Shown one piece after another: positions 1 through 64,000 of a DNA stretch of 64,000 nt (positions are counted from its first letter, which is position 1; the number at the start of each line of letters is the position of its first letter). A program made the translations under genes and the position numbers. Source of the stretch: Anabaena sp. UHCC 0187 (GTDB taxonomy: Bacteria; Cyanobacteriota; Cyanobacteriia; Cyanobacteriales; Nostocaceae). The stretch covers positions 191,146 through 255,145 of the forward strand of contig NZ_VILB01000011.1 of assembly GCF_009712035.1 (NCBI RefSeq), in the 5' to 3' direction. The notes beneath the pieces are model-generated. The model had not been told where the DNA came from. It saw nothing but the letters and a program-made list of their open reading frames with translations, and searched no databases.

Positions 1-582
1 TATGGTGCTGGTCTTCATATTCAAGGGTATTTTGCCTACCGCTTGCACTGCATCAACGTGGAAGAGAGCGCCGTATTCCTTAACCATAGCACCAATTTCT
101 TCAATTGGAAATATCGTGCCGGTTTCATTATTGGCATACATCATTGTTACCAAAGCAGTATTACCAGTTAGAGAAGCTTCTAACTCATTCAAATCCATTT
201 GTCCATGAGAATCTACCGACAAATAGGTAACTTGATAACCTTTAGATTCTAATTGTTTGCAGACATTTAAAACTGCGGGATGTTCTACTTGGGAAGTGAT
301 GATGTGACGTTTTTCAGGTTGAGCTAATAAAGCAGCATGAATAGCCGCATTATCACCTTCAGTTCCGCAACTGGTGAAAACAATTTCTGATTCATCTGCT
401 CCCAGCAAAGCAGCAACTTGTTCTCTAGCTGTCTTTACAGCCTTTCCAAGTTGTCCACCAAAAGAGTGCATACTAGAAGGATTAGCATAGTAGTCCGTCA
501 AATAAGGCATCATTGCCTCAACAACTTGAGGATCTATTTTAGTGGTGGCATTATTATCAAGATAGATACAATTATTTTGCAT
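1..582 (-). CDS. nifS: Cysteine desulfurase NifS, 3'-truncated by window edge
   Basis: PLP-dependent cysteine desulfurase that supplies sulfur for nitrogenase Fe-S cluster assembly in the cytoplasm. Only the first 194 residues are in the window; the frame is open to base 1. It starts at the ATG complementary to 580-582, giving MQNNCIYLDNNATTKIDP, the typical NifS/IscS class V aminotransferase opening. Visible cofactor-pocket residues are His101 (SQVEHPAV, stacks on PLP), Asn152 (YANNETG), Asp177 and Gln180 (HVDAVQ). The catalytic PLP lysine and the active-site cysteine loop lie beyond the edge. It follows fdxN and nifB on the same strand, the standard heterocyst nifB-fdxN-nifS-nifU order, so nifU is expected outside the window. 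Confidence 0.96.
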   Translation of the reverse strand, partial: MQNNCIYLDNNATTKIDPQVVEAMMPYLTDYYANPSSMHSFGGQLGKAVKTAREQVAALLGADESEIVFTSCGTEGDNAAIHAALLAQPEKRHIITSQVEHPAVLNVCKQLESKGYQVTYLSVDSHGQMDLNELEASLTGNTALVTMMYANNETGTIFPIEEIGAMVKEYGALFHVDAVQAVGKIPLNMKTSTI

Positions 583-633
583 GATTTTCTCTATAAAAGT
601 ATAAAGTGGTAAATCGAATAATTGGGGGAATTA

Positions 634-735
634 GGGCGGTTAGAAACCGCAGCTACACAGGCAAAACCCTTGACTTTCCTATTAGTCCGCGACGGCGGAC
701 TTTGTTTGTATAGCCGCGAATTCCATTCGCCGGGG
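634..735. repeat. Dispersed structured repeat, copy A (between fdxN and nifS)
   Basis: About 100 bases made almost entirely of hairpins. Stem 1 is GCGGTT-AGA-AACCGC. A middle stem AGTCCGC/GCGGACT sits inside a longer imperfect helix formed by GCTACACAG and TTGTATAGC. Stem 3 is GCGAAT-TCC-ATTCGC. A second copy lies at 33661-33761 with different bases but the same stems. The element separates two genes of the nif operon, so it is probably transcribed. I recognise it as the kind of small dispersed repeat common in Nostocales genomes but cannot name the family. Confidence 0.8.
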
Positions 736-752
736 CTTGATATTCCTCTCAC

Positions 753-1097
753 CTATATAACGACTTGTCCTTGATGCTTTTGCAATTGTTGGGCAATCTT
801 TTGGGAATAAGAGTTATACCAATTCTCCCAATAGTCTTGTTTATTGGTTAACTTTGCTCTAACACGATTGTAAGTAGCAAACCAACTTTCCCAATAATCA
901 CTAGGTTGTTTAACGCAACCATCAACAGTAGGACAACTAGCTTTACATTGAGGTACGGTGTGAATACTACCAGCGCAATTTGTGCAAAGTTCCGAGTCAA
1001 TCCAATAATTACCGTCAACTTCTTGAATTGCGCCGGTAGGACAAACCGATAAACACAACTTGCAGGAAATACACTGGCTAGTAATTTCGTAAGCCAT
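753..1097 (-). CDS. fdxN: Ferredoxin-like protein FdxN (2[4Fe-4S])
   Basis: Small bacterial-type ferredoxin of the nif cluster, thought to carry electrons for nitrogenase cofactor assembly. It has 114 residues. The first cluster motif is Cys9, Cys12, Cys15, Cys19-Pro (CISCKLCLSVCP). The second is Cys38, Cys41, Cys51, Cys55-Pro, with the long spacing seen in nif-associated 2[4Fe-4S] ferredoxins; Cys61 is extra. The C-terminal tail contains two related segments, DYWESWFATYNRVRAKL and DYWENWYNSYSQKIAQQL, a small internal duplication. It lies between nifB and nifS. In Anabaena sp. PCC 7120 this gene is split by a 55-kb excision element in vegetative cells; here the frame is continuous. Confidence 0.95.
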   Translation of the reverse strand: MAYEITSQCISCKLCLSVCPTGAIQEVDGNYWIDSELCTNCAGSIHTVPQCKASCPTVDGCVKQPSDYWESWFATYNRVRAKLTNKQDYWENWYNSYSQKIAQQLQKHQGQVVI

Positions 1098-1125
1098 GAT
1101 TATTTACCTTTGTGGGAATTGGTGA

Positions 1126-1221
1126 AGAGGTAATAGGTAATAAGTGATTAGTTGTTGAGAAAAAGGTGATTGGAAAGTATTACCCATTACCAATTACCTA
1201 TTACCTATTACCTATTACCCG
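1126..1221. repeat. Heptamer tandem repeat and hairpin between nifB and fdxN
   Basis: The nifB-fdxN gap contains a period-7 tandem array of ATTACCT (about four units, 1192-1220) and, upstream of it, the complementary arm GGTAATAGGTAATAA (1129-1143). The arms can fold into a hairpin with a loop of roughly 50 bases. Short heptamer arrays of this type (STRR) are typical of heterocystous cyanobacteria. In the nif transcript the structure could affect processing or stability between cistrons; that role is inferred. Confidence 0.75.
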
Positions 1222-2654
1222 TTAGCCTTAACATATTGCTCGTAAAATTCTAAAGCAACCTTTTCGATTACGTCATAGGCTTCAACAGTTTTTATTCCTG
1301 CTGCTTCTAATTTTTCCTTGGGACAATTGCCTATTTTCGATACCAAGACTGCTTTACAATCTGCAATTGATTTCATTATATTATCTGCGGTAGCTTCTTC
1401 GCTGTAACCACCTTGACAATATTGATCAATCTTCCGGTGACTAACAAAACGCACTTCATTACCATCAACTTCATACACTTGAAATTCTTTGGCGTGTCCG
1501 AAGTGTTGGTTAACTAATCCACCACCTTTTGTTGCTACTGCAATCAAGATTTTAGGACTATCGGCAGACTTTTTGCCAGTTGATGCTTTATCTTTAGCAG
1601 CCTTAATTTCTTCTCTAAATTTCTCAATCCCTTCGTGAACTTCTTGACGAGTTTCAAAGTTATATTCTGGAGCCATTTCCATGAACTTATCTTTAGTAAA
1701 TTCCTGGCTACGATCTTCTCCTAATAATCCTACCGCATCTGCTCGACACTGGCGACAGTGACGCATCATTTTCATGTTACCAGAGCAATTGTCTTGGACT
1801 TCTTTCAGTTCTTTTCCTGTTGGTCCACGTTGACCAGTTAAACCGAAATGAGTACCATGTTCTGGCGCAGAAATTAGCGGCATAATGTTGTGTAAGAATG
1901 CTCCTCTTTCACGAATAGCCTTATTAACTTCTATCAAGTGTTTGTCATTAACTCCAGGAATCATCACGGAATTAACTTTGCATAAGATATCAGCTTCCTT
2001 GAGAGCTTGCAATCCTTCCAACTGTTTTTCTAGGAGAATTTTTGCGCCTTCAACACCTCTGTAACGTTTGCGTTTATAGTGAACCCAAGAATAGATTTCC
2101 GCGCCTATTTCGGGGTCAATGGTATTAAGGGTGATAGTAACGTGATCTATATTTAATTGTTTGATGCGATCAATATGTTCTGTTAGCATCAAACCGTTAG
2201 TAGATAAGCACAATTTAATATCTGGTGCTTTATCGGCAATTAATTCAAAAGTCCGAAAAGTTTTTTCTGGATTAGCCAAAGGATCACCAGGACCCGCAAC
2301 TCCCAATACAGTCATTTGAGGAATTTTTCCGGCAATTACTAACACTTTATGTGCAGCTTCTTCCGGTGTGAGCAATTCGCTCACTACTCCAGGACGACTT
2401 TCGTTAGCGCAGTCATACTTGCGGTTACAATAGTTACATTGAATATTGCAAGCTGGAGCAACGGCAACGTGCATCCGTGCATAGTGATGATGAGCCTCTT
2501 CACTATAACAGGGGTGCTTAGAAATGCGATCTATCATTTTTTGATCCATTTCTGGAGTTGTGCTGCTGTCGCAACCGCAAGCAGCAGATGTAGCAGGGGT
2601 GATAATGGCATTCTCAAAGTCGGAGGTGAGAATGTTGTTAGCAGGTAGTGTCAT
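1215..2654 (-). CDS. nifB: NifB, nitrogenase FeMo-cofactor biosynthesis radical SAM protein
   Basis: Radical S-adenosylmethionine enzyme that makes NifB-co, the carbide-containing 8Fe core of the FeMo cofactor. It has 479 residues. The radical SAM cluster ligands are Cys69, Cys73 and Cys76 (CNIQCNYC), followed by a TIM-barrel part with the [12 protein letters not shown] motif. The characteristic [18 protein letters not shown] motif for accessory Fe-S clusters is present near residue 300. From about residue 370 there is a fused NifX/NafY-like cofactor-binding domain ([20 protein letters not shown]), as in cyanobacterial NifB. It is the first gene of the minus-strand nif operon, with the long upstream region 2655-3467 as the presumed promoter. 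Confidence 0.97.
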
Positions 2655-2884
2655 TGAATTTCGCTGTTGGAGGTGGACTTGAGAGCCACTGTGGGAGATG
2701 CTGTCAATACTGCCAATATCTAAATTATTTTAGACATGGTGCTAATCTCATCCCTCCACTCACTTTTGACTGCTAACTGTGTTTTGTTAAGGAGCGTTAA
2801 GTGATTGGCGATAAATGATTTATAGCAGCCCTTTTTTTTGCCCCCCTTGGTTTGCACCAGGATAGAACTTATTGGATTTATTAT

Positions 2885-3098
2885 GTTTGTACTCAAATCC
2901 TTAAATCCTTGCATTGCAACGATACAAAAATTAAAAAAGATTTTTTCGGGTAGGGGTACGAGTATTTATAGTCAGGGGTACGAGTATTTATAGTGAGGGG
3001 TTCAGGATTTCTTTGTACTCATCTCAAATTCAACACCTGTAAGGATTTCAGCTATCTTTTTATTGGGTTTTCTTGATATTCAACTGTACTCAAATTTT
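2885..3098 (-). promoter_or_regulatory. Candidate activator-binding motifs upstream of nifB
   Basis: On the plus strand TTTGTACTCAAATC occurs at 2886-2899, TTTGTACTCATCTCAAAT at 3012-3029 (same motif with an inserted ATCTC-like segment) and CTGTACTCAAATTT at 3084-3097. In nifB orientation this reads TTTGAGTACA. The sites are 230-445 bases upstream of the nifB start. They are clustered here and not noticed elsewhere in the window. CnfR, the known activator of nifB, is the obvious candidate partner, but I cannot match its published site from memory. Confidence 0.4.
2952..2994. repeat. 22-base direct repeat upstream of nifB
   Basis: AGGGGTACGAGTATTTATAG occurs at 2952-2971 and again at 2974-2993, followed by a partial AGGGG. 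The period is 22 bases, about two helical turns, which would place two bound proteins on the same face of the DNA. It lies about 300-340 bases upstream of the nifB start. Confidence 0.65.
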
Positions 3099-3149
3099 CT
3101 GCAAATTATCCTGAAAACTCTTGTTTATCAGGGATTTGAGGATAAAAAA

Positions 3150-3178
3150 CTGGAGTAAGACTAATCCGACTACTCCAG
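3150..3178. other. Inverted repeat in the nifB upstream region
   Basis: Perfect 8-base arms CTGGAGTA (3150-3157) and TACTCCAG (3171-3178) with a 13-base loop. No long T tract follows on either strand, so it is not a standard terminator. It could be a dyad operator or the hairpin of a small transcript. Confidence 0.5.
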
Positions 3179-3467
3179 ATCCGAGCGAAATTCAATTCTG
3201 TATACAACCTATCATTTTTTTTCGAGTAAAAATGCAATTTATATTTTTTTAAGTTTTCCATTATTAATAATATTTTTTGTGGTTGTATTGCCTGCTGTAC
3301 AACGAATACAGTCCAACAAGAACATCTATATTAATGCAGATAATTTGCAAAAGATTTAACTTTTTTATCATTATTTATTGGTGATTATTGATAATTTTGT
3401 TAGCCATGAACCTTTGATCATTATTAGACTATAAATATAGTAAACAAATCAGATAAAGGAAAATGTC

Positions 3468-4412
3468 ATGAAAGCTATTGTTATTCGTGGTTATGGTGCT
3501 GCTGAAGTTTTGCAGTATGAAGATGTGGAAAAACCGCAAATTCAATCTAATCAGTTACTTATAAAAGTTAATGCTAGTAGTGTTAATCCCATTGATTGGA
3601 AAACCCGCAAAGGGATGTTGAGTATATTAACAGGAAACAAATTTCCCCTGATTTTGGGTTTTGACGTGGCTGGGGAAGTGGTGGAAGTTGGTTCGCAAGT
3701 AACGCGCTTTAAAGTAGGAGATGCTATATATGGCAGCACTAGCTTTCCTGGAGGTGCTTATGCAGAATTGGCCGTTGTTCCTGAAAATTTAGCTGCTCCC
3801 AAACCTACGAACATGACTTATGAACAAGCAGCCACTGTCCCTTTAGCGGCGTTAACGGCTCTCCAAGCCCTGCGAGACTTGGGGAATATCAAATCAGGTC
3901 AGTCGGTATTGATTAATGGCGCTTCCGGCGGTGTGGGCGTTTTTGCAGTGCAAATTGCTAAGGCATTGGGGGCTGAGGTGACGGGTGTTTGTAGTTCTAG
4001 AAATTTGGATTTGGTTAAATCACTCAATGCAGATTTAGTTATTGACTATACTATAGAGGATTTTACAGAAGGTAATGTGCAGTACGATATAATTTTTGAT
4101 GTGGTTGCGAAAAGAGCATTTTCCGATTGTAGAAAAGTTCTCAAACCAAATGGGGTTTTTATTTTCACTTTACCTACCCCAGAGGTAATTTTGCAGATTG
4201 TTTTCACAATGTTCTTACCTGGTCAAAAGGTAAAATTTGTACTAGAGAAACCTAATACTCAGGATTTGTTGTATTTAAAAGATTTAATTGAAACTGGTAA
4301 AATGCAAACTGTAATTGATCGCACATATCCCTTGCCAGAATTATCAGCAGCTCATCGCTATAGTGAAAGTGAGCGTGCAGTGGGGAAAATTGCGATATTA
4401 ACGCGCTCTTAG
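3468..4412 (+). CDS. NAD(P)-dependent alcohol dehydrogenase / quinone oxidoreductase-like (MDR)
   Basis: Medium-chain dehydrogenase/reductase of the zinc-free quinone oxidoreductase type, 314 residues, cytoplasmic. The N-terminal GroES-like domain (about residues 1-125) lacks the zinc-binding cysteines of alcohol dehydrogenases. The Rossmann fold contains the nucleotide motif GASGGVG at residues 151-157. A Shine-Dalgarno-like AAAGGA precedes the ATG. The substrate cannot be told from sequence; relatives reduce quinones or enones with NADPH. It stands alone, reading away from the nif operon, and is followed by two genes for small exported proteins with no obvious functional link. Confidence 0.88.
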   Translation: MKAIVIRGYGAAEVLQYEDVEKPQIQSNQLLIKVNASSVNPIDWKTRKGMLSILTGNKFPLILGFDVAGEVVEVGSQVTRFKVGDAIYGSTSFPGGAYAELAVVPENLAAPKPTNMTYEQAATVPLAALTALQALRDLGNIKSGQSVLINGASGGVGVFAVQIAKALGAEVTGVCSSRNLDLVKSLNADLVIDYTIEDFTEGNVQYDIIFDVVAKRAFSDCRKVLKPNGVFIFTLPTPEVILQIVFTMFLPGQKVKFVLEKPNTQDLLYLKDLIETGKMQTVIDRTYPLPELSAAHRYSESERAVGKIAILTRS

Positions 4413-4594
4413 CTTCTACTTAAGCTAGGAATGGGTACTTGGGTGAAGTATATTTTTGACATTTTGTGAATTTTTGCTTTATGATGGATGATGTTTACAC
4501 AAGTGAGATGATCTGGTCTGTCAAAGGATCAGAAAATTCAAATTGACAAGATTGCTGGGTAACATATTAGTTCTATTTAATAAAGGGTAAATTA

Positions 4595-5098
4595 ATGAAG
4601 CAAAATTTAAAAATTTCATTAAGTCAAGGGTCAATTCGGGGGCTAATCTTACTACTTCCTCTGTTGGGAAACTTTCTATTTTTAGCTAATGCTAATGCTA
4701 ATGCTAAATCAGAATTAAATAGTAATCTAACGATTAATGTGGCTGGACTAAAAAACCAATCTGGAAAAATTTGTGCTAGTCTTTTTTCTAAAAGCAAAGG
4801 ATTTCCTAGTAATAGTGAAAATGCTTTACAATCCGAGTGTATCGAGGTTACAGAAACGCCTCAAAAACTGACTTTTAAGAACTTGAAACCAGGTACTTAT
4901 GCCGTGGCATTAATTCATGATGCCAATGGAGATGGTATTCTCAATAGTAATTCTTTTGGTATTCCGACAGAAGGTTTTGGGTTTTCTAACAATCCATTGG
5001 TGCTGACAGGACCACCCAAGTTTAAAGACTCGGCTGTTTTTCTAGCAGGGCCTAATACTGATATTGAGATTAAGTTGCAATACCTTTTGGGTGGTTAA
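4595..5098 (+). CDS. Exported DUF2141 domain protein
   Basis: A 167-residue protein with an N-terminal signal peptide: a hydrophobic core near residues 17-31 and a likely cleavage after the Ala-rich ANANANA stretch near residue 37. The mature part matches the DUF2141 family, small periplasmic beta-sandwich proteins with the pattern GKICASLFSKSKGFP and GTYAVALIHDANGDG. The DANGDG loop resembles a calcium-binding loop but is only an observation. AAAGGG lies a few bases upstream of the ATG. Function unknown. The repeated ANA coding triplets are a short microsatellite-like stretch. Confidence 0.85.
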   Translation: MKQNLKISLSQGSIRGLILLLPLLGNFLFLANANANAKSELNSNLTINVAGLKNQSGKICASLFSKSKGFPSNSENALQSECIEVTETPQKLTFKNLKPGTYAVALIHDANGDGILNSNSFGIPTEGFGFSNNPLVLTGPPKFKDSAVFLAGPNTDIEIKLQYLLGG

Positions 5099-5253
5099 AA
5101 TTTTGCATAATTCCATTTAATGGCAATGAGGATATCTGAATGCTAATGTCATGACTAAAGTAATGGGTGTAGACGTGACTTTTGCCTCATGTCGTGACTG
5201 GTGTTACTCAATATGATAGAAGCATAGCAAACCGACATAACCCAAAGGTAATT

Positions 5254-5766
5254 ATGAAACTGAAGACATTATCACTGATTGCTGCTACTTTAGCTTTGAC
5301 TTTAACCGCAAGCCCCTTTGCAGTTCAAGCCCAACAAAACCCATCTTCACCCCAACCTGGTAAGGAATGGCAAAAAAAAGGTCAATTCCAAAAGTTGAAT
5401 TTGACTCCCGAACAAAAAACTAAAATGCAGGAAATTGGCCGCAATACCCGCGCTCAAATGGAAGCTGTTTTGACTCCCGAACAAAAGACTAAGTTACAAG
5501 CTGCAATGGCAGAACGTAAGGCTCAACGTCAAGAGAGAAAAGCACAAGGTCAACAAGGACAAGGACAACGTCAACAAGGACGTGGAAAGAGGGGTGATAT
5601 TTTTGCTTCTTTAAACTTAACTCAATCACAAAAAGATCAAATTAAACAAATCAGAGAATCATCAAAACAACAAATGCAAGCTGTATTAACTCCTGAACAG
5701 CAAGCACAAATGAAGCAAATGCGGGAAAATATGCGTTCTCGTCGTCAACAAAATCAGCCTCAATAA
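5254..5766 (+). CDS. Secreted LTxxQ-motif (Spy/CpxP-like) protein
   Basis: A 170-residue exported protein rich in Gln, Lys and Arg. I choose the ATG at 5254 rather than the in-frame upstream codon at 5182, because it gives a clean signal peptide (MKLKTLSLIAATLALTLTA...) with cleavage after VQA at about residue 26, and AAAGGT precedes it. The mature chain has two homologous helical units, each with LTxxQ motifs (LNLTPEQ and VLTPEQ in each half). This is the signature of the Spy/CpxP/P-pilus accessory family, periplasmic helical chaperone-like or metal-responsive proteins. A basic Gln/Gly-rich linker (near residues 100-120) joins the units. Confidence 0.85.
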   Translation: MKLKTLSLIAATLALTLTASPFAVQAQQNPSSPQPGKEWQKKGQFQKLNLTPEQKTKMQEIGRNTRAQMEAVLTPEQKTKLQAAMAERKAQRQERKAQGQQGQGQRQQGRGKRGDIFASLNLTQSQKDQIKQIRESSKQQMQAVLTPEQQAQMKQMRENMRSRRQQNQPQ

Positions 5767-6286
5767 TTCTTAAATATTTAAATAGGATTAATAAATTAGG
5801 GGTGGGCAAAAAAGCTCATCCCATTTTTGTATAACTTTAATAGCGTACCAATGTTAGTAGCAGTTGCCATAGTTGAGAGAATTTTTAGCTAAGGTTATTT
5901 AATTTTACTTTATTATTGGCGCATCGCACCACAAGCGATCGCTCATAATCTCATAATATAGATTACTTGCTGGTAAGATTTCCACGTTGTGATACATAGG
6001 AAAATACTTTATAATTAATGAGTAATTCTCATGTAATTTCCTATAAACCATCTGAACATCATGCAAGATTAGCAGTTAACTCAGCTAAAACACTTTGCAA
6101 CTTTCTTTTTGATACAAAGGAATATCAAATGAAAAAAAGATAAACTCTTGCTACTCTCTGCGACTCTGCGCCTCTGCGTGAGCTAAATTCTCTTAATCAG
6201 CAACATCGAAAACTTAATCCACAAAAAAAGAGGTCTTTTTAGACCCCATTCAAAATCAAAATAAAATAATGTTTGATTTATAAAAA
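5767..6286. other. Intergenic region between Spy-like gene and apcC
   Basis: 520 bases with no credible gene. It carries one HIP1 palindrome (GCGATCGC near 5936), a short low-complexity repeat built from CTCTGCG units at about 6156-6180 of a type common between cyanobacterial genes, and the apcC terminator (separate entry). Confidence 0.6.
6222..6247 (-). terminator. Rho-independent terminator of the apc operon
   Basis: Read on the minus strand, GGTCT-AAAA-AGACC (6245 down to 6232) is followed by CTC and a run of seven T (6229-6223). It lies about 40 bases beyond the apcC stop codon, exactly where a terminator for apcABC is expected. Confidence 0.8.
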
Positions 6287-6493
6287 TTACAGCAAACCAG
6301 TATTAGTACCTTGCTTACCAGTTGCTAATTCCACCTTAACAATTTTGCCACCCATTTTCATGATGCGTTGTTGTTCGCGGAACCAATTTTCAAAAGGAAC
6401 TAACTTAGTAAAGTAAGTATTTTGTAATTCGCGTTGGGTGCGAGTCCGAGTTAAGCTAGGAACACAAGCAGTTACTTTAAATAAACGAGCCAT
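6287..6493 (-). CDS. apcC: Phycobilisome core linker polypeptide ApcC (LC 7.8)
   Basis: 68-residue core linker (PF01383, CpcD-like) that sits inside allophycocyanin trimers at the ends of the core cylinders and tunes their spectrum. The sequence MARLFKVTACVPSLTRTRTQ and the KMGGKIVKVELATG segment are diagnostic. It is the last gene of the apc cluster, 215 bases after apcB, and is followed by a strong terminator. ApcC is usually made in lower amounts than ApcA and ApcB; the long apcB-apcC gap leaves room for processing or partial termination, but no clear terminator is visible there. Confidence 0.97.
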   Translation of the reverse strand: MARLFKVTACVPSLTRTRTQRELQNTYFTKLVPFENWFREQQRIMKMGGKIVKVELATGKQGTNTGLL

Positions 6494-6708
6494 TTTGTTT
6501 CAAATCTCCTGATATTGTTTTAGAAACTTTTTTATCTCAAATATCTTGAGTCAAAATCTTTAATTATTTTTTCCAAGGCTGGAAATCAACCATCAACACT
6601 AGACTGATAACACTTACAATCAATCAGCAAGAGAACCTTCTAGCAATCATGATTGATCTCCAGACCTTAACAAAGCCGCACCTATATAACTAAGTGCAAA
6701 CCTAACTC

Positions 6709-7194
6709 CTAGCTCAAGCCAGAGGAGATATAATCGAAGTAAACGCCCATTTCTTTACCAGCGTCAGGACCAACCAAACTAGCGGTTACTTCCTTCATAG
6801 CTTGGATAGCTTGAACAGTAGCGCCTACGGGTACTCCCAAGGAGTTGTAGGTTTCTTTCAAACCATTCAATACGCGCTCATCCAAGATGGAAGCGTCGCC
6901 AGCAAGCATAGCGTAGGTAGAGTAACGCAAGTAGTAATCCAAGTCACGGATACAAGCTGCGTAACGGCGTGTGGTGTACATATTACCACCGGGACGGGTG
7001 ATGTCAGAGTACAACAAGGACTTAGCTACAGCTTCTTTAACGATAGCAGCAGCGTTAGCGCTGATGGTTGTAGCTGCACGAACGCGCAGTTCACCAGTAG
7101 CGAAGTAGCCTTTTAGCTTTTCGAGAGCAGCGGTATCAAGGTATTTACCTTGAACGTCTGAAGAATTGATAACGGAGGTAATTGCGTCTTGCAT
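6709..7194 (-). CDS. apcB: Allophycocyanin beta subunit ApcB
   Basis: 161-residue globin-like light-harvesting subunit that pairs with ApcA in the phycobilisome core on the thylakoid surface. Cys81 ([13 protein letters not shown]) is the phycocyanobilin attachment site. Asn71 (PGGNMY) is the residue methylated in beta subunits. Length and sequence are standard. It lies 67 bases after apcA on the same strand, in the usual apcE-apcA-apcB-apcC order, and is presumably co-transcribed with apcA. Confidence 0.98.
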
Positions 7195-7261
7195 TGTTGT
7201 TTTTTCCTTATTTCCAACCTTATTGCAACAGTTTTAGTTTGAGCCAAAAAACAGCTAAAAC

Positions 7262-7747
7262 TTACTGCATTGCACCAACAACGTAGTCGAAGTAAGAACC
7301 AGCTTCACCAGCGTCTTCAGAAGACAACAGGGTAGCAGCAACGTTCTTCATAGCGGCAACGCCACCAGCAACTGCATCAATGGGAGTACCCAAAGATTTG
7401 TACATTTCGCGGACACCAACGATACCGATTTCTTCGATGGCTGTAACATCACCAGAAACGATTCCGTAGGTAACAAGACGCAAGTAGTAGTCTAAGTCAC
7501 GCAAGCAAGTAGCTGTCATTTCTTGACCGTAAGCGTTACCACCGGGGGAAACAACATCAGGACGTTTTTGGAACAGTTGGTCGCCAGCACCTTTAACAAT
7601 GCGTTCGCGGTTTTCGGTCAATACTTGAGCGATGCGAAGACGTTGTGCGCCACCAGCAACAAAACCTTTGATTCTGTCTAATTCACCGGGGCTGAGGTAG
7701 CGAGCTTCTGCATCAGCATTCACGATAGCTTTCGTGACGATACTCAT
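7262..7747 (-). CDS. apcA: Allophycocyanin alpha subunit ApcA
   Basis: 161-residue alpha subunit of allophycocyanin, the pigment of the phycobilisome core that passes excitation toward the photosystems. Cys81 ([13 protein letters not shown]) carries phycocyanobilin. The N-terminus [18 protein letters not shown] is typical. A purine-rich GGAGGAATCC lies just before the ATG, a strong ribosome-binding site as expected for such an abundant protein. A 364-base gap separates it from apcE, large enough for its own promoter. Confidence 0.98.
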
Positions 7748-8111
7748 TAATGGATTCCTCCAAAACTAATGGAACCAGAATTTGATTAAACTGGTACGAC
7801 TTTATATGGTTGGTACTGACTTTACATCTTGATTTACATTTCTAGCCAGATTGACTGGATTTGGTGTAAACCAGGTGGAAAACTCAATTACCTCCCGCAA
7901 AATATTGTCCAGTATTATGTTGAGCATTTATTACTGCTCTTAATATTTTGTAACACTTATTTTCAGATTTGCTCATTCACCAGGGAACAGGGAACAGGCA
8001 AAAGAGGCAGAGGGGCAGAGGGCAGGGTGCAGAGGAGACGGATTTCCCCCTTGCTCCCTGCTCCATTTCTTCTTCTACTGTCACCTGTAACCTGTAACCG
8101 TGGCGTAGCAC
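7748..8111. other. apcE-apcA intergenic region with purine-rich repeats
   Basis: 364 bases. The apcA-proximal half is AT-rich and likely holds an apcA promoter, though I cannot assign boxes. The half next to apcE (about 7979-8100) contains short tandem units (GGGAACA twice, GAGGCAGAGGGGCAGAGG, and CCTGTAA twice) and complementary pyrimidine-rich stretches (CCCCCTTGCTCCCTGCTCC). These could fold back on the purine-rich arm as a large hairpin downstream of apcE. Such arrays are common between genes in Nostocales. Confidence 0.55.
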
Positions 8112-11872
<3,761 letters not shown>

Positions 11873-11986
11873 TTGAGTAATAAATATAACTTTGCGTACC
11901 AGATGGCTTTGTCTACTTTGGCAATGGTATTTGCTGTTGCTCCTGTTTATGCTTTACCGGGGGAAAATACTAATACTGTGGTGTAG
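11873..11986 (+). CDS. Small exported peptide reading frame or 5' gene remnant
   Basis: A 37-codon frame starting at TTG with AGAAGAGA a few bases upstream. It encodes MSNKYNFAYQMALSTLAMVF, then AVAPVYA, a convincing signal peptide with a cleavage site after VYA, leaving only a ten-residue tail (LPGENTNTVV) before TAG. Continuing in frame past the stop hits a second stop after four codons. It is either a genuine micro-secreted peptide or the preserved start of a degraded gene for an exported protein. There is no homology I can name, and the signal peptide is the only evidence. Confidence 0.35.
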   Translation: MSNKYNFAYQMALSTLAMVFAVAPVYALPGENTNTVV

Positions 11987-12105
11987 CGATTTTATGAATA
12001 ACCGTCACTACACCTTCAATAAATATCGACGATACTCAGTAGTAATAGACTTTAACTCAAATTGTCTGAAGATGAACCTGTCAAAGAGTATATTAGTACC
12101 AGGAT

Positions 12106-13056
12106 TTAACTTCGACCATCTACACAAGCAATCCATTTTCCTTCATGGATGAAATGAGCGTCAATGTGGTGCATACCACTACTATTCCAACCAGAACCAC
12201 TTGGTTTCAATACTAAACTTTGTTCAACTTCTCGTTCTTGATAACTTGTAGTCGTTAACTCGGTAATCTCAAATGCTCTTACCTGAGTACCATAAGCTGG
12301 CTGACAGTCTTGGGCAAAACGAAAAATCTGATCGTTCATTACCAAAACTCTACCGGCTGGTCTAGCTATATGTGCATTGTTACTGACAATTGGACTCTTT
12401 GGGTGTTCCAACCAAGAACCGAGCAAATCCTCTGCATAGTAAAGACGCAGGGTATCATGTTTGTGATCAGCATTAGTTTCAGCAAACATCCACCATTTGT
12501 CAGCGTAACGGAAAATAGAGGAATCTACAAAAAATCCATCATTAAGGAGATTGCCAACGAAACTCCATTCTGTAGGAAAATTTGATGCTTTGTAAAGTCG
12601 GATTGAGTTTGCTTGATAACTTTCTGGAATCAAGTAATATTCATTATTCCATTCAAAAACGTATGGATAAGATAAGTGAAATGGTTCGGCAATTACAATC
12701 TGTTCATATTTCCAATTAGTTCCATCTTCACTCGTTGCAAATGCAATTTCTCCTCGACGTATACCGTTATTTAAAACCTCAAAAAACATAAGCCAGGTTA
12801 AACCAACTTTAATCATAAAGGGGTCTGCAACAAATGCAGCTCTAACATCAGATACATCTTGGTGAGTCAGGACTGGATTTTTTACATTTGCAGGTGCAGT
12901 TAAATTAAAAGGAGAATCACCAAAATAAATCCCAATAGACCACATATTTCTATTAATTAAGCTACTTATTAAGAGTAATTGATTAGCTATGGATTTAGGA
13001 AGGCTATTAACTAACTTATAGTAGGGCTTTCTAATGGTTTTTTTGAGAAATTTCAT
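12106..13056 (-). CDS. GINT1-like beta-propeller protein (GH43/GT-associated)
   Basis: 316 residues resembling the N-terminal domain of glucosamine inositolphosphorylceramide transferase (GINT1) proteins and five-bladed GH43-like propellers. Repeated blades carry motifs such as VADPFMI, FEWNNEYYLIPES, FVDSSIFRYADKWWMFAETN and ARPAGRV, in which acidic residues would face a central sugar-binding site. There is a short basic N-terminus with a possible hydrophobic stretch but no clear signal peptide. It starts 63 bases from, and divergent to, the DUF218 gene, at the edge of the polysaccharide gene region. A role in modifying or transferring sugars is inferred; the reaction is unknown. Confidence 0.6.
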   Translation of the reverse strand: MKFLKKTIRKPYYKLVNSLPKSIANQLLLISSLINRNMWSIGIYFGDSPFNLTAPANVKNPVLTHQDVSDVRAAFVADPFMIKVGLTWLMFFEVLNNGIRRGEIAFATSEDGTNWKYEQIVIAEPFHLSYPYVFEWNNEYYLIPESYQANSIRLYKASNFPTEWSFVGNLLNDGFFVDSSIFRYADKWWMFAETNADHKHDTLRLYYAEDLLGSWLEHPKSPIVSNNAHIARPAGRVLVMNDQIFRFAQDCQPAYGTQVRAFEITELTTTSYQEREVEQSLVLKPSGSGWNSSGMHHIDAHFIHEGKWIACVDGRS

Positions 13057-13119
13057 TGTGAATTACAATATAAACAACAAGGAAGTTTTGTGAGATAACA
13101 AACGAAGAAGGCGATTTGA

Positions 13120-13761
13120 ATGAAAAACCGTAAACATGGGTTACGAAAAAACCATTTTCAAGAAAAATTGCGTTTTTACTTCAAGCGCAAACAAGGACGG
13201 TTAATCTTAGTTTTAATTGCTTTACTAGTTTTGATTAGTATTATTCCTGTTAGGCTAGTGGTTGCACTCCATCTAGCTCCAATTCCGCAGGCCATTTTTG
13301 TGTTAGGGAGTGATAGTGAACGGATGGAATTTGCTGGTCGCTTTTGGCAAATTCACAAAAATTTGGATATTTGGGTTTCTGATTATGCCTGGCACTTAGA
13401 AATTAACCGCCGTATTTTCCAAAAGTTTAATATTCCAAGGCGACAGTTACATTTGGATGGTAGAGCTACAGATACCGTAACTAATTTTACAACTTTGGCA
13501 GAAGATTTTGTTGTCCAAAAGTTTAACCATATTTACCTGATTACCTCGGATTATCACATGAGCAGAGCAAAAGCGATCGCGTCAATAGTTTTGGGAAGTC
13601 GCGGGGTTATTGTCACCCCAGTTGTAGTACCTTCAACAGGAGTTGAATTTGAATCCTGGGTACACATTTTACGAGATTGCGCTCGCTCAGTAATTTGGAT
13701 TGCGACTGGTCGAACTGGTGCCAGCTTTAACCCCAAAATTAAATTGAATGAATTTATTTGA
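13120..13761 (+). CDS. DUF218 (YdcF/ElyC/SanA-like) membrane protein
   Basis: 213 residues with one N-terminal membrane segment (about 28-50) after a basic stretch, then a DUF218 domain. Visible family motifs are IFVLGSDSERMEFA, the RATDTVTNFTTLAEDF loop and YLITSDYHMSRAKAI. ElyC/SanA-type members act in envelope biogenesis, often around undecaprenyl-linked intermediates, which fits its place in a polysaccharide region. Its last 75 bases overlap the 3' end of the convergent glycosyltransferase gene on the other strand. Confidence 0.82.
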   Translation: MKNRKHGLRKNHFQEKLRFYFKRKQGRLILVLIALLVLISIIPVRLVVALHLAPIPQAIFVLGSDSERMEFAGRFWQIHKNLDIWVSDYAWHLEINRRIFQKFNIPRRQLHLDGRATDTVTNFTTLAEDFVVQKFNHIYLITSDYHMSRAKAIASIVLGSRGVIVTPVVVPSTGVEFESWVHILRDCARSVIWIATGRTGASFNPKIKLNEFI

Positions 13762-14871
13762 TTCTTGATTGAATATGTTCTCGTACACTATTTTGGTTTC
13801 ATTTATCATCCGCTCAACTGTAAATTCTTGCTCAAATTTTTGTCTACCCGCTTCACCCATTTGCTGACGAAGTTCGGGAGACTCAATCAGAGTTTGTAAT
13901 GCTTTAGCCAGTGCATCTATATCTTTAGGCGGTACTAATAAGCCTGTTTTTCCATTTTCAACTTCTTCTGGAATACCATTTACGTTAGTTGCCACAACAG
14001 GTAGACCAGCACGCATAGCTTCTAGAATACTGATAGGCAGACCTTCATAATGGGTACTGAGAATAAAGATTTGAGATTGGGCTAATAAATCGGGTACGTC
14101 TCTACGATCGCCCAAAAAAGAAACCTGCTCAGTAATACCCAAGGAATTAGCTAAAGCTTTGCAAGATTCCAGGGAAGAACCACTACCAACTAAGTCCAGA
14201 TGGATACAAGGGTTTTGGAGTTGAGCGATCGCTTGAAGTAATGTACTGTGATCTTTTTGTTCATTAAAACGTGCCACCATAATCAGTTGAGGTGGCTGTT
14301 GTGAAGGATTAGCAATAGTCACAGGAATGTTAGCAATGCCATTGTGAACAGTCCGGAGTGAATTTTGATTACCAACTCTAAGACTTAGAGCTAGTTGGCG
14401 ATCGCTTTCAGAGACACAAATTAGCTTCGCAGACAGTGGTGCCAATAATTTTTCAGCTATCAGTGCCACGGTTCGCTGAAGTGGAGGAGTTCCCTGAGTA
14501 AAACCCCAACCATGCGCCGTGAAGATAACAGGTGTCTTGGATATGCATCCAGAAATACGTGCTATAACGCCAGCTTTACTACTATGTGCATGAATGATAT
14601 CAGGTTTAATTTTATTAATCAATGAAATACATTCTTTGATAGCGAGAAATTCACCTGAGAATTTAATATCACGACTTAAGTTAGAAATTAAATGTAAAGG
14701 AACATCTAAATCACTAACAAATTCTGTAAGTAACCCTAATTGACTAGTTGCTAGGTGAATTTCATAGTCTTTGCAAAAATTTTTGATTAAATCATAAACA
14801 TTTTTCTGAGCGCCACCAAGCTCTGATTTTGTAATGATATAAAGTAAGACAGGTTTTTTGGAATATTTCAT
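13687..14871 (-). CDS. Glycosyltransferase family 4
   Basis: 394 residues from the ATG at 14871, preferred over the in-frame codon at 14907 because GAGGTG lies eight bases before it and MKYSKKPVLLYIITKSELGG is the usual GT4 opening. It is a GT-B-fold retaining glycosyltransferase. The N-terminal half has IIHAHSSKAGVIARI and FTAHGWGF. The C-terminal half has VARFNEQKDH and the nucleotide-sugar motif EGLPISILEAM with the E-x7-E pair. It is cytoplasmic or membrane-associated and adds one sugar to a lipid-linked repeat unit. About 25 C-terminal codons overlap the convergent DUF218 gene and are not part of the fold. Confidence 0.9.
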   Translation of the reverse strand: MKYSKKPVLLYIITKSELGGAQKNVYDLIKNFCKDYEIHLATSQLGLLTEFVSDLDVPLHLISNLSRDIKFSGEFLAIKECISLINKIKPDIIHAHSSKAGVIARISGCISKTPVIFTAHGWGFTQGTPPLQRTVALIAEKLLAPLSAKLICVSESDRQLALSLRVGNQNSLRTVHNGIANIPVTIANPSQQPPQLIMVARFNEQKDHSTLLQAIAQLQNPCIHLDLVGSGSSLESCKALANSLGITEQVSFLGDRRDVPDLLAQSQIFILSTHYEGLPISILEAMRAGLPVVATNVNGIPEEVENGKTGLLVPPKDIDALAKALQTLIESPELRQQMGEAGRQKFEQEFTVERMINETKIVYENIFNQESNKFIQFNFGVKAGTSSTSRNPNY

Positions 14872-14945
14872 ACACAGCACCTCACCTAAGTTACAAAATT
14901 GTGACAAAGAATATTAGATTTTTGATTTTGTGGAAAAGTAGACAA

Positions 14946-14974
14946 GGAAAGGAAGATAAGGGAAATTCCTTTCC
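14946..14974. other. Inverted repeat between two glycosyltransferase genes
   Basis: Perfect 9-base arms GGAAAGGAA (14946-14954) and TTCCTTTCC (14966-14974) with an 11-base loop. It is located in the 183-base gap after the GT2 gene. No T tract follows on the minus strand, so termination is uncertain. Confidence 0.5.
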
Positions 14975-15054
14975 CCGTGTTACTGAATTATGGGATGATT
15001 TAGCCAAATTGGGAACGAATTTTCAAGAGTTTTAACCGCCAATTCATCCCCCAT

Positions 15055-15903
15055 TTATGCAACGCCAGATTTGCGATATTCCAAAGTTTTTTCTTTTGAG
15101 CCACCTAACAAACGGCGCACAAATGACTTTAATTGATTCGGTGCATATAAATATACAAACCGTCCTATAGGATAAATGCCCATCCATAATGGCAAATTCA
15201 GTTCCCGAATGGCTTGCCACTGTACACCAGCTAACTGTTTTTGACGATAGGAATATTCAAAATTACGATGAAAAAAACTTTTTGGGTGAACCCAATGTGT
15301 ACCTAAATTTTCGGGAATACTTGCCAAAAGCCAACCATGCTTGGCAAATGTAATCCACAACCGTAAATCTTCTACACCTCCCTCCACATCAGGATATCCT
15401 CCGGCTTGCAACAAAGCTTGTTTCCTGAAAGTGGCTAGTGTAAAAGCAAAAGGTACGCATTTTGCCATCGTCTTTATAAGTTGATCATGCTCAGTTGCAG
15501 GCATTCTGACATAACGTTCTTTTCGATTCTCGTCTTCTACGATGTAATTACATCCAACAACGCCAACTTCTGGATGAGCATCTAAAAATTCAACTTGCAA
15601 ACTTAAACGCTCTGGATAGCTAATGTCATCAAAATCTTGGTTAGCTATATATTCTCCTTGGGCTTTTTCAATGGCATAGTTCAGAGCCTTTGTACGACCT
15701 AAGTGTCCAGAGGTAAAAATCTTAACTCGACTATCTTTTTGTGCAACTTTTGCCAGCATTTCTGATGTTGCATCTGTAGAGCCATCATCTACAATAATCC
15801 ATTCAAAATTACTGTATGTTTGATTCAAAATACTAGGAATTGCTCTATCAAAATATTGCTGTCCATTATAGACTGTGGTGACAACTGAAAGTTTTTTCGA
15901 CAT
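15055..15903 (-). CDS. Glycosyltransferase family 2
   Basis: 282 residues from the ATG at 15903 (MSKKLSVVTTVYNGQQYFD); an in-frame start five codons upstream is possible but adds nothing to the fold. GT-A inverting glycosyltransferase: FEWIIVDDGSTDATSEML is the nucleotide-sugar motif and ANQDFDD is the metal-binding DxD-type motif. It is probably the second-sugar enzyme of the exopolysaccharide repeat, working at the inner face of the membrane. It lies between two GT4 genes on the same strand, 35 bases after the upstream one, so they form an operon. Confidence 0.9.
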   Translation of the reverse strand: MSKKLSVVTTVYNGQQYFDRAIPSILNQTYSNFEWIIVDDGSTDATSEMLAKVAQKDSRVKIFTSGHLGRTKALNYAIEKAQGEYIANQDFDDISYPERLSLQVEFLDAHPEVGVVGCNYIVEDENRKERYVRMPATEHDQLIKTMAKCVPFAFTLATFRKQALLQAGGYPDVEGGVEDLRLWITFAKHGWLLASIPENLGTHWVHPKSFFHRNFEYSYRQKQLAGVQWQAIRELNLPLWMGIYPIGRFVYLYAPNQLKSFVRRLLGGSKEKTLEYRKSGVA

Positions 15904-15938
15904 AGAAAATATTTCCAAATTAGTAATTAAAATCTACC

Positions 15939-17078
15939 CTAAATAAAAGCTGTAATCTGACGTTGTTTTAGTAGGTTGCAATATAATTGCTCCCATTGTG
16001 TAACAACTTCTTCTGTGCTGTAGTTAGCAACAACAAATTCTCTCCCTTTTTGCCCCATTTGTAATCGTTCTACCTCTGGTATTGCCATCATTTTAAACAT
16101 TGCTTGAGCTAGTAATTGAGGATTTTTTGATGGTACTAAAAATCCACTTTTGCCATCCAATACTGTCTCTTTTATACCACCAACATCTGTAGAAACTACT
16201 GGTAGTTGTGTTGCTGCTGCTTCTAATAAAACCATTGGCATTCCTTCCCAAGCCGAAGACATTAAATATGCGTCGGCGGCATTCATTAATGCCACTACAT
16301 CGCTCCGAGCGCCTAAAAATCTAACATTTGAATCAATTTGTAGCTCTTTTACTAATTCTTCAATATCTGACTGGAGTTTTCCTATGCCGACAATAATTAA
16401 CAAAGCATTTGGGTTTTGCTGTAATACAATTGCAAATGCTTTGATTGTGGTGGGATAATCTTTCGGTGGATCAAATCGTCCAACTGCCAGCCATGTAAAT
16501 TCATCTCCAAGTCCTAATTTACAACGAATATTACTTCTTAATTCTGAGTCAAATTTAAATTTATTTGTGTTCACAAAGTTAGGAATAAATTTTGCTTTTT
16601 CTCTGGAAACTAATCCTATCTGAATATAACGTTCTACTCCAGCTTTACTTATACAAATTGTCAAATCGCAAAGAAAGTCAGTAAATTTGTAAGCAATTTC
16701 TCGCCAACGCGCACCATTACTTTCATCTATGCTATGAGCTGTAGAGATGATAACTGGAACCCTTGTAAAAAGTCGGACGATTCTGGCTAATAAATTTGCA
16801 TGGAACAAATGAGAATGTAGGATGTGAGGTTGCCAGTCATTGATCAGGTGTATCAATTTCGGAATTACTCTTGGTTCTGGAACACCTCGTGACATATTAA
16901 GAGTCGCAATATCAAATCCGTCAGACTGAGCTTCTAATCCCATGACTCCAAGAGGCACCATTGACACAATCTTAACTTGATGACCTCTCTGAATAAGATT
17001 AGAAGCCAATGCGATTACTTGCTGATCTGCACCCCCTAGACCTAAGCTAGTAGATAGTATTAGAATTCTCGATTTCAT
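15939..17078 (-). CDS. Glycosyltransferase family 4
   Basis: 379-residue GT-B glycosyltransferase. It opens with MKSRILILSTSLGLGGADQQ, the glycine-rich loop of GT4 enzymes. Other motifs are ILHSHLFHANLLARI, WLAVGRFDPPKDY and the E-x7-E segment EGMPMVLLEAA, followed by DVGGIKETVLDGKSGFLV. A GGAGG Shine-Dalgarno lies 11 bases before the ATG. It precedes the GT2 gene by 35 bases and follows the polytopic membrane protein gene by 61 bases, all on the minus strand. The acceptor and sugar are not predictable. Confidence 0.91.
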   Translation of the reverse strand: MKSRILILSTSLGLGGADQQVIALASNLIQRGHQVKIVSMVPLGVMGLEAQSDGFDIATLNMSRGVPEPRVIPKLIHLINDWQPHILHSHLFHANLLARIVRLFTRVPVIISTAHSIDESNGARWREIAYKFTDFLCDLTICISKAGVERYIQIGLVSREKAKFIPNFVNTNKFKFDSELRSNIRCKLGLGDEFTWLAVGRFDPPKDYPTTIKAFAIVLQQNPNALLIIVGIGKLQSDIEELVKELQIDSNVRFLGARSDVVALMNAADAYLMSSAWEGMPMVLLEAAATQLPVVSTDVGGIKETVLDGKSGFLVPSKNPQLLAQAMFKMMAIPEVERLQMGQKGREFVVANYSTEEVVTQWEQLYCNLLKQRQITAFI

Positions 17079-17139
17079 ATGTTATGTTCCTCCGCTTTAT
17101 ATACATTAAACGCAATCAACATTTTTACTAAAAAAACAG

Positions 17140-18393
17140 TTATATATACGGTATCGCAGGAGATTTCCTTGCCTGAACTAATTGTTTTGAGTAGTCTAAT
17201 ATGCTTGTGGTTGTTGTAATTAACATGAGAGTTGAAGGCAGCCTCCATCTTTCAGCACCTCCTGCATTTTTAGTCACGGAGCCAAAAGCAAGGGCAACAA
17301 AAAATAATGAAAGTAATAATAATTTAATACCTTCATTCCTTTTAAAAAGTTTCCAGCCTTTTTTTAGTGCTTGAAAGCATAGTGAAAATAGAATTAATGC
17401 CTGTAGTGAACTACCGGCTGCAAATGCAGTATGGACATTCCAAGGCATTGGTGAAAACATGAAATAGAAACAGTGAATAGGTAAATACCAAATCCAATCA
17501 ACAGGAGTTCTGGGGTAAACACCCTCAAGGTAGCCAGAATTCCCTTCTTCATTATCTCTCATTTCTAAATAACCTAAGGCACTTTCTGAAGATTCAAATA
17601 TCATCCCACTATGATTTCCTTGAGATAATTGCTGATATATACCAACCATCGAAAAAGTGATTAACAGTGTTAGGATAATAGAAATGAAATATAGAATTGG
17701 ACGTATGTAGGGTGAGATTTTTAATTTTCCCACCTGAGTTAAGAATGCTAGTGAAAGAATCGGTATGAAATAGGCTATGTAATGGATTCTTAGATAACAA
17801 CTAAAAAAGATACCTAGACACGTATAAACTTGTACAAATAAGTTATTGCGGGCTTTTGGATAACTAATTATTGCAAGCAAACCAGATATACCAACTAGAA
17901 CTACTAAGACACTAGGTGCAGAGCGCCCAACCTCAATGTTGTAACGCAACCAAGTAGGCCAGAATATAACAATCGCTGCCTGTAACTCACTGAGGTTTTT
18001 CCCGAAGATAATTTGGTTAATCCATACCAATGGAGCAATAGCCGCTACACCTAAAGCTGCATTGAAAGTTCTTATGATCCAAAGGCCAGACTCTCCAAAA
18101 GTATTGAATATCCAGCCGGGATAGAGGATACAATAGAAGGGAACGTGTGGTTCAATATAGCTCAAGGGATCAGTACTTACAGCCTGACTAAATCTTTTAA
18201 AGTAGGGTAAGTAGTCTCCGATATCAGCATCTCCAAAAAAATGTGTCTGCTCCTGAATAAAAATCAAAAATAGCCTGACTATAAATCCTAGAATGACGAT
18301 AAATAAATACTTGTTGAAAAAAGTATTTATCCAAATAAATAGTAAAAGTGTAATTACTGCAACTAATAAAATAGAAGAAAAATTGGAAGCCAT
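17140..18393 (-). CDS. Polytopic membrane protein, GT-C or Wzy-like
   Basis: 417 residues with about ten hydrophobic segments. The first large loop carries the acidic motif FFGDADIGDY, as in GT-C enzymes such as GT39/ArnT-like transferases that use polyprenyl-phosphate sugars. A late NAGGAERWRLPSTL motif resembles the RxRLP signature seen in both GT-C proteins and some polysaccharide polymerases. In the context of Wzx, Wzc and WbaP genes it could be the missing Wzy polymerase or a sugar-modifying GT-C; sequence alone does not decide. AAGGAA precedes the ATG. Confidence 0.65.
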   Translation of the reverse strand: MASNFSSILLVAVITLLLFIWINTFFNKYLFIVILGFIVRLFLIFIQEQTHFFGDADIGDYLPYFKRFSQAVSTDPLSYIEPHVPFYCILYPGWIFNTFGESGLWIIRTFNAALGVAAIAPLVWINQIIFGKNLSELQAAIVIFWPTWLRYNIEVGRSAPSVLVVLVGISGLLAIISYPKARNNLFVQVYTCLGIFFSCYLRIHYIAYFIPILSLAFLTQVGKLKISPYIRPILYFISIILTLLITFSMVGIYQQLSQGNHSGMIFESSESALGYLEMRDNEEGNSGYLEGVYPRTPVDWIWYLPIHCFYFMFSPMPWNVHTAFAAGSSLQALILFSLCFQALKKGWKLFKRNEGIKLLLLSLFFVALAFGSVTKNAGGAERWRLPSTLMLITTTTSILDYSKQLVQARKSPAIPYI

Positions 18394-18613
18394 TTAGTAT
18401 TATTTCCTTGTGATTTTGCAAATTAATTTATGAATTAAGTATCGAAAAAAGCATTACTGTTTTGCAAATTATCATAAAAAAATACCTTATGTAAACTTTG
18501 TTACTTAAAAAACGACTTTTTATTATTTTTAAACTCTATTTTTTTGAAGGCTGCACAGGTAACTCTGATAATCTACCAATACCTTAAAGTTTCTGGATTT
18601 ATTGATTTTTATT

Positions 18614-19423
18614 TTATAAATAACCTCTAATTTTTAGATACTGTAAAATATGATTGTATATTTGATTGATCGTATACCTTCTAACACCTAAAAATATTCT
18701 AATGAAAGAACCAAGACTAGTTCCTCCTACTATTTTTCTTAGAATTTTGTAGTCTATATAGCTAAGTACTTCAGAACTCATTTGATTACCAACCAAGAAT
18801 GAAGTCTGATTCGCGCTCACCCAAAAATTTGAGATGAGCTTATTGGTATATGTAATTTTGTGCTTCTTGAGGATTCTTAAGTAATATTCAAAGTCTTGAG
18901 TATATTTAAACTTTTCATTGAAGTAACCTACATCTTTAATGCAATCTGCACTATAAAAAACAGAAGACTCTGTTGTGAGACAGCCCATTATATACCAAGC
19001 TAACAACCAGGGTGCAGTCCAGGGTCTGTTGGTGTAGAGAACTTTGCCTGACTCTGAAATAAATTGAGTGTTTCCTATAAGGCAAATGAAGGGCTTGTTT
19101 TGGTAGAGTTTTACAACGTATGCAATAGCATCCATTTCATACCAATCATCTGCATTGATGGAGGCAACAATATTACCTTTTGCTAAGTACAAGCCACGAT
19201 TCAAAGCTTCAGTCATCGAGTTGTCTTTCTCAGATACAACTAAAAGTCTGGAATCCTTTTCTTGGTACTTCTTTAATATTTCTAAAGTGTTATCTGATGA
19301 TTTACCATCAATCACAATATATTGAATGTTTTTGTAACTTTGATTAAGTACAGATAAAATTGTTCGTTCAATGGTTTTCTCAGAGTTGAGGCAGGGTGTA
19401 ATAATAGAAACTAAGTTTGACAT
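18614..19423 (-). CDS. Glycosyltransferase family 2
   Basis: 269 residues from the ATG at 19423 (MSNLVSIITPCLNSEKTIE). An in-frame GTG at 19477 would add 18 residues without family support. It is a GT-A fold: IQYIVIDGKSSDNTLEIL is the first motif and ASINADDWYEMDAI contains the metal-binding DD. Further motifs (YTQDFEYYLRILK) resemble WcaA/colanic-acid-type transferases. No good Shine-Dalgarno is visible at either start. It lies between the flippase and the polytopic protein genes on the same strand. Confidence 0.88.
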   Translation of the reverse strand: MSNLVSIITPCLNSEKTIERTILSVLNQSYKNIQYIVIDGKSSDNTLEILKKYQEKDSRLLVVSEKDNSMTEALNRGLYLAKGNIVASINADDWYEMDAIAYVVKLYQNKPFICLIGNTQFISESGKVLYTNRPWTAPWLLAWYIMGCLTTESSVFYSADCIKDVGYFNEKFKYTQDFEYYLRILKKHKITYTNKLISNFWVSANQTSFLVGNQMSSEVLSYIDYKILRKIVGGTSLGSFIRIFLGVRRYTINQIYNHILQYLKIRGYL

Positions 19424-19465
19424 ATTTTTGACACTATTTGAGAAGTATTTTCCAAACAAAATTGA

Positions 19466-19490
19466 CACTCTCCGCACCTAAAGGTGCAGA
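19466..19490. other. Short hairpin between flippase and GT2 genes
   Basis: GCACCT-AA-AGGTGC with flanking CTC/GAG allows a compact stem-loop in the minus-strand transcript just after the flippase stop. Only a short T run follows, so it is at best a weak or partial terminator, or an mRNA stability element. Confidence 0.4.
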
Positions 19491-19495
19491 GATTA

Positions 19496-20995
19496 TTAAG
19501 ACCTCACGAACTTAATAAATAGCCTCCTAATGGCAGAACTAACATTAATATTCTGTTCATAAATAAACCAAACAGTCAAAAGAACTGTCTCTAGAAAAAA
19601 AGTAAATATTTTGACTTCTAATTGACTGGGTAAAAAGAAATTTATCATAATTACTACAAAAAACCATAGTAGCGGATATCGAAGCCATATTAACCATCTT
19701 TTTAAGGGAATAAATAATTGTCGCATTCCAAAAAAAGTTAATAACCAAATTATAAGATATCCACTATTTCCAAGCGATGCTCCCACTAAACCAAATTGAT
19801 TGGCTCCAATAGCTATTAACAATAATGACGAAATCCCACTAATAAGCTGAATAAGCATACATTTATCTGCTGCATTTAATGCCAATAGAAGGTAATAGCC
19901 TACTGCATTTATGGAATAAAGAGAATAAATCATAACTAAAATATAGAATGCAGCTATATTTTCTTTAGAAAATATCCCTGGAATAAACAAATGTAAAACA
20001 TCATCTGCAAGTGTGAATAATCCTGCTCCAATTACTAATGCGATAAAGCTATTAATTTGAAGAGCTTGCTTAACTTGCTTTTGTAACTTTGCCTCATGGG
20101 TATCTAAATTGGCAGCGAGATTGCTTACACTCGGAAGTAAGGGTTGTACAGGTAATGCGGAGAGGGAATTGATTTGTGTAGTAATATCTGTCATTACCGC
20201 ATAAACTCCTAAAGTCTGAGTATCTAGCAAGCTTCCTACAATTAAACGATCGCCTCTAGCAAAAATTATTCCCCCCAACAAGGTTAGCCAACTCATAAGA
20301 CTATATCGAGCTATTGCTAATCCTCTTTTTTGGTTCCAGTTTACGTGCAGTTTCACGTTATGGGTTAAATTTCGTAACACCCAGACATGACTCAATAAAA
20401 TTGCTATAGCTGCTAAAGCTTGCCACTGCATGAGGGCGATTGTCCGTCCTCCTAGCCAAGTCACTATTAACATTCCAAAAGAAAGCAATAGTGACTCAAT
20501 TGTACTGAATAAACTTATCAAGTCATAACGTTGATAGGCTTGTTCTACACCAATCAAAACCCTTTGGAGCAATCGCGCCCACACTACTAACCCACCAATC
20601 TGTAAAGTATGTTGAATTGTTACCTGTTGAACTTGCCCTAATTTAGGAAATAAACTAACAATTGCTTCAGCACCAAATAACAGGGCAATAGCGGCAAGGG
20701 TTGCAAATATTAGCATTCCCCCAAAGGTTACAGTCAATGTCTCTGAAAGAGAATTTGATAAATCATCAGCATCTTCTTTTACTATGTCTTGTGAGACAAA
20801 GACTGTAGTAGCGACAGAAAGCCCAGCCTCAGCTAAATTAACCACTTGCACCACTGCAGAAGCCAGTGTCCACAAACCATATTCCTCAATTCCCAGCATC
20901 CTAATTAGTATGGGAATTGTGAGTACAGCTAGTCCGATTCGGACTACTCCTCCGACTGTGTTGTAAAAACCATTTTTTAGTAAGCTATTTTTCAC
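19496..20995 (-). CDS. Oligosaccharide flippase (Wzx-like)
   Basis: 499-residue polytopic membrane protein of the MOP/polysaccharide transporter superfamily, which flips undecaprenyl-linked oligosaccharide repeat units to the periplasmic face. The N-terminus KNGFYNTVGGVVRIGLAVLT and PILIRMLGIEEYGLWTLASA are typical of RfbX/Wzx proteins, with about 12-14 hydrophobic segments following. The start is a GTG. It sits 90 bases downstream of the Wzc-like gene and upstream of the glycosyltransferases, a normal arrangement for a Wzx/Wzy-dependent cluster. Confidence 0.9.
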   Translation of the reverse strand: MKNSLLKNGFYNTVGGVVRIGLAVLTIPILIRMLGIEEYGLWTLASAVVQVVNLAEAGLSVATTVFVSQDIVKEDADDLSNSLSETLTVTFGGMLIFATLAAIALLFGAEAIVSLFPKLGQVQQVTIQHTLQIGGLVVWARLLQRVLIGVEQAYQRYDLISLFSTIESLLLSFGMLIVTWLGGRTIALMQWQALAAIAILLSHVWVLRNLTHNVKLHVNWNQKRGLAIARYSLMSWLTLLGGIIFARGDRLIVGSLLDTQTLGVYAVMTDITTQINSLSALPVQPLLPSVSNLAANLDTHEAKLQKQVKQALQINSFIALVIGAGLFTLADDVLHLFIPGIFSKENIAAFYILVMIYSLYSINAVGYYLLLALNAADKCMLIQLISGISSLLLIAIGANQFGLVGASLGNSGYLIIWLLTFFGMRQLFIPLKRWLIWLRYPLLWFFVVIMINFFLPSQLEVKIFTFFLETVLLTVWFIYEQNINVSSAIRRLFIKFVRS

Positions 20996-21085
20996 TAAAA
21001 ATATTTTCCTTGGATAAATTACTTTTTCTGAACATAGAAAATAAATTGCTGAAAATTCCGACTAAATGGTTAGAAAAATCCTATA

Positions 21086-23245
21086 TTAGGCAAACTTCAC
21101 TTTATCCTTGCTATTCCGACCACTGCTATTTTTCTCGTAATAACCCTTGTAACTGTAGTAACCACTAATTTCAGTAGCAACCCCATTTACCACCATCCCC
21201 AAAACTTGCTGCCCTGACTGCTCTAGCAGGGACTTGGTTGCGATCGCCGCAGGGGAATCAACCACTCCAGGACGGACAACTAGCAACATTCCATCCACCA
21301 ATTTGCCGAGAATTTGTGTCTCCGCAGCTATACTTAATGGTGGAGTATCAATAATGATAAAATCATACTCTTTTGCATATTCTTTAATTAACAAATCCAT
21401 CCGCTGGGAATTAATTAACGGAACAGGATTGGGCGGAATTGTTCCTGATGTTAATAGTTCTAAACCAACCATTACTTGTGTCGGTGTTGTTAATTCACTC
21501 TGACCTACCAGCACATTACTCAACCCCACGAAATTAGGTAGTTGCCAAATTTCATGTTGCCGAGGCCGACGCATATCTGCATCCACCAACAGGACTCGGC
21601 ATCCCATCTGTGCTTTTGCCACTGCCAAATTAGCAGCAACAAAAGACTTGCCTTCATTGGGGATGGAACTAGTCACTAAAATTACCCGTAATTCCTTGTC
21701 AGAGAGGGTGAAATTCAAGTTAGTCATCAGCATCTCAAAGGCAGCACTGGCAGATGAATAGGGATTGTCTCTAATGGGTAGTTCTGATCCAATTCCTTCT
21801 TTGTGACTGAGACTAGGAATACTTCCCAATAAGGGATAACCCAACAACTGTTTAGCTTCTTCAACTGTCTTCAGTGATTTATCCATAGCTTCTAACAGTA
21901 GTGCTAAACCAATTCCCAATAGCACCCCTAAAAATCCACCTAGAGCTAAATTGAAGCTAATCTTGGGAGAAATAGCTGTGTCAGGAATCAAAGCCTCGGA
22001 AATTATCCGCACATTACCAACTTTTTGCTTTTCTACCACCTCCATTTCTTGTAATTGCTTGAATACTTGTTGATAAGTTGTTTGTCCTACTTGCAAACGT
22101 CGTTCTAGCGCTCGCTGTTGTTGTTCTAGTCGGGGTAACATTCTTAATCGTGCTTGTTTGATCAAGAAGGCATTTTGTAAAACTCTAATTTGGTTTGTTA
22201 ATGCCAACTTATTTAGCTGCGATTGTACCAATTCAGTGGTCAGTGTTTGCTTCAATTGTCCAATTTGTAAATTTTTTTCTGGGATAGATTCTTGACTATA
22301 TATAATGTCTCCAACTCGCTTTTCTATCTGCTGTTTTAAAGCTTGTTCTTTCCTCCTCAAATTCTTAACTGTTGGATGTTGATCTGTCAAGCGAGTTTGT
22401 GTTACAACCAAATCATCCTGAACTTTTTCATATTCTGTTAGCACCTGTTGCACACCACGAGACTGACTTATAGTAGCAAGATTAAAGGCTTGCTTAGGAC
22501 TCAAATTCAACTGATTTTGCAAACCTATAGAACGACTTTTAACAGCCTCCAATTGGGCTTTTTCTTTGGTAATTTCACTTAATAAAGTCTTGATTTCTTG
22601 TACTCCTAAATTTGCTTCTGCTTCTAAGGAAACTACTTGATTTTTATCTTTAAAGTTCCGTAAAGCTGCTTCTGCTCGTGCCAATCTATTTTCAATTTGC
22701 GGCAATTGCTTACTTAAAAATTCTTTCGCAGATGTTGTCTCTAATCGGTTCATGAGAATATTATCTTCCCAATAAGTTTTCATTAAAGTATTAACAACTA
22801 CCGCAGTTTCCGTTGCATTATTACTTTTATAAGTTAACTCCATCACATCTGTACCACGAATCCCGGTGACTTTTAGTTTTGCGATAAATTCTCCGATTGT
22901 TAGCGGGTTACCCTGGTTATCTTTTAATTTAAGTCTGTCAATAATTTTCTGAACCATGGGATTAGAACGAATTATTTCTGCTTCTGTATCCAATGGATTA
23001 CTTGCATTACTCAGACCTGTCAGTCCTCCCAATTTTTGATTCAAACCCGTCAAAGAAGAAGCATCACTTTGCTTTAAAAGTAGTTTACCTTTGGCTTCGT
23101 AAATCGGTTTTTGTGTGAAAGTTAATAACCCTGTCAATCCAAAGACAAAGGCAATCACACTTACTATCACCAACCCATGCTTTTTGAAAACCAGCGAGTA
23201 ATTTGAAAATTCTAATAGATTTTGGTCTTCTTGGTTAGATTCCAT
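21086..23245 (-). CDS. Wzc-like polysaccharide co-polymerase with BY-kinase domain
   Basis: 719 residues. An N-terminal Wzz domain lies between two membrane segments (about residues 26-46 and 445-465) with a long periplasmic coiled-coil region in between. The C-terminal cytoplasmic bacterial tyrosine kinase has Walker A SSIPNEGKSFVAANLA, Walker A' VLLVDADMRRP and Walker B DFIIIDTPP. A tyrosine cluster (GYYSYKGYYEKN) near the C-terminus is the expected autophosphorylation tail. It controls chain length and export of the polysaccharide. It is the first gene of the minus-strand cluster; its upstream region is shared with the divergent WbaP-like gene. Confidence 0.93.
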   Translation of the reverse strand: MESNQEDQNLLEFSNYSLVFKKHGLVIVSVIAFVFGLTGLLTFTQKPIYEAKGKLLLKQSDASSLTGLNQKLGGLTGLSNASNPLDTEAEIIRSNPMVQKIIDRLKLKDNQGNPLTIGEFIAKLKVTGIRGTDVMELTYKSNNATETAVVVNTLMKTYWEDNILMNRLETTSAKEFLSKQLPQIENRLARAEAALRNFKDKNQVVSLEAEANLGVQEIKTLLSEITKEKAQLEAVKSRSIGLQNQLNLSPKQAFNLATISQSRGVQQVLTEYEKVQDDLVVTQTRLTDQHPTVKNLRRKEQALKQQIEKRVGDIIYSQESIPEKNLQIGQLKQTLTTELVQSQLNKLALTNQIRVLQNAFLIKQARLRMLPRLEQQQRALERRLQVGQTTYQQVFKQLQEMEVVEKQKVGNVRIISEALIPDTAISPKISFNLALGGFLGVLLGIGLALLLEAMDKSLKTVEEAKQLLGYPLLGSIPSLSHKEGIGSELPIRDNPYSSASAAFEMLMTNLNFTLSDKELRVILVTSSIPNEGKSFVAANLAVAKAQMGCRVLLVDADMRRPRQHEIWQLPNFVGLSNVLVGQSELTTPTQVMVGLELLTSGTIPPNPVPLINSQRMDLLIKEYAKEYDFIIIDTPPLSIAAETQILGKLVDGMLLVVRPGVVDSPAAIATKSLLEQSGQQVLGMVVNGVATEISGYYSYKGYYEKNSSGRNSKDKVKFA

Positions 23246-23648
23246 GTTAAAACTTGATCGCTACCCGATATATAATTTTAATTGTTAAAAACGAATATTT
23301 GGCATATTTGTTTTGGCAAACAATACCTGATTTTAGCTGTATTGAACTAGACAAAATTTTACTCAACCATCTCTGTTCTAACTGTAGCTTATGAGCCTAA
23401 AAATTCTGGCAAATAACTTCGTTTACAGGTTTAAACAGAGAAGACTATTCCACATTTATACGGATCTTTAATTTGCTTATAACATCTATTCCTCTGAAAG
23501 GATGTACCTACAATACACATACCATAATTCATCTGTCTAGCCCTTATGCAACATCAATTTAAATTTCCCAATTACTGGCTGCTAATCTTGGTCAAAACTT
23601 GCTAGAACCATAATTATTGGCTTTTTTCAGCCAGCAAATTAGTAAAGA

Positions 23649-23680
23649 TTGTAGATACGTTCCATGGAATGTCTCTACAA
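23649..23680. repeat. 32-base near-perfect palindrome
   Basis: TTGTAGATACGTTCC (23649-23663) pairs with GGAATGTCTCTACAA (23666-23680) around AT, with one mismatch and one G-T pair. Similar GTAGAGACGTTCCATGGAAC-type palindromes are frequent dispersed repeats in Nostocales intergenic DNA. Confidence 0.7.
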
Positions 23681-23929
23681 AAGTTTTTAATCCACACAGA
23701 TTTTTCGGAGATGTCTATTATGAGTTGAAAATTTAAATTAAAAATTTATTTGTTTTCTTGGGGGATGTGATGGGGCAATTTCGCATGAGTTCTACAATGG
23801 CAACAATGGCAATTTTTTGAAATTATAGTTGCATAAAACTAGACAAATAAGCTGTGATGCTTGTACTTTAAGTACATTCTCAAGCACAACTCATTTTATA
23901 GGACTTCAATAGTTGTCGGTTAAGGAAAT

Positions 23930-23966
23930 GTAGGTTGGGTTGAGCGACAGCAAAACCCAACAAAAT
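23930..23966. repeat. TAGGTTGGGTT hairpin repeat, copy 1
   Basis: GTAGGTTGGGTTGAGCGACA is followed by complementary AAAACCCAACA, giving a GTTGGGTT/AACCCAAC stem. A second copy lies between hpsB and hpsC (62298-62332). It is a dispersed cyanobacterial intergenic repeat. Confidence 0.75.
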
Positions 23967-24189
23967 CCTTGATAATTTTGCCTTAACTGAGCAGTATTGT
24001 ATAGGACTCCTATTTAATTTTTGATAGCTTGCGTGGCATAGCCATACTTTTAACTTTACAGCTTTGGGTCACAACTGTGTGGTAGTTGGATATTCAACTT
24101 CTGCCGCTAATTGATATCTTTTCTACCTTGTCAATGTGTACGCGAAATTTAAAATCTGTACATGAGCAAAACACAAGCTAATAAAATAT

Positions 24190-25593
24190 ATGACTCTTAC
24201 CAGTTACATTAGTTCTCCAAATAATATCAAGTTGCCAAACATACCACATACCCTGCCTATAATACTTTTTTTAGGTGATATTTTTGGTTTGTTTGTTAGT
24301 TTATTATTTGCTTTTTGGTTACGGTTAGACCAACCAATTGACGGATTTGATCCATTTATTTACTGTTTTGTCTTATTAATATTAGTGGGACTCTATTTGG
24401 CTGATACTTATCATCCAGACAGGCAAATTGCGGGATTGACGACATCGGCTCGCACCCTAATCGGCATTTGTGCAAGTGGTTTTTTCATTTTCGCGCTCAT
24501 GGCTTGGGTGGATCACACATTAGTTAAACGGGGCATTTTGCTATCAAGTTTGGGAATGTTTAGCATCTGGGCAGTGATGTTAAGATTATTGGCAGCGAGA
24601 TGGGTGCGATCGCGCACTGAACAAAGTCGTTGGTTGATGCTGGGTGCAGGTGAAAACGCCACCAAATTTACACAAAATCTATTACAGCTAAATCTATTGG
24701 GGAAGTTAGTTGTGCTAACTCCTGAAGCTGATCAAAATACTCCTCGTTCAGCATTGGATAATCTGAATTATGCAGGAGACTTCAATGATTTATCTAAATG
24801 GATTCAAGAATCTTGGTCTGCCGTAATCATAGCCACGAATATTCAGTTTTCTGATACCCAGGTACAGCAATTGATGCAAATCCGGCTGCGAGGTATTCCC
24901 ATTTATAGACTTCCAGATTTTTATGAAACCCTATGGTATAAACTCCCTTCTTACCTACTACAGGATAAGTGGTTCGCTTTTAGTCCTGGGTTTCACTTAA
25001 TGCCTGGTTACTTAACTATGAAGTTAAAGCGGTTTGTAGATTTGATTCTGGTCATGGTTTTACTCGTAATTTTATCCCCACTAATGTTGCTCGTAATTCT
25101 GGCAATTAAATTAGATAGTCCAGGCCCAGTATTCTACAGCCAATTACGAACAGGCTTATATGGCAAGTCTTTTAGAGTTTACAAATTCCGCTCCATGTAT
25201 CAAGATGCTGAAAAACGCGGGGTACAGTGGGCAGATAAACACGACTCCCGTGTTACTAGAGTCGGACGTTGGCTACGTCTATTGCGAATTGATGAACTAC
25301 CGCAGATTTGGAATGTGTTCAGGGGAGAAATGAGCTTGATTGGCCCACGTCCAGAACGCCCGGAGTTTGATACCAAGCTGAAAGAAGCGATTCCTTACTA
25401 TGAACTGCGTTATTTGGTCAAACCGGGAATAACAGGCTGGGCCCAGGTACTCTATCCCTACGGTGCATCAATTGAAGATGCCTATGAAAAGCTCTCTTAC
25501 GACCTCTATTACATCAAGAACTATTCCATTTGGTTAGATTTGGCGATCGCTTTCAAAACTGTCCGAGTTGTTTTTTTAGGTAAAGGTAGATGA
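24190..25593 (+). CDS. Exopolysaccharide initiating transferase (WbaP-like, polyprenyl glycosylphosphotransferase)
   Basis: 467-residue polyprenol-phosphate hexose-1-phosphate transferase that begins repeat-unit synthesis by moving a sugar-1-phosphate from a UDP-sugar to undecaprenyl phosphate. It has N-terminal membrane segments and a nucleotide-binding-like domain, then, from about residue 275, the catalytic Bact_transf domain. This has the re-entrant helix KRFVDLILVMVLLVILSPLM and the motifs YKFRSMYQDAE, RIDELPQIWNVFRGEMSLIG and GPRPERPEF. Its stop codon overlaps the galE start (ATGA), so the two are translationally coupled. It reads divergently from the flippase/kinase arm. Confidence 0.93.
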   Translation: MTLTSYISSPNNIKLPNIPHTLPIILFLGDIFGLFVSLLFAFWLRLDQPIDGFDPFIYCFVLLILVGLYLADTYHPDRQIAGLTTSARTLIGICASGFFIFALMAWVDHTLVKRGILLSSLGMFSIWAVMLRLLAARWVRSRTEQSRWLMLGAGENATKFTQNLLQLNLLGKLVVLTPEADQNTPRSALDNLNYAGDFNDLSKWIQESWSAVIIATNIQFSDTQVQQLMQIRLRGIPIYRLPDFYETLWYKLPSYLLQDKWFAFSPGFHLMPGYLTMKLKRFVDLILVMVLLVILSPLMLLVILAIKLDSPGPVFYSQLRTGLYGKSFRVYKFRSMYQDAEKRGVQWADKHDSRVTRVGRWLRLLRIDELPQIWNVFRGEMSLIGPRPERPEFDTKLKEAIPYYELRYLVKPGITGWAQVLYPYGASIEDAYEKLSYDLYYIKNYSIWLDLAIAFKTVRVVFLGKGR

Positions 25594-26630
25594 GAAAAAA
25601 AGTTTTAGTCACCGGTGGAGCAGGTTATATAGGCTCCCATGTTGTCCGTCAACTTGGTACAGCAGGCTACGACATTATAGTCTATGACAATTGCTCTACC
25701 GGTTCACCAAAATCTGTACTTTACGGCGATCTAATTATCGGCGATTTAGCAGATTTAGACCGTCTTTATCTAGTTTTTGCCCAGCATGAATTTAGTGCCG
25801 TGTTGCACTTTGCCGCTAGTCTGATTGTTCCAGAATCAATCATCCATCCCCTTGACTACTACGCTAATAACACACGCAATACTTTGAATTTACTCCGCTG
25901 TTGTCATGTGATGGGTGTTAATCAAATCATCTTTTCCAGTACAGCCGCAGTTTATGGAGAAGTAGGAGAAAATCCGGTGGCTGAGTATACCCCAACCATG
26001 CCGATTAATCCCTATGGGCGCTCAAAGCTAATGAGCGAATGGATAATTAAGGATTATGCAATTACTTCTTCTCTGCGTTACGTAATTCTCCGTTATTTTA
26101 ATGTAGCAGGAGCCGATTCTAGTGGAAAGCTGGGGCAAATATCACCGAAAACAAATCATCTGATTATGTCTGCCTGTAATGCAGCACTTAAACGTCAGCC
26201 ACAAATGCAAATTTTTGGCACTGATTTTCCCACTCCAGATGGTACGGGAATTCGGGACTATATCCATGTGGAAGACTTGGCAACAGCGCACTTAGATGCT
26301 TTAAGCTATTTGGAGATGGGTGGAGACAGCCAAATTCTTAATTGCGGTTATGGGCAAGGCTACAGTGTGCGCGAAGTCATTGAACGAGTCAAGGCAATTT
26401 CTCAGGTGGATTTCCCTGTGGTGGAAACTGACCGTCGTGAGGGTGATCCAGCCTGCGTCACAGCTTGTGCCGATAAAATCCACAAGGTGCTGGGCTGGCA
26501 ACCCAAATATAATGATCTGGATCTGATCGTATCTACCGCTTTGGCTTGGGAAAGACAGCGAGAAATGGAGTCCGGAGCGATCGCCGGGATCGCAGAAAAA
26601 TCAAACCAAAAATCCCTTTTCACGGTGTAA
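25590..26630 (+). CDS. galE: UDP-glucose 4-epimerase GalE
   Basis: 346-residue extended short-chain dehydrogenase that interconverts UDP-glucose and UDP-galactose with bound NAD. Motifs are TGGAGYIGSH (NAD-binding GxxGxxG), FSSTAAVYG (catalytic Ser region) and NPYGRSKLMSE (catalytic YxxxK). The segment DGTGIRDYIHVEDLATAH is diagnostic of GalE. It overlaps the initiating transferase gene by four bases, suggesting it makes UDP-galactose for that enzyme or for the repeat unit. A HIP1 site lies near its 3' end. Confidence 0.94.
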   Translation: MRKKVLVTGGAGYIGSHVVRQLGTAGYDIIVYDNCSTGSPKSVLYGDLIIGDLADLDRLYLVFAQHEFSAVLHFAASLIVPESIIHPLDYYANNTRNTLNLLRCCHVMGVNQIIFSSTAAVYGEVGENPVAEYTPTMPINPYGRSKLMSEWIIKDYAITSSLRYVILRYFNVAGADSSGKLGQISPKTNHLIMSACNAALKRQPQMQIFGTDFPTPDGTGIRDYIHVEDLATAHLDALSYLEMGGDSQILNCGYGQGYSVREVIERVKAISQVDFPVVETDRREGDPACVTACADKIHKVLGWQPKYNDLDLIVSTALAWERQREMESGAIAGIAEKSNQKSLFTV

Positions 26631-26773
26631 TATAATACTACAAAAAGACATAATCCTGGTTTTAAAATTTGAGCTAAAACTTACAATCCCTACCCTGGAT
26701 GAATTTTAGACTTTATACCAGGATTAACATTGTCTTCTCAAAAGAGCCGCACTCTTTTAAATTCACGGTGCTA

Positions 26774-27292
26774 CTAGACTTTTGCTTGTAAGGACTTGAG
26801 TAATTCAGTGTTGACACCAGATTCACGAGTCAGAGAAATTTTACCTGTCCGAGCAATTTCTCTCAGTCCAAATTTTTGTAGCACTTGCACAATCGCCACC
26901 ATTTTACCAGGATCACCCACAACTTCTAAAGTTAAAGAATCTTCAGCCACATCAACAATTCGCGCTCGAAAAATCTGAGACAATTCAATAACTTCTGAAC
27001 GATTACTGCTAGTAGCATTTACCTTGAGAAGCATTAATTCTCTTTCTACACAAGGAGTTTCTGTAATATCTTGGACTTTGAGAACATTAACTAACTTATA
27101 TAGTTGCTTGGTGAGTTGCTCAATAATACGATCATCACCAGGGACAACCATTGTAATCCGTGATACTCCTTCCTGCTCCGCAGGTCCCACAGCCAGGCTT
27201 TCAATATTAAAACCCCGACGAGCAAATAAACTAGCAATGCGGGATAGAACTCCCGCTTCATCTTCAACGATAACTGACAGCGTATGTTTCAT
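26774..27292 (-). CDS. ilvH: Acetolactate synthase small (regulatory) subunit IlvH
   Basis: 172-residue regulatory subunit that binds valine and activates the IlvB catalytic subunit in branched-chain amino acid synthesis. The N-terminal ACT domain ([20 protein letters not shown], about residues 1-75) is followed by a C-terminal ferredoxin-like half ending in [16 protein letters not shown]. No catalytic subunit gene is adjacent, normal for cyanobacteria. The minus-strand leader contains a tiny Met-Leu-Leu-stop frame six bases before the start and an inverted repeat (separate entry). Confidence 0.96.
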
Positions 27293-27298
27293 CGGCGA

Positions 27299-27376
27299 TT
27301 AAAGGAGCATGGCTTGAACGCAGACCGGCACTTATGACTGCGAAGCGAGTTTTTACCACGCTGAATTGTCGGTCTG
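27299..27376 (-). promoter_or_regulatory. ilvH leader with inverted repeat and three-codon frame
   Basis: In the minus-strand leader, CAGACCG (complement of 27370-27376) pairs with CGGTCTG (complement of 27321-27327), enclosing 42 bases. Beyond it lies ATG-CTC-CTT-TAA (27310 down to 27299), encoding Met-Leu-Leu, six bases before the ilvH start. A leucine-rich mini-frame in front of a branched-chain amino acid gene recalls attenuation leaders, but it is very short. Part of the sequence resembles a dispersed repeat, so chance is possible. Confidence 0.3.
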
Positions 27377-27562
27377 AATTCCCATTTTATACTTAATAGT
27401 TAACATTCGTTACGTTACTTTGAAAAAAGTTATCAGAAGATTGGCTAAAAACCCCGGAATTTTTCTGAATATACATATCTATGTTCAGCAAGGTAGATGC
27501 CACTTTTCGATAAAAGCACTATACTATCCTAATAAGTAAACATTGATAGGACTAAAGTATTT

Positions 27563-27895
27563 ATGGGTTGGTTACAAAGAATGTTTGGCTTAGAACCATC
27601 AGCAAGCACTCAAGTTAATCCTCCTGAGGACGCTAACACCCAAGAAGTACCTCCAGAACGCATGGGGTTAAATGGAGAATATGACCAAAATGGTTTAGCA
27701 AAGCGGGTAGCATTAGCATTTGATCAAGATCCCGATCTTGACGATATTGAGACTCTCTGGGTTGCCCAAACAGGTAGCACTGTAGTATTAAAAGGTCAAG
27801 TTCCCAGTGAAGATATTCTCGATAAAATGGTTGCTGTCGCTCATCGTGTTGATGGAAGTACAGATATTGATACTACGCAAGTCGATGTGAGTTAA
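27563..27895 (+). CDS. Small BON-domain protein
   Basis: 110 residues. An N-terminal stretch (MGWLQRMFGL) is followed by a polar linker and a C-terminal BON domain (about residues 42-108): AKRVALAFDQDPDLDDIETL, then VVLKGQVPSEDILDKMVAVA. BON domains bind phospholipids or act as envelope adaptors. There is no signal peptide, so it is probably cytoplasmic or peripherally bound. Its last 23 bases overlap the convergent hydrolase gene. Confidence 0.85.
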   Translation: MGWLQRMFGLEPSASTQVNPPEDANTQEVPPERMGLNGEYDQNGLAKRVALAFDQDPDLDDIETLWVAQTGSTVVLKGQVPSEDILDKMVAVAHRVDGSTDIDTTQVDVS

Positions 27896-28805
27896 ATGAT
27901 ACAGGGAGGTTATTAACCCAATCTAAAATAGCCTGATTAACTTGTTCTGGTGATTCATCATGGGGACAATGACCCACATCTTCTAAATATAGCAATTGCA
28001 ATTTTTCGTTGTAGCGAACAAATTGATTCGCTAATTTTGGGGGAACAAAGCGATCTTTTTTTCCCCAAATTAATAGCATGGGAATTGTTAAGTTTGGTAA
28101 AATTTTCTTGACACTAGGACTAAAATTAACTCCTGTTGTGGCCTTAAATAACGCTCTAAATGCACGGACAGATCCCCTATCCTGGGGCGGTCCCCCTAAA
28201 ATATCGATCAGTTCATCAGTAACGGCTTCGGGATTGGCATAAGCTAAACCAGCCCAACGACGCAGGACGCTGGGACGACGCACAAAATAAAATATCGGTT
28301 TTAATATTAATCTGGAAGTAAATATACTTTTAATCCCGCTCACAAGAGGTTGCAAAGCAGTGGGAATCATTTCTTGTTCCAAGGTGGGATCGGGTAAACT
28401 CATCATCACTATGCCCTTGACCATGTCAGGATGGGTAGCGGCTGCGACTAGAGAAATTAGTGAACCGATGGAATTACCAACTAAAATAACTGGTTGACGG
28501 ATAAAGGTTTGCCAAAAATCGTAAACTTGCTCTACCCATAGTTCTACATTGTAGCTAGTTGCAGCTTTTTCCGAAGCACCAAAGCCAATCATATCTAGGG
28601 CGTAAACTGGATGTGATTTACCCAAAACCTCTAAATTGTGTCGCCAATGACCAATGGAAGCACCGAACCCGTGAAGTAAAATTAATGGTGTTGTCTTTGC
28701 ATAATTATTTTCAGGACGAATGTAAGTATAACGGGTTTGCCAACCACGCCACACCCAGTCCCTTTGATTACCAACTCTATACTGCCAAGATATTGCAGTG
28801 GTCAC
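27873..28805 (-). CDS. Alpha/beta hydrolase
   Basis: 310-residue alpha/beta-hydrolase fold enzyme. The oxyanion loop is LLHGFGAS (His45-Gly46). The nucleophile elbow is GNSIGS with Ser112, the acid is Asp251 (IWGKKDRFVPP) and the base is His279 (DVGHCPHDESPE), so the triad is complete. Close relatives in cyanobacteria and plants are annotated as pheophytinase-like or general esterases; the substrate is not predictable. It overlaps the BON gene tail-to-tail by 23 bases. Confidence 0.9.
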   Translation of the reverse strand: MTTAISWQYRVGNQRDWVWRGWQTRYTYIRPENNYAKTTPLILLHGFGASIGHWRHNLEVLGKSHPVYALDMIGFGASEKAATSYNVELWVEQVYDFWQTFIRQPVILVGNSIGSLISLVAAATHPDMVKGIVMMSLPDPTLEQEMIPTALQPLVSGIKSIFTSRLILKPIFYFVRRPSVLRRWAGLAYANPEAVTDELIDILGGPPQDRGSVRAFRALFKATTGVNFSPSVKKILPNLTIPMLLIWGKKDRFVPPKLANQFVRYNEKLQLLYLEDVGHCPHDESPEQVNQAILDWVNNLPVSFNSHRLA

Positions 28806-29030
28806 GGTTACTGACTTTCTTCCTTGTTTCCTAATATGTTACATTATATTTGATTAAATCCCATGTCCACTTAATTTTGTTACTATAATATGAATTAGCT
28901 AAACTAAAGATGGATACTTGCTTTTCAATTCTGAGTTATTCTTTTATTTTGCCTTTATCGGCATATTAAACTAAGCTAACTAAATCAAGACCAACCCAAA
29001 TTCTTAACTAAAGAGCTGCCACTAATCATA

Positions 29031-29564
29031 ATGCCTGTGATTGAGAAAAAAAGAACTCGCGATCTGCCCCAAATTAACGAACGGATTCGCTTCCCGAAGA
29101 TTCGGGTGATTGACACTGATGGCGCACAACTGGGAATCATAACTCCCCAAGAAGCCATACAATTAGCAGAAGAAAAGGAATTAGACCTAGTGCTAATCAG
29201 TGACAAGGCCGATCCGCCGGTATGTCGAATTATGGACTATGGGAAATATAAGTTTGAGCAGGAGAAGAAGGCGCGGGAAGCCCGGAAGAAGCAGCACACC
29301 GCTGATGTGAAAGAAGTGAAGATGCGCTATAAAATAGAAGAACATGACTATAATGTGCGCGTCAAACAAGCGGAACGCTTCCTGAAAGATGGGGATAAAG
29401 TTAAGGCTACTGTGATGTTCCGAGGTCGGGAAATTCAACACAGTGACTTGGCAGAAACTTTGCTCAAGCGCATGGCTACAGATTTAGAGCCTTTTGGTGA
29501 AGTTCAGCAAGCACCAAAGAAAGAAGGGCGAAATATGATGATGCTGATTTCACCCAAAAAATAA
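29031..29564 (+). CDS. infC: Translation initiation factor IF-3
   Basis: 177-residue IF-3. The N-terminal domain has [21 protein letters not shown] lysine-rich linker follows ([17 protein letters not shown]), then the C-terminal domain with [20 protein letters not shown] and [14 protein letters not shown]. It binds the 30S subunit and checks initiator tRNA-start codon pairing. It begins at ATG rather than the rare codons used for autoregulation in enterobacteria. rpmI and rplT do not follow; a strong hairpin terminator lies about 135 bases downstream, so infC appears monocistronic here. Confidence 0.97.
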
Positions 29565-29929
29565 TTTTGTCAACCAACTGGTGCTGAATGGCGTATAAAT
29601 TACGTAATGATATTACCTAAAATTAATACCAGCGGGATTTTTCCCATTCCCACAGCGTTCATCACTATGTAGATTCTTCTCAATTTATTTCAAAATGATA
29701 GTCCTGACGGCTGAGTGGGAAAGATAATACTCAGTTGTTCAGGACTTTTGCTATTGAAAAAATCTTTTAAACTATATTACTTACCTTTGTGACTGTGATT
29801 AAGTAAGAAAACCTTATTCAATATTAAGATGGGAATATTCCCCCGAAAGCGCAAAACTCTCTTCCCTCTTGCTTTATCCTTATCAAAGTATAGTTATTTT
29901 TACTTACTTACCTCAGAAAATTAAATGGC
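29565..29929. other. infC-NTT-like intergenic region
   Basis: 365 bases. It holds the large two-step hairpin at 29700-29749, then an AT-rich stretch that probably contains the promoter for the downstream carrier gene. No gene is seen. Confidence 0.5.
29700..29749 (+). terminator. Two-step hairpin terminator downstream of infC
   Basis: Outer arms AGTCCTGA (29700-29707) and TCAGGACT (29739-29746) enclose inner arms CTGAGT (29711-29716) and ACTCAG (29729-29734). A TTT run (from 29746) follows. Both stems are perfect. It is likely a Rho-independent terminator, though the T run is short. Confidence 0.6.
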
Positions 29930-32900
29930 ATGGAATTAAAAAATCATGGGTTTACTGCCAATAGAGGCATTTTGGCACGACTGCTTCAGTGGGTGAATCT
30001 CCGGCCGGAAGAAGTTGAACGCACTTGGATGATGTTTGCCTTTTACACAGTAGTAGCTGTGGGCTTACGGTGGGCAGAAGATAGCACTGTCGCCCTATTT
30101 TTGGATCAATATGGTGCAGGGCAATTACCTTGGATTTATATTGCTAGTGCTGCCTTGGGTGCGGGCTTAGTCGGTTTATTTTCTTGGTTTCAAAGGATTT
30201 TTCCTTTGCGGTGGGTGATTGTAGCGATTGTACCTTGTATGATCGTCCCTTTATTTTTATTAGTATTATTGCGGTGGGGAATCAGTGTTCCTTCCGTGGC
30301 AATGGTGATTATTTTTGTACTCCGATTATGGGTAGATGCTTGTTATGTAGTTAATGATCTGAATACTTCCATAGTTGCTAATCAACTCTTTAATATTCGG
30401 GAAATTAAGCGAACTTACCCCCTGGTTAGTAGTGGTTTGTTAGTAGCAGATGTTATCAGTGGCTTTAGTTTGCCTTGGTTAGTGAAAGTGATGACACTTA
30501 ATCAGGTGATTATGATCGCCTGTCTGGTGGTTCTCTGTGGTTCAGGAATTTTATTTCTTTTAACTTATAAATATCGTGGGTCTTTTCCCAGTTCTCCCCA
30601 AAGAGATATTCCCGAAGAACAAGGTACTCGCCATCGCCGCTTACAAACTCCTTTAAAGCGTTATGTTTGGTATTTGTTTATTTTTGTAGCCCTGTTGCAA
30701 GTGATGGGCTTATTAATAGATTTTCAATATCTCAGAGAACTCAATGCTAACTTTGGTAATCAAGATTTAGCTAGTTTTTTGGGGTTGTTTGGTGGGATTG
30801 TGGGACTGTGTGAATTATTCACTCAATGGTTTGTTTCTAGTCGGTTAATTGAAAAGATTGGCGTATTTTCTACGGCTGCACTTTTACCAATTACTGTGGG
30901 ATTTTTATTACCATCAGCGATCGCCCTTCTGAGTTTCTTTCCTTCTCTCCAATCCCAAACAGTGTTCTGGGGTTTGGTAAGCCTCAAATTCTGCGATGAA
31001 CTTCTTCGCTACACCTTTGTTGTTAGTAGTGGACCCGTCTTATATCAACCGATTCCCGAAGAAATTCGCAGTTGGATACAAACACTATCTGGTGGTACAG
31101 CAGAAGCCATCTCCAGTGGTTTAACGGGATTAACAATTTTTGCCACTTTGTGGTTTATTGAACAATATGTACCTGTATCCTTACAAAAATGGGTGTTTGT
31201 GGGAGAAACAGTGATTATCGCCGCCAGTTGTTTAAAAGTCGTCTGGGAATTGCGATCGCGCTACGTTGATTTATTAGTTTTAAGTGCCGAAAGAGGAGAA
31301 GTCAGTGCAGCCACCGTTGGTTTACGAGTATTCCAACAGGGAGTAGTCAAAGCCTTAGTAGAAACAGGCAACGCCGCCGATAAAGGTGCTTGTGTTGAAC
31401 TTTTAGCCCAAATTGATCTCCAGGGAGCAGCGGAGGTTTTAGCCCCTTTACTCGGACAATTGCCACCGGATTTACAGTCTAAAAGCCTAGAAGTAATGCT
31501 GTTAGCCGGTGCAAACCCAGCATACTTGAATGCAGTTACTCCCCTATTGGAACAGTCTCCAGAAACATTTGCACCAGATGTGTTTGCGCTGGCTTTACGT
31601 TACGTTTGGTTAGCTAATAACAATCCTGATTTAAGCCTATTAGAAAAGTATCTACATCCCCAACACCATTCTCTAATTCGGGCTACCGCTGCGGCTTTAC
31701 TCCTGCGTCAGGGAACAAAGGATCAAAGAGTAGCAGCCTCAACAATTTTACGGGAAATGTTGACTGATTCCCAGGAACAAGAACGGATTAACGCGGTGAA
31801 AGCTTTCAGAGAATCCGTAGATTTGCAAGAATTACGAGTACATATCCCCAACTTATTAACAGATAAATCATTGCGGGTGCGTTGTGCTGTCTTAGAAATG
31901 ATTGCGGCGACTAGATTAGAAGAATACTATCCCACATTATTAGCCGCATTATCCTACAAGTCTACCCGGACTACTGCCATCCATTCTTTAGTAAAATTGG
32001 AAAACGATGGACTGCATTTGTTATTACAACTAGGGACAAATATTTATAAACCTGATGTGGTGCGAATGCACGCTTGGCGGACTATCGCTCAAATTGGGAC
32101 TGTAGAAGCACAGGAAAGTTTATGGGTAAATCTGGAAACATCTTGGGGTAGTACCAGGGAATCTATTCTCCGTAGCTTAATTAAAATCAATCAACAGTCA
32201 GAAAATCAGAATGTTATTCATCGGTTGGATGAAACTAGAATAGAAGCTTTAATTAAGGAAGAATTGCGATTTCTAGGAGAAATTTATGCTGCCTATATAG
32301 ACTTGCAAATGATCCATTCTCTAGACAATCATCACAATAATGACAGATTAATGGCTATTGGTGAATTATTGCAAAAATCACTATTAGAAGGAGAAATTGA
32401 CGTTAAAGATCGATTGCTATTACTACTAAAATTACTTTATTCTCCCGCTAAGATCCAAGCCGCAGCCTTGAATCTTCAATCTGAATCAGTGGTAAGTTTA
32501 GCCAGGGGTTTAGAAATCTTAGACCATACAATCAAGTTATCATCTAAATTACTGTTATTGCAGATTTTAGATCGCCGTCCACCCCAGGAAAAACTCCAGC
32601 GTCTTATAGAGAATGGGATTGTAGAACGGGAAAAAATACCGGGAAGTAATGAAAAAGAAGACACTATCATTGCTAATCGTCTGCGTAAGTTGATTAGCCT
32701 TGGTAATTTGCTTTCTGATTGGTGTTTGGCTTGCTGTTTCCATTTTGCCCAAGCCGCCCATATCCGCGTTAGTTCCGATGAAATTTTAGTAACTTTACGC
32801 CACCCGACAGGCTTTGTGCGGGAAGCTGCTATATCCTATTTGAGTGTAGTTTCTGGAAGGGTTGTCCAAGAAATTCTTCCCTACTTGAAAACAGATCCAC

Positions 32901-32950
32901 ATCCTCTGGTAGCGGCTCAAGTTGAGGAATTGATGAAAAAATCTGTTTAG
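29930..32950 (+). CDS. NTT/MFS-like membrane carrier fused to HEAT repeats
   Basis: 1006 residues. Residues about 25-440 form roughly 12 membrane segments related to the Npt1/Npt2 (ATP/ADP translocase) and MFS folds, including ERTWMMFAFYTVVAVGLRW and SSGPVLYQPIPEEIRSWIQT. From about residue 460 to the end is a large soluble domain of alpha-helical HEAT-like repeats (for example DKSLRVRCAVLEMIAATRLE and HPTGFVREAAISYLSVVSG). Related HEAT-fused carriers occur in cyanobacteria with unassigned function. The HEAT part probably docks partner proteins at the cytoplasmic face. No neighbouring gene hints at the substrate. Confidence 0.8.
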   Translation: MELKNHGFTANRGILARLLQWVNLRPEEVERTWMMFAFYTVVAVGLRWAEDSTVALFLDQYGAGQLPWIYIASAALGAGLVGLFSWFQRIFPLRWVIVAIVPCMIVPLFLLVLLRWGISVPSVAMVIIFVLRLWVDACYVVNDLNTSIVANQLFNIREIKRTYPLVSSGLLVADVISGFSLPWLVKVMTLNQVIMIACLVVLCGSGILFLLTYKYRGSFPSSPQRDIPEEQGTRHRRLQTPLKRYVWYLFIFVALLQVMGLLIDFQYLRELNANFGNQDLASFLGLFGGIVGLCELFTQWFVSSRLIEKIGVFSTAALLPITVGFLLPSAIALLSFFPSLQSQTVFWGLVSLKFCDELLRYTFVVSSGPVLYQPIPEEIRSWIQTLSGGTAEAISSGLTGLTIFATLWFIEQYVPVSLQKWVFVGETVIIAASCLKVVWELRSRYVDLLVLSAERGEVSAATVGLRVFQQGVVKALVETGNAADKGACVELLAQIDLQGAAEVLAPLLGQLPPDLQSKSLEVMLLAGANPAYLNAVTPLLEQSPETFAPDVFALALRYVWLANNNPDLSLLEKYLHPQHHSLIRATAAALLLRQGTKDQRVAASTILREMLTDSQEQERINAVKAFRESVDLQELRVHIPNLLTDKSLRVRCAVLEMIAATRLEEYYPTLLAALSYKSTRTTAIHSLVKLENDGLHLLLQLGTNIYKPDVVRMHAWRTIAQIGTVEAQESLWVNLETSWGSTRESILRSLIKINQQSENQNVIHRLDETRIEALIKEELRFLGEIYAAYIDLQMIHSLDNHHNNDRLMAIGELLQKSLLEGEIDVKDRLLLLLKLLYSPAKIQAAALNLQSESVVSLARGLEILDHTIKLSSKLLLLQILDRRPPQEKLQRLIENGIVEREKIPGSNEKEDTIIANRLRKLISLGNLLSDWCLACCFHFAQAAHIRVSSDEILVTLRHPTGFVREAAISYLSVVSGRVVQEILPYLKTDPHPLVAAQVEELMKKSV

Positions 32951-33037
32951 AATGTAACAGGCTTCAAGAACAATATGGGAGTGAGCAATATATCGGAGAT
33001 AAAATTCTTGTCAATATATAGACATCGTGGTGGATAA

Positions 33038-33060
33038 TAGTATCACTCTATGATACTATA
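33038..33060. promoter_or_regulatory. Palindromic operator of the hicAB operon
   Basis: Perfect 8-base arms ATAGTATC (33038-33045) and GATACTAT (33053-33060) around a 7-base spacer, ending three bases before the hicA ATG. HicB antitoxins with C-terminal ribbon-helix-helix domains repress their own operon by binding such palindromes; assignment here is by position. Confidence 0.65.
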
Positions 33061-33063
33061 TAA

Positions 33064-33333
33064 ATGGAACTAAACAACAAACACCAAAAAACTCTCCAAG
33101 ACATTTTTGAGAACCCAATCAGAGCAAACATCCCTTGGACTGCTATCGAAGGTTTGTTTTTAGCATTGGGGGCTGAAGTGACCGAGGGTTCTGGTTCAAG
33201 AGTCAGAATTGCTCTTAATGGAGTCAGGTCAGTTTTTCATAGACCACATCCTGAAAAAGAAACAGATAAAGGTGCTGTGAAATCTATGCGGCGTTTTCTA
33301 TTAGAAGCGGGGTTTAATAGTGATGAAATATAA
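33064..33333 (+). CDS. hicA: HicA family toxin
   Basis: 89-residue HicA-like mRNA interferase toxin with a double-stranded RNA-binding-like fold. The region EGSGSRVRIALNGVRSVFHR followed by PHPEKE is typical of the subfamily with FHRPHP. The classical catalytic histidine of the GSHH motif is replaced (GSGSR); histidines in FHRPHP remain. It overlaps the hicB gene by 11 bases, toxin first, the usual HicAB order. A palindromic operator lies directly upstream. Confidence 0.88.
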   Translation: MELNNKHQKTLQDIFENPIRANIPWTAIEGLFLALGAEVTEGSGSRVRIALNGVRSVFHRPHPEKETDKGAVKSMRRFLLEAGFNSDEI

Positions 33334-33643
33334 AGGTTATGAGTCAGTAGTAGAATTTGATGATGAAGCTGAAATTTTTCACGGTGAAATTATTAATATT
33401 AGAGATGTGATTACATTTCAAGGGAGTAGTGTAGAGGAATTAAAACAAGCCTTTCAAGATTCCGTAGATGATTATTTAGAATTTTGTAAACAACGTGGTG
33501 AAGAACCAGATAAGCCATTTTCAGGTAAATTTGTGGTGAGAATTAATCCTCAATTACACCAAGTAATTGCTATACGAGCTAGAAAAGAAGGTAAAAGTCT
33601 AAATTCTTGGATAGAGCAACAATTGTCTGAATCTATTGCATAG
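33323..33643 (+). CDS. hicB: HicB family antitoxin
   Basis: 106 residues from the ATG at 33323; the preceding GTG adds one residue. The N-terminal degraded RNase H-like domain (YKGYESVVEFDDEAEIFHGE) should cap the toxin. The C-terminal ribbon-helix-helix domain (GKFVVRINPQLHQVIAIRAR followed by KEGKSLNSWIEQQL) should bind the operator at 33038-33060. It overlaps the 3' end of hicA, ensuring coupled translation. Product neutralises HicA and represses the operon; inferred from family. Confidence 0.9.
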   Translation: MKYKGYESVVEFDDEAEIFHGEIINIRDVITFQGSSVEELKQAFQDSVDDYLEFCKQRGEEPDKPFSGKFVVRINPQLHQVIAIRARKEGKSLNSWIEQQLSESIA

Positions 33644-33660
33644 GACATAATTACTTAAAA

Positions 33661-33761
33661 AGGCGGTTAGAAACCGCGTCTATACAGGTAAAATCATTGA
33701 TTTTTATTAGTCCACAAAGTTGGACTTTGTTTGTATAGCCGTGACTTCTAGTCGCCAGGAC
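33661..33761. repeat. Dispersed structured repeat, copy B (between hicB and purT)
   Basis: It has the same architecture as 634-735: GCGGTT-AGA-AACCGC, then CTATACAG paired with TTGTATAG around AGTCCA/TGGACT, then GTGACT-TCT-AGTCGC. The second and third stems differ in sequence from copy A but remain paired (AGTCCGC/GCGGACT versus AGTCCA/TGGACT; GCGAAT/ATTCGC versus GTGACT/AGTCGC). Located between two convergent genes, so it may also serve as a terminator. Confidence 0.8.
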
Positions 33762-33778
33762 AGTTTTTATTTTTAATT

Positions 33779-34954
33779 CTACCCTGTCACCAATTTCACC
33801 TGACTAGCTGCCTTTGTAGCCTTTTCTCTAGCTGCTTGAATATCCCCACCTTTTGCCAAAGCCACCCCCATACGACGATAAGGATGAGCCGTAGGTTTAC
33901 CAAATAACTTAATATCAACATCTTTTTCGGCTAAAGCTTCAGCGACACCAGTAAAACTAATAGAATCAGATTTTTCGGAAGCTAAAATTACCGCACTTGC
34001 CGAAAATCCTAACTGTTCAATGTGGGGAATTGGTAAACCTAAAATCGCTCGCAAATGTAATTCAAATTCATTCAAATTCTGGGAAATTAATGTCACCATC
34101 CCTGTATCATGGGGTCTTGGAGACAATTCAGAAAAGATAACTTCATCTTTAGTAATGAAAAATTCTACGCCAAAAATTCCCGCACCACCTAAAGCATCAG
34201 TAACTTTTTTAGCAATTTCTTGAGATGCTAATATTTTATCTTCAGAAATGGCTGCGGGTTGCCAAGATTCTTGATAATCACCTCTTTCTTGACGGTGGCC
34301 AATGGGAGAACAGAAAATTGTAGGTGCGTTCCATTGTTTAATTGTTAGTAAAGTAATTTCAATTTCAAAGTTAATAAATTCTTCGACAATTACTTTTTGA
34401 CTATCACCACGAGAATTAGAAATTGCATAATTCCAAGCTTTTTCTACTTCAGTTCTATTATTAACTACAGATTGTCCTTTTCCAGAAGATGACATCACAG
34501 GTTTGACAACATTGGGAAAACCAATTTCTTCGGAAATAGTAATTAATTCTGCTAAGGTGACAGCATAACCATATTTAGCAGTTCTAATGCCTAATTCTTG
34601 ATGTGCTAATTCCCTAATTCTGTCGCGGTTCATGGTGTAGTTAGTAGCCGCTGCTGTGGGAATCACTGTAATTCCTCTTTGTTCAAATTCTTGTAATTTT
34701 TCAGTTCTAATTGCTTCAATTTCGGGGATTATAAAATCAGGCTGATGTTTATTTACCACTGCTTCTAAATCATCAGCACTGAGCATAGAAATAACTTCTG
34801 CACAATCAGCCACCTGCATAGCGGGAGCATTAGCATATCTATCCACAGCAATGACATAATTGCCTAAACGTTGAGCCGCAATGACAAATTCTTTTCCTAG
34901 TTCTCCTGAACCAAGCAGCATTAATTTTTGGGGGAGTTTGAGCGCCTTAACCAT
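33779..34954 (-). CDS. purT: Formate-dependent phosphoribosylglycinamide formyltransferase PurT
   Basis: 391 residues from the ATG at 34954, matching the usual PurT length; an in-frame start ten codons upstream is less likely. It is an ATP-grasp enzyme that formylates GAR with formate and ATP in purine synthesis. The N-terminal preATP-grasp domain has LMLLGSGELGKEFVIAAQRL and VIAVDRYANAPAMQVAD. The ATP-grasp core has VVKPVMSSSGKGQSVV, and GIFGVEFFITKDEVIFSELS is followed by PRPHDTGMVTL. The RRMGVALA segment completes the family pattern. It stands alone, convergent with hicAB. Confidence 0.96.
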   Translation of the reverse strand: MVKALKLPQKLMLLGSGELGKEFVIAAQRLGNYVIAVDRYANAPAMQVADCAEVISMLSADDLEAVVNKHQPDFIIPEIEAIRTEKLQEFEQRGITVIPTAAATNYTMNRDRIRELAHQELGIRTAKYGYAVTLAELITISEEIGFPNVVKPVMSSSGKGQSVVNNRTEVEKAWNYAISNSRGDSQKVIVEEFINFEIEITLLTIKQWNAPTIFCSPIGHRQERGDYQESWQPAAISEDKILASQEIAKKVTDALGGAGIFGVEFFITKDEVIFSELSPRPHDTGMVTLISQNLNEFELHLRAILGLPIPHIEQLGFSASAVILASEKSDSISFTGVAEALAEKDVDIKLFGKPTAHPYRRMGVALAKGGDIQAAREKATKAASQVKLVTG

Positions 34955-34991
34955 GAGTTTCTGGTAATTATTTAAAGAATACAAAAATTTT

Positions 34992-35024
34992 AGATCCCCA
35001 ACTTTTTTAAGAAGTCGGGGATCT
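34992..35024. repeat. GATCCCC hairpin repeat, copy 1
   Basis: AGATCCCCAACTT (34992-35004) pairs with AAGTCGGGGATCT (35012-35024) with one mismatch. A related hairpin is at 51267-51299. It is a dispersed intergenic repeat, here downstream of the ABC permease on the minus strand's neighbour side and upstream of purT. Confidence 0.75.
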
Positions 35025-35109
35025 GATCATGATCATATCATCAGTAATATAAAAAATTAACCGCAGATAAACGCGGATATCGGCGGTTATAAATGAAAGA
35101 ATTCTTTAG

Positions 35110-36924
35110 TTATCGTCCTGCTAATAATACTTTGGTTGCAGATTCTCCTAAAATTCCAATTTTTCGATTTAATTGGAAGTTTAACAAAGCGACAACAGCA
35201 AAGTTAGCTAAAAGTGCTATAAAAATTGTTGTCATCTGAGTATATTCTATAGCTGCCCAAGGGAAGGTAGAGAATAACCACAAAGTTGGATTTTCTGAAG
35301 GACTAACACCCAAAACTGAGAGAATAATTGATGGTAGAAACATTGCTACACCAATTGTACCAACAGTCCACACATAACGCTTAGGATTTTTTATGAGTAG
35401 CATCAGTTGAGCAATTGTGGCATAAATCAGCATCAAACTAAAAGACAAAACCAAAGCTAATAGGACTTTACTTTTATCAACACCACCATTATAGAAACTT
35501 GTGGGCGAAAGCAAAACCCAGATCATTATTGGTATAGTAGCAATTAATAGATTAATCACTATGGCAACAATTGCTGGACTTTTTTCACCAAATACCAAAT
35601 CTTGTAATACAGATTTATCTCGATGATTTTGATGTCTATATCTTGCCCAATCTTGAATAATTTGACGATGGGGTGAAAGGACTATAGTTAAAGCCAGAAC
35701 TAAGGCAAAATTGCATAAAGCAATCAGGAACATCATCTCTACATCGTATCTATCGTTAACTCCTGATATAGTCAACCCGAAAAACATCACCTGAGTAAAA
35801 GCTACAAATAAATAACTTTGTCCTTTACTCAATATTGTACTATCTGCATTCCGAAAGCAGCGTTTCATTGCTTGCCAAATACCGTAGGAGCAAATTCCGT
35901 AATTAACTAAATGAAAGCCCACTAAGGTAATGAAACTTTTACCTATTGGTAAATAGAAAAATTGGAGCTGGTCTATTGATGAATTTCGATATGAATGAAA
36001 CAGATTAGGAAATAGATAATTGGTGATATCCCAAGGAGCGAGAAATCTAATCCAAGTTAGAGGATTATTGAAGTGTTCATAAGAGGATGCCATTGTCATT
36101 GTCATAAACAAAAATACAAGTACAGCCCCGCTACCCAACCAAGGTTGAAAACTGCTAAACCAACGACTAACTAAACCAAAAATCAAGGCTGCACTGTAGA
36201 AGAAAACACAACTGGCAACAAGAACAGCGTAATAACTGAAAATGTGGCTGGAGGCGATTTTAGCAGAATGTCCAGCCCAGAAATGTAGAGGAATTGCGGT
36301 GAGGACAAAGAGATAAATTAAACTGGGGACTCCGAGAATTTTTCCAGTTAAAATGCTTGTTTCTGTTTGGGGACTAAGGCGAATAAAGTTTAATGTTCCC
36401 CGTTGTTCTTCTTTAGCTAAATCGCTAATGAGTAAATAAGTTCCTCCAACTAATAGTGTAAAAACGAAAATTACACTCAAGGTTAAAAAGGTGTATTCCC
36501 AATGATCTCTCCACCATAATTGCCAGTCTATGTTATCTAAAGGACAAATATTCTTAGATAAATGACTTTGAAGGCTAGATAGGTCAGTTCTAACTTGCTG
36601 AAGTTGGGCTTCTAAATTGGGAATTATGGTATTGTCTGATAATTGAATTTGCTGATAATTAACTATTTTCTGAGTAAGTAAGTTTTGTTGTTTATAAAGT
36701 TCTTGTTCTTGGCTTTGATATACTTCTCGTAAAGTACAGTAAGTTTCTCTTAGACGGTAGGTTTCATCAGGAAATTCTCGTAATTGAAAGAGAAAAACTA
36801 TGAGTTGTCCTAGTAAGGAAGAACCCATAGCTATAATTATGTTAAAAGGCTTAAATCTACCTTTTAGTTCTCGAAATAGTTGGGGATTTAATTCTCCCAC
36901 TCTATCTATGAAGTTTAGTAACAT
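35110..36924 (-). CDS. ABC-2 type transporter permease
   Basis: 604 residues from the ATG at 36924 (MLLNFIDRVGELNPQLFREL). One N-terminal membrane helix is followed by a charged coiled-coil segment (about residues 55-125), then some ten further membrane segments with the ABC-2 signature LAKEEQRGTLNFIRLSPQT. The C-terminal part ends just after a conserved-looking RKIGILGESATKVLL. It forms the membrane part of an exporter with the ATPase encoded 50 bases upstream on the same strand. Substrate unknown; the large size and duplicated look are typical of cyanobacterial members. Confidence 0.85.
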   Translation of the reverse strand: MLLNFIDRVGELNPQLFRELKGRFKPFNIIIAMGSSLLGQLIVFLFQLREFPDETYRLRETYCTLREVYQSQEQELYKQQNLLTQKIVNYQQIQLSDNTIIPNLEAQLQQVRTDLSSLQSHLSKNICPLDNIDWQLWWRDHWEYTFLTLSVIFVFTLLVGGTYLLISDLAKEEQRGTLNFIRLSPQTETSILTGKILGVPSLIYLFVLTAIPLHFWAGHSAKIASSHIFSYYAVLVASCVFFYSAALIFGLVSRWFSSFQPWLGSGAVLVFLFMTMTMASSYEHFNNPLTWIRFLAPWDITNYLFPNLFHSYRNSSIDQLQFFYLPIGKSFITLVGFHLVNYGICSYGIWQAMKRCFRNADSTILSKGQSYLFVAFTQVMFFGLTISGVNDRYDVEMMFLIALCNFALVLALTIVLSPHRQIIQDWARYRHQNHRDKSVLQDLVFGEKSPAIVAIVINLLIATIPIMIWVLLSPTSFYNGGVDKSKVLLALVLSFSLMLIYATIAQLMLLIKNPKRYVWTVGTIGVAMFLPSIILSVLGVSPSENPTLWLFSTFPWAAIEYTQMTTIFIALLANFAVVALLNFQLNRKIGILGESATKVLLAGR

Positions 36925-36973
36925 AGTCCATACCTCCAAATTTTTTAATTTTTAATTTTTAATTTTTAATTGT

Positions 36974-37924
36974 CTATGATGCTTGTTTATGACCTAATTT
37001 GAGGAAAATAGTTTCTAGGTCTTCTTGGGTACAATGAAACTCTGTTAAAGGAATTCCTGCACTCACAAGCGATCGCAATAAATCGGCAGAATCTTCGGGT
37101 TTACCGGAAAAATTGACTCGCACGCTATTTTTATTAGGTATTACCTCCCACTCTTCCACCAAAGGATGATTTTTTAGTTCACTCACCAATATATCTATAT
37201 TGCCCAAAGTAGAGATAAAAATCTGCTGTCGGGAAAGACGTTGATAAAGATGTTTGAGTGAAGAACTTTCCACCAAAAAACCTAATTCCATAATTCCTAC
37301 GGACGTACACAATTCCGCTAAATCGCTAAGAACGTGGGAAGAAATTAAAATTGTCATTCCTGCTTCTTGCAAAGCTTTAATAATTTCCCGAAACTGCATC
37401 CGCGCAATGGGATCAAGTCCAGAAACAGGTTCATCTAAAAGGAGTAAAATTGGTTCATGAATAATGGTGCGGGCTAAACTTAACCGCTGTTTCATTCCCC
37501 GTGACAGGGTAGAAATCATGCTATGACGTTTATTACCCAGTTGAATGAGTTCTAAAACTTCGTGAAGACGTTGGGTACGGTGCTTTCCTTGCAAGCGATA
37601 CAACCGCGCAAAATAATCTAAATAATCCCAAACTGTCAAATCTTCATACAGTGGGTAGTCATCAGGTAAATAACCAAGACGACGTTTAAGTTTGAGATTA
37701 CTTTGATCTCGCAGCAGCCGATCTCCGTTAATATAAATCTCACCGGTAGTCGGTTCTTCAGCAGTAGCTAACATCCGAATTAGGGTGGTTTTACCCGCCC
37801 CATTTGGACCAATTAATCCGTAAACTTCACCGACTTGGATTTCTAAGTCAACATCATTAACAGCAACGTGTCTTTCAAATTGCTTAGTTAGTCCAGTGGT
37901 GCGAATTGCTATTTCTTTTACCAT
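36974..37924 (-). CDS. ABC transporter ATP-binding protein
   Basis: 316-residue ABC ATPase. Walker A is GPNGAGKT (39-46), the signature is LSRGMKQR (140-147), Walker B is LLLLDEP (160-166), and the H-loop lies in ILISSHVLSDLAELC. The C-terminal 90 residues form the DrrA/CcmA-type extension found in exporter ATPases. It is transcribed with the ABC-2 permease, upstream of it, and forms an exporter of unknown substrate. Confidence 0.93.
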   Translation of the reverse strand: MVKEIAIRTTGLTKQFERHVAVNDVDLEIQVGEVYGLIGPNGAGKTTLIRMLATAEEPTTGEIYINGDRLLRDQSNLKLKRRLGYLPDDYPLYEDLTVWDYLDYFARLYRLQGKHRTQRLHEVLELIQLGNKRHSMISTLSRGMKQRLSLARTIIHEPILLLLDEPVSGLDPIARMQFREIIKALQEAGMTILISSHVLSDLAELCTSVGIMELGFLVESSSLKHLYQRLSRQQIFISTLGNIDILVSELKNHPLVEEWEVIPNKNSVRVNFSGKPEDSADLLRSLVSAGIPLTEFHCTQEDLETIFLKLGHKQAS

Positions 37925-38211
37925 CGCGGCTGGGGTGCTGCTTGTATTTAATAGTTACCCTAACCTGTTTCTACAGTAGTATTTACCTTCGTTTCGGAAA
38001 TGGAAACCAATAAAAAATAAAATAATTCGGAATTCAGAATATTTCCTTCTCTTCGAGACGCTACGCGAAGTTAATTGTATTTATCAGTTAAAAATTGTTG
38101 ATAATTTTATATTTTATCCATTCTAGGTTGGTGGCTTCTCCACTTTTTGTTTAGTGGAGAAGTTATACCCACTTATACAAACATTCCTCAGTTCGTATAT
38201 CTAAATTTAAC

Positions 38212-38670
38212 CTAGTCCCAATCGGGAATCATCTGTCCATTTTCTCCACCAATACCGATCCCTGTGTTATATATGCCAGCATCAGTAATGTTAATATTAT
38301 CCATTGATGCTTGATAGACATTGGAATCATTAACCGTGGCGCGGGTAAGATTTGCCCCGTTTAAATTGGCTTGTTTCAAATTGACATTGGTAACAAAAGC
38401 TGATGTTAAATTAGCACCTGCTAAGTTTGCTCCAGTCAAGTCAGCACCTTCTAAGTTAGCATTTGTGAGGTTAGCACCTTGAAGATTTGCACCTCGCAAG
38501 TCAGCACCAATCAAATGAGTGCCGCTGAGGTTGAGTCCTGATAGGTTACACTGAATACATTCTCTTGTTGACAAAAGCTTCTGCAAATCTTGTTGGTTTC
38601 CAGCTTGAACTGAATTAGCTAGAAACAGGGGAGTTATCAAGGCCATAGCGGCTAAAAGTTGAAGTTTCAT
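38212..38670 (-). CDS. Exported pentapeptide-repeat protein
   Basis: 152 residues. A signal peptide (MKLQLLAAMALITPLFLANS, cleavage after VQA at residue 23) is followed by ECIQC and about 14 pentapeptide repeats of the form A(N/D)LxG, which fold into a right-handed quadrilateral beta-helix. Its tail (GENGQMIPDWD) is non-repetitive. Similar CxxC-containing secreted pentapeptide proteins are frequent in cyanobacteria and lack a known function. It stands alone between the ABC operon and the divergent DUF2358 gene. Confidence 0.88.
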   Translation of the reverse strand: MKLQLLAAMALITPLFLANSVQAGNQQDLQKLLSTRECIQCNLSGLNLSGTHLIGADLRGANLQGANLTNANLEGADLTGANLAGANLTSAFVTNVNLKQANLNGANLTRATVNDSNVYQASMDNINITDAGIYNTGIGIGGENGQMIPDWD

Positions 38671-38840
38671 ACAATTTCCCCCTTTATAATGGAGTTATGT
38701 CCGTTCTTTTCCTCACAAATTTATTATCCCACTAATTGGCTAAAAAATGTTGATTTAAATCACAAGCTTGAGATTTTTTTTCATCTATCAGTAATAAGCA
38801 ACAGGACGCAGTAAAGAATCTATTACTAGGTAAAAATTAC

Positions 38841-39260
38841 ATGAAACCTCAATTACAGATAGAATACCTAATTAAAACCCTACAACAGGATTTACCAACA
38901 CTGTTTGAGCAGGATATTTCTTATGAAATATACACCAATAATATCTATTTTCGTGATCCGGTTAATAAATTTAAAGGCAAATTTAACTATCGCTTAATAT
39001 TTTGGACTTTGCGTTTTCATGCTCGGTTGTTTTTTAGCGAAATTGCCTTTGATTTATATGATGTTTATCAAACTGATATTAATACAATTGTAGCAACATG
39101 GACTGTGAGGGGTGTTTTGCGTGTTCCTTGGCCAGCTAGGTTGTTATTTAATGGTTACTCAACCTATAAATTAAATGCCGATTGTTTAATATATGAACAT
39201 ATTGATACTTGGGAGCAAACACCTGGGGAAATTCTAGCCCAGTTTTGGCAAAAAGGTTAA
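38841..39260 (+). CDS. DUF2358 family protein
   Basis: 139 residues matching the DUF2358 family (NTF2/SnoaL-like), widespread in cyanobacteria and plastids. Motifs: YEIYTNNIYFRDPVNKFKG, then IVATWTVRGVLRVPWPARLL and HIDTWEQTPGEILAQFW. No signal peptide or membrane segment. Function unknown; a small ligand pocket is typical of the fold. It is followed 115 bases later by the giant fusion gene, in the same direction. Confidence 0.85.
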   Translation: MKPQLQIEYLIKTLQQDLPTLFEQDISYEIYTNNIYFRDPVNKFKGKFNYRLIFWTLRFHARLFFSEIAFDLYDVYQTDINTIVATWTVRGVLRVPWPARLLFNGYSTYKLNADCLIYEHIDTWEQTPGEILAQFWQKG

Positions 39261-39375
39261 GATTAAATATTAAGATATATGTTTTTTTATCCGTAGATTT
39301 TACTAATAACTTGCTAAGATTGATATTTTCGATATAATCCGTTGATATCACTAAAGTCTTAGTATAAAATTTTTT

Positions 39376-42300
39376 ATGAAGCCTGCAATATCTCTAATTA
39401 TCACAGTTTATAATCGAGAAAAATATCTTGGTGCTGCGATTGAAAGTGTATTAGCTCAGACGAGAAGTGATTTTGAGCTATTAATTTGGGATGATGGATC
39501 AACAGATACTTCATTAACAATAGCTCGTAAATACGAAAAATGCGATCGCCGGATAAAAGTCATAAGTTCCGAAAATTTAGGACAGTCTCAAGCATTACAA
39601 AGAGGATTTTCGCAAATGTCTGCTCCCTATGTGGGATGGTTGGATAGTGATGATTTATTAGCACCAACCGCACTAGCAGAAACTGCTCAGGTTTTGGATC
39701 AAAAACCCGATATTGGTTGGGTTTATACAGACTATTTAGATATTGATGAAAAGGATGCAATTCTGAGTTATGGCTATCGTTGTCTTGTTCCCTATAGTCG
39801 AGAAGAATTATTAAATAAATTCATGACATTTCACTTTCGGCTAATTCGTCGAGAAATATTGGAATTAGTGGGGGGAATTAATGAAAAGTCAGAAGTATCA
39901 GATTATGATTTATGTATCAAACTATCAGAAGTTAGTCAAGTAGAACATATATTCAAACCTCTTTACTATTATCGCACCCATCCAGATAGTCTATCTTGGC
40001 AACGTCCACATATACAAATTAAAGATTCTTATAAAGCCATAGTTGCAGCCCAAAAACGTCGTCAACTAGCAAATAAATCTTGGAATAAATCTTGGACAAA
40101 TTGGGTAGCATCTAGTATATTTCCTTTCTGTTTAGGATTATTTTTTCATCCTGCTCAAGCCCAAATTACACCAGCTAATGATGGAACAGGAACTATTATT
40201 AATAATCAAGGCAATAATATTAATATTACTGGTGGTAGCGTTAGCAGTGATAATGCCAATTTATTTCATAGTTTCTCACAATTTGGGTTAGATGCTAATC
40301 AAACTGCTAATTTTTTAGCTCAACCATCTATTCAAAATATTTTAGGTAGAGTAACAGGTGGTAATGCTTCTGTTGTTAATGGCTTAATTCAAGTTACTGG
40401 TAGTAATGCTAATTTATATCTAATTAACCCAGCAGGAATTATATTTGGAGCTAATTCTAGTTTAAATGTTCCGGCATCTTTTACCGCAACTACAGCCAAT
40501 GGTATTCAATTTGGTAATCAATGGTTTAACACCATTGGTGCTAATAATTATAGTAATTTAGTTGGTAATCCCACAGGATTTGGTTTTATAACTAATCAAC
40601 CAGGAAGTATTTTTAATGCGGGAAATTTGGCAGTTAAAACAGGGCAAAGTTTCACATTATTGGGAGGTTCAGTTATCAATACAGGGACGCTCACTGCTCC
40701 CAGTGGTAACATCAAAATTATGGCAGTTTCCGGAAATAAACTTGTCAGAATTACCCCAGACAATAGTCTCTTGAGTGTAGATTTACCCATAGAAACCCAA
40801 AATGAAATTAATCCCCAACCATTCACACCTCTTTCTTTACCACAACTTCTCACAGGGGGAAATCTTCCCAGTGCAACGGGATTTACTGTGGAAAATGGTG
40901 AAATTAAGCTGACGAGTACAAATACAGTTATTCCTAGTAATCCTGGTACGACTATTATTAGTGGACAGGTATCGGTTGCTAACTCTGAGAATACTAATAA
41001 TACTACACCTCAAATCCAAATTTTAGGCGATCGCATAGCCCTATTTAATGCCAATATTAATGCTAATGGTGTCAACGGTGGTACAATCCTCATTGGTGGA
41101 GATTATCAAGGTAAAGGTACAATTCCCAGAGCTATTAATACCTACACAAATCAGAATTCTGTGATTAGTGCCAATGGTACAAATGGTAATGGTGGTAAAG
41201 TCATTGTTTGGGCAGATGACACTAACCGTTTCTTTGGTAAAATTACAGCCACAGGTATTAATGGTGGATTTGTTGAAACTTCTGGTAAAAACTTTTTAGA
41301 TGTTAATGGTGCTATTGTTAATGCCGAAAATTGGTTATTAGATCCTACAAATGTAGAAATTGTCAGTGGTGGTACAGGAAGTTTAACAGGTGGTCTTTTT
41401 GATCCTGGTGGTAATACTAACATTGATCCTGCTACCATTGTTTCTGCTTTATCTACAGGTACAAACGTAACTATTACCACAGCTAGTGGGACAGGTGGTA
41501 ATGGTGATATTACCTTAAGTAATAGTATTACTCAATCAGTCTTAGGTAGTGGATCTCTAACTTTAACAGGTAGGAGATTTAACCGTAATTCCTATGGTTC
41601 ACCTACTATTACCATAAATGGTGCATTAACATTTAATATTAATCAAATTAACCCAGAAATAATAGCTCCTAGCAGTTCTATTCAAAATGCTATAGATGCC
41701 ATTGGTAATGTAGGAGGAGGGACAACAATCAACCTCGGTGCAGGTACTTATCAAAGTTTACCAGGAACACCAATTTATATTACTAATAATATCACAATTA
41801 ACGGTGCTGATCCTATCAATACCTTTCTTGATGGCAATAATCAAAACTGTGTATTTACAATTTCCAATAATGAGATAACCCTCAATCTGAATAATCTTAG
41901 TGTAATCAATGGTAAATCATTAGGTTTATTCGGTGGTGGTATTGATAATCAAAAGTCTGGAACTACGATTAACATTGATAATGTTAATTTTAAAGCTAAT
42001 TCTTCCGTTTATGGAGGTGCTATATATAATCCCTCTGGTGGTATTTTAAACATTAGTAATAGTACCTTTAGTGGTAATTCGGCTACAGGCAACGGTGGTG
42101 CTATTTATAACTATTTTGGTACAACAAACATTAGTAATAGTACCTTTAGTGGTAATTCGGCTACAGACAACGGTGGTGCTATTTATAACTATTTTGGTAC
42201 AATAAATATTAATAATGCTACTTTAAGTGGTAATTCTGCAAGTATCACGGGTGGAGGTATTTACAACCCCTATGGATCTATAACACTTCAGAATACAATT

Positions 42301-44268
42301 GTCGCAGGTAATACAGGTTCAACAAATCCTGATATATCTGGAAGTCTGGATACAACCAGTAGTTACAACCTTATTGGTAATGATACTGGGATGACAGGTA
42401 TTACCAATGGTAGCAATGGCAATCAAGTTGGTACTGCTGCTGCACCAATTGATCCTAAACTAGCAGTATTAGGCGATTATGGTGGTAAAACTCCAACTAT
42501 GGCCTTATTACCAGATAGTCCTGCTATTAATGCTGGTCTTTTAGATTTTGATTTTCCCACAGATCAACGTGGTATTTCTCGACCTCAAGGCACATCATCG
42601 GACATTGGTGCATTTGAAGTAGTTGGTTATACTATTATGCCTGTTGGGGGTTCGGGACAAAGTACAACGGTAAATACTGCTTTTGCTACAAATTTACAGG
42701 CACAGGTAACAGAAAATGGTTTTAGTAAAACAATTCCTGGTGTAACATTAACATTTAATGCTCCTATTAGTGGTGCAAGTGCAAGTTTCACTGGTAGCAG
42801 TACCTTAACTACTAATAGTAGTGGTATTGTCTCTATTCCCGTTCAAGCAAATACCATTGCCGGCACTTATAATATTACTGCTAATAGTGGGATTTTAACA
42901 CCTGCTCAATTTAGTTTAACGAATAATCCCGATGTTCCTACTAATAATCCCGATGTTCCTGAGCAGCCACCAGAAATTAAATCTGATCAGCCACCTATAA
43001 TAATTAACCCTCCACTAAAAGTTAACATCAATCCTGTGGTAGAAATTGATCAAAAATTTACTAATGAGTTTAAACAATATTTATCAATTACAGATAATAC
43101 TGAAATTGTATCTGTAAATGAAGCGCAGGGAATACTGACAAAAGTTAGTGATGCTACTGGCATAAAACCGGGATTAATATATGTGAATTTTGTACCGACA
43201 AATATTGCAAACGCAGATTCACAAATTATTAAGTCTGATAGTGATAACTTAGAATTATTAATTGTCACTGGTAAGGGTGAACCAATTCGGAAAATCATTA
43301 ATGTTACTCGTTCTCAAGTCATAGAAGTGGCTAAAAACTTGAAAATGGCAGTTACAGATACGACACTGCGGACTAACTATAAAAAGCCAGCCAAACAAAT
43401 GTATGATTGGCTAATTAAACCGATAGAGTCAGAACTGCAAAAACAAAAAATAGATAATTTAGTATTTATCATGGATGGGGGATTGCGATCGCTCCCCATC
43501 GCTACCCTGTATGATGGTGAAAAATATCTGATAGAAAATTATAGCGTGGGTTTGATGCCGAGTCTCAGCCTCAGTGATACTAAATATGTTGATATTAAAA
43601 AAGCTGAGGTTTTGGGTATGGGTGCATCTAAATTTACCAACCAAAATCCCTTACCAGCAGTACCAACAGAATTATCAGCTATTACTGCCCAGTTATGGAC
43701 AGGAAAATCTTTTTTAAATGAAGGTTTTACCCTCAAAAATCTGCAAAACCAGAGACAACAAATACCCTACGGGATTATTCACTTAGCTACTCATGGTGAA
43801 TTTAAAAGCGGTGTCCCTGGTAACTCCTATATTCAATTGTGGGATTCTCAGTTAAAAATGGATCAGTTGCGGCAATTGGGTTGGAATAATCCTCCCGTGG
43901 AGTTAGTCGTATTAAGTGCTTGTCGTACCGCTGTCGGAGACGCACAAGCTGAATTGGGTTTTGCTGGCTTTGCCGTCCAGGCTGGGGCTAAATCTGCATT
44001 AGCCAGTTTATGGTATGTTTCTGATGAAGGGACTTTAGGATTAATGAGTGAGTTCTACAAGCAGTTAAAAACATCTCCCATTAAAGCCGAAGCATTAAGA
44101 CAAGCGCAAATAGCTATGTTAAAAGGAGAAGTCCGAATCCAAGATGGTAAATTACTGATGTCTCGTGGTAACGTAATTCTACCACCCATACTGAGGAAAA
44201 TTGGTCGTAAAGATCTACAACATCCTTATTTTTGGTCTGCTTTTACAATGATTGGTAATCCTTGGTAA
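39376..44268 (+). CDS. GT2 glycosyltransferase fused to TPS/filamentous hemagglutinin passenger and CHAT protease
   Basis: 1630 residues in one uninterrupted frame. Residues 1-235 are a GT2 glycosyltransferase (PAISLIITVYNREKYLGAAI, IWDDGSTDTS, VGWLDSDDLL). Residues 243-262 are a hydrophobic segment ending HPAQA, a textbook signal-peptidase site (cut predicted at 262/263) but in mid-protein. Residues 263 to about 520 are a two-partner-secretion/FHA domain (NLYLINPAGIIFGANSSLNV). Around 720-1070 lies a parallel beta-helix with ITGGGIYN-type repeats, then an Ig-like unit near 1090-1180 and a proline-rich linker. The C-terminus is a CHAT domain with catalytic His1473 (HLATHGEF) and Cys1516 (VVLSACRTAVGD). 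No in-frame ATG, GTG or TTG lies in the codons just before the signal-like segment. No TpsB partner gene is in the window. Confidence 0.85.
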   Translation: MKPAISLIITVYNREKYLGAAIESVLAQTRSDFELLIWDDGSTDTSLTIARKYEKCDRRIKVISSENLGQSQALQRGFSQMSAPYVGWLDSDDLLAPTALAETAQVLDQKPDIGWVYTDYLDIDEKDAILSYGYRCLVPYSREELLNKFMTFHFRLIRREILELVGGINEKSEVSDYDLCIKLSEVSQVEHIFKPLYYYRTHPDSLSWQRPHIQIKDSYKAIVAAQKRRQLANKSWNKSWTNWVASSIFPFCLGLFFHPAQAQITPANDGTGTIINNQGNNINITGGSVSSDNANLFHSFSQFGLDANQTANFLAQPSIQNILGRVTGGNASVVNGLIQVTGSNANLYLINPAGIIFGANSSLNVPASFTATTANGIQFGNQWFNTIGANNYSNLVGNPTGFGFITNQPGSIFNAGNLAVKTGQSFTLLGGSVINTGTLTAPSGNIKIMAVSGNKLVRITPDNSLLSVDLPIETQNEINPQPFTPLSLPQLLTGGNLPSATGFTVENGEIKLTSTNTVIPSNPGTTIISGQVSVANSENTNNTTPQIQILGDRIALFNANINANGVNGGTILIGGDYQGKGTIPRAINTYTNQNSVISANGTNGNGGKVIVWADDTNRFFGKITATGINGGFVETSGKNFLDVNGAIVNAENWLLDPTNVEIVSGGTGSLTGGLFDPGGNTNIDPATIVSALSTGTNVTITTASGTGGNGDITLSNSITQSVLGSGSLTLTGRRFNRNSYGSPTITINGALTFNINQINPEIIAPSSSIQNAIDAIGNVGGGTTINLGAGTYQSLPGTPIYITNNITINGADPINTFLDGNNQNCVFTISNNEITLNLNNLSVINGKSLGLFGGGIDNQKSGTTINIDNVNFKANSSVYGGAIYNPSGGILNISNSTFSGNSATGNGGAIYNYFGTTNISNSTFSGNSATDNGGAIYNYFGTININNATLSGNSASITGGGIYNPYGSITLQNTIVAGNTGSTNPDISGSLDTTSSYNLIGNDTGMTGITNGSNGNQVGTAAAPIDPKLAVLGDYGGKTPTMALLPDSPAINAGLLDFDFPTDQRGISRPQGTSSDIGAFEVVGYTIMPVGGSGQSTTVNTAFATNLQAQVTENGFSKTIPGVTLTFNAPISGASASFTGSSTLTTNSSGIVSIPVQANTIAGTYNITANSGILTPAQFSLTNNPDVPTNNPDVPEQPPEIKSDQPPIIINPPLKVNINPVVEIDQKFTNEFKQYLSITDNTEIVSVNEAQGILTKVSDATGIKPGLIYVNFVPTNIANADSQIIKSDSDNLELLIVTGKGEPIRKIINVTRSQVIEVAKNLKMAVTDTTLRTNYKKPAKQMYDWLIKPIESELQKQKIDNLVFIMDGGLRSLPIATLYDGEKYLIENYSVGLMPSLSLSDTKYVDIKKAEVLGMGASKFTNQNPLPAVPTELSAITAQLWTGKSFLNEGFTLKNLQNQRQQIPYGIIHLATHGEFKSGVPGNSYIQLWDSQLKMDQLRQLGWNNPPVELVVLSACRTAVGDAQAELGFAGFAVQAGAKSALASLWYVSDEGTLGLMSEFYKQLKTSPIKAEALRQAQIAMLKGEVRIQDGKLLMSRGNVILPPILRKIGRKDLQHPYFWSAFTMIGNPW
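42049..42204 (+). repeat. 78-base tandem duplication inside the beta-helix region
   Basis: Two adjacent 78-base units (42049-42126 and 42127-42204) are almost identical, with only two or so differences. Each encodes one 26-residue beta-helix rung pair (NISNSTFSGNSAT...NGGAIYNYFG). The near-identity points to recent duplication and a variable repeat number. Confidence 0.85.
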
Positions 44269-44365
44269 AGTTGATGATCAAATATGCTTGTAAGTAGGGG
44301 TTTAACTGTGTAACCGCAATTTCTCATCAGATAAGATAAGTTTTATAGAGTAGAAAAATCAAAAA

Positions 44366-44734
44366 ATGTCTAACAACCGTTCTGGAATCTTTATTGGCGG
44401 TTTGATGCTGGGGGCAGCTATCGGCACTTTAGCCGGTTTACTAGTTGCTCCCCGCACAGGACGCGATACCCGTAAAATTATTAAAAAATCTGCCAATGCT
44501 ATCCCCGAATTAGCAGAAGATATCTCTACTAGCGTGCAAATTCAGGCAGAACGTCTTTCTACTAGCACCCTGCAAAACTGGGATGAAACGGTAGACAGAC
44601 TGCGGGAAGCGATCGCTGTTGGCATAGATGCTGCCCAGCGTGAAAGCCAAAGCTTAAACAAAGAAAATACTGTTGATATCAGCAGCACCGCAGATAATTC
44701 TGATCCTCTGACTCAAAAACTAGAACGTTTATAA
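44366..44734 (+). CDS. YtxH domain protein
   Basis: 122 residues. A single membrane segment (about residues 7-27, IFIGGLMLGAAIGTLAGLLV) is followed by APRTGRDTR, the typical YtxH/gas-vesicle-protein-like motif, and then an amphipathic, charged helical tail. It is probably an inner- or thylakoid-membrane-anchored small protein. It lies 11 bases before the DUF948-type gene; the pair recurs in cyanobacteria as an operon of unknown role. Confidence 0.82.
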   Translation: MSNNRSGIFIGGLMLGAAIGTLAGLLVAPRTGRDTRKIIKKSANAIPELAEDISTSVQIQAERLSTSTLQNWDETVDRLREAIAVGIDAAQRESQSLNKENTVDISSTADNSDPLTQKLERL

Positions 44735-44745
44735 ATGACATAACT

Positions 44746-45177
44746 GTGATTGATCCTTTATTTTGGCTGGGACTCTCCATCCTCTTAGTTGCTGCCAGCC
44801 TAACGTCGGTGTTGGTCGCAGCCATACCCGCTTTGCAGGAATTAGCCCGTGCGGCTCGCAGTGCCGAAAAATTCTTTGATATCCTTTCACAGGAGTTGCC
44901 ACCTACACTCAATGCTATCCGCAATACCAGCTTAGAAATAACAAATTTAACCGATGATGTTACTGAAGGGGTCAAAAGTGCCGGTCAAGTTGTTAAACAA
45001 TTTGATCAGAGTCTAGATAGTGCCAAAAAACAAGCAGAAAATATTCAAATCAGCACCGGCAGCGTATTAGTTGGTTTTAAAGCCGCTTGGACAAGCTTTA
45101 CGCGTAAAAAACCTGCCCAGATAAATGCTGAACGGTTAGCAAGCAATAAAAAACCATCAAAAAGATTTGAAGGGTGA
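44746..45177 (+). CDS. DUF948-like membrane protein
   Basis: 143 residues starting at GTG. One N-terminal membrane segment (PLFWLGLSILLVAASLTSVL) is followed by a long amphipathic helix with spaced Asn/Thr/Leu and the pattern LTDDVTEGVKSAGQVVKQFD, typical of DUF948 (chemotaxis-receptor-like coiled coil), and a basic tail. It is likely co-transcribed with the YtxH gene. Function unknown. Confidence 0.8.
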   Translation: MIDPLFWLGLSILLVAASLTSVLVAAIPALQELARAARSAEKFFDILSQELPPTLNAIRNTSLEITNLTDDVTEGVKSAGQVVKQFDQSLDSAKKQAENIQISTGSVLVGFKAAWTSFTRKKPAQINAERLASNKKPSKRFEG

Positions 45178-45178
45178 A

Positions 45179-45215
45179 TTGACAATCCCCGTCTGTTCAG
45201 GACTGGGATTGTCAA
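45179..45215. terminator. Bidirectional hairpin between DUF948 gene and metK
   Basis: Perfect 11-base arms TTGACAATCCC (45179-45189) and GGGATTGTCAA (45205-45215) in the 54-base gap between convergent genes. It lacks a long T run, but position and stem strength suggest it ends transcription from both sides. Confidence 0.6.
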
Positions 45216-45231
45216 CAAACTAACTAACTGA

Positions 45232-46494
45232 TTAAGCTATTGTCGCTGATTGAGATGTATTTACAGATTGCTTTAATACATCAACTTTATCAATGCGTTC
45301 CCAAGGTAAATCCAAATCCGTTCTTCCCAAATGACCATAAGCTGCAACGTCCTGATAAAAACGTCCGCCTCTTTCACTTGGTAAGTTACGTAAATTGAAA
45401 ACATGGATAATTCCCGCTGGACGGAGTTCAAAGTTGTCTTTGACTAAATTCAACAGAATTTCATCATCTACCTTACCTGTACCGAAAGTATCAACAAAGA
45501 TACTCACAGGCCGCGCTACACCAATGGCATAACTTAGCTGGACTTCACATTTTTCTGCTAACCCAGCCGCAACAATATTTTTAGCCGCATAGCGAGCAGC
45601 ATAAGCCGCAGAACGGTCTACTTTTGTGGGATCTTTCCCAGAGAAAGCACCGCCACCATGGCGAGAATAACCACCGTAGGTATCAACAATTATTTTCCGT
45701 CCTGTTAAGCCGGAGTCACCTTGGGGTCCACCAATAACAAATTTACCAGTGGGGTTAACTAAAAACTTTGTTTCCTCACTTGGTTTGATACTAATGTCAC
45801 CAAATACAGGTTCTACTACTTCTGTCCACAGGTCAGCTTTAATCTTAGCCTGTACCCCAGCATCATCGGTAATATCGCCAATGGTAGCTGTATGTTGGGT
45901 GGAAATTAAGATAGTGTCAATACCTACAGGTTTGCCATCTTCATAAACGATGGTAACTTGAGTTTTCCCATCAGGACGTAAGTAAGGGAGAATACCAGCT
46001 TTGCGAACTCCTGCCAATCTCCGGGCAATGCGGTGCGCTAAACTGATGGGTAAAGGCATCAATTCTGGGGTTTCGTTACAAGCAAAACCAAACATGATCC
46101 CTTGATCACCAGCACCGATTTTATCGAATAGTTCTTCACTATCCTCAGTCCGGGTTTCTTTGGCAGTATTTACACCTTGAGCAATATCGGCTGATTGTTC
46201 ATCCAAGGCAATGAGAACACTGGCACTATCCGCAGAAAAACCATTACCAGCGTCAGTATAGCCAATTTCCGCAATTTTTTTACGGGCAAGATTGACATAA
46301 TTGACGTGAGCTTTGGTGGTAATTTCCCCAGTAATTAACACTAAACCAGTATTAACTACTACTTCTGCTGCCACCCGACTATTAGGATCTTCTGTGAGTA
46401 GGGCATCAATAATCGTATCGGAAATTTGATCGCAGATTTTATCTGGATGACCTTCTGTAACTGACTCGGAAGTAAATAAATAGCGTCGAGACAA
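45232..46494 (-). CDS. metK: S-adenosylmethionine synthetase MetK
   Basis: 420-residue methionine adenosyltransferase that makes SAM from ATP and methionine. Motifs: [20 protein letters not shown] (ATP and metal binding), [18 protein letters not shown] (signature 1), [20 protein letters not shown] (signature 2). The start is TTG, set by a strong AGGAGG eight bases upstream and by alignment of [18 protein letters not shown] with family N-termini; no better codon exists. Convergent with the DUF948 gene. Standard length. Confidence 0.97.
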
Positions 46495-46502
46495 AGGAAT
46501 TT

Positions 46503-46508
46503 CCTCCT
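46503..46508 (-). promoter_or_regulatory. Ribosome-binding site that fixes the TTG start of metK
   Basis: AGGAGG on the minus strand, eight bases before the TTG at 46494. It is the strongest Shine-Dalgarno near this gene and supports the non-ATG start. Confidence 0.75.
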
Positions 46509-46642
46509 GGAAGAATGTTTTTACTTAATTTATGAAATCATAACAATATTTACAGTTTTGGCAATAAGTATCTTTTATCCCAGTATCTAAAGGCTTAAAT
46601 GTATAGCAGGAGGCAGGAGTCAGGAAGAAGGAAGAAGTCAAT

Positions 46643-46676
46643 AAAAAAAGAGGGAACACATTTAACTGTTTCCCCC
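46643..46676 (-). terminator. Rho-independent terminator of prk
   Basis: On the minus strand GGGGGAAACA pairs imperfectly with TGTGTTCCCTC (46676 down to 46650), followed by a run of seven T (46649-46643). It begins about 26 bases past the prk stop codon. Confidence 0.75.
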
Positions 46677-46702
46677 TAATCTTTGACACAAATACTGCTG
46701 TT

Positions 46703-47704
46703 TTAGACTTGAACCGCTAGTTGTGCTTCTTTAGTTGTCAATCGTTCGTAAGCAGCACGCATTTTCAAACCTGTCAATACTTGGAATAAACCAGTACCAT
46801 TGTTAGAACCTGGGTATTCACGGTGTTGTAGTAACAAGTGAGTCATCTCACCTTGATATTTGGTGGATGTTTTGCTCAAATGAGTTTCGATGTAAATTAC
46901 TTCATCGAGGTTATCAAATTGACCATCAACTTCTAAAACAGAGACGTAACGACCATAGTAAACATCAGAACCATAGTAAAGCTGCATACCGGGATAAGAA
47001 CAGGTCAGTTTGCGTCCGCAAGGAGTCCACTGAATTGATGAACCTTCGTCAAATAGGTAGCTTGGCTCAAAGCCTTCCTTACCTTCCCGTTGTAACATCC
47101 GTACCCGTAAAACTTTACGTTCTGTATCGTTTTTAATTAAGTTTGTGGGTAATACTTGCAGAACCACATCAGCAAATTCTCTTTGTGGTTCGATGAATTT
47201 TTCAAAATCGGGTTTACGAGAATTGATTTGTGCGAGAACATCTTCATAGCGGTGGCCTCTTTCAGCCATATCCCGTTGAATTTTCCACGCAATTTTGACT
47301 TCATCACTGATATCAAAGTAAACGCTGAAATCTAAGAGCGCTCGTACTCGTTCATCGTATAAAGGATGCAGACCTTCTACTACAATAATATGATTTGGCT
47401 CAATCCATTCTGGAGGATCAATCATGCCGGTTTCGTGGTTATAAATCGGCTTACTCACTCCATGACCTTCTTTAAGAGCTTTGATTTGCTCATACATCAG
47501 GTCAAAATTGTTTGCTCTAGGATCAAGTGCTGTTATTCCTGTTTGTTTACGCTGTATGCGATCTAGGCAATGATAGTCATCTAAACAGATAACTGTCATA
47601 AATTCTTCACCAAATAGATCAATCAACCGACGCAAAAACGTAGATTTACCGCACCCAGAGTCTCCAGCTACTCCAATTAGTACCACGCGTTCCGGCTTAG
47701 TCAT
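46703..47704 (-). CDS. prk: Phosphoribulokinase
   Basis: 333-residue Calvin-cycle enzyme that phosphorylates ribulose-5-phosphate to ribulose-1,5-bisphosphate. Walker A GDSGCGKS (14-21) and the catalytic-acid region ICLDDYHCLDR are present. Cys18 and Cys40 correspond to the redox pair that forms a disulfide in the dark, allowing CP12/GAPDH complex formation. The C-terminal half has GKEGFEPSYLFDEGSSIQWT. AGAGGA lies before the ATG. It is followed by a clear terminator and is monocistronic. Confidence 0.97.
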   Translation of the reverse strand: MTKPERVVLIGVAGDSGCGKSTFLRRLIDLFGEEFMTVICLDDYHCLDRIQRKQTGITALDPRANNFDLMYEQIKALKEGHGVSKPIYNHETGMIDPPEWIEPNHIIVVEGLHPLYDERVRALLDFSVYFDISDEVKIAWKIQRDMAERGHRYEDVLAQINSRKPDFEKFIEPQREFADVVLQVLPTNLIKNDTERKVLRVRMLQREGKEGFEPSYLFDEGSSIQWTPCGRKLTCSYPGMQLYYGSDVYYGRYVSVLEVDGQFDNLDEVIYIETHLSKTSTKYQGEMTHLLLQHREYPGSNNGTGLFQVLTGLKMRAAYERLTTKEAQLAVQV

Positions 47705-49870
<2,166 letters not shown>

Positions 49871-49958
49871 TTTGGTCATTGGTCATTGGAAAATTAAAAG
49901 AAGATAATTAGTAGGTAGGGCTTAGGCTCTGCCTACAATTGTTTTATGTAAATTTAAT

Positions 49959-51263
49959 GTGGGTGCGAAATCTGTGGCTGTCAAATTAGGAATACTTGGA
50001 TTAGGGACGGTAGGAACGGGGACAGTACAACTGTTACAGGATAAGGTAGGCCGTCATCCACTGTTACAGGAAGTTGAAATCTATCGGGTGGGTGTGCGAT
50101 CGCTCACTAAACCCCGTGCTGTAGAATTATCATCAGAGGTGATAACTACGGATTTAGAAGCTATTGTTAATGATCCAGCGGTAGATATAGTTGTAGAGTT
50201 GATGGGGGGATTAGAACCCGCCCGCACACTCATGCTGACAGCTATTAAAAATGGTAAGCACGTAGTTACTGCTAATAAAGCTGTAATTTCTCGGTTTGGT
50301 GCAGAAATATTCACCGCTGCTAATCAAGCAGGTGTCTATGTGATGCTAGAAGCCGCTGTTGGTGGGGGTATCCCTGTGATTCAACCCCTCAAGCAGTCTT
50401 TAAGCGTTAACCGCATTAGTGCTATCATGGGTATTGTCAATGGCACAACTAACTACATCCTCACCAGGATGCAAACAGAAGGTAGTGACTTTAATGATGT
50501 TTTAGCAGATGCTCAAAAATTGGGTTATGCTGAGGCTGACCCCACAGCAGATGTTGATGGTTTAGATGCCGGAGATAAGATTGCTATTTTGGCATCTTTA
50601 GGATTTGATGGGCGAATTAACCGGGAAGATGTCTATTGTGAAGGAATTCGCCAAGTTACAAAAACAGATATTGCCTATGCTGCTAAATTAGGATTTGTCA
50701 TTAAATTACTAGGCATTGCTCAACATTTAGATATAGATAACTCCCAACTTTCCGTGAGAGTTCATCCTACATTAGTCCCGCAAACCCATCCTTTAGCCAG
50801 TATCAACGGTGTTTACAATGCCATTCTGGTGGAAGGAGAACCCATAGGCCAGGTGATGCTATTCGGTCCAGGGGCTGGGGCTGGAGCTACGGCTAGTGCT
50901 GTATCATCGGATATCTTAAATCTTGTCGCCACTTTAAAAACTAATACAGCTAAACCAAATCCTCTCCTGGCTTGTAGACATCAACATTACTCGCAAATTA
51001 CGCCGATTTCTGAGTTAGTGACGCGGTTTTATACTCGTTTTCTCAGTAAAGATCAAGCAGGAGTCATTGGTAAATTGGGGACTTGCTTTGGCAATTATGG
51101 CGTAAATTTAGAGTCAGTGGTACAAACTGGCTTTCAGGGAGAACTGGCAGAAATTGTAGTTGTTACCCACGATGTCCGGGAAGGTGATTTTAGACAAGCT
51201 TTGACAGAAATTCAAGCTATGGAATCCATAGACAGTATTCCTAGCGTATTACGAGTTCTCTAA
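49959..51263 (+). CDS. hom: Homoserine dehydrogenase
   Basis: 434 residues starting at GTG. It reduces aspartate semialdehyde to homoserine for threonine and methionine synthesis. The NAD(P)-binding motif is GLGTVGTGTVQLLQ. VVTANKAVISRFG and MGIVNGTTNYILTRM are catalytic-domain signatures, and YAEADPTADVDGLDAGDKIA contains the conserved acidic and Lys residues. A C-terminal ACT domain (about 355-430) gives threonine feedback control. It lies downstream of petH on the same strand but with an 88-base gap. Confidence 0.96.
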   Translation: MGAKSVAVKLGILGLGTVGTGTVQLLQDKVGRHPLLQEVEIYRVGVRSLTKPRAVELSSEVITTDLEAIVNDPAVDIVVELMGGLEPARTLMLTAIKNGKHVVTANKAVISRFGAEIFTAANQAGVYVMLEAAVGGGIPVIQPLKQSLSVNRISAIMGIVNGTTNYILTRMQTEGSDFNDVLADAQKLGYAEADPTADVDGLDAGDKIAILASLGFDGRINREDVYCEGIRQVTKTDIAYAAKLGFVIKLLGIAQHLDIDNSQLSVRVHPTLVPQTHPLASINGVYNAILVEGEPIGQVMLFGPGAGAGATASAVSSDILNLVATLKTNTAKPNPLLACRHQHYSQITPISELVTRFYTRFLSKDQAGVIGKLGTCFGNYGVNLESVVQTGFQGELAEIVVVTHDVREGDFRQALTEIQAMESIDSIPSVLRVL

Positions 51264-51266
51264 AAA

Positions 51267-51299
51267 AGATCCCCGACTTCCTTAAGAAGTCGAGGATCT
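51267..51299. repeat. GATCCCC hairpin repeat, copy 2, doubling as hom terminator
   Basis: AGATCCCCGACTTC (51267-51280) pairs with GAAGTCGAGGATCT (51286-51299) with one mismatch, three bases after the hom stop codon. It is related to 34992-35024. It could terminate hom and the convergent CAAD gene. Confidence 0.75.
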
Positions 51300-51320
51300 A
51301 AGTTTGTCTAAGGTTGTTAA

Positions 51321-51770
51321 TTAAGATTCAGACGTTTTCTTACCGACAACTTGAGATTTAAGGGTAGTAATTTCGCTAGATAACTCCTGTCTGCTGGCAG
51401 CTTTGAGTAAATAGCGATAAACAAACCACACAGAGTAACCAATGCCAATTAATTCAAAGGTAGGTGCGACTAAAGGAACATCATTAAGAGCATCTAATAC
51501 AGCTAATAGCACCTTAACTGTGACTACTGCTGTGACAACTAAACCAATGCTAACAATAGGCTGCTGGTATTGACCAAAGAATTTACCTACGTAATCGGGT
51601 AATGTACCGAGGAAACCAGAAATTTGTTGTCCGTATTTCAGCCATTGTTCTTGAGACTGCATGGGAGGCTGAAGTTTGGTAAGATTTCCAGTTTGGTTAT
51701 TAAGTTCGGGGATGGTTGTTTCTTTGGGCTGGGTTTCTTGGTATTCTGATTCTTGCATTTTTGTTTCCAT
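51321..51770 (-). CDS. CAAD/CURT1-like thylakoid membrane protein
   Basis: 149 residues. An N-terminal polar stretch precedes an amphipathic helix (EQWLKYGQQISGFLGTLPDY), two membrane segments (about 71-92 and 100-122) and a C-terminal amphipathic coil (LSSEITTLKSQVV). This four-helix layout is that of the CAAD domain (found appended to cyanobacterial aminoacyl-tRNA synthetases) and of CURT1/CurT proteins that bend thylakoid membranes. As a free-standing copy it is more likely a CurT-type protein. Convergent with hom. Confidence 0.85.
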   Translation of the reverse strand: METKMQESEYQETQPKETTIPELNNQTGNLTKLQPPMQSQEQWLKYGQQISGFLGTLPDYVGKFFGQYQQPIVSIGLVVTAVVTVKVLLAVLDALNDVPLVAPTFELIGIGYSVWFVYRYLLKAASRQELSSEITTLKSQVVGKKTSES

Positions 51771-52095
51771 AATTTTGAAAGTTGAGTTCCTTACCTAGAA
51801 ATTTACAACCAAATGGCTGTTAATTTACACTTCTTTCACTGATAAAAGTCAGAGAATTAGAGATTATTGGTTTATCTTATCTAGACTTGTTAACAAGTAT
51901 GACAAAACTTTACTCAAAATCTAGTAACATAAGTTGCTAGTTGGTGAAAAGAGAATAGGGAATAAGCAAGATTGTGTAGTCAATAACCCTATACAAGTTA
52001 AACTAGTGTGGTGGTTTTGGCAAAGTTGGGGAGAAAAACTTGGGTAGGTATAATTTACACCAAACATTATTGAGAGCAGTTCGTAAAGCAAAAAA
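51771..52095. other. Intergenic region upstream of CAAD and histidine kinase genes
   Basis: 325 AT-rich bases between divergent genes. It presumably holds two promoters; no motif, repeat or extra gene stands out. Confidence 0.45.
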
Positions 52096-53769
52096 GTGTC
52101 ACCTGAAGAACCAACATCAGACGAACTTCCCACTATAGAATTTCCCTCCCGTGGGAAACTCAAAGCCGGATCTTGGCGTATCCACCAGAAAATCGGCTAT
52201 GGATACCTTGTGGCTATTGCTATTGGCTTTTTTGGCTCTTTAACTGGATTGGTATTGGCTAACTACTACCGGGGTAGAGAAGTTAGACAATTTAATCAAG
52301 CTAATGAACAAAAAGAATTGTTAAGTCAGTATCAAAGGGAGATTCTGGAAGCGAAGTTATATAGTTCTAATTTAGTTGCTGTATTGGAAGATGCACAAAA
52401 GCTGAATTATAAAAAAACTGAATTTCTCAATTCTGTAGCTAAAGCCCAGAAATTAGAAAAACGCATTGGGGAATTTATAGATAGTAAGCCCAAAAAATTG
52501 GCAGCTACTAGTGCTACTTTAGGGAATTTATTGCAAGATTATGCCACTAATTTAAAATTGTATATCCATCAAATTGAAGATGTTTTACAAAAGTTAGATT
52601 CCCAAAATTTGCAGTCACAGCAAATTGCTTCAGCGCGAGAAGACTTACTGAGAATTATGCGTGGTGACATAGCGATAAAATTAGAGAATTTATCAAATCA
52701 GCTAACTAAGATATTACACACTGCTCAAGCCCAAGAACAAGCTCGACAGGTAGAGGTAGAACAGGCTAGATTTGTGGAAAGAGCGATTATTATTATGAGT
52801 ATGGTGGCATCAGCCGCCATTGCTGCTATTATAGCTTGGCGGACCAGTCGAGCGATCGCTGAACCAGTAGTTACTGTCACCCAAATCGCTGAACAAGTCG
52901 CCCGAAAATCTAATTTTGACTTACGCGCACCTGTCACTACCGACGATGAAATTGGCTTATTAGCTAAATCTCTCAATTTCTTGATTGAAAGGGTTTCCAA
53001 AAGAACCAAAGAACTACAACAAGCCAAAGAATTAGCGGAAGCTGCTAGTAAAGCCAAAAGCCAATTTTTAGCGAATGTTAGTCATGAGTTACGCACGCCA
53101 CTAAATGCGGTAATTGGTTTAAGTCAATTACTCAAAGATGATGCGATAGATATAGATTTATCCGCAGATTTCATCACTGATTTAGAAACTATTAACTCCG
53201 CAGGTAGACATTTATTAGAACTAATTAACGATATCCTGGATTTATCAAAAATTGAAGCTGGGAAAATGAATCTTTACCCAGAAACATTTGCTATTAATAA
53301 TTTAATTAATAATGTCATTCTCACGATTAACTCATCCATTGATAAAAATGGGAATACATTAGTAGTCATTTGTGATCAAGAACTGGGAACGCTGTATGCA
53401 GATCAGACACGGGTAAGACAGGTATTATTAAACTTACTCAGCAACGCCGCTAAATTTACTAGTAACGGTAAAATTACCCTAACTGTAAAAACTGATAAAA
53501 CAAGCAACCTGAAAGCAGCACCTTTAGGTGTGATTAGTTTTATGGTGACAGATACAGGGATTGGCATGACTCCCAGCCAACAAGAAAAATTATTTCAACC
53601 TTTTACTCAGGGAGATAATTCTACAACCAAGAAATATGGCGGGACTGGGTTAGGATTAGCAATTAGTCGCCATTTTTGTCAAATGATGAGTGGTGACATC
53701 ATTGTCAATAGTCAACCTGGTGTTGGTTCTAGTTTTACGGTGGTTCTGCCTTTAACAGTGCAGGAATAG
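52096..53769 (+). CDS. Membrane sensor histidine kinase
   Basis: 557 residues starting at GTG. TM1 (about 33-56) and TM2 (about 228-247) flank an extracytoplasmic helical sensor of about 165 residues, probably a four-helix bundle. A HAMP domain follows ([17 protein letters not shown]), then a coiled coil, HisKA with phospho-acceptor His330 ([20 protein letters not shown]), and HATPase with N box [11 protein letters not shown]1 DTGIGM and G2 [10 protein letters not shown]. No receiver domain and no adjacent response regulator, so it is an orphan kinase. The ligand is unknown. Confidence 0.92.
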
Positions 53770-53845
53770 CAGGAGAAGGAGTCAGGAGTCAGGAGTCAGG
53801 AGAAGAAAGAAGAAAAAAGGGAGAAGGGAGAAGGGAGAAGAAATG
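53763..53845. repeat. Heptamer repeat array
   Basis: Tandem heptamers GGAGTCA (about three units) followed by GGGAGAA (about three units) fill the start of the gap between the kinase and helicase genes. It is a purine-rich STRR-type array, like that near 46608-46640. Confidence 0.75.
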
Positions 53846-53942
53846 AAAGTCTTTTGAGTTTTGATTTTTAGACTTTCTACCGCAGTTATTGACAATCTGC
53901 TGTAAATTTTAATTTTCATCGTTTTTATAGTTTTTATAGTTC

Positions 53943-56270
53943 ATGACAACAAGTATTAATTTTCTCAGTCACCTTAACCCTAGTCAACGTCAAGCCGTTG
54001 AACACCACTGCGGACCATTGCTAGTGGTTGCTGGTGCTGGTTCAGGGAAAACCCGTGCGCTTACTTATCGCATTGCTAACTTGATTCTTCAACATCGTGT
54101 TAATCCTGAAAATATCCTCGCGGTGACATTTACGAACAAAGCCGCTAGGGAAATGAAGGAAAGAATTCAAAGAATATTTGCGGAACAATTAGCCATGACT
54201 CAACATGGTAAAAAGTTTGATTTGCTGACAGAATATGAACAAAGCTTACTAAAATCCCAGGTTTACCGCACGACTATTAAAGATATGTGGTGTGGCACAT
54301 TTCACAGTTTATTCTCGCGGATTCTGCGCTGGGATATCGAAAAATTTCAAGATGAAAAAGGCAGAAAATGGAATAAAAACTTTTCTATCTTTGATGAATC
54401 TGATGTGCAAAGTGTGATTAAAGAAATAGTTACTAAAGATTTAAATTTAGATAGTAAGAAATTTGAACCTAAATCTATTCGTTACGCTATTAGTAATGCT
54501 AAAAACCAAGGCTTATCACCCCAGCAATTTGAAAGTGAACACCAAGATTATCGAGGTAGAGTCATTACAGATGTCTATAATCGCTATCAAGATAAACTAG
54601 CTCAAAATAACGCCTTAGATTTTGATGATTTAATTTTAATTCCTACCAGATTATTTCAACAAAATGAGCAAGTTTTAGCTTATTGGCATCGCAAATTCTG
54701 TCATATTCTTGTTGATGAATATCAAGATACCAACCGCACTCAATACGATTTAATTCAGCTTTTGGTGACAAACGGCGAAAAGCGTAAAAGCGAATGGGAA
54801 TGGCAAAATCGGTCTGTGTTTGTTGTTGGTGATGCAGATCAATCAATTTACAGTTTTAGAATGGCAGATTTTACCATTTTGCTAGAATTTCAGGAGAATT
54901 TTGGCGATGGTTTAGCAGATGATGATACCCGTTCTATGGTGAAGTTAGAAGAAAATTATCGCTCTTGTGAAAATATTCTGCAAGCTGCTAATGAATTAAT
55001 TGAAAATAATACCCAACGCATTGATAAAATTCTCAAAGCCACAAGAGAACCGGGGGAAGCAATTTATTGTCATAAAGCTGATGAAGAAATGGCAGAAGCG
55101 GCTTTTGTCATTAACCAAATTCGCACCTTAGAAAATCAAAACCCAGAGTTAAATTGGGGTAACTTTGCGATTTTATATCGAACTAATGCCCAATCTCGAC
55201 CCTTTGAAGAATTATTAGTTAAATATCAAATTCCTTATACAGTTGTGGGAGGAATGAAGTTTTATGATCGCAAAGAAATTAAAGATGCTGTTGCATATTT
55301 AAGAGCTATCAATAACCCAGCCGATACTGTGAGTTTATTGCGAGTTATCAACACACCCCGTCGGGGAATTGGTAAATCTACTGTTGATGCTTTGGTGAAT
55401 GCTTCCCAGCAATTAGGAACAACATTATGGGAAATATTGAGCGATGAAACTTCTGTAAATACCTTAGCAGGACGTTCATCCAAAGCTGTAAATAATTTTG
55501 CAAATATGATTCAAAACCGTCAAGAACAAATTAAAATAGTTCCCGGTTCAGAAATATTGCAAGGGATTTTAGAAGATTCTAATTATATCAAAGAATTGCA
55601 AGATCAAGGCACAGATGAAGCTGATAATAGAATCAGTAACGTCAATGAATTGTATAATGCTATGTTGCAATTCCAGGAAGAAAATGAAGGAGAAGATATT
55701 TCTTTACAGGCATTTTTGCAAAGTGCGGCTTTGAGTTCTGATTTAGATAATTTAAAAGAAGGACAAACAGCAGTTTCCTTAATGACGTTACACGCTTCTA
55801 AAGGGTTAGAATTTCCTGTAGTCTTTTTAGTGGGATTAGAACAGGGACTTTTTCCTGGTTATCGTTCTTTACAAGATCCTTCACTCTTAGAAGAAGAACG
55901 CCGTTTATGTTATGTAGGTATTACCCGCGCTCAAGAACGTTTGTTTCTCTCCCATGCGAGGGAACGCCGTTTATATGGTTCACGAGAACCTGCAATGCGA
56001 TCGCAATTTCTGGATGAATTACCAGCAGAATTACTAACTACCCAAAATAAAGTTACCCGTAGCCTGACTAAAACCCCATCTGCAACCCCTAGCAAACAAA
56101 CCCCCAACGCAATTTGGCAGGTAGGTGATAGGGTCTTGCATAAGTCCTTTGGGCTTGGGGAAATTACCCACGTATTCGGAGAAGGAAATAAAGTTTCTGT
56201 AGCGATTAAATTCGCTAGTCTAGGACAAAAAATTGTTGATCCTAGGGTAGCGCAATTGCAGAAAATATAA
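53943..56270 (+). CDS. pcrA: UvrD/PcrA-type DNA helicase
   Basis: 775-residue superfamily 1A 3'-5' helicase for repair and replication-conflict resolution. Q-motif LNPSQRQAVEHHCGPLLVVA, Walker A AGAGSGKT, motif II VDEYQDTN, motif III VVGDADQSIYSFR, motif IV region VKLEENYRS, motif V VSLMTLHASKGLEF and motif VI YVGITRAQERL are all present. The C-terminus has a Tudor-like domain (GDRVLHKSFGLGEITHVFGE), as in PcrA that binds RNA polymerase. ATG start. Length is standard for cyanobacterial PcrA. Confidence 0.95.
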   Translation: MTTSINFLSHLNPSQRQAVEHHCGPLLVVAGAGSGKTRALTYRIANLILQHRVNPENILAVTFTNKAAREMKERIQRIFAEQLAMTQHGKKFDLLTEYEQSLLKSQVYRTTIKDMWCGTFHSLFSRILRWDIEKFQDEKGRKWNKNFSIFDESDVQSVIKEIVTKDLNLDSKKFEPKSIRYAISNAKNQGLSPQQFESEHQDYRGRVITDVYNRYQDKLAQNNALDFDDLILIPTRLFQQNEQVLAYWHRKFCHILVDEYQDTNRTQYDLIQLLVTNGEKRKSEWEWQNRSVFVVGDADQSIYSFRMADFTILLEFQENFGDGLADDDTRSMVKLEENYRSCENILQAANELIENNTQRIDKILKATREPGEAIYCHKADEEMAEAAFVINQIRTLENQNPELNWGNFAILYRTNAQSRPFEELLVKYQIPYTVVGGMKFYDRKEIKDAVAYLRAINNPADTVSLLRVINTPRRGIGKSTVDALVNASQQLGTTLWEILSDETSVNTLAGRSSKAVNNFANMIQNRQEQIKIVPGSEILQGILEDSNYIKELQDQGTDEADNRISNVNELYNAMLQFQEENEGEDISLQAFLQSAALSSDLDNLKEGQTAVSLMTLHASKGLEFPVVFLVGLEQGLFPGYRSLQDPSLLEEERRLCYVGITRAQERLFLSHARERRLYGSREPAMRSQFLDELPAELLTTQNKVTRSLTKTPSATPSKQTPNAIWQVGDRVLHKSFGLGEITHVFGEGNKVSVAIKFASLGQKIVDPRVAQLQKI

Positions 56271-56766
56271 ACATGGGCAGGCAGGATGCCTACCCCACAA
56301 TAAATATAATATATAACTCTTGTGGGGTGGGCTTCTAGCCCGCCCATTTCCCTTGGTCTAAATTCCCATCTTTACAACTTTATATTTACGAGTGATATTT
56401 TTTCTTAAAAAACTGGGTAGTATAAAAATGCTATGTTTATCAGGAAATAAAATGCTTAACTCAACTCAGTATCCATCTATGTAAATACACTACCAGTATC
56501 TATAAGTGGATAGTATTGGTTTTTGAAGAAATCAAAAAGTTCAGTATTTTCCAGTTTAGAGCTTTGGTATCAACAATGTTATAACCGAAATAGAATCAGG
56601 CTCAGTGTATTTGAGCTTATTAACTACTTTTTATTGGCAACTATGACTATTAAAACCCAGTAGTTGCTCCGTTCAATATAATGTACTGCCCTATATTCGG
56701 CAGTCAGGATTATTCGTAATCATTAACAAAATATACTCACTTCAATTACTTGACGGGGAAGCAGTT
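56271..56766. other. pcrA-hpsA intergenic region
   Basis: 496 bases. The first 75 hold a large hairpin repeat (56274-56346). The rest is AT-rich and should contain the hpsA promoter; GGGGAAG precedes the hpsA ATG. No additional gene. Confidence 0.55.
56274..56346. repeat. GGGC/CCCCACAA hairpin repeat after pcrA
   Basis: Inner arms CCCCACAA (56293-56300) and TTGTGGGG (56319-56326) are flanked by outer complementary TGGGCAGGCAGGATGCC and GGGCTTCTAGCCCGCCCA. The whole forms a long hairpin right after the pcrA stop, so it is probably also a terminator. It is a common type of Nostocales dispersed repeat. Confidence 0.75.
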
Positions 56767-59700
56767 ATGTCTCGAAAACGTCACCCATTAACAACAATCA
56801 CAAGACTCTCGACAAGATTTATCCGGCGGTTTTTAGTAAAGACAAAAAAACAACTTATTTGGTTGCTGCGAACTGTTTTTGGTACTCAGAAACAACAAAA
56901 TGCAGCTAACGCAGGTTTCGTATTACCAACGGTGGTAATGGTATCGGTAGTAGTAGTTTTATTAACCACTGCTATTATGTTTCGCTCTTTTGATCGGGCG
57001 AAAAATGCCAGTAATGTTAGGGTAAATCAAGCTGTTTTGAGTGCTGTTACCCCAGCAATTGATCGAGGTAGAGCGAAAATTAATCAATTATTTGCTGATA
57101 AAACCCTACCAAGAGCGACACCGACAGATGATGCTTTGTACAATGTTATTGTTAGCAATATAGACAAATACACATTTGGTGATGAAACAACGCTGCAAAT
57201 AAGTTTTGATGTTGATGGTAATAGCAAAATTGATGCCCCAACTCCCACTACAAAACTATCCGACAATGAAACTTCCAGAACAGCTTGGAAATTTCCTGTA
57301 GATACAGACAACAACGGGAAATTTGATAGCTATAACATTTATGGGATTTACTTTAGAACCCCCTCAGTCGAGACCGGTGGTAAATATAGCCGGAAAAGAA
57401 ATCCCTTGGAAGGGAGAACACCACCAATGGCCGAAGTAAGTTTAGATGACAATTGTGGTGCAAATACCAGCGCGACATTAGTAGGTAGTACCGGTTGGGT
57501 TAAACAAAATAACGAGTTAAAGAAATCCTTATTTGTGTACACAGCCACCATACCTATTACTACTAATAGCACTTATGGTAGTGATACAAATTATGAAATA
57601 TACAAAGGTAACAAAGGGTTTGCCGCAGTAGAATATCAACAAGACAGAGTGCAAATACCCCCAAACAATAACGCCGTTGTTTATGAAGATGACATAGCAC
57701 TAACTCCCGGTGCTGACTTTAATTTGAATGGTGCAGTATTTACTAATAGTAACTTCTTGACATCTGGTATGAATGGTGGAACTATCAAATTTTATCAAGT
57801 TAGTAGTACATCATCTTGTTACTATGAGGCTAAAAACGCCAAAATAATTGTCGGTGGTAATACAGCAGTTGGTGGTTTTGGTTCTACAGGTGATTCATCT
57901 TCTAAAGTTCCCACTGTTGATTTATACAAAGGTAAAAATATTACCATTGGTAATACTCCTTGGGTAAAATCAGCCACTAGTAGTCCTGCTAAAACAGCCT
58001 ATAATAACCTAGCCTATGTGAATCGGATTAATATATTAATTAATGATCAAATAGCTAAAGCTGAAACTACTGATCCCTCAGAAGTAACCACAGGTTTGGC
58101 AGCGAAAGAGAAAGCTTTAGGACAAACTTTGACGGGAGCAGATAGAACTAAATATCGCCGTCAACAAATAGAGTATTATTTCAGAAAACGGACTCGTCGT
58201 GTACCTTATACAGAAGTTGCTTTTAACGCGACAGATACATCTCCTAGCCCATTAGTGCAAGGTGGTCTTGATAGTCTGCGTCCCAATGATACGTGGATAT
58301 ATCCCGTAAGTCCAACCGATGGCAAAATTGCTACTAGCTTTACAAAAGTAGGACTAAATATTAGTGGTGCATCTTTAGAACCAAAAGCCACAGAACCAAT
58401 AGCACTGAAAAATGCCAGTGGCGTAGAAGGACAAGTAGGTGACAGAGTTATAGTTGGTAATAACTTACCGCAAATCTGGTGGGATAAAACCAAATCAGCA
58501 TTTGTTAGTTCAGGGGTGGCTGATACCCAAGATATTAGTGGTGTTAAATGGGATGCTGGAGATACAACTAAAACCCGGACTCGAAAGTCTTTAGTGCAAA
58601 CATTAGCTGATGTGGGCGATACCAGTAGAGATGGAGAATGGGAATTAGCCGCAGCCAAAGTACCTGCTGACCCGACTGAAGCAGTGGGTGGTTTGCGGGT
58701 TGTGACTGGTGCAGGAATTTATTTGAGGGATACTGAGACTCCTGCGGCTTTCACTACTACCAACAATCCGATCAAAATAATTTGGCCAGATAGTAACCCA
58801 GTACCGCAATCACTAGGACCAACTAACAAAACTATTACACCATATTCGGTGTATAACCCTAGCATCACATACAAATGGCGGGAAATTGCTGATAATCCCA
58901 GCACTACAACAATAGATGAATCCAGAACACCGTTTCTGCAAATGCGGGCTACAGCAGTTTATCACTACAAAGGTACTGGTTACAACCAGCAAACACCGCA
59001 GCCCATAGCTTGTGTGAGTAGTTTTTATGTTCCCACTAATAGCACTACTCTCAGAAATCGATCTGACCTACCTGCTGCTGCTAATACTTTAGCTAATACT
59101 AATAATACTCCTACACCTAATGCTGCTAATACTCCTGCTATTCTCAAGGATGCGAATGGTTTGTCCAACAATGGTATAGTTTACCCTGCACCTACCAGAA
59201 CTGAAACTAATTATTCTCAACTTCTGGCATATCAAGCTACGTTAACCTATCCCAATGGACGGTTAATAGATGATGGACTACTAGCTAAAGCATTAGGTAA
59301 AACAGCAGCAAGTCGTACCATTTCCGAACGGTCTGCTATTGATGCTCAGATTTGCGCCCTCCAAATTTTAGATGGTAGTCTTAGTCCTAGTGATTCAGTT
59401 ATTCCTCATGGCGCTATTCGAGAAGTAGCCTTTTTGGACTCTAGAGAGGTAAAACAAAATTCTGGGTCGGGAACACCGCTAACTGATGATAAGGTTCTTG
59501 TTCCCTCTACAACTTATAATCTTCCTGTCCAAGACAGACAACCTCTAGAAATTCGGGCTACTGTTCTAGACCTCAACCTGCTACGGACAAAAGAGATTAG
59601 TGGAGCATCTCCAAAAGAATATTTATTACCCAATAGCGGTATTATCTATGCAACTCGTGATGATGCTTTACCAGACATGAGTGCAGATATACCGACTTCT

Positions 59701-61518
59701 TCCCCATTTCCTCTACCTCTACCTGTTTCCCCGGCAACAAGTCAAGTAACTGAAGCAAATAAGCTAGTTAATCCTGTTGACTATGAACTTGACCCCACTC
59801 GTCGTCCTAACGGTATTATGTTGGTCAGTGGTAGTAAAATTTGGCGGACACAAGCCTACCGAGAAGAGGAAAAAGGATTAATTTTAGCGACTAATTTACC
59901 TGTGTATATTAAAGGTGACTTTAATCTACACACTCAAGAAGAATATACAACTGCATTAGCATCTGATTACGGCAACTTCTACACTCGTACTAGTAGCAAC
60001 CTCAATCCTAACTTTGCTTGTCGTTCTGGTGATCCTCGATTCAGTTGTCCCACGGGTGATGAATGGCGACCTGCTACAGTATTAGCTGATGCTGTCACCT
60101 TACTGACGAGTAACTTTAGAGAGGGTTTCCGTGAGGAAGGAGAATATGACTGGAATAATACCTTAGATGATTTAACTTTACCACCAGGTTATTCCCTTTC
60201 AAAATTCAATTCCTATGCTCCATTAGGTACGTGGGATGATACTACTTCTGGTAATGTAAGTTTTCCTAGAGACTTTGATACTACAACAACAGGCTACCAA
60301 GGTAGTTCCTACGTTAATAACTTTGTTACACCACTGATAAGGTGGCTACCAAAACGAACGGGAAATCAAACGCCATGGAATATTCCTGGTTTTGCTTATG
60401 CTTATGAAGTTTGCACGTCATCAGTAGCAACTGACTGCGATTGTAGTTCAACAGACACTGCTGCTCAATGTGCTGTTAAGAACAGAAGATGGGCATTGAC
60501 TAATGTTGCTCTCTCAGGATACAACGGTACTAATGGACAAAATATTTGGCTAGATGGCGATATAAATTCAAGTATTGTTGCTATCAAAACAGGATTCGCC
60601 GGACCCAATGGAGGTTCAAACGGTTGGGAAGCATTACCATTTAGAAGACTTGCTCTTAAACGTGAGAGAAATCCTGCTTCGCCTAATTATACTTTACCCG
60701 TCACTCCCCTGACTTATTACGGAGATCCTGGTGGAAATGGATCAAGAAAATTAAAAGAATATCCAGTAAATGGAACAAGCACACCAGCAATAGTCACCGT
60801 ATCCACAACCATAGAGAGTATTCCTTGGCTCAGAGAAGTATCTGGACGTTTAGAACCAGTATTACAAATTCGATACCCCTTTGCGACTGAAACTAACCTA
60901 AATCCCAATCCCAAGAATCTCACAGGAGGAATAGACAATAAAAATTGGCTACAAAGTGCTTTTCTTGATAGTACGCCTGCTGCTAACCGAGTTGCCACTT
61001 TCAACCTAATTGTAGCCGCAGGAGATAGTCCGGCTCGTTTTAGCACTAATAACACAGAAGATAATGGTGGGTTGCATAACTTTGTCCGGTTTATGCAAAA
61101 CTGGCAACAATCCGGAGGTACTGCCACAGCTAAAATTAGTGGTGCTTTCATGCAGGTGAAAAAGAGTGCCTATGCTACAGGTCCATTTGCTACAGCTTTG
61201 TCTACTAGTGATAATAATCTCTTATATGCAATTCTGATCAATAGCGGTCAAGGTACAGGTTATCTTCCTCCTAACAGACAGTGGGGTTATGATGTAGCAC
61301 TCTTATCACAATCTCCTGACTTATTTGCCAGTAAACTGGTATTTACACCACCTGATTTACCAGATGAGTATTTCCGGGAAGTTGGTAGAGATGACAGATG
61401 GGTACAGCAGTTACTATGTGCTAAAGAAGTTCCTCTCCCTACTACTGCTGATCCTACTCCTAGTCCCACTAATTACGCCATAGATACAGAACAGCGTCCT
61501 GATACGTGCAAATCCTAG
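56767..61518 (+). CDS. hpsA: Hormogonium polysaccharide secretion protein HpsA
   Basis: 1583-residue HpsA-family protein required for hormogonium polysaccharide and gliding in filamentous cyanobacteria. After a basic 45-residue leader (several Arg/Lys), NAGFVLPTVVMVSVVVVLLT forms a prepilin-like helix with a possible cleavage after Gly50. The usual pilin Glu at +5 is absent (F-V-L-P-T). The large remainder is an exported Thr/Asn/Pro-rich domain with many short beta motifs and paired cysteines near 1130-1300. It is the first gene of the hpsABCD operon; hpsB follows after 35 bases. It probably assembles with the pseudopilins at a type IV pilus/T2SS-like machine. Confidence 0.88.
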   Translation: MSRKRHPLTTITRLSTRFIRRFLVKTKKQLIWLLRTVFGTQKQQNAANAGFVLPTVVMVSVVVVLLTTAIMFRSFDRAKNASNVRVNQAVLSAVTPAIDRGRAKINQLFADKTLPRATPTDDALYNVIVSNIDKYTFGDETTLQISFDVDGNSKIDAPTPTTKLSDNETSRTAWKFPVDTDNNGKFDSYNIYGIYFRTPSVETGGKYSRKRNPLEGRTPPMAEVSLDDNCGANTSATLVGSTGWVKQNNELKKSLFVYTATIPITTNSTYGSDTNYEIYKGNKGFAAVEYQQDRVQIPPNNNAVVYEDDIALTPGADFNLNGAVFTNSNFLTSGMNGGTIKFYQVSSTSSCYYEAKNAKIIVGGNTAVGGFGSTGDSSSKVPTVDLYKGKNITIGNTPWVKSATSSPAKTAYNNLAYVNRINILINDQIAKAETTDPSEVTTGLAAKEKALGQTLTGADRTKYRRQQIEYYFRKRTRRVPYTEVAFNATDTSPSPLVQGGLDSLRPNDTWIYPVSPTDGKIATSFTKVGLNISGASLEPKATEPIALKNASGVEGQVGDRVIVGNNLPQIWWDKTKSAFVSSGVADTQDISGVKWDAGDTTKTRTRKSLVQTLADVGDTSRDGEWELAAAKVPADPTEAVGGLRVVTGAGIYLRDTETPAAFTTTNNPIKIIWPDSNPVPQSLGPTNKTITPYSVYNPSITYKWREIADNPSTTTIDESRTPFLQMRATAVYHYKGTGYNQQTPQPIACVSSFYVPTNSTTLRNRSDLPAAANTLANTNNTPTPNAANTPAILKDANGLSNNGIVYPAPTRTETNYSQLLAYQATLTYPNGRLIDDGLLAKALGKTAASRTISERSAIDAQICALQILDGSLSPSDSVIPHGAIREVAFLDSREVKQNSGSGTPLTDDKVLVPSTTYNLPVQDRQPLEIRATVLDLNLLRTKEISGASPKEYLLPNSGIIYATRDDALPDMSADIPTSSPFPLPLPVSPATSQVTEANKLVNPVDYELDPTRRPNGIMLVSGSKIWRTQAYREEEKGLILATNLPVYIKGDFNLHTQEEYTTALASDYGNFYTRTSSNLNPNFACRSGDPRFSCPTGDEWRPATVLADAVTLLTSNFREGFREEGEYDWNNTLDDLTLPPGYSLSKFNSYAPLGTWDDTTSGNVSFPRDFDTTTTGYQGSSYVNNFVTPLIRWLPKRTGNQTPWNIPGFAYAYEVCTSSVATDCDCSSTDTAAQCAVKNRRWALTNVALSGYNGTNGQNIWLDGDINSSIVAIKTGFAGPNGGSNGWEALPFRRLALKRERNPASPNYTLPVTPLTYYGDPGGNGSRKLKEYPVNGTSTPAIVTVSTTIESIPWLREVSGRLEPVLQIRYPFATETNLNPNPKNLTGGIDNKNWLQSAFLDSTPAANRVATFNLIVAAGDSPARFSTNNTEDNGGLHNFVRFMQNWQQSGGTATAKISGAFMQVKKSAYATGPFATALSTSDNNLLYAILINSGQGTGYLPPNRQWGYDVALLSQSPDLFASKLVFTPPDLPDEYFREVGRDDRWVQQLLCAKEVPLPTTADPTPSPTNYAIDTEQRPDTCKS

Positions 61519-61553
61519 TGCAAATCCTAAAACTTAAAACCGGGTGATAAACA

Positions 61554-62285
61554 ATGCTAAAAATTCAACGACAGCAACAAAATCCATCTACCGATGATTC
61601 TGGTTTTACCATTATTGAATCTCTCATTAGCATGGTAGTTGTAGCAATTCTGTTAGCATCTACAGCACCCGTTTTAGTTATGTCCACCGCTATTCGAGTC
61701 CAAGCTAAACGCATAGAAAAGTCTGCTCAAGTGGCAAACTCTTTTATTGATGGGGTAAGAGGTGGGTCTATTCCAGCACCAGAAAACATTATTTCCCTAA
61801 CAGCAGTAACTAGCACCGCTGCTAGAAACCAAGCAGATAATTTATTTACTGTGACAACAATGCCAGTACCTAGTGCTAGTTCTACAAGTAATGCAAAAAA
61901 GGATTTTTATCTGGCTAAAAGAGATGGAACTATCTGTTTATTAGGAACAACAGGCTGTACAAGAGATACAAGTAATCCCTTAGATGAGTTTTATATTCAA
62001 GCTGCTCAAATTAGGGTAGTAGGGACTTTAACAACAACTGGTTATCGGTTAGGAATGCGAGTTTATAGAGCAGATATTGATTTGAGTAAAACCGTCGAAG
62101 CCAGTGCAACTGATACTAGTAAACAAGCTATAGATTCATCTGTAACTAGTGGACTAGGTAATAAACAAAAACCAATGATAGAGAGATCTGTGGATATTGC
62201 CGGTAGTGCTACCACATTTCAAAGTTTATGCTCTCGTTTGGGGATAGCACAGAAAGAAGAAAAAGACCAAAACTGTCCACAATAA
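61554..62285 (+). CDS. hpsB: Pseudopilin HpsB
   Basis: 243 residues. Prepilin motif DSGFTIIESLISMVVVAILL: cleavage after Gly17, Phe18 at +1, Glu22 at +5, then the hydrophobic helix. The C-terminal globular part includes a CLLGTTGC cysteine pair and no close family outside HpsB. It belongs to the pseudopilin set HpsB-HpsD that cooperates with HpsA in polysaccharide secretion. It is separated from hpsA by 35 bases, in the same direction, and from hpsC by a 117-base gap with a hairpin repeat. Confidence 0.88.
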   Translation: MLKIQRQQQNPSTDDSGFTIIESLISMVVVAILLASTAPVLVMSTAIRVQAKRIEKSAQVANSFIDGVRGGSIPAPENIISLTAVTSTAARNQADNLFTVTTMPVPSASSTSNAKKDFYLAKRDGTICLLGTTGCTRDTSNPLDEFYIQAAQIRVVGTLTTTGYRLGMRVYRADIDLSKTVEASATDTSKQAIDSSVTSGLGNKQKPMIERSVDIAGSATTFQSLCSRLGIAQKEEKDQNCPQ

Positions 62286-62297
62286 TAGAAACAGTTT

Positions 62298-62332
62298 GTA
62301 GGTTGGGTTGACGGAAGAAAACCCAACATAAT
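62298..62332. repeat. TAGGTTGGGTT hairpin repeat, copy 2
   Basis: GTTGGGTT (62302-62309) pairs with AACCCAAC (62320-62327). It is related to the element at 23930-23966 and lies inside the hps operon between hpsB and hpsC, so it is probably transcribed. Confidence 0.75.
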
Positions 62333-62402
62333 TTAGGAATAAAGTCCTAACTACAAACTTGATAATCAATGGTGGTGTATCTATTGAAAAAGGGAAAATT
62401 AT

Positions 62403-63365
62403 ATGATGATGAAGACACTTAAATTTATACTCAGGAGTCAGATAAAAAGCTCCAAAGTCATTCCAAAATCTGGTGGTTTTACTCTGATTGAATTGCTGGT
62501 AGCCTTAGTGATTTCATTTTTAATTCTCACACCATTGTTAGGCTTCATGATTAGTGTGATGACGACTGACAGAGATGAGCAAGTTAAGGCAAATTCCGAG
62601 GAAGAAATTCAAACTGCACTTAATTATATTTCCCGTGATTTACAACAGGCTATCTATATCTATGATCAGGCTGGTATTACAGCTATAAGTTCTCAATTGC
62701 GTTACCCAAGTGATGCTACTAAAACTCCTTTACTGGTTTTTTGGAAACGAGATTTAGTGACTAATGTAGTTCCTACAGCATCAGGAAACGATGATACTTT
62801 TGTATATTCATTAGTTGCCTATTATTTAGATAATTCTACCAGCACTACTTGGTCAAAAGCTGCTCGTATTAGTAGATGGCAAATTAAAGATGGTGTGGAA
62901 AGTTCTAGTGGTGTAACTTGTGGAGGAACTAAAAAATATGTAAATGCTGATAACTGTCCAACTCCGGGTTTTGCACCCTTTGATGATTATTTTGATGGTG
63001 CTGATGGTTTAGAAGCAGGAATGAACAAATGGAAAAAATCTGGAACTTATACGACTGATGCTACGGTGCTGATTGACTATGTTGATCAAAGTACAACTTC
63101 TGTACCAGCAGCCACTTGTCCCGCTGACATTGCGGCTACAACTACAACACCTGCCATAACTTGGTCAACAATAAAACCAACCAGTATGACTGGGTTTTAT
63201 GTCTGTGTAGATAAAGCCAATACAACAGCACAGGTATTCATTCGAGGTAATGCAATGGCTCGGCTCGATAATGATGCAGAAAGAATCAAATATAGTGATA
63301 GCAAAAAAAGTTATTTTCCCGCAACTAACGTGAGAGTTCAAGGACGGGGATTTTTGTATAAGTAA
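62403..63365 (+). CDS. hpsC: Pseudopilin HpsC
   Basis: 320 residues with three Met codons at the start; any could serve. Prepilin motif SGGFTLIELLVALVISFLIL: cleavage after Gly25, Phe26 at +1, Glu30 at +5. The globular part is longer than in HpsB, with cysteines near 174, 187 and 244-270. It resembles PulJ/GspJ-type minor pseudopilins. It is part of the hps operon, 26 bases before hpsD. Confidence 0.88.
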   Translation: MMMKTLKFILRSQIKSSKVIPKSGGFTLIELLVALVISFLILTPLLGFMISVMTTDRDEQVKANSEEEIQTALNYISRDLQQAIYIYDQAGITAISSQLRYPSDATKTPLLVFWKRDLVTNVVPTASGNDDTFVYSLVAYYLDNSTSTTWSKAARISRWQIKDGVESSSGVTCGGTKKYVNADNCPTPGFAPFDDYFDGADGLEAGMNKWKKSGTYTTDATVLIDYVDQSTTSVPAATCPADIAATTTTPAITWSTIKPTSMTGFYVCVDKANTTAQVFIRGNAMARLDNDAERIKYSDSKKSYFPATNVRVQGRGFLYK

Positions 63366-63391
63366 ACATTAATAAACGGGAGAAATCAATC

Positions 63392-64000
63392 ATGGCTAAT
63401 AATCATAAAATTAAAAATTTAATCGTCAAATCATTACAAATTCATCGTCAACGATACATTCGTCAAGATGCTGGTTTTACCTTGATAGAAATGCTAGTAG
63501 TGATATTGATGATCGGTATTTTATCAGCGATCGCTGCTCCTAATTGGATGACATTTGTGAGCAGACAACGCTTGAATAAAGCTAGTGATGCAGTTTTATC
63601 TGTCATTAAACAAACACAAACAGAAGCTAAAAGCAAAAAACGTAATTACAGCGTCAGTTTTCAAGTTAACAGTACCACTAATATTCCTGAGTACATAATT
63701 TATCAAGGAACTACTCCACCTAGTTCCGGTTGGACAACGTTAGGTGATACTCTAGGACTACAAGCTAGACAAGTTTTTTTATATACCAATCTCACCTCTC
63801 TGACAGCCTTTAATACAACAAACGCTAGTAAGAATATAGTTGCAACTACAACAGGGACGGGTACAATTACATTTGATTACATAGGTGCTGTAGCAAACAA
63901 AACTGGTAGTACAGTCGCTGATACACCATTAAAAGTCATGGTAGCCACACCCCAATCCACAGGAAGTGTTGCGGGTAGTTTAAAACGCTGCGTGATTATT
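63392..64000 (+). CDS. hpsD: Pseudopilin HpsD (GspH/FimT-like), 3'-truncated by window edge
   Basis: First 203 codons of a minor pseudopilin, open to the window end. A basic leader of 28 residues precedes DAGFTLIEMLVVILMIGILS (Gly28 cleavage, Glu33 at +5). The AAPNWMTFVSRQRLNKASDAV segment that follows is the GspH/FimT family pattern. It is the fourth gene of the hps operon; GGGAGAAATC is its likely ribosome-binding site. The visible end (LKRCVII) is close to the expected C-terminus of the family, so little is missing. Confidence 0.85.
   Translation, partial: MANNHKIKNLIVKSLQIHRQRYIRQDAGFTLIEMLVVILMIGILSAIAAPNWMTFVSRQRLNKASDAVLSVIKQTQTEAKSKKRNYSVSFQVNSTTNIPEYIIYQGTTPPSSGWTTLGDTLGLQARQVFLYTNLTSLTAFNTTNASKNIVATTTGTGTITFDYIGAVANKTGSTVADTPLKVMVATPQSTGSVAGSLKRCVII

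Follow-up and report, generated by a model that had tools for sequence, protein, structure and literature searches.

The open reading frame at positions 39376 to 44268 (+) of the window, the 64,000-nucleotide stretch of Anabaena sp. UHCC 0187 DNA that was analysed, raises the question of why a glycosyltransferase and an exported protein with a protease domain share one gene, and whether they are made as one chain. The frame is uninterrupted and encodes 1630 amino acids in the order GT2 glycosyltransferase, internal signal, TPS domain, beta-helix-type middle and CHAT domain. The GT2 domain (residues 1 to 230; 39376 to 40065, +) was assigned by Pfam, conservation, structure model and fold match. 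It is followed by a linker with an internal signal-peptide-like segment ending in HPAQA (residues 231 to 262; 40066 to 40161, +), by the TPS (FHA-type secretion) domain (residues 263 to 480; 40162 to 40815, +), by an Asn/Thr/Gly-rich passenger middle (40816 to 43245, +), and by the CHAT caspase-like protease region (residues 1291 to 1630; 43246 to 44265, +), which was placed by Pfam, conservation and the model. Pfam matches to the window protein were all well over the cut-off, with Glycos_transf_2 at residues 6 to 163 (1.4e-30), TPS at 262 to 474 (4e-40) and CHAT at 1337 to 1628 (2e-73). NCBIfam matched an FHA N-terminal domain and, in the middle part, a choice-of-anchor Q domain (1026 to 1082), where weak Chlam_PMP repeat matches were also found. 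These assignments agree with the initial annotation, which had proposed a single frame of this length and composition.

The window GT2 has the GT-A fold, the DXD motif and the catalytic Asp of GT2 enzymes (Pfam, conservation, and model with fold match), and it keeps D39, D40, D90-S-D92-D93 and D178. The aspartates 39, 40, 90, 92, 93 and 178 are retained in at least 57 of the 59 fused genes described below. The CHAT region has the caspase-like fold and the His-Cys dyad of CHAT proteases, formed by His1473 (43792-43794, +) and Cys1516 (43921-43923, +); the initial numbering of these residues was right, and both are present in 52/52 fused CHAT domains. AlphaFold modelled the GT2 domain (pLDDT mostly above 80 to 90) and the TPS domain with confidence, and confidence was low at residues 236 to 260 (pLDDT <50). 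The solved structure nearest to the GT2 domain is the second GT domain of K4 chondroitin polymerase, and homology therefore does not reveal the sugar or the acceptor. The CHAT model was closest to the TPR-CHAT protein Csx29, with separase lower in the list. PADLOC gave only marginal BovA-type matches and no defence assignment.

A scan of species genomes yielded 75 loci with a GT2 relative. When these and extra loci were parsed, 59 distinct genes, including that of the window, carried GT2 and TPS in one frame (L067 is broken), and the same domain order is thus shared by 58 other distinct cyanobacterial genes. A C-terminal CHAT domain is present in essentially all complete fused genes, an exception being L039, where it lies in the next frame. 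Two other genomes of the window's genus carry the fusion; across GT2, junction and TPS, the identity is 77 to 78%. In an evenly drawn sample of the order, screened for frames of >1000 amino acids, most of which were then fetched and parsed, the fusion was found in about 23 of 245 genomes; it also occurs outside the order (L203). The initial annotation had asked whether the fusion recurs in cyanobacteria, and had named a hidden sequencing or assembly error and split genes in close relatives as grounds for giving it up. It does recur, the close relatives are fused, and an assembly or frameshift artefact is ruled out by the 58 other genes. In 15 gene pairs, dN/dS was about 0.05 to 0.5 in GT2, TPS and passenger and mostly 0.05 to 0.4 in linker and signal, with two higher values where dS was tiny. 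These ratios indicate that purifying selection acts on all segments, the linker included. Together with residue conservation, they rule out a decayed GT2. We conclude that the fusion is a real, conserved design. Two irregular loci were also seen. At L150 (2993-10287), a TpsB gene apparently without its end is immediately followed by a GT2-TPS-CHAT frame that lacks the first ~73 GT2 residues, an arrangement which can be read as a deletion or a misassembly, and L067 (5173-7056) is a broken copy with a GT2 frame of 351 amino acids and TpsB fragments alongside.

Stand-alone relatives of the GT2, of about 250 to 270 amino acids, also exist, and the stretches fetched around them, up to about 6 kb to either side, contained no TPS gene. 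These enzymes end naturally in ...RRGLADRFEVDVQIVGRFSLRRKK, and the linker of the Nostoc-type fusions opens with a matching sequence; in those genes, therefore, a whole GT2 has been joined to a protein of the signal-TPS-CHAT kind. Compared with the Nostoc-type fusions, the window's group has a shorter GT2 tail. The fusion is a complete GT2 plus an ordinary signal-TPS-CHAT protein minus its own start. Among 35 unfused TPS genes sampled, none had its TPS domain >150 residues from the frame start, and the GT2 therefore looks like a specific N-terminal partner.

In the window protein, the signal-like segment is SWTNWVASSIFPFCLGLFFHPAQA, which ends at residue 262 (HPAQA, followed by Q), and the TPS domain starts directly after it, as in a TpsA exoprotein. 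The segment lies behind about 240 residues of GT2 and linker, with no usable internal start codon. Because its signal is internal in this way, the protein is a variant rather than a plain TpsA. The linkers of all fused genes contain a basic n-region and a hydrophobic core, usually with AxA before the TPS domain. Compared with unfused signals, the internal segments have a mean of 3.5 versus 2.6 Lys/Arg in the n-region and a similar mean hydrophobicity (2.25 versus 2.22).

TpsB (ShlB/POTRA) genes, candidates for the cognate partner, were found in relatives and in the window's genome. There is no TpsB gene inside the window. Elsewhere in the same genome, where the initial annotation had suggested looking for a ShlB-like gene, there are three full-length ShlB-type TpsB genes and one partial match. 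In 22 loci, mostly of the Nostoc type, a divergent TpsB gene lies 108 to 382 bp from the fused gene, and ShlB and POTRA_2 were confirmed for two of these adjoining genes. In most nearer relatives outside the window's genus (for example L021-L030, L045, L089), the divergent neighbor is instead an exported TPR protein of ~600 amino acids, as at L027:3889-5700, L022:3989-5749 and L045:3964-5841. No close copy of it was found in the window genome, and the two fused genus-mates carry a copy away from the fused gene. Because the nearest solved CHAT structure is a TPR-CHAT protein, this exported protein is put forward as a candidate partner for the CHAT domain. Downstream of some fused genes lies an unfused TPS gene (L022:11021-12718, L026:11033-12718, L089:11171-12694). 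In L022 and L089, the fused and unfused TPS domains hardly differ, which may reflect recent duplication or gene conversion.

The likely explanation is a TpsA of the cyanobacterial TPS-CHAT type with a complete GT2 before its signal peptide, probably made as a one-chain precursor that signal peptidase splits. An internal signal behind a cytosolic domain inserts with its N terminus inside, and an AxA motif invites signal peptidase; the proposed topology follows from this Sec biology. GT2, signal, TPS and CHAT would be translated as a single chain, the GT2 would fold in the cytosol, and Sec would insert the internal signal in the N-in orientation. Signal peptidase I would then cut after HPAQA, between residues 262 and 263 and just past position 40161, and the spent signal would remain on the GT2 as a C-terminal membrane tail. 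The TPS-beta-helix-CHAT part would exit to the surface through the TpsB pore, and CHAT would then act as a surface or extracellular protease. The most likely purpose, though it has somewhat less than an even chance, is that the GT2 adds sugar to its own passenger, or to envelope glycans at that site, either ahead of export or while it proceeds, much as HMW1C modifies HMW1A in trans; a transferase in the same chain would secure both pairing and place. The initial annotation had read the frame as a polyprotein. The absence of an internal start, the conserved mid-chain signal, the neighboring TpsB genes in relatives and purifying selection support its one-chain part; the proposed pathway further predicts a cut at 262/263, and the passenger may be glycosylated. 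Several points count against our explanation: the window holds no TpsB gene, sequon and Ser/Thr content is alike in fused and unfused passengers, the nearest solved GT2s make polysaccharides, about a third of the fused signals are anchor-grade, and the start-codon counts given below come from related genes. A more far-reaching version, which we regard as tentative and on the doubtful side, is a self-glycosylating secretion polyprotein in which the nascent passenger is modified in cis by the GT2 and then parted from it by signal peptidase, the GT2 keeps the tail, and the GT2-signal module is reused with a second cargo.

The strongest alternative is a polyprotein without self-modification. The chain would be split as above, the GT2 would act on capsule, EPS or lipid-linked glycans at the membrane, and the fusion would fix only stoichiometry and place. 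We consider this alternative rather unlikely, while noting that it has several points in its favor. The closest solved GT2s are polysaccharide synthases, sequon and Ser/Thr content did not differ between fused and unfused passengers, so that the fused passenger shows no glycosite enrichment, and a sister group has unrelated cargo behind the same GT2 and signal. Against it, the repeated coupling to TPS-CHAT in particular and the HMW1C/HMW1A precedent both suggest that the passenger is the substrate.

The sister group comprises genes of Phormidium, Geitlerinema and Baaleninema (L072:6001-7137, L082:5225-6460, L083:6001-7224, L084:6001-7209, L086:6001-7194, and also L205, L208 and L209). They encode the same GT2 and tail, the signal RSRVAAVLASLSLPLIPLNATA or a close form, and then a second cargo of about 130 residues, rich in Pro, Gly and Tyr and without TPS or CHAT; Pfam matched only GT2 in these proteins. 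A GT2-type gene lies directly upstream of the second-cargo gene in L082-L084 and L086 (in L083, a weak GT41 match), and a Rhomboid protease gene lies about 70 to 110 bp downstream in L084 and L086. In the GT2 tree, a clade of the fused genes alone was rejected (AU p 1e-4). A clade of the fused genes, the second-cargo group and two contig-edge rows was not rejected (p 0.83), a grouping picked post hoc after the tree had been seen. Because this clade was not rejected, a single origin of the GT2 plus internal signal, with cargo swapped later, is possible. In the TPS-domain tree, the fused rows fall in several groups, intermixed with unfused ones (at least 5 changes), and passenger exchange or repeated fusion is therefore possible as well. 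The GT2 would appear to be a promiscuous module. The same GT2 is also fused to further GT2 domains or other regions in L073, L076, L079, L081, L163 and L151; by eye, L163 joins it to a sulfotransferase-like region, and in L151 it stands behind another long region.

An uncleaved type II membrane protein, with a cytosolic GT2 and a periplasmic TPS-CHAT part anchored by the internal segment, is improbable. Enzyme-TM-ectodomain chains such as the PASTA kinases exist, and in 20 of the 59 fused genes the segment has a hydrophobicity that would suffice for an anchor (19-mer at least 1.9). Over the fused genes as a whole, the hydrophobic run is slightly longer than in ordinary TPS signals (median 18 versus 15). 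The window segment, however, has a short run of 16 and a weak best 19-mer of 1.24; it is close to ordinary TPS signals and too weakly hydrophobic for a stable membrane anchor. AxA stands right before the TPS domain in 46/59 fused genes, and a TpsB gene adjoins the fused gene in the 22 loci described above. In addition, once exported by Sec, TpsA proteins approach TpsB from the periplasmic side (PMC5422565), and a TPS domain tethered at the inner membrane could not traverse the TpsB pore.

It is very improbable that the frame yields two proteins by means of an internal, perhaps non-standard, start ahead of the signal. An ATG or TTG is found close to the hydrophobic core in a few relatives, but most fused genes have no ATG or GTG within 30 codons of it. 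An ATG lies ≤30 codons before the core in 4/59 fused genes, whereas 31/35 unfused TPS genes have one (Fisher p 3e-16; since the fused genes are related to one another, the counts are not independent). In the window, the nearest in-frame ATG upstream of the signal is codon 150, 94 codons before the core, and the nearest GTG is codon 165, 79 codons before it. No in-frame ATG, GTG or TTG lies in the 79 codons before the core, which extends the initial remark that none was available just before the segment, and an internal start in the window was rejected for lack of a start codon. It is likewise scarcely probable that the GT2 has no catalytic role and, as an N-terminal extension, only slows or guides export in the manner of the extended signal peptides through which some TpsA proteins are exported late, given the catalytic Asp kept in nearly all of the 59 fused genes and the low dN/dS of the GT2.

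No description of a GT2-signal-TPS-CHAT fusion was found among the titles and abstracts that the literature searches listed. Few bacterial proteins place a cytosolic enzyme before a conserved internal export signal; the present arrangement is old and widespread. It may pair a glycosyltransferase inside the cell with a surface protein that it may decorate, and it links a glycosyltransferase directly, at the genetic level, to a secreted caspase-like protease. It also offers a simple test case of whether bacteria split polyproteins by signal peptidase and whether a GT2 is able to glycosylate the passenger it is fused to, for which filamentous Nostoc strains with a fused gene and an adjoining TpsB are possible test systems. 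If true, reuse of the GT2-signal module would be a general way of coupling a glycosyltransferase to export.

Finally, we compared the window protein with known systems. The nearest solved folds to its CHAT domain, Csx29 TPR-CHAT (Craspase) and separase, are cytosolic proteins regulated by RNA or securin, whereas the window CHAT is attached to a secreted-type passenger. For internal signals, a literature search gave nothing usable. FbcH, the cytochrome b/c1 precursor of Bradyrhizobium, has an internal signal at which signal peptidase cleaves it, and the two products end up in different places. Like the window protein, it is one chain with an internal signal, but the proteins are unrelated to those studied here and both stay in one membrane complex. 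Unfused cyanobacterial TPS-CHAT proteins likewise have a signal, a TPS domain, a repetitive middle and a C-terminal CHAT (in the sample, 18/21 complete unfused TPS frames had CHAT at their end). In contrast to the window gene, they have no GT2 and have their own ATG, typically about 20 to 30 codons ahead of the TPS domain. HMW1C is a GT41 transferase; Pfam found no GT41 match in the window protein, which lacks an HMW1C-type, GT41-like sequence. The three-partner system HMW1A/HMW1B/HMW1C of Haemophilus influenzae likewise pairs a TpsA adhesin with its own dedicated glycosyltransferase, which is cytoplasmic and acts before Sec export (PMC3983070, PMC5422565). HMW1C glycosylates HMW1A in the cytoplasm before export and stabilizes and tethers it (PMC3983070). 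Whereas HMW1C is of another transferase class and is encoded by a separate gene, the GT2 of the window lies in the same chain as the passenger, ahead of its signal.
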